Assembly: GCA_902767055.1 (NCBI GenBank)
Contig: CACXFX010000155.1
Coordinates: forward strand, 1-10,360
DNA: 10,360 bases
Source: an uncultured Pseudomonadota bacterium
Lineage (GTDB): Bacteria; Pseudomonadota; Alphaproteobacteria; RF32; CAG-239
Direction: 5' to 3'
Shown here one piece after another: positions 1 through 10,360 of the stretch; position 1 is the stretch's first letter, and every line of letters begins with the position of its first letter. A model generated the notes under the pieces. That model was not told the DNA's origin. It made no database searches and saw only the letters and a list, made by a program, of their open reading frames with translations. The position numbers and the translations under genes are program-made.

Positions 1-494
1 AAAACATCGCCCATCACAACAATCTTTTTAACTTTTTTAGCAATGGTATCATGTGTTGCCTTCATATATTTACCTAAATCGGCAAATGGGGCATTAAGCA
101 AAATAAAGATATTTTTTTCTTTAACCGTTTTAATGTACTCTTGCAAAAAAATTGTACCGCTTCTGTGAACGGTCATACCCGTCTGCTCAAAAATTTTTGA
201 AAACTCGGTTTCGACATAATTGTTTTCTACTTGTTCATCAATCATATCATAATCACCGCCCGGAACGGTTCTTGCAAACGGATAGCCTAAACTTGAAAGT
301 GCACCTTTGGCATACATTGCGCGTCTTCTTCTGACCTCATAAGTACCGAGCTCGGTAATGATACCGCGTAAATTGATTAAGTTTCTGTCGGATAAATAAG
401 CCAAAACAACCAACGATGCCAAATCATCAGGATAATTGTTGATATCCGTAAAAACGAGTACTTCAGGAATTTTTCTTTCTTTTTTCTTTGCCAT
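1..494 (-). CDS. Nucleoside hydrolase-like protein (IUNH superfamily), 3' end missing
   Basis: I translated this reading frame by hand. It is open from an ATG at 494 to the left edge (164 codons). The N-terminus has a short lysine-rich start, then a strand ending in TDINNYPDDLASL (about residues 16-28). This matches the DxDPGxDDAxAL calcium/ribose-binding motif of inosine/uridine-preferring nucleoside hydrolases. Residues 128-164 (IFILLNAPFADLGKYM, then KKIVVMGD) match the family's 'ILAxGPLTNLA...RIVVMGG' segment. Enzymes of this family hydrolyse the N-glycosidic bond of nucleosides. By eye alignment the Asp pair D23-D24 and D17 are present, but the usual second Asp of DxDPG is Asn19, so substrate or activity may differ. 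A Shine-Dalgarno-like AAGGAT lies about 10 nt before the ATG. The gene follows gatB by 20 nt on the same strand and is probably co-transcribed. The C-terminal half, including the later metal-binding Asp, lies outside the window. The superfamily call is fairly safe; the substrate is unknown. Confidence 0.72.
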   Translation of the reverse strand, partial: MAKKKERKIPEVLVFTDINNYPDDLASLVVLAYLSDRNLINLRGIITELGTYEVRRRRAMYAKGALSSLGYPFARTVPGGDYDMIDEQVENNYVETEFSKIFEQTGMTVHRSGTIFLQEYIKTVKEKNIFILLNAPFADLGKYMKATHDTIAKKVKKIVVMGDV

Positions 495-514
495 GATATT
501 TTATCCTTATAAAA

Positions 515-1969
515 TCATCCAAGTTTCTTTTTTAACAATTCATTGACAAGTGAGGGGTTTGCAGCACCTTTAGAGGCTTTCATCGTTTGCCCGACAAACC
601 AACCGAAAAGATTTGTTTTTCCATCCAGATAAGCTTTCAAATTATCCGGATTCGAAGCCAAAACCTCGTCGACGATTTTTTCGATTGCCGATGTGTCTGT
701 GACTTGTTTTAAGCCTTTTTCTTCAACGATTTTGGACGGACTTTGCCTTGTTTTCCACATCATGACAAACACATCTTTGGCGATTTTACCGCTGATGACA
801 CCCCTTGAAATTAAATCAACAAGTTCGCCAATCATTTGAGGTGTCACAGGCGATTGATCCAAGCTCAACTTATTGGCATTTAAGTTTGCAAAAAAATCTC
901 CCAAAATCCAATTGGCTACTTTTTTACCGTCATGGCCTGTCGCTGCCTGTTCAAAGAAATCTGCCGTTTCTTTTGATTCTGTTAAAATTTCAGCATCATA
1001 AGGGGTTAAACCGAATTGTTTGATAAAACGTTCTTTTTTAGCATCAGGCAATTCAACCATTTCTTTTTTGATGTTTTCAATATATTCATCATCAAGCAAA
1101 AGCGGCGGCAAATCCGGCTCGGGAAAATAGCGGTAATCGTCGGCATATTCTTTTAGGCGCAAAAATTTAGTCTGACCTGTGGATTGGTCAAATTGACGCG
1201 TTTGCTGTTCAATTGTTCCGCCCTGTTCATAAATTTCGATTTGGCGTTTGGCCTCATTTTCAATTGCCTGCATTGCAAACTTGACCGAATTAACATTTTT
1301 AATTTCGGCCCGTTCGCGCATACCCTGCTCACCTTTCAATCTGACTGAAACACTTGCATCACAGCGCATTGAACCTTCATCCATATTGCCGTCACAAGTG
1401 CCTAAATATCTGACGATTGAACGCAATTTTTTCAAAAAAGCACCGGCTTCATCGGGTGATCTGAAATCAGGCTCGGTCACAATTTCCATCAAACCAACCC
1501 CTGCCCTGTTAAAATCAATATAACTTTTTTTAGGATTCAAATCATGGATTGATTTTGCGGCATCCTGTTCGATATGAATACGGGTGATACCTATATTTTT
1601 GGATTTCCCGTCAGGCAAATCAATTTTGACACAGCCTTTACCGACAATTGGATATTCATATTGCGTGATTTGATAACCGTTCGGTTGATCGGCATAAAAA
1701 TAGTTTTTGCGCGAAAAAACGGAATATTTATTGATTTGGGCATTCAATCCCAATCCTGTTTTGACGGCCTGATGCACACATTCTTTATTTAAAACAGGAA
1801 GCATCCCCGGCATACCGGCATCAATAAAAGATACGTTTTCGTTGGCATCATCACCGAACGCTGTTGAAGCGCCGGAAAAAATCTTTGATTTTGAAATAAT
1901 TTGGCAATGAATTTCAAGGCCGCAAACAATTTCCCACTCATTTTGAGCTGTTTTAATTGTATATGTCAT
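515..1969 (-). CDS. gatB: Aspartyl/glutamyl-tRNA(Asn/Gln) amidotransferase subunit B
   Basis: 484 aa, the usual GatB length. GatB is the tRNA-binding and kinase subunit of the cytoplasmic GatCAB complex. It activates the side chain of Glu-tRNA(Gln) or Asp-tRNA(Asn) with ATP, and ammonia from GatA then completes amidation. Visible hallmarks are GLEIH at residues 17-21, the RKNYFYADQPNGYQITQY block at about 87-104, the signature DFNRAGVGLMEIVTEPD at about 152-168, and a C-terminal YqeY-like helical domain ending in NLFGWFVGQTMKASKGAANP. The signature carries Gly where many GatBs have Pro or Ala (GVGLMEI), a small change unlikely to matter. The gene starts 3 nt after the gatA stop. Its Shine-Dalgarno AAGGAAG (1976-1982) lies just inside the gatA 3' end, which supports translational coupling and this start. 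Confidence 0.97.
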   Translation of the reverse strand: MTYTIKTAQNEWEIVCGLEIHCQIISKSKIFSGASTAFGDDANENVSFIDAGMPGMLPVLNKECVHQAVKTGLGLNAQINKYSVFSRKNYFYADQPNGYQITQYEYPIVGKGCVKIDLPDGKSKNIGITRIHIEQDAAKSIHDLNPKKSYIDFNRAGVGLMEIVTEPDFRSPDEAGAFLKKLRSIVRYLGTCDGNMDEGSMRCDASVSVRLKGEQGMRERAEIKNVNSVKFAMQAIENEAKRQIEIYEQGGTIEQQTRQFDQSTGQTKFLRLKEYADDYRYFPEPDLPPLLLDDEYIENIKKEMVELPDAKKERFIKQFGLTPYDAEILTESKETADFFEQAATGHDGKKVANWILGDFFANLNANKLSLDQSPVTPQMIGELVDLISRGVISGKIAKDVFVMMWKTRQSPSKIVEEKGLKQVTDTSAIEKIVDEVLASNPDNLKAYLDGKTNLFGWFVGQTMKASKGAANPSLVNELLKKKLG

Positions 1970-1972
1970 CTT

Positions 1973-3427
1973 TTACTTCCTTACAAAACCAACATCTTGC
2001 TCTAAGCCATAAGCCGCCTTAAAAATCGTTTCTTCATCAAAGGCCTTACCAATCAGCTGAAAACCAAGCGGTAAACCGTTATGGTCCAAACCGACCGGCA
2101 GTGACAAAGCCGGTAAACCGGCCAAATTGACCGAAACGGTAAATACGTCATTTAAGTACATATTAATCGGGTTTTGTTTCATGCTTTCATCACCGATTTT
2201 AAACGCTGAAACAGGCGATGTCGGCGTTAAAATCACATCGCATTTTTTAAAAGCTTCTTCAAAATCATTTTTAATTAAGCGTCGCACTTTTTGCGCTTTA
2301 AGATAATAAGCATCGAAATAACCGGCTGACAAAACATATGTCCCAATCATAATACGACGTTTAACTTCAGGTCCGAAACCTTCGGTTCTCGTATTGATAT
2401 ACAAATCATCCAATTTTTCACCGTTCACACGTAACCCGTAACGAATACCATCATACCTTGCCAAATTGGAAGATGCTTCAGCAGGCGCGATAATATAATA
2501 AACAGGCAAAGCATATTTTGTGTGCGGCAAAGATATTTCAACAATTTCAGCACCGCGTGCTTTTAAAATATCAGCGGCCTTATCCCATAAAGATGAAATT
2601 TCTTTATTCAAACCTTCCGGCCGATATTCTCTCGGGATACCGACTTTCAGTCCTTTAATATCTTGCCCCAACACTTTTGCAAAATGCGGAACTTCGATAT
2701 TCGTCGAAGTTGAATCTTTTTGATCATAACCAGCCATAACTTCAAGCATCAAAGCCGCATCCGTGACATCTTTTGTCATCGGGCCCGCCTGGTCCAATGA
2801 CGAAGCAAAAGCCATAATCCCCCATCTTGAACAACGCCCGTAAGTCGGTTTGATACCGACAATACCGCAAAAAGCTGCCGGCTGACGAATGGAGCCGCCC
2901 GTATCCGTGCCCGTCGCAGCGGCACACATGTCGGCTGCTACGGCGGCGGCCGAACCGCCTGATGAGCCGCCTGCAACTAAGGGTTCATCTTTAGACCACG
3001 GATTAATCACCGGGCCGTAAAAACTTGTTTCATTGCTTCCGCCCATGGCAAATTCATCCATATTGAGTTTGCCCAAAAAAACGGCACCGGCATTTAATAA
3101 ATTTTGTGTCACAGTCGATTCATAACACGGCACAAAATCGTCTAAAATATGCGAGCAAGCCGTTGAGCGTATGCTTTTGGTGCAAAACAAATCTTTAATA
3201 CCGACAGGGATACCTTCTAAAGCATGGTTCGTCCCCGTTTGATAATGTTTATCGGCAATTTTAGCAGCTTTTAAGGCAATTTCCGGCGTTTCTAAAACAT
3301 AAGCATTCAGCTCTCGTTTATTTTGCATATTTTTCAAATAAGCATTTGTCAATTCAACAGCACTGAAATCTTTATTTTTAAGCCCGCTTAAAGTTTGAGC
3401 AATCGTTAATTTTGTTAAATCCGTCAT
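1973..3427 (-). CDS. gatA: Aspartyl/glutamyl-tRNA(Asn/Gln) amidotransferase subunit A
   Basis: 484 aa, full length for GatA, the glutaminase subunit of GatCAB. It frees ammonia from glutamine and channels it to GatB. It belongs to the amidase-signature family. The Ser-cisSer-Lys triad can be placed at K78 ([11 protein letters not shown]), S155 ([13 protein letters not shown]) and S179 ([12 protein letters not shown]); the 24-residue spacing between the two serines matches the family. The substrate-pocket block [13 protein letters not shown] follows at 191-203. It starts 5 nt after gatC, with a GGAG ribosome binding site at the gatC stop. No defects seen. Confidence 0.97.
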
Positions 3428-3432
3428 AGCCT

Positions 3433-3720
3433 TTACTCCACAACTTTCGGTACGGCAAAATAGCCGAATTCCTGCATCGGCGCATTTTTTAAGATTTCAT
3501 CTTTAATATGCCCGTCGGTGACTTCATCGGCACGTGCTTTAACAAAGCCCTCATGAACCGAAACCAAAGGCTCGACATTTGAAGTGTCAACCTCGCTTAA
3601 TTGCTCAACCCAATTTAAAATCTTGTTAAATTCTTCTTTTGTTGATTCAAGCTTGGAATCTTCTATTTTAAGGCGGGCTAAAAATGCCACCTGTTTGACC
3701 ATATTATTATCTATCGCCAT
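3433..3720 (-). CDS. gatC: Aspartyl/glutamyl-tRNA(Asn/Gln) amidotransferase subunit C
   Basis: 95 aa, normal for GatC, the small belt-like subunit that wraps around and stabilises the GatA-GatB interface. Typical features are the N-terminal helix [14 protein letters not shown], the helix [21 protein letters not shown] (split here by family consensus 'L..ve.L.evDt..vePl'), and the C-terminal AP...[11 protein letters not shown] that docks on GatA. It is the first gene of the gatC-gatA-gatB-hydrolase cluster. A GAGG ribosome binding site lies about 6 nt before the ATG. No convincing minus-strand promoter could be picked in the AT-rich stretch upstream (3721-3846), although one is expected there. 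Confidence 0.95.
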
Positions 3721-3812
3721 TTCAGCCTCGTTATTTTTCTCATTTTATTGATTTTATTTATCAATAACTTTCTTCAAATGCAAGCAAAATTTGAAAAAAA
3801 ACCAATTTTTAT

Positions 3813-3841
3813 TTGACAAAGGCCATAAATTATGCCATTAT
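3813..3841 (+). promoter_or_regulatory. Probable sigma70-type promoter of the structured RNA
   Basis: A perfect TTGACA (-35) at 3813-3818 is followed after 17 nt by CATTAT (3836-3841, 4 of 6 to TATAAT); an overlapping TATCAT (3839-3844) is the alternative -10. Initiation would fall near 3847-3851, at or just inside the first hairpin of the RNA. It points away from gatC, so 3721-3846 is a divergent control region. Confidence 0.6.
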
Positions 3842-3846
3842 CATAG

Positions 3847-4009
3847 CGTAACCGAATGGTTGCGGTGTTAGACAACACATTTAATCGCATTAACTCCTTT
3901 CTTGAGGAGTTTTCGAAATAAGCGCTCTGGCGACGAATAAGAATAGCTGTGCGATTACAGTTTGTCTAGCTCCTCTTCCGTTTTGATTATTCAAGATGGA
4001 AATTTTTTT
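3847..4009 (+). ncRNA. Putative structured small RNA or attenuating leader, unknown family
   Basis: This gene-free stretch folds well by eye. (1) A 5' hairpin has CGTAACC (3847-3853) pairing with GGTTGCG (3858-3864) around a GAAT loop. (2) A long-range stem joins GTTAGACA (3867-3874) to TGTCTAGC (3963-3970). It continues after an internal loop as TAATCGCA (3882-3889) with TGCGATTA (3950-3957). (3) Inside it, an 8-bp hairpin has AACTCCTT (3892-3899) with GAGGAGTT (3904-3911). (4) A small arm has TTCG/CGAA closing a CGC-TCTG-GCG hairpin (3912-3937). (5) An intrinsic terminator ends it at 3976-4009. With the TTGACA promoter this makes a self-contained unit of about 163 nt. I could not match it to 6S, SRP, tmRNA, RNase P or a riboswitch class I know. 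It ends 26 nt before the next start codon and no second promoter is visible between. It may therefore act as a terminating leader for that gene instead of a free RNA. Confidence 0.55.
3976..4009 (+). terminator. Intrinsic terminator upstream of the secreted-protein gene
   Basis: TTCCGTTTTGA (3976-3986) pairs over all 11 positions, with two G-U wobbles, with TCAAGATGGAA (3991-4001) around a TTAT loop. A7-T run follows (4003-4009). Polarity is plus strand only, since there is no T-tract on the other side. It lies only 15 nt before the ribosome binding site of the next gene, so transcription must read through it or start very close to the gene. Confidence 0.8.
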
Positions 4010-4035
4010 ATTTATTTGAGAAAAAGGATTTTAAA

Positions 4036-4860
4036 ATGAGAAAATATTGGGTTTATATTACTGCTTTATTTATGATTTTAGGACTAAACAATAAAGCTTA
4101 TGCTGAGTGTATATATAGCATTTGTCACACATGGAATCCGGGGGTGGAAAACAATTGCGGACAAGGTTGTACTTACACTTTTGAAAACGGTACGGTTTAT
4201 GTGACAGCTGACGGAAACAATGCCACAATTTCCGAAGGCGCTTTATCTCCGTTATACTATGATGCGATGCCTTCAAATATCTCTAGTGTTATCATAGACG
4301 GAAATTTTGAAACAATAAACACACATGCGTTTGCTGAGTTAGGTACAAATATCTCAGGAAAAAATGGTAAACTCACCCTTGAAAAAGTCGGTTGGAATGC
4401 ATTTGGAAATGGTAGCAATCATTTAACGGGAGAAATTTTGGTATCAGATTCCGTTTCTGTAATGGGACAAGGATATTTGGTAAATGTTACGCTGGATGGA
4501 ACATTGATTATCCCTGAAAATACGAGCTTTTCTGATGGGCCTCTAACGGATATAAAACTTGGTCAAAACGGTAAAATATACTGCGGTGTCGATGATTGTG
4601 AACAACGTTTAATGGATGATTGTAACAATAAGAGTATTTATCAACAAGAATGTATAGATTCACTTAAAAAAATCGTTGAAGCAAATAAGTTGCAAGCCTT
4701 TCCATCTGGATGTCAAGAGATGAAAAGCACAGGTTGTACAAAATGCAAAAACACAAGATTCAGGTTAACGGACGGAAAATGTAACCGCATTATTTATACC
4801 ATTGATGAGGCAAATCAAGCCGCCGGCGACAAAAACCGTGTTTCAATCAGATACCGCTAA
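4036..4860 (+). CDS. Secreted Cys-rich protein with BspA-like leucine-rich repeats and a conserved C-terminal tail
   Basis: 274 aa. The N-terminus is a Sec signal peptide: MRK, a hydrophobic core, then cleavage most likely after AYA at residue 23. The Cys at +2 does not fit a lipobox, so this is not a lipoprotein. Residues about 82-184 hold degenerate BspA-type (LRR_5) repeats, clearest in SSVIIDGNFETINTHAFAEL and in LTLEKVGWNAFGNG. The mature protein has 12 cysteines (25, 30, 41, 45, 183, 188, 196, 206, 226, 234, 237, 249), grouped before and after the repeats. This suggests disulfides in the periplasm or outside the cell. Residues 252-274 form a tail, IYTIDEAN...NRVSIRYR, that recurs in the gene at the right edge. 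The ribosome binding site AAGGA (4024-4028) sits 7 nt before the ATG. The gene stands alone between a terminating RNA and a bidirectional terminator. BspA-like repeats often serve surface binding or adhesion; its real role is unknown. Confidence 0.85.
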   Translation: MRKYWVYITALFMILGLNNKAYAECIYSICHTWNPGVENNCGQGCTYTFENGTVYVTADGNNATISEGALSPLYYDAMPSNISSVIIDGNFETINTHAFAELGTNISGKNGKLTLEKVGWNAFGNGSNHLTGEILVSDSVSVMGQGYLVNVTLDGTLIIPENTSFSDGPLTDIKLGQNGKIYCGVDDCEQRLMDDCNNKSIYQQECIDSLKKIVEANKLQAFPSGCQEMKSTGCTKCKNTRFRLTDGKCNRIIYTIDEANQAAGDKNRVSIRYR

Positions 4861-4866
4861 AAAAAA

Positions 4867-4890
4867 AGAGCCTTCGGGCTCTATTTTTTT
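4867..4890 (+). terminator. Bidirectional intrinsic terminator between the secreted-protein gene and topA
   Basis: AGAGCC (4867-4872), TTCG loop, GGCTCT (4877-4882), then ATTTTTTT on the plus strand. On the minus strand the same stem is followed by the complement of the A-run from 4859, giving a U-tract. It ends both convergent units. The topA stop codon (4881-4883) overlaps the stem, so the last topA codons and the terminator share bases. Confidence 0.9.
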
Positions 4891-7340
4891 GCTTGAATAA
4901 TTTTTAATGCCTCATCAAAGCCCAAATCCGGCTTGCGCTGGTTTGAAGGTATGGCATAATTTGTTTTGCCGCATTTTAAATACAGGCCGTAACGTCCGGT
5001 TGTTAAAACAATATCTTCACCATTTGCGGGATTTTTACCCAAAACGGTCGATTCGGCCTTAGCTTTCGCGCCTTTTAAAATTTCCTCCGCACGTTCTTTT
5101 GTGATATTAAAGACCGTATCCGAGCCCGTCAACGATTTTGATTTTGTGCCCTGCTTAACATAAGGGCCGAATTTGCCGATATTGACTTCAATACCGTCGC
5201 CTAAATCTTTTGGCAAACTGATCAATGTTTGAGCTTGCTCAAAAGTTAATTCTTCAGGCTTAACCGATTTCGGCAGAGCGATTCGTTTCGGTTTTTCCGT
5301 TAAAGCCGTCACATCATCACCCCATTGCACATAATAGCCGTACGGACCTTTTTTCAAATAAACATTCAATGTTTTATAAACACCGAGCAATTTATCCTCC
5401 GGTTTCGGCTCTTTGGGCGCTGATATCTCTTCCTGCTCTTCGTCTTTTGTATCCATTAAAGGTTTTGTATATTTGCATTCAGGATAATTTGAACAGCCCA
5501 AAAATGCACCGAATTTACCAAGTTTGATACTCAAATGCCCTTTACCGCATTCAGGACAAATCCTCGGATCCGAGCCGTCTTCTTTTTTTGGGAAAAGGTG
5601 GTTTGCCAAAACCTCGTCAATCTTTTCAATGACATCACCGACTTTGAGCGGTGCGACAGAATCAATGTTTTTGATAAACTTTGCCCAAAATCCGGTCAAC
5701 AACTTTTTCCAGTCCATTTTGCCGTTTGAAATATCATCTAAAAATTCTTCCATTTGAGCCGTAAAATCGTATTCGACATATTTTTTGAAATAATTTTCCA
5801 AGAAAATTGTCACAATACGCCCCCGATCTTCAGGGATAAAACGCAATTTTTCGACTTTCACATATTTGCGCTCTTGCAAAACGGCAATGATGGAAGCATA
5901 AGTCGACGGCCTTCCGATGCCGAGTTCTTCAAGTTTTTTAACCAAGCTTGCTTCAGTAAATCTCGGCGGCGGAGTCGTCATATGTTGTTCAGGTTTAATC
6001 TCACCTTTATCAACACTTTCGCCTTCATCGACATTTGGCAAAATTTGATTTTCTTCATCATCCTGGTTATCATCTTTGCTTTCCTGATAAAGCTTCAAAA
6101 AGCCGTCAAAAGCGATAACTTGCCCGTTTGCTCTAAGTAAAATCTGATTATCATTTGATGTCGAATCAATCGTGACTTTATCAAAAACAGCCGGCGACAT
6201 CTGGCAAGCAACCGTACGTTTCCATATCAATTCATAAAGTTTATACCCGTCAGAATCGAGCTTTGTTTCCATCTTTTTTGGGGTATTCATAACATCGGAC
6301 GGACGGATGGCCTCGTGTGCTTCTTGCGCGTTTTTGGATTTTGTCTTATAAATCTTTGGTGATGAGGGCAAATAAGGCGCACCGAAATATTTATTGATAG
6401 CTTCACGGCATGCATTTATTGCCTCCACGGATAAATTAACGGCATCGGTACGCATATACGTAATCAAACCGTCTTCATAAAGCTTTTGCGCAATCTGCAT
6501 TGTCTTTTTAGCTGAAAAACGAAGTTTGCGCGCCGCTTCCTGTTGCAAAGTAGAGGTTGTAAACGGCGGTGCCGGATAGCGATTGGCTTTTTTGCGTTCA
6601 ACACTCGAAATCTTAAAATCTTGAGCCTCAATTTTGGCCTTAGCCTCTATTGCCTTTTGCTCATTATTAATGTCAAACTTTTCAAGCTTTTGGCCGTCTA
6701 AAGTCACAAGGTGTGAGGAAATAACGGCCTTTTCTTTGGTGAGCAAATCAACATCAACCGTCCAGTACTCCTCGGCCTTAAAATTTTCAATCTCATTTTC
6801 GCGGTCACAAATCAATCTTAAGGCAACACTTTGTACACGCCCTGCCGATTTTGATCCGGGCAACTTGCGCCACAAAACAGGCGATAAGGTAAAACCGACC
6901 AAATAATCAAGAGCGCGCCGCCCCATGTAGGCTGAAACGAGATTTTCATCAATCTGGCGCGGATTTTTAATCGCTTCGGTGACGGCTGATTTTGTAATTT
7001 CGTGAAAAACGACACGCTCGATTTTTTTACCCGCAATTTTTTTGCGTGCTTTCAGTTCTTCCAAAATGTGCCAAGCAATCGCCTCCCCTTCTCTATCCGG
7101 GTCGGAAGCCAGTATCAGTGTATCTGCATCTTTTAGAGCCGTGATGATATCATTTAAGCGTTTTTTGCCTGAGGAACTGAGTTCCCAAGTCATTTCAAAA
7201 TCTTTATCAGGCGCGACAGACCCGTCTTTTGAGGGCAAATCTCTGATATGTCCGAAGCTTGCCAGAACTTTATAATCCGGACCTAAATATTTATTAATTG
7301 TTTTGGCTTTTGCCGGAGATTCAACCACTACGAGTTTCAT
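4881..7340 (-). CDS. topA: DNA topoisomerase I (type IA)
   Basis: 819 aa. It relaxes negative supercoils by cutting one strand through a 5'-phosphotyrosine link. The Toprim domain starts at once with VVVESPAKAKTI (E7 catalytic/metal), followed by SDPDREGEAIAWH (D80, D82, E84). The active-site tyrosine is Y295 in GLITYMRTD. The core continues through EAHEAIRPSD (about 340-349) and VKKLEELGIGRPSTYASI (about 467-484). An acidic linker lies at about 422-432. After the core come one C4 zinc finger (C595, C598, C616, C622) and three C-terminal repeats of the GPYGYYV / KFGPYVKQG / GRYGLYLKCG type, as in Alphaproteobacteria. The start overlaps the dprA stop by ATGA, with an AAGGAAG ribosome binding site 6 nt upstream. 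It is the last gene of the plsY-dprA-topA unit, closed by the terminator at its stop codon. Confidence 0.98.
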   Translation of the reverse strand: MKLVVVESPAKAKTINKYLGPDYKVLASFGHIRDLPSKDGSVAPDKDFEMTWELSSSGKKRLNDIITALKDADTLILASDPDREGEAIAWHILEELKARKKIAGKKIERVVFHEITKSAVTEAIKNPRQIDENLVSAYMGRRALDYLVGFTLSPVLWRKLPGSKSAGRVQSVALRLICDRENEIENFKAEEYWTVDVDLLTKEKAVISSHLVTLDGQKLEKFDINNEQKAIEAKAKIEAQDFKISSVERKKANRYPAPPFTTSTLQQEAARKLRFSAKKTMQIAQKLYEDGLITYMRTDAVNLSVEAINACREAINKYFGAPYLPSSPKIYKTKSKNAQEAHEAIRPSDVMNTPKKMETKLDSDGYKLYELIWKRTVACQMSPAVFDKVTIDSTSNDNQILLRANGQVIAFDGFLKLYQESKDDNQDDEENQILPNVDEGESVDKGEIKPEQHMTTPPPRFTEASLVKKLEELGIGRPSTYASIIAVLQERKYVKVEKLRFIPEDRGRIVTIFLENYFKKYVEYDFTAQMEEFLDDISNGKMDWKKLLTGFWAKFIKNIDSVAPLKVGDVIEKIDEVLANHLFPKKEDGSDPRICPECGKGHLSIKLGKFGAFLGCSNYPECKYTKPLMDTKDEEQEEISAPKEPKPEDKLLGVYKTLNVYLKKGPYGYYVQWGDDVTALTEKPKRIALPKSVKPEELTFEQAQTLISLPKDLGDGIEVNIGKFGPYVKQGTKSKSLTGSDTVFNITKERAEEILKGAKAKAESTVLGKNPANGEDIVLTTGRYGLYLKCGKTNYAIPSNQRKPDLGFDEALKIIQAKK

Positions 7341-8473
7341 TTTAACTTCCTTAAACCTTGTTTTGTTAACATCAAAAAGCTTCCGTTTTGACGCTCAATT
7401 AAACCATCAAATTCCAATTCGGTAATTTTAGTCAACGCAACATGTGTTTGCATTTTTAAATGGCGTATCAAATCGTCCTGTTCAATGCCCGCCACACCGA
7501 CAATTTCTAAAATACCGTCAGGTTCGATGTCGTTTTTTTTGCTTTCAGGCATAATGGACTCTTTTTTTTCATTGTCAAGAGGTTTTATATCAAGGCTGAC
7601 ATTTTGATGAATTTTTAATGTCCTGTTTTGCGTTACCGCAAGCGTTTGCAAAACATCATCCGCACTTTCGGTCAAAAGCGCACCGTCTTTGATAAGCTTA
7701 TTACATCCACCTGATTTATTCTCAAACGGTGACCCAGGAACGGCAAAAATATCTTTACCTTGCTCCAAAGCAAGACGCGCCGTAATTAACGAACCGGAAT
7801 TTAAAGAGGCCTCGGCAACCAAAACACCTAAGCTCAAACCCGCTACAATCCGATTGCGACGCGGAAAATTAGAAGCATTTGCTTTTTCACCCAACTTAAA
7901 TTCGGAAATAATACAGCCTTGCGCGGCAATTTGTTCATAAAGCTCTTTATTTTCATCCGGATAACATACATCAGCACCGGTCCCCAAAACCGCAATTGTC
8001 GGCCCCATTTTATCTTTGGCATACATTGCACCTTTATGCGCTGCGCAATCAATACCGCGCGCCATGCCCGAAACAATCAGGACATCAGCATTGGTTAAAT
8101 CATAGGCAATGCGCGAAGCAATTTTACGCCCTGCAATCGATGCGTTACGCGAGCCGACAACAGCTAAAGTTGCAGGATAGTTTAATAAATCCGATTGCCC
8201 TTTCACGTACAGCAAGGGCGGCGCATCATTTAATTCTTTTAACAGCGTCGGATAATTTTCATCCCTGATTGAAACAATTTTGATACCTTGCTTTTGAGCT
8301 TTTTTTAATTCTTCCTCAGCCTCTTTACGCGAAAAAACATCTTTCTTTGATGAAAGATACGCTAAGGCATCTTTAGCTGAGCCGTACGAATTTAACAACT
8401 TATAATACGAAACGGGACCAACCCCGTCCGTATTGATTAATTGTATATCGTCAAGAATAAAATCTTCTTGCAT
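7337..8473 (-). CDS. dprA: DNA-processing protein DprA (Smf)
   Basis: 378 aa. DprA binds incoming single-stranded DNA in the cytoplasm and loads RecA during natural transformation; it is also widespread in bacteria not known to be competent. Domains seen are an N-terminal helix-hairpin-helix/SAM-like region (about 7-40, DGVGPVSYYKLL) and a Rossmann-like core with GSRNAS (107-112), SGMARGIDCAAH (135-146), FPRRNRI (203-209) and EASLNSGSLITA (221-232). A linker of about 30 residues follows, then a C-terminal winged helix (about 316-368, DGILEIVG...LTKITELEFDGLIE). All core motifs are intact. The gene starts 1 nt after the plsY stop, with only a weak AAGAAAG in front, so it probably depends on coupling to plsY. 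Its TGA overlaps the topA ATG. Confidence 0.96.
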   Translation of the reverse strand: MQEDFILDDIQLINTDGVGPVSYYKLLNSYGSAKDALAYLSSKKDVFSRKEAEEELKKAQKQGIKIVSIRDENYPTLLKELNDAPPLLYVKGQSDLLNYPATLAVVGSRNASIAGRKIASRIAYDLTNADVLIVSGMARGIDCAAHKGAMYAKDKMGPTIAVLGTGADVCYPDENKELYEQIAAQGCIISEFKLGEKANASNFPRRNRIVAGLSLGVLVAEASLNSGSLITARLALEQGKDIFAVPGSPFENKSGGCNKLIKDGALLTESADDVLQTLAVTQNRTLKIHQNVSLDIKPLDNEKKESIMPESKKNDIEPDGILEIVGVAGIEQDDLIRHLKMQTHVALTKITELEFDGLIERQNGSFLMLTKQGLRKLK

Positions 8474-8474
8474 T

Positions 8475-9122
8475 TTATGCTTTCTTTTTGAAAGTAATCT
8501 TGCTCTCGGTACCTTTCATCAGACGTTCAATATTCGCACGATGTTTGACAATAACAAGCACAACCACAATCGTATAGAAAAAAACATAGACAGGTGGCGC
8601 TAACAGATATGTCACAAAAGGCACCAAAACAGCAGCCGTCAATGCCGATAATGAAGAATACTTAAATGCAAATGCCATAACAAGCCAAATAACAAGCGCT
8701 ATCAAACCGACCTGCCAATAAGTAACAAGCAAAAATCCCAAAGCAGATGATATTCCCTTACCGCCCTTAAATTTAAGCCAAACAGGAAACATATGGCCTA
8801 AAATGCCGCAAAGACCTGCTAGAAGTGAAGTAAACACATTCAAATTTGTTGCATAACCTAAAAAATAAAATTCGACATGAGGTACAAATCGATAAGCCAA
8901 ATATGCTGCAAAACCGGCCTTAAATGCATCCAAGATAACAGTCAATAAAGCAAGCGTCTTATTGCCGGTACGCAAAACATTGGTTGCACCGATATTGCCC
9001 GAGCCTATTTTTCGAATATCACCGTACCCTGCCAACCGCGTCAACACAAGCCCGAACGGAATTGAGCCCAACAAATAACCAACAAAACCCCAAAAAACAA
9101 AAATCGGTATAAAATTTGCCAT
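8475..9122 (-). CDS. plsY: Acyl-phosphate:glycerol-3-phosphate acyltransferase PlsY
   Basis: 215 aa inner-membrane enzyme. It transfers an acyl chain from acyl-phosphate (made by PlsX) to sn-glycerol-3-phosphate, giving lysophosphatidic acid. All three family motifs are present: GSIPFG plus SGNIGATNV (19-24 and 41-49), GHMFPVWLKFKGGKG (109-123), and KHRANIERLMKGTE (193-206). Hydrophobic segments at about 5-27, 57-78, 90-112, 125-152 and 158-192 fit its multi-span topology, and the C-terminus is basic (KKKA). The start is supported by AGGAG (complement of 9130-9134) 7 nt before the ATG. It is the first gene of the plsY-dprA-topA unit and has a good promoter upstream. Confidence 0.97.
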   Translation of the reverse strand: MANFIPIFVFWGFVGYLLGSIPFGLVLTRLAGYGDIRKIGSGNIGATNVLRTGNKTLALLTVILDAFKAGFAAYLAYRFVPHVEFYFLGYATNLNVFTSLLAGLCGILGHMFPVWLKFKGGKGISSALGFLLVTYWQVGLIALVIWLVMAFAFKYSSLSALTAAVLVPFVTYLLAPPVYVFFYTIVVVLVIVKHRANIERLMKGTESKITFKKKA

Positions 9123-9154
9123 TTTTTATCTCCTGTTTTAATTAATTTAGGGGC

Positions 9155-9183
9155 AGTATAAAAAATTTTTTTCATCTTTGCAA
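9155..9183 (-). promoter_or_regulatory. Promoter of plsY-dprA-topA
   Basis: Read on the minus strand, TTGCAA (9183-9178, 4 of 6) and TATACT (9160-9155, 5 of 6) are separated by exactly 17 nt of A/T runs. Initiation would fall near 9148, giving a leader of about 25 nt that contains the plsY ribosome binding site. It lies in the 203-bp divergent region 9123-9325, which otherwise shows only A/T-rich sequence and the plus-strand promoter below. Confidence 0.6.
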
Positions 9184-9248
9184 TAAATTCCATTTTGCTT
9201 TTCATTTAAATTGTGTAAAAAAAATATTTTGAAAATCATAAAAAAATA

Positions 9249-9277
9249 TTGACAAAAGACAGAAAAAGTTTTATTTT
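9249..9277 (+). promoter_or_regulatory. Promoter of the unknown plus-strand gene
   Basis: A perfect TTGACA (9249-9254), a 17-nt spacer and TATTTT (9272-9277, 4 of 6) predict initiation near 9284. That leaves a leader of about 40 nt before the ATG at 9326. The 9123-9325 gap is thus a back-to-back promoter region. Confidence 0.5.
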
Positions 9278-9325
9278 GATACATATTTATCCTTTTATGT
9301 TAAATCAATTAATTTTTCTATAAAT

Positions 9326-10003
9326 ATGGCTAATCAATTTTATCAAATTTCTCCCGAGGAATTCGAGATGTTTTCCGCGATGGACAAAATCGGTGTCGAT
9401 GATATTCGGCCGATTATGCAGCGTCTTTCTTGCGGCAAGATTAAGAAACTTGCAGTTGGAAAATTGATTATTATCAATCGCTTTTTTCCGACATTCAAAG
9501 ACACAATATTGCCTTCATGGGAAGGGTTGCATGTGTTCTATGCGTACGAAAAATTCAAACCGTCCCTGTTTTCAAAACCGTTTTGGCGGATTTTCATCTG
9601 GCGGCCGATGACAGAAATAATTGCGGCAGTACCTGTTGAAAGCGTTGCTTTCAGATTTGACGAGCAGCTGTTTGAGCAAAAAGGTATTTTTGAGCGTTTT
9701 TTACTTTTTGAAGATAAGACGCCCCAAGATGTCCACAAAGATGAATACAGAGGCAAGATGCACACCTTAACGCAAGAAGGAGTAAAATTCTATCGTGAGT
9801 TCTCTGTCACAAAAGATTCGTTTGTCTGCAAGGCTGACATTTGTTCTTTTGACCTGAGTTGGTCCGAACCTGACAGTTGGGTCTACCCTTACACCTCTGA
9901 AATTAAGCGTGCGCCGATGTATTATCTAAGACACGGATATAAAGAGAATGCACCGCATCATCAATATCCCCCGTACCGTAGTTTCGGAGAAATCGACGAG
10001 TAA
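9326..10003 (+). CDS. Hypothetical protein, aromatic-rich, probably cytoplasmic
   Basis: 225 aa (211 if the internal start is used). I do not recognise the family. It has no signal peptide and no convincing membrane span. About 17% of residues are aromatic (22 Phe, 12 Tyr, 5 Trp), with clusters such as FSKPFWRIFIWRP (82-94) and SWSEPDSWVYPY (178-189). It has three cysteines (36, 168, 173). The middle looks like alternating beta strands and short helices (KIKKLAVGKLIIINRFF, MTEIIAAVPVESVAFRF). The C-terminus is polar and rich in His, Pro and Tyr (about 203-225). It does not carry the IYTIDEAN tail of its neighbours. It is a single-gene unit between its own promoter and a hairpin terminator, divergent from plsY. 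The long open frame, promoter and terminator make it a real gene; its function is open. Confidence 0.8.
   Translation: MANQFYQISPEEFEMFSAMDKIGVDDIRPIMQRLSCGKIKKLAVGKLIIINRFFPTFKDTILPSWEGLHVFYAYEKFKPSLFSKPFWRIFIWRPMTEIIAAVPVESVAFRFDEQLFEQKGIFERFLLFEDKTPQDVHKDEYRGKMHTLTQEGVKFYREFSVTKDSFVCKADICSFDLSWSEPDSWVYPYTSEIKRAPMYYLRHGYKENAPHHQYPPYRSFGEIDE
9356..9360 (+). promoter_or_regulatory. Internal GAGGA ribosome binding site suggesting an alternative start at 9368
   Basis: The ATG at 9326 has no Shine-Dalgarno-like sequence before it (only A/T-rich sequence). GAGGA at 9356-9360 lies 7 nt before a second in-frame ATG at 9368 (codon 15). The protein may therefore start at MFSAMDKIGV. The bases also encode Glu-Glu, so the match could be chance. 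Confidence 0.35.
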
Positions 10004-10005
10004 GC

Positions 10006-10039
10006 AAAAGGAAGGTTTTATAAAAAAACCTTCCTTTTT
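10006..10039 (+). terminator. Bidirectional hairpin terminator
   Basis: AAAAGGAAGGTTTT (10006-10019) pairs perfectly with AAAACCTTCCTTTT (10025-10038) around an ATAAA loop, three nt after the TAA of the plus-strand gene. Its A and T ends give a U-run in both directions, somewhat better on the plus strand. The minus-strand gene ending at 10044 converges on it, so it can serve both. Confidence 0.85.
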
Positions 10040-10043
10040 CATT

Positions 10044-10358
10044 TTACCTGTACTTTATCGAGACTCGATTTTTATTACCGGTAACGGCATTTGCTTCGTC
10101 AATCGTATAAATGCGCTTTGGCATATGTTTTCCTTTGAGCAAATCATCAATCGAAGCATACGATTTATTTTTATACTCAATCGGATGATTAGCATTTTCA
10201 GCCTCGACCATTGCCGCACAGGCTTCATTACTTGAACAATATCCTTTGTTTTGTAATACTTTTGCCTTGCAAATATCCATATCAACACACGCATTTTGAG
10301 TGTTTGCCATATCAATCGGCGAAGCATACATTTGACCATCTAAAACATAAACCCCGCT
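10044..10358 (-). CDS. Hypothetical Cys-containing protein with the shared C-terminal tail, 5' end missing
   Basis: The frame is open from the right edge to a TAA at 10044-10046 (104 codons visible). The ATG at 10329-10331 is internal, since the frame continues upstream with SGVYVLDGQ, so the true start lies outside. The visible part has four cysteines, within the span ACVDMDICKAKVLQNKGYC and in NEAC. It has three related units with Tyr, then Ser or Thr, then Asp: VYVLDGQMYASPIDMAN (10302-10352), IEYKNKSYASIDDLLKGK (10128-10181) and RIYTIDEANAVTG (10077-10115). It ends in the same 23-residue tail as the secreted protein at 4036-4860 (17 of 23 identical). By analogy it may also be exported, but its N-terminus cannot be seen. 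I do not recognise a named family; function unknown. Confidence 0.75.
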   Translation of the reverse strand, partial: SGVYVLDGQMYASPIDMANTQNACVDMDICKAKVLQNKGYCSSNEACAAMVEAENANHPIEYKNKSYASIDDLLKGKHMPKRIYTIDEANAVTGNKNRVSIKYR

Positions 10359-10360
10359 TT

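Follow-up and report, generated by a model that had tools for sequence, protein, structure and literature searches.

The two copies of a 23-residue C-terminal tail found in the window belong to a large set, with 85 distinct tail-terminated frames in the genome of origin, that of a rumen alphaproteobacterium. Judging from sequence comparison, the tail is probably a lineage-specific C-terminal recognition tag that would serve export or surface attachment. Its consensus is R-I-Y-T-I-[DE]-E-A-N-x-V-A-G-x-K-N-R-V-S-I-K-Y-R. The window, by which we mean the whole stretch of DNA analysed, is one whole contig of 10,360 nt and contains the following features:

3813..3841, plus strand: putative sigma-70-like promoter TTGACA-N17-CATTAT, 5' of the leader (recognised by eye)
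3846..3973, plus strand: class A leader RNA of the tail gene (covariance model R1, E 2.9e-23; this leader is itself one of the 19 sequences behind the model)
3976..4011, plus strand: intrinsic-terminator-like hairpin and U run, just 5' of the ribosome-binding site (-12.8 kcal/mol, z -5.0)
4036..4860, plus strand: secreted BspA/LRR-type protein, 274 aa, Cys-rich, with tail (weak LRR_5 match and Foldseek)
4036..4104, plus strand: predicted Sec signal peptide, cleavage after AYA (hydropathy and AxA heuristic, not SignalP)
4789..4857, plus strand: C-terminal tail IIYTIDEANQAAGDKNRVSIRYR, stop codon directly after YR
10044..10358, minus strand: C-terminal part of an LRR paralogue, its 5' side truncated by the contig end
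10047..10115, minus strand: C-terminal tail RIYTIDEANAVTGNKNRVSIKYR, stop codon directly after YR

An earlier, sequence-only reading of this DNA had located both tails and the stop after YR exactly, and its counts (17 of 23 residues identical, 10 of these 17 with different codons) were reproduced on recounting. It had taken the two proteins for unrelated, which was wrong: both are LRR paralogues, connected through the LRR_5 paralogue L034. The right-edge frame is 92% identical to the C-terminal third of L034 across all 104 residues, and L034 matches the window LRR protein with E 8e-10 (single comparison). The window protein itself matches LRR_5 with E 0.0033, under the curated cut-off, and the best Foldseek matches of its first AlphaFold model in the PDB are LRR proteins, at a weak E of 8e-3.

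Abundance, conservation and range of the tail

That the tail extends beyond these two proteins is clear from the genome of the window (G000, 1.2 Mb), where a single-sequence search returned 76 matches at E ≤ 1e-3, far above chance, and a profile based on several genomes from the genus returned 102 at E ≤ 1. The matches are scattered over many contigs, often at contig ends. The surroundings of the E ≤ 1e-3 matches were fetched together with 18 further LRR loci; the 85 distinct frames that end in the tail, some of them cut on the 5' side, comprise 74 with the 23-residue form and 11 with a 24-residue form. Among the 18 added loci, all 12 with an available 3' end terminate in the tail, the other six being cut by contig ends; a few further G000 LRR matches were left outside these loci. 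By our own estimate, which takes roughly one gene per kb, up to about a tenth of the genes of this small genome would share the tag, which matches no known family.

The tail lies at the extreme C-terminus, as had been proposed from the two window copies: every occurrence checked by a pattern search ends at the stop codon (85/85 in G000, 76/76 in RUG13121, which we take from its name to be a rumen genome, and 46/46 at other loci), and none is internal. The 46 other loci include some refetched G000 and RUG13121 loci, and the pattern omits the 27-residue form described below.

An alignment of 74 tails has six invariant positions (I -22, E -17, G -11, N -8, I -4 and Y -2), and its information content declines steeply beyond residue -24 in the upstream direction. 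Nucleotide identity averages 0.70 across the tail itself, 0.36 across the 69 bases 5' of it and 0.28 across the 57 bases after the stop. When pairs of G000 tails share a residue, its codon differs with a frequency of 0.549, where the codon usage of these genes would give 0.569 (72 tails). Since synonymous codons are mixed to the degree that this usage implies, selection in G000 acts on the protein, as the sequence-only reading had preferred over a recent DNA copy, and recent DNA copying is ruled out by this test as the source of the G000 tails. The corresponding values are 0.498 and 0.565 in RUG13121 (75 tails) and 0.376 and 0.52 in G090, a genome of another genus (23 tails), where some homogenisation is apparent and recent copying is partly possible. 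Given this partial DNA homogenisation in G090, recombination may help to keep tail sets uniform.

Across 125 genomes sampled from the order, matches at E ≤ 1e-3 occur in six, all of the window's genus (eight sampled), and none occur in the other genera. Two genomes of the window's genus, G028 and G101, have no tail at E ≤ 2. At E ≤ 1, there are 121 matches in G040 and 17 in G093, alongside the 102 of G000; at E ≤ 2, there are 12 in G094 and 29 in G109, the 27-residue form included; and G118 has at least 69. The 27-residue form, such as RIYTVEEARQAVEAAGTDTVNFRIRYK, was observed in G109 (L254–L268) next to the 23-residue form. Titles of named tail-bearing relatives point to roe deer rumen, yak rumen and yak reticulum. 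Tail identity is 0.783 within G000 and 0.808 within RUG13121, and 0.706 between these two genomes. Class-wide, a search of 385 genomes at E ≤ 0.01 returned, outside the window's genome, only two partial matches at chance level (E 0.005 and 0.0065, 14 and 13 residues long).

A broader profile gave one match each, at E 0.016–0.095, in nine genomes of other genera, G090 included. The G090 set, to which the tail profile thus gave one weak match, was recognised by following its leader RNA. At least 67 G090 proteins end in a homologous acidic tail, RYTLPEADAATSNDNENMIEWIFE, which in 23 sequences follows the pattern RYT[IL][PQ]EAD-x-x-TS-x-D-x-EN[MT]IEWIFE; acidic tails ending in ENMIEWIFE were seen at L312–L316, L344 and L352–L371. 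Y-T-[IL]-x-E-A-[ND] and a last segment with an aromatic next-to-last residue are kept between G090 and the window, while the end of the tail changes from basic to acidic. LRR_5 is matched by four of six G090 tail proteins scanned, and two G090 tail proteins are homologous to the window protein in single comparisons (31% identity, E 3e-41; 32%, E 3e-30), the first of them aligning through most of the tail. A shared recognition partner would be expected to make a whole tail set change together from one genome to another; in G090, partial gene conversion may have contributed to the concerted change. Scanning related genomes, as the earlier reading had advised, yielded many more tails, but the range found does not take in the alphaproteobacteria broadly: it covers one genus of gut alphaproteobacteria and, with a divergent version, a single genome from a second genus.

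Carrier proteins and structural predictions

A Sec-type signal was predicted by a hydropathy heuristic, not SignalP, in 104 of 110 complete carrier frames (at least 150 residues, 5' end intact; from G000, RUG13121 and one RGIG9974 locus). Carriers with no predicted Sec signal are L122, L148, L153, L158, L163 and L170. In Pfam at E ≤ 0.01, 46 of 48 carriers from the window's own genome match LRR_5, the repeats that mark BspA-type LRR surface proteins and that the window protein shows weakly, as do 45 of 57 carriers in a second set, A5. This second set leaves out L148, L153, L158, L163 and L170, which are short or signal-less, and includes L160 from another genome; four of its members match RHS_repeat and four MORN_2, in a tally that is silent on joint LRR_5 matches. 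Ten G093 carriers were scanned: three match LRR_5, three RHS_repeat (one under the cut-off) and four neither, and among these four L269 has an LptD match under the cut-off (E 0.0021) at residues 21–62, outside the tail. Several carriers have Ser/Asn- or Gly-rich low-complexity linkers ahead of the tail, and small carriers of 128–140 aa also exist. Because non-LRR proteins carry it as well, the tail is ruled out as an LRR cap.

Two loci stand apart. An LRR-like secreted frame, L068 1–468, lies immediately 5' of a tail gene but itself lacks the tail at its end. At L064 (642–1553), the tail is fused to a TPR/SNAP-like membrane protein that has no leader, by gene fusion or as an assembly artefact; the TPR/SNAP-like assignment is ours, and the Pfam tally names no member.

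The idea of a fixed tag on exported proteins, raised in the sequence-only reading, is supported by the extreme C-terminal position, the predicted Sec signals, the presence of several architectures and the selection at protein level. No transporter or protease partner was identified, secretin being the sole secretion part looked at (15 genomes).

Two AlphaFold models were compared. In the first (48 sequences, mean pLDDT 82), the tail scores 70–78, with a helix at 256–263 and the last eleven residues unstructured; in the second (30 closer sequences, mean pLDDT 86), blocks of the body score 80–97 and the tail 68/59/47. Neither model pairs the end of the tail as a strand of the LRR body, and the models suggest that the tail is not packed on the protein body.

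A check of Pfam and NCBIfam for an existing domain, also part of the earlier proposal, found no model above cut-off overlapping the tail in the scans that give match positions; one weak match overlaps it at 13.8 bits, compared with a cut-off of 190. Against PDB profiles, the best match to the tail is at chance level (E 0.55). T9SS sorting-domain families are absent from the 48 and 57 carriers searched in Pfam (E ≤ 0.01) and from the 57 searched in NCBIfam (E ≤ 0.1). Barrel families are likewise absent from the Pfam tallies of the 48 and 57 carriers; one A5 member has a weak outer_TDE1717 match (E 0.037). No description of the tag was found in the open-access papers searched, and a search on structured RNAs gave one unrelated paper; both count as weak evidence.

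Leader RNAs ahead of the tail genes

Fifty of the 60 complete tail genes of G000 follow a structured leader recognised by pattern, 19 of class A and 31 of class B. By eye, six of the remaining ten have a whole or partial leader, and four have none (L048, L064, L068 and L198). Inspection also reveals a promoter-like TTGACA box (TTGAC...TA..AT) ahead of many leaders and, after most of them, a terminator-like hairpin with a U run just 5' of the ribosome-binding site.

In the alignment of 19 class A leaders, 93.6% of cells are paired, compared with 78.4 in shuffles, and the covariation score is 0.494 versus 0.198, collapsing once the partners are offset by sliding them one to three columns. A long-range helix of at least 7 bp forms in 19/19 sequences and in 10/338 swapped partners, and a closing helix of at least 6 bp in 17/19 and 25/342, respectively; in the two misses, L015 and L060, the pattern caught an earlier CAG, and both look complementary in the alignment. 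Slid controls somewhat favour the structures, because these were derived from the same alignments; the swap tests are less exposed. The window's class A leader folds 4.2 sd below shuffles. For class B, 30 of the 31 leaders were aligned (L076 was left out owing to a pattern mismatch), giving 98.1% paired cells versus 89.0 and a covariation score of 0.382 versus 0.197. The minimum energy of the single class B leader folded is no better than that of shuffles (z -0.90), so the case for class B rests on covariation.

Rfam returned nothing for the window at E ≤ 1. In 15 sources carrying both classes, no leader match exceeded the cut-offs, and the search returned two tRNAs and two weak matches (E 0.16 and 0.19, far under gathering scores), the second being a plant-virus signal located upstream of the L020 leader core. 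Each of the two leaders may represent a new class of regulatory RNA.

Covariance models at E ≤ 0.01 detected class A in 88 of the 125 genomes of the order and class B in 107. Among the 57 matches listed for G000 (at least 27 of class A and at least 30 of class B, hand-matched to gene tables), 40 precede a tail gene, one of which is cut inside the tail; eight lie before a contig-cut LRR gene, six near contig ends and three before other genes (L347, L348 and L349). In RUG13121, 504 kb picked around tail genes contain 66 distinct leaders, and by pattern 57 of them stand before a tail gene. The other nine comprise one before a longer tail variant, two before carrier-type genes running off the locus, one before a broken-looking carrier-type gene, two with no long frame and three before other genes. 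In two samplings of other genomes, class A appeared by eye ahead of short HTH-like frames and class B ahead of lipoprotein-like, type IVb pilin-like and other genes. Since the leaders are far wider in distribution than the tail, they are not a tail-specific device, and we infer that the tail genes have taken over pre-existing leaders.

Individual loci were also inspected. In tail-less genomes, class A stands right before frames of 96–113 residues resembling small HTH proteins at L328, L333, L336 and L337, and other fetched class A loci have shorter downstream frames; in G046 (L317, L318 and L345), three type IVb pilins lie behind class B leaders. The leader alignments A7 and A8 cover L009–L201, and the downstream genes differ between genera.

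Interpretation and comparison with known systems

We hypothesize that Sec exports the protein with the tail trailing last, and that an envelope partner (an exporter, or a docking or anchoring protein) would then recognise the free C-terminus, with the Y-T-I/helix/N-x-V-x-I-x-Y-[RK] pattern as the probable point of contact. The last eight residues of the tail could add a beta strand to the partner, and the proteins would end up outside the outer membrane or fixed to the cell surface. The single partner, the strand addition and the surface location are the parts of this mechanism that we infer. Under this proposal, tails would be alike within a genome and change together between lineages because one partner serves about a hundred clients. 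Several observations weigh against a tag: no partner was found, and secretin, the secretion part checked, is present in tail-less genomes too; the two AlphaFold models differ in tail confidence; most carriers belong to a single paralogous LRR family, whose shared descent explains part of the tail sharing; G090 tails are partly homogenised at the DNA level; and L068 1–468 lacks the tail, while the carrier L064 is a fusion.

Only one candidate exporter emerged, the type IVb pilus. Each of 15 genomes tested, tail-bearing or not, has one secretin, which is therefore uninformative as a tell-tale partner. In RUG13121, the secretin locus contains TcpQ, PilO, T2SSE, T2SSF and a weak PilS/bundlin match, and adjoins a tail gene and TrbC-like frames; G000 and G090 have a similar pilus gene order by eye (loci L387, L388 and L389), and the secretin lies in the pilus locus in all three genomes read. 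The tail might accordingly be imagined as a docking signal of this pilus, the C-terminus hooking a minor pilin and the client exiting by the PilN-type secretin. By analogy with TcpF this is a serious rival, because there a pilus of this type carries a soluble protein out of the cell by means of a terminal peptide: the V. cholerae pilus exports soluble TcpF via an N-terminal peptide bound to the minor pilin TcpB (PMC9565799). Relatives of type IVb pilins (PilS/bundlin) also abound in the database (7981 of 8000 candidates scored), some of them behind class B leaders. When tail profiles were compared with pilin C-termini (75 of 120 listed pilins, P0012–P0131, which fitted the pattern), the G090 profile beat 60/60 column shuffles, but for the window-type profiles A2, A3 and A6, respectively 2, 10 and 43 of 60 shuffles reached the score, so that these tails are not convincingly above shuffles, and all hhalign probabilities are below 1%. 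The TcpF–TcpB signal resembles the tail in being a terminal peptide of a soluble secreted protein, with a pilus locus in the genome, but it is N-terminal in TcpF and C-terminal here, and binding of a minor pilin by the tail is only hypothetical. Tail-less genomes also carry the secretin. We regard pilus docking as unlikely.

It is rather unlikely, too, that the tail is an assembly module, its final beta strand being donated to a neighbouring tail protein or to a common scaffold in a donor-strand-like manner, which would build a surface layer or fibre instead of directing export. The alternating V-x-I-x-Y ending, fixed to the residue, would suit such a role, as would the lack of an intramolecular strand for the tail end in the predicted models, but no acceptor groove was identified and the bodies to be joined are very different (LRR, RHS and the 128–140 aa proteins). 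Paralogy alone, in which a recently expanded LRR family keeps an ancestral C-terminal domain and gene conversion holds the copies alike, would fit the predominance of LRR_5 paralogues among carriers and the partial homogenisation in G090. It is made improbable by the randomised synonymous codons of G000, by nucleotide identity that is high in the tail and drops on both sides, and by the presence of the tail on RHS/YD and small proteins. Least of all do we expect a degradation or quality-control signal for a PDZ-type periplasmic protease: such proteases do read free C-termini, but it would be strange for about a hundred surface-type proteins all to bear a degron.

We return to the recognition tag. 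As a tentative extension, it may be one part of an undescribed sorting system, in which each expanded lineage has its own tag version on about a hundred secreted proteins, co-evolving with one receptor, and the same genes are switched by two new terminator-coupled leader RNAs. If the tail is a sorting tag, it would reveal a route by which uncultured alphaproteobacteria of the rumen export or attach proteins, and make their surface proteome predictable from sequence alone, and its difference between genomes would amount to a natural experiment in receptor–tag co-evolution.

Several known C-terminal signals invite comparison. The outer-membrane beta-signal is a strand-like C-terminal end with alternating hydrophobic residues and an aromatic. 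The tail also ends strand-like, with alternating hydrophobics and an aromatic, but the bodies are LRR or repeat proteins rather than barrels, and the last residue, after the aromatic, is R or K (E in G090). L349, a barrel-looking protein of the same genome, ends in F. The carriers do not look like barrels or autotransporters: the Pfam tallies contain no barrel family, with weak matches only, and the models are of LRR type.

PEP-CTERM consists of a C-terminal transmembrane span followed by basic residues, and CTERM anchors need a hydrophobic span. The tail shares with them the short, fixed C-terminal tag present in many copies per genome. It differs, as the sequence-only reading had observed and as tail sequences and composition bear out, in having neither a hydrophobic span nor a basic end cluster of that kind, which excludes it from PEP-CTERM.

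The T9SS C-terminal domain has some 70–100 residues, and BspA-like LRR proteins are among T9SS cargoes. Both systems combine a Sec signal with a conserved C-terminal signal on many unrelated cargoes, but the tail has 23 residues, matches no T9SS family and occurs in another phylum than the Bacteroidota of T9SS. PMC11285876 describes the T9SS domain as an Ig-like beta-sandwich of seven strands. The tail is not such a domain: its conservation stops at -24, the models contain no seven-stranded domain and there is no family match. Thus, as far as our searches show, the tail belongs in kind with C-terminal sorting tags and is new in sequence, size and range.
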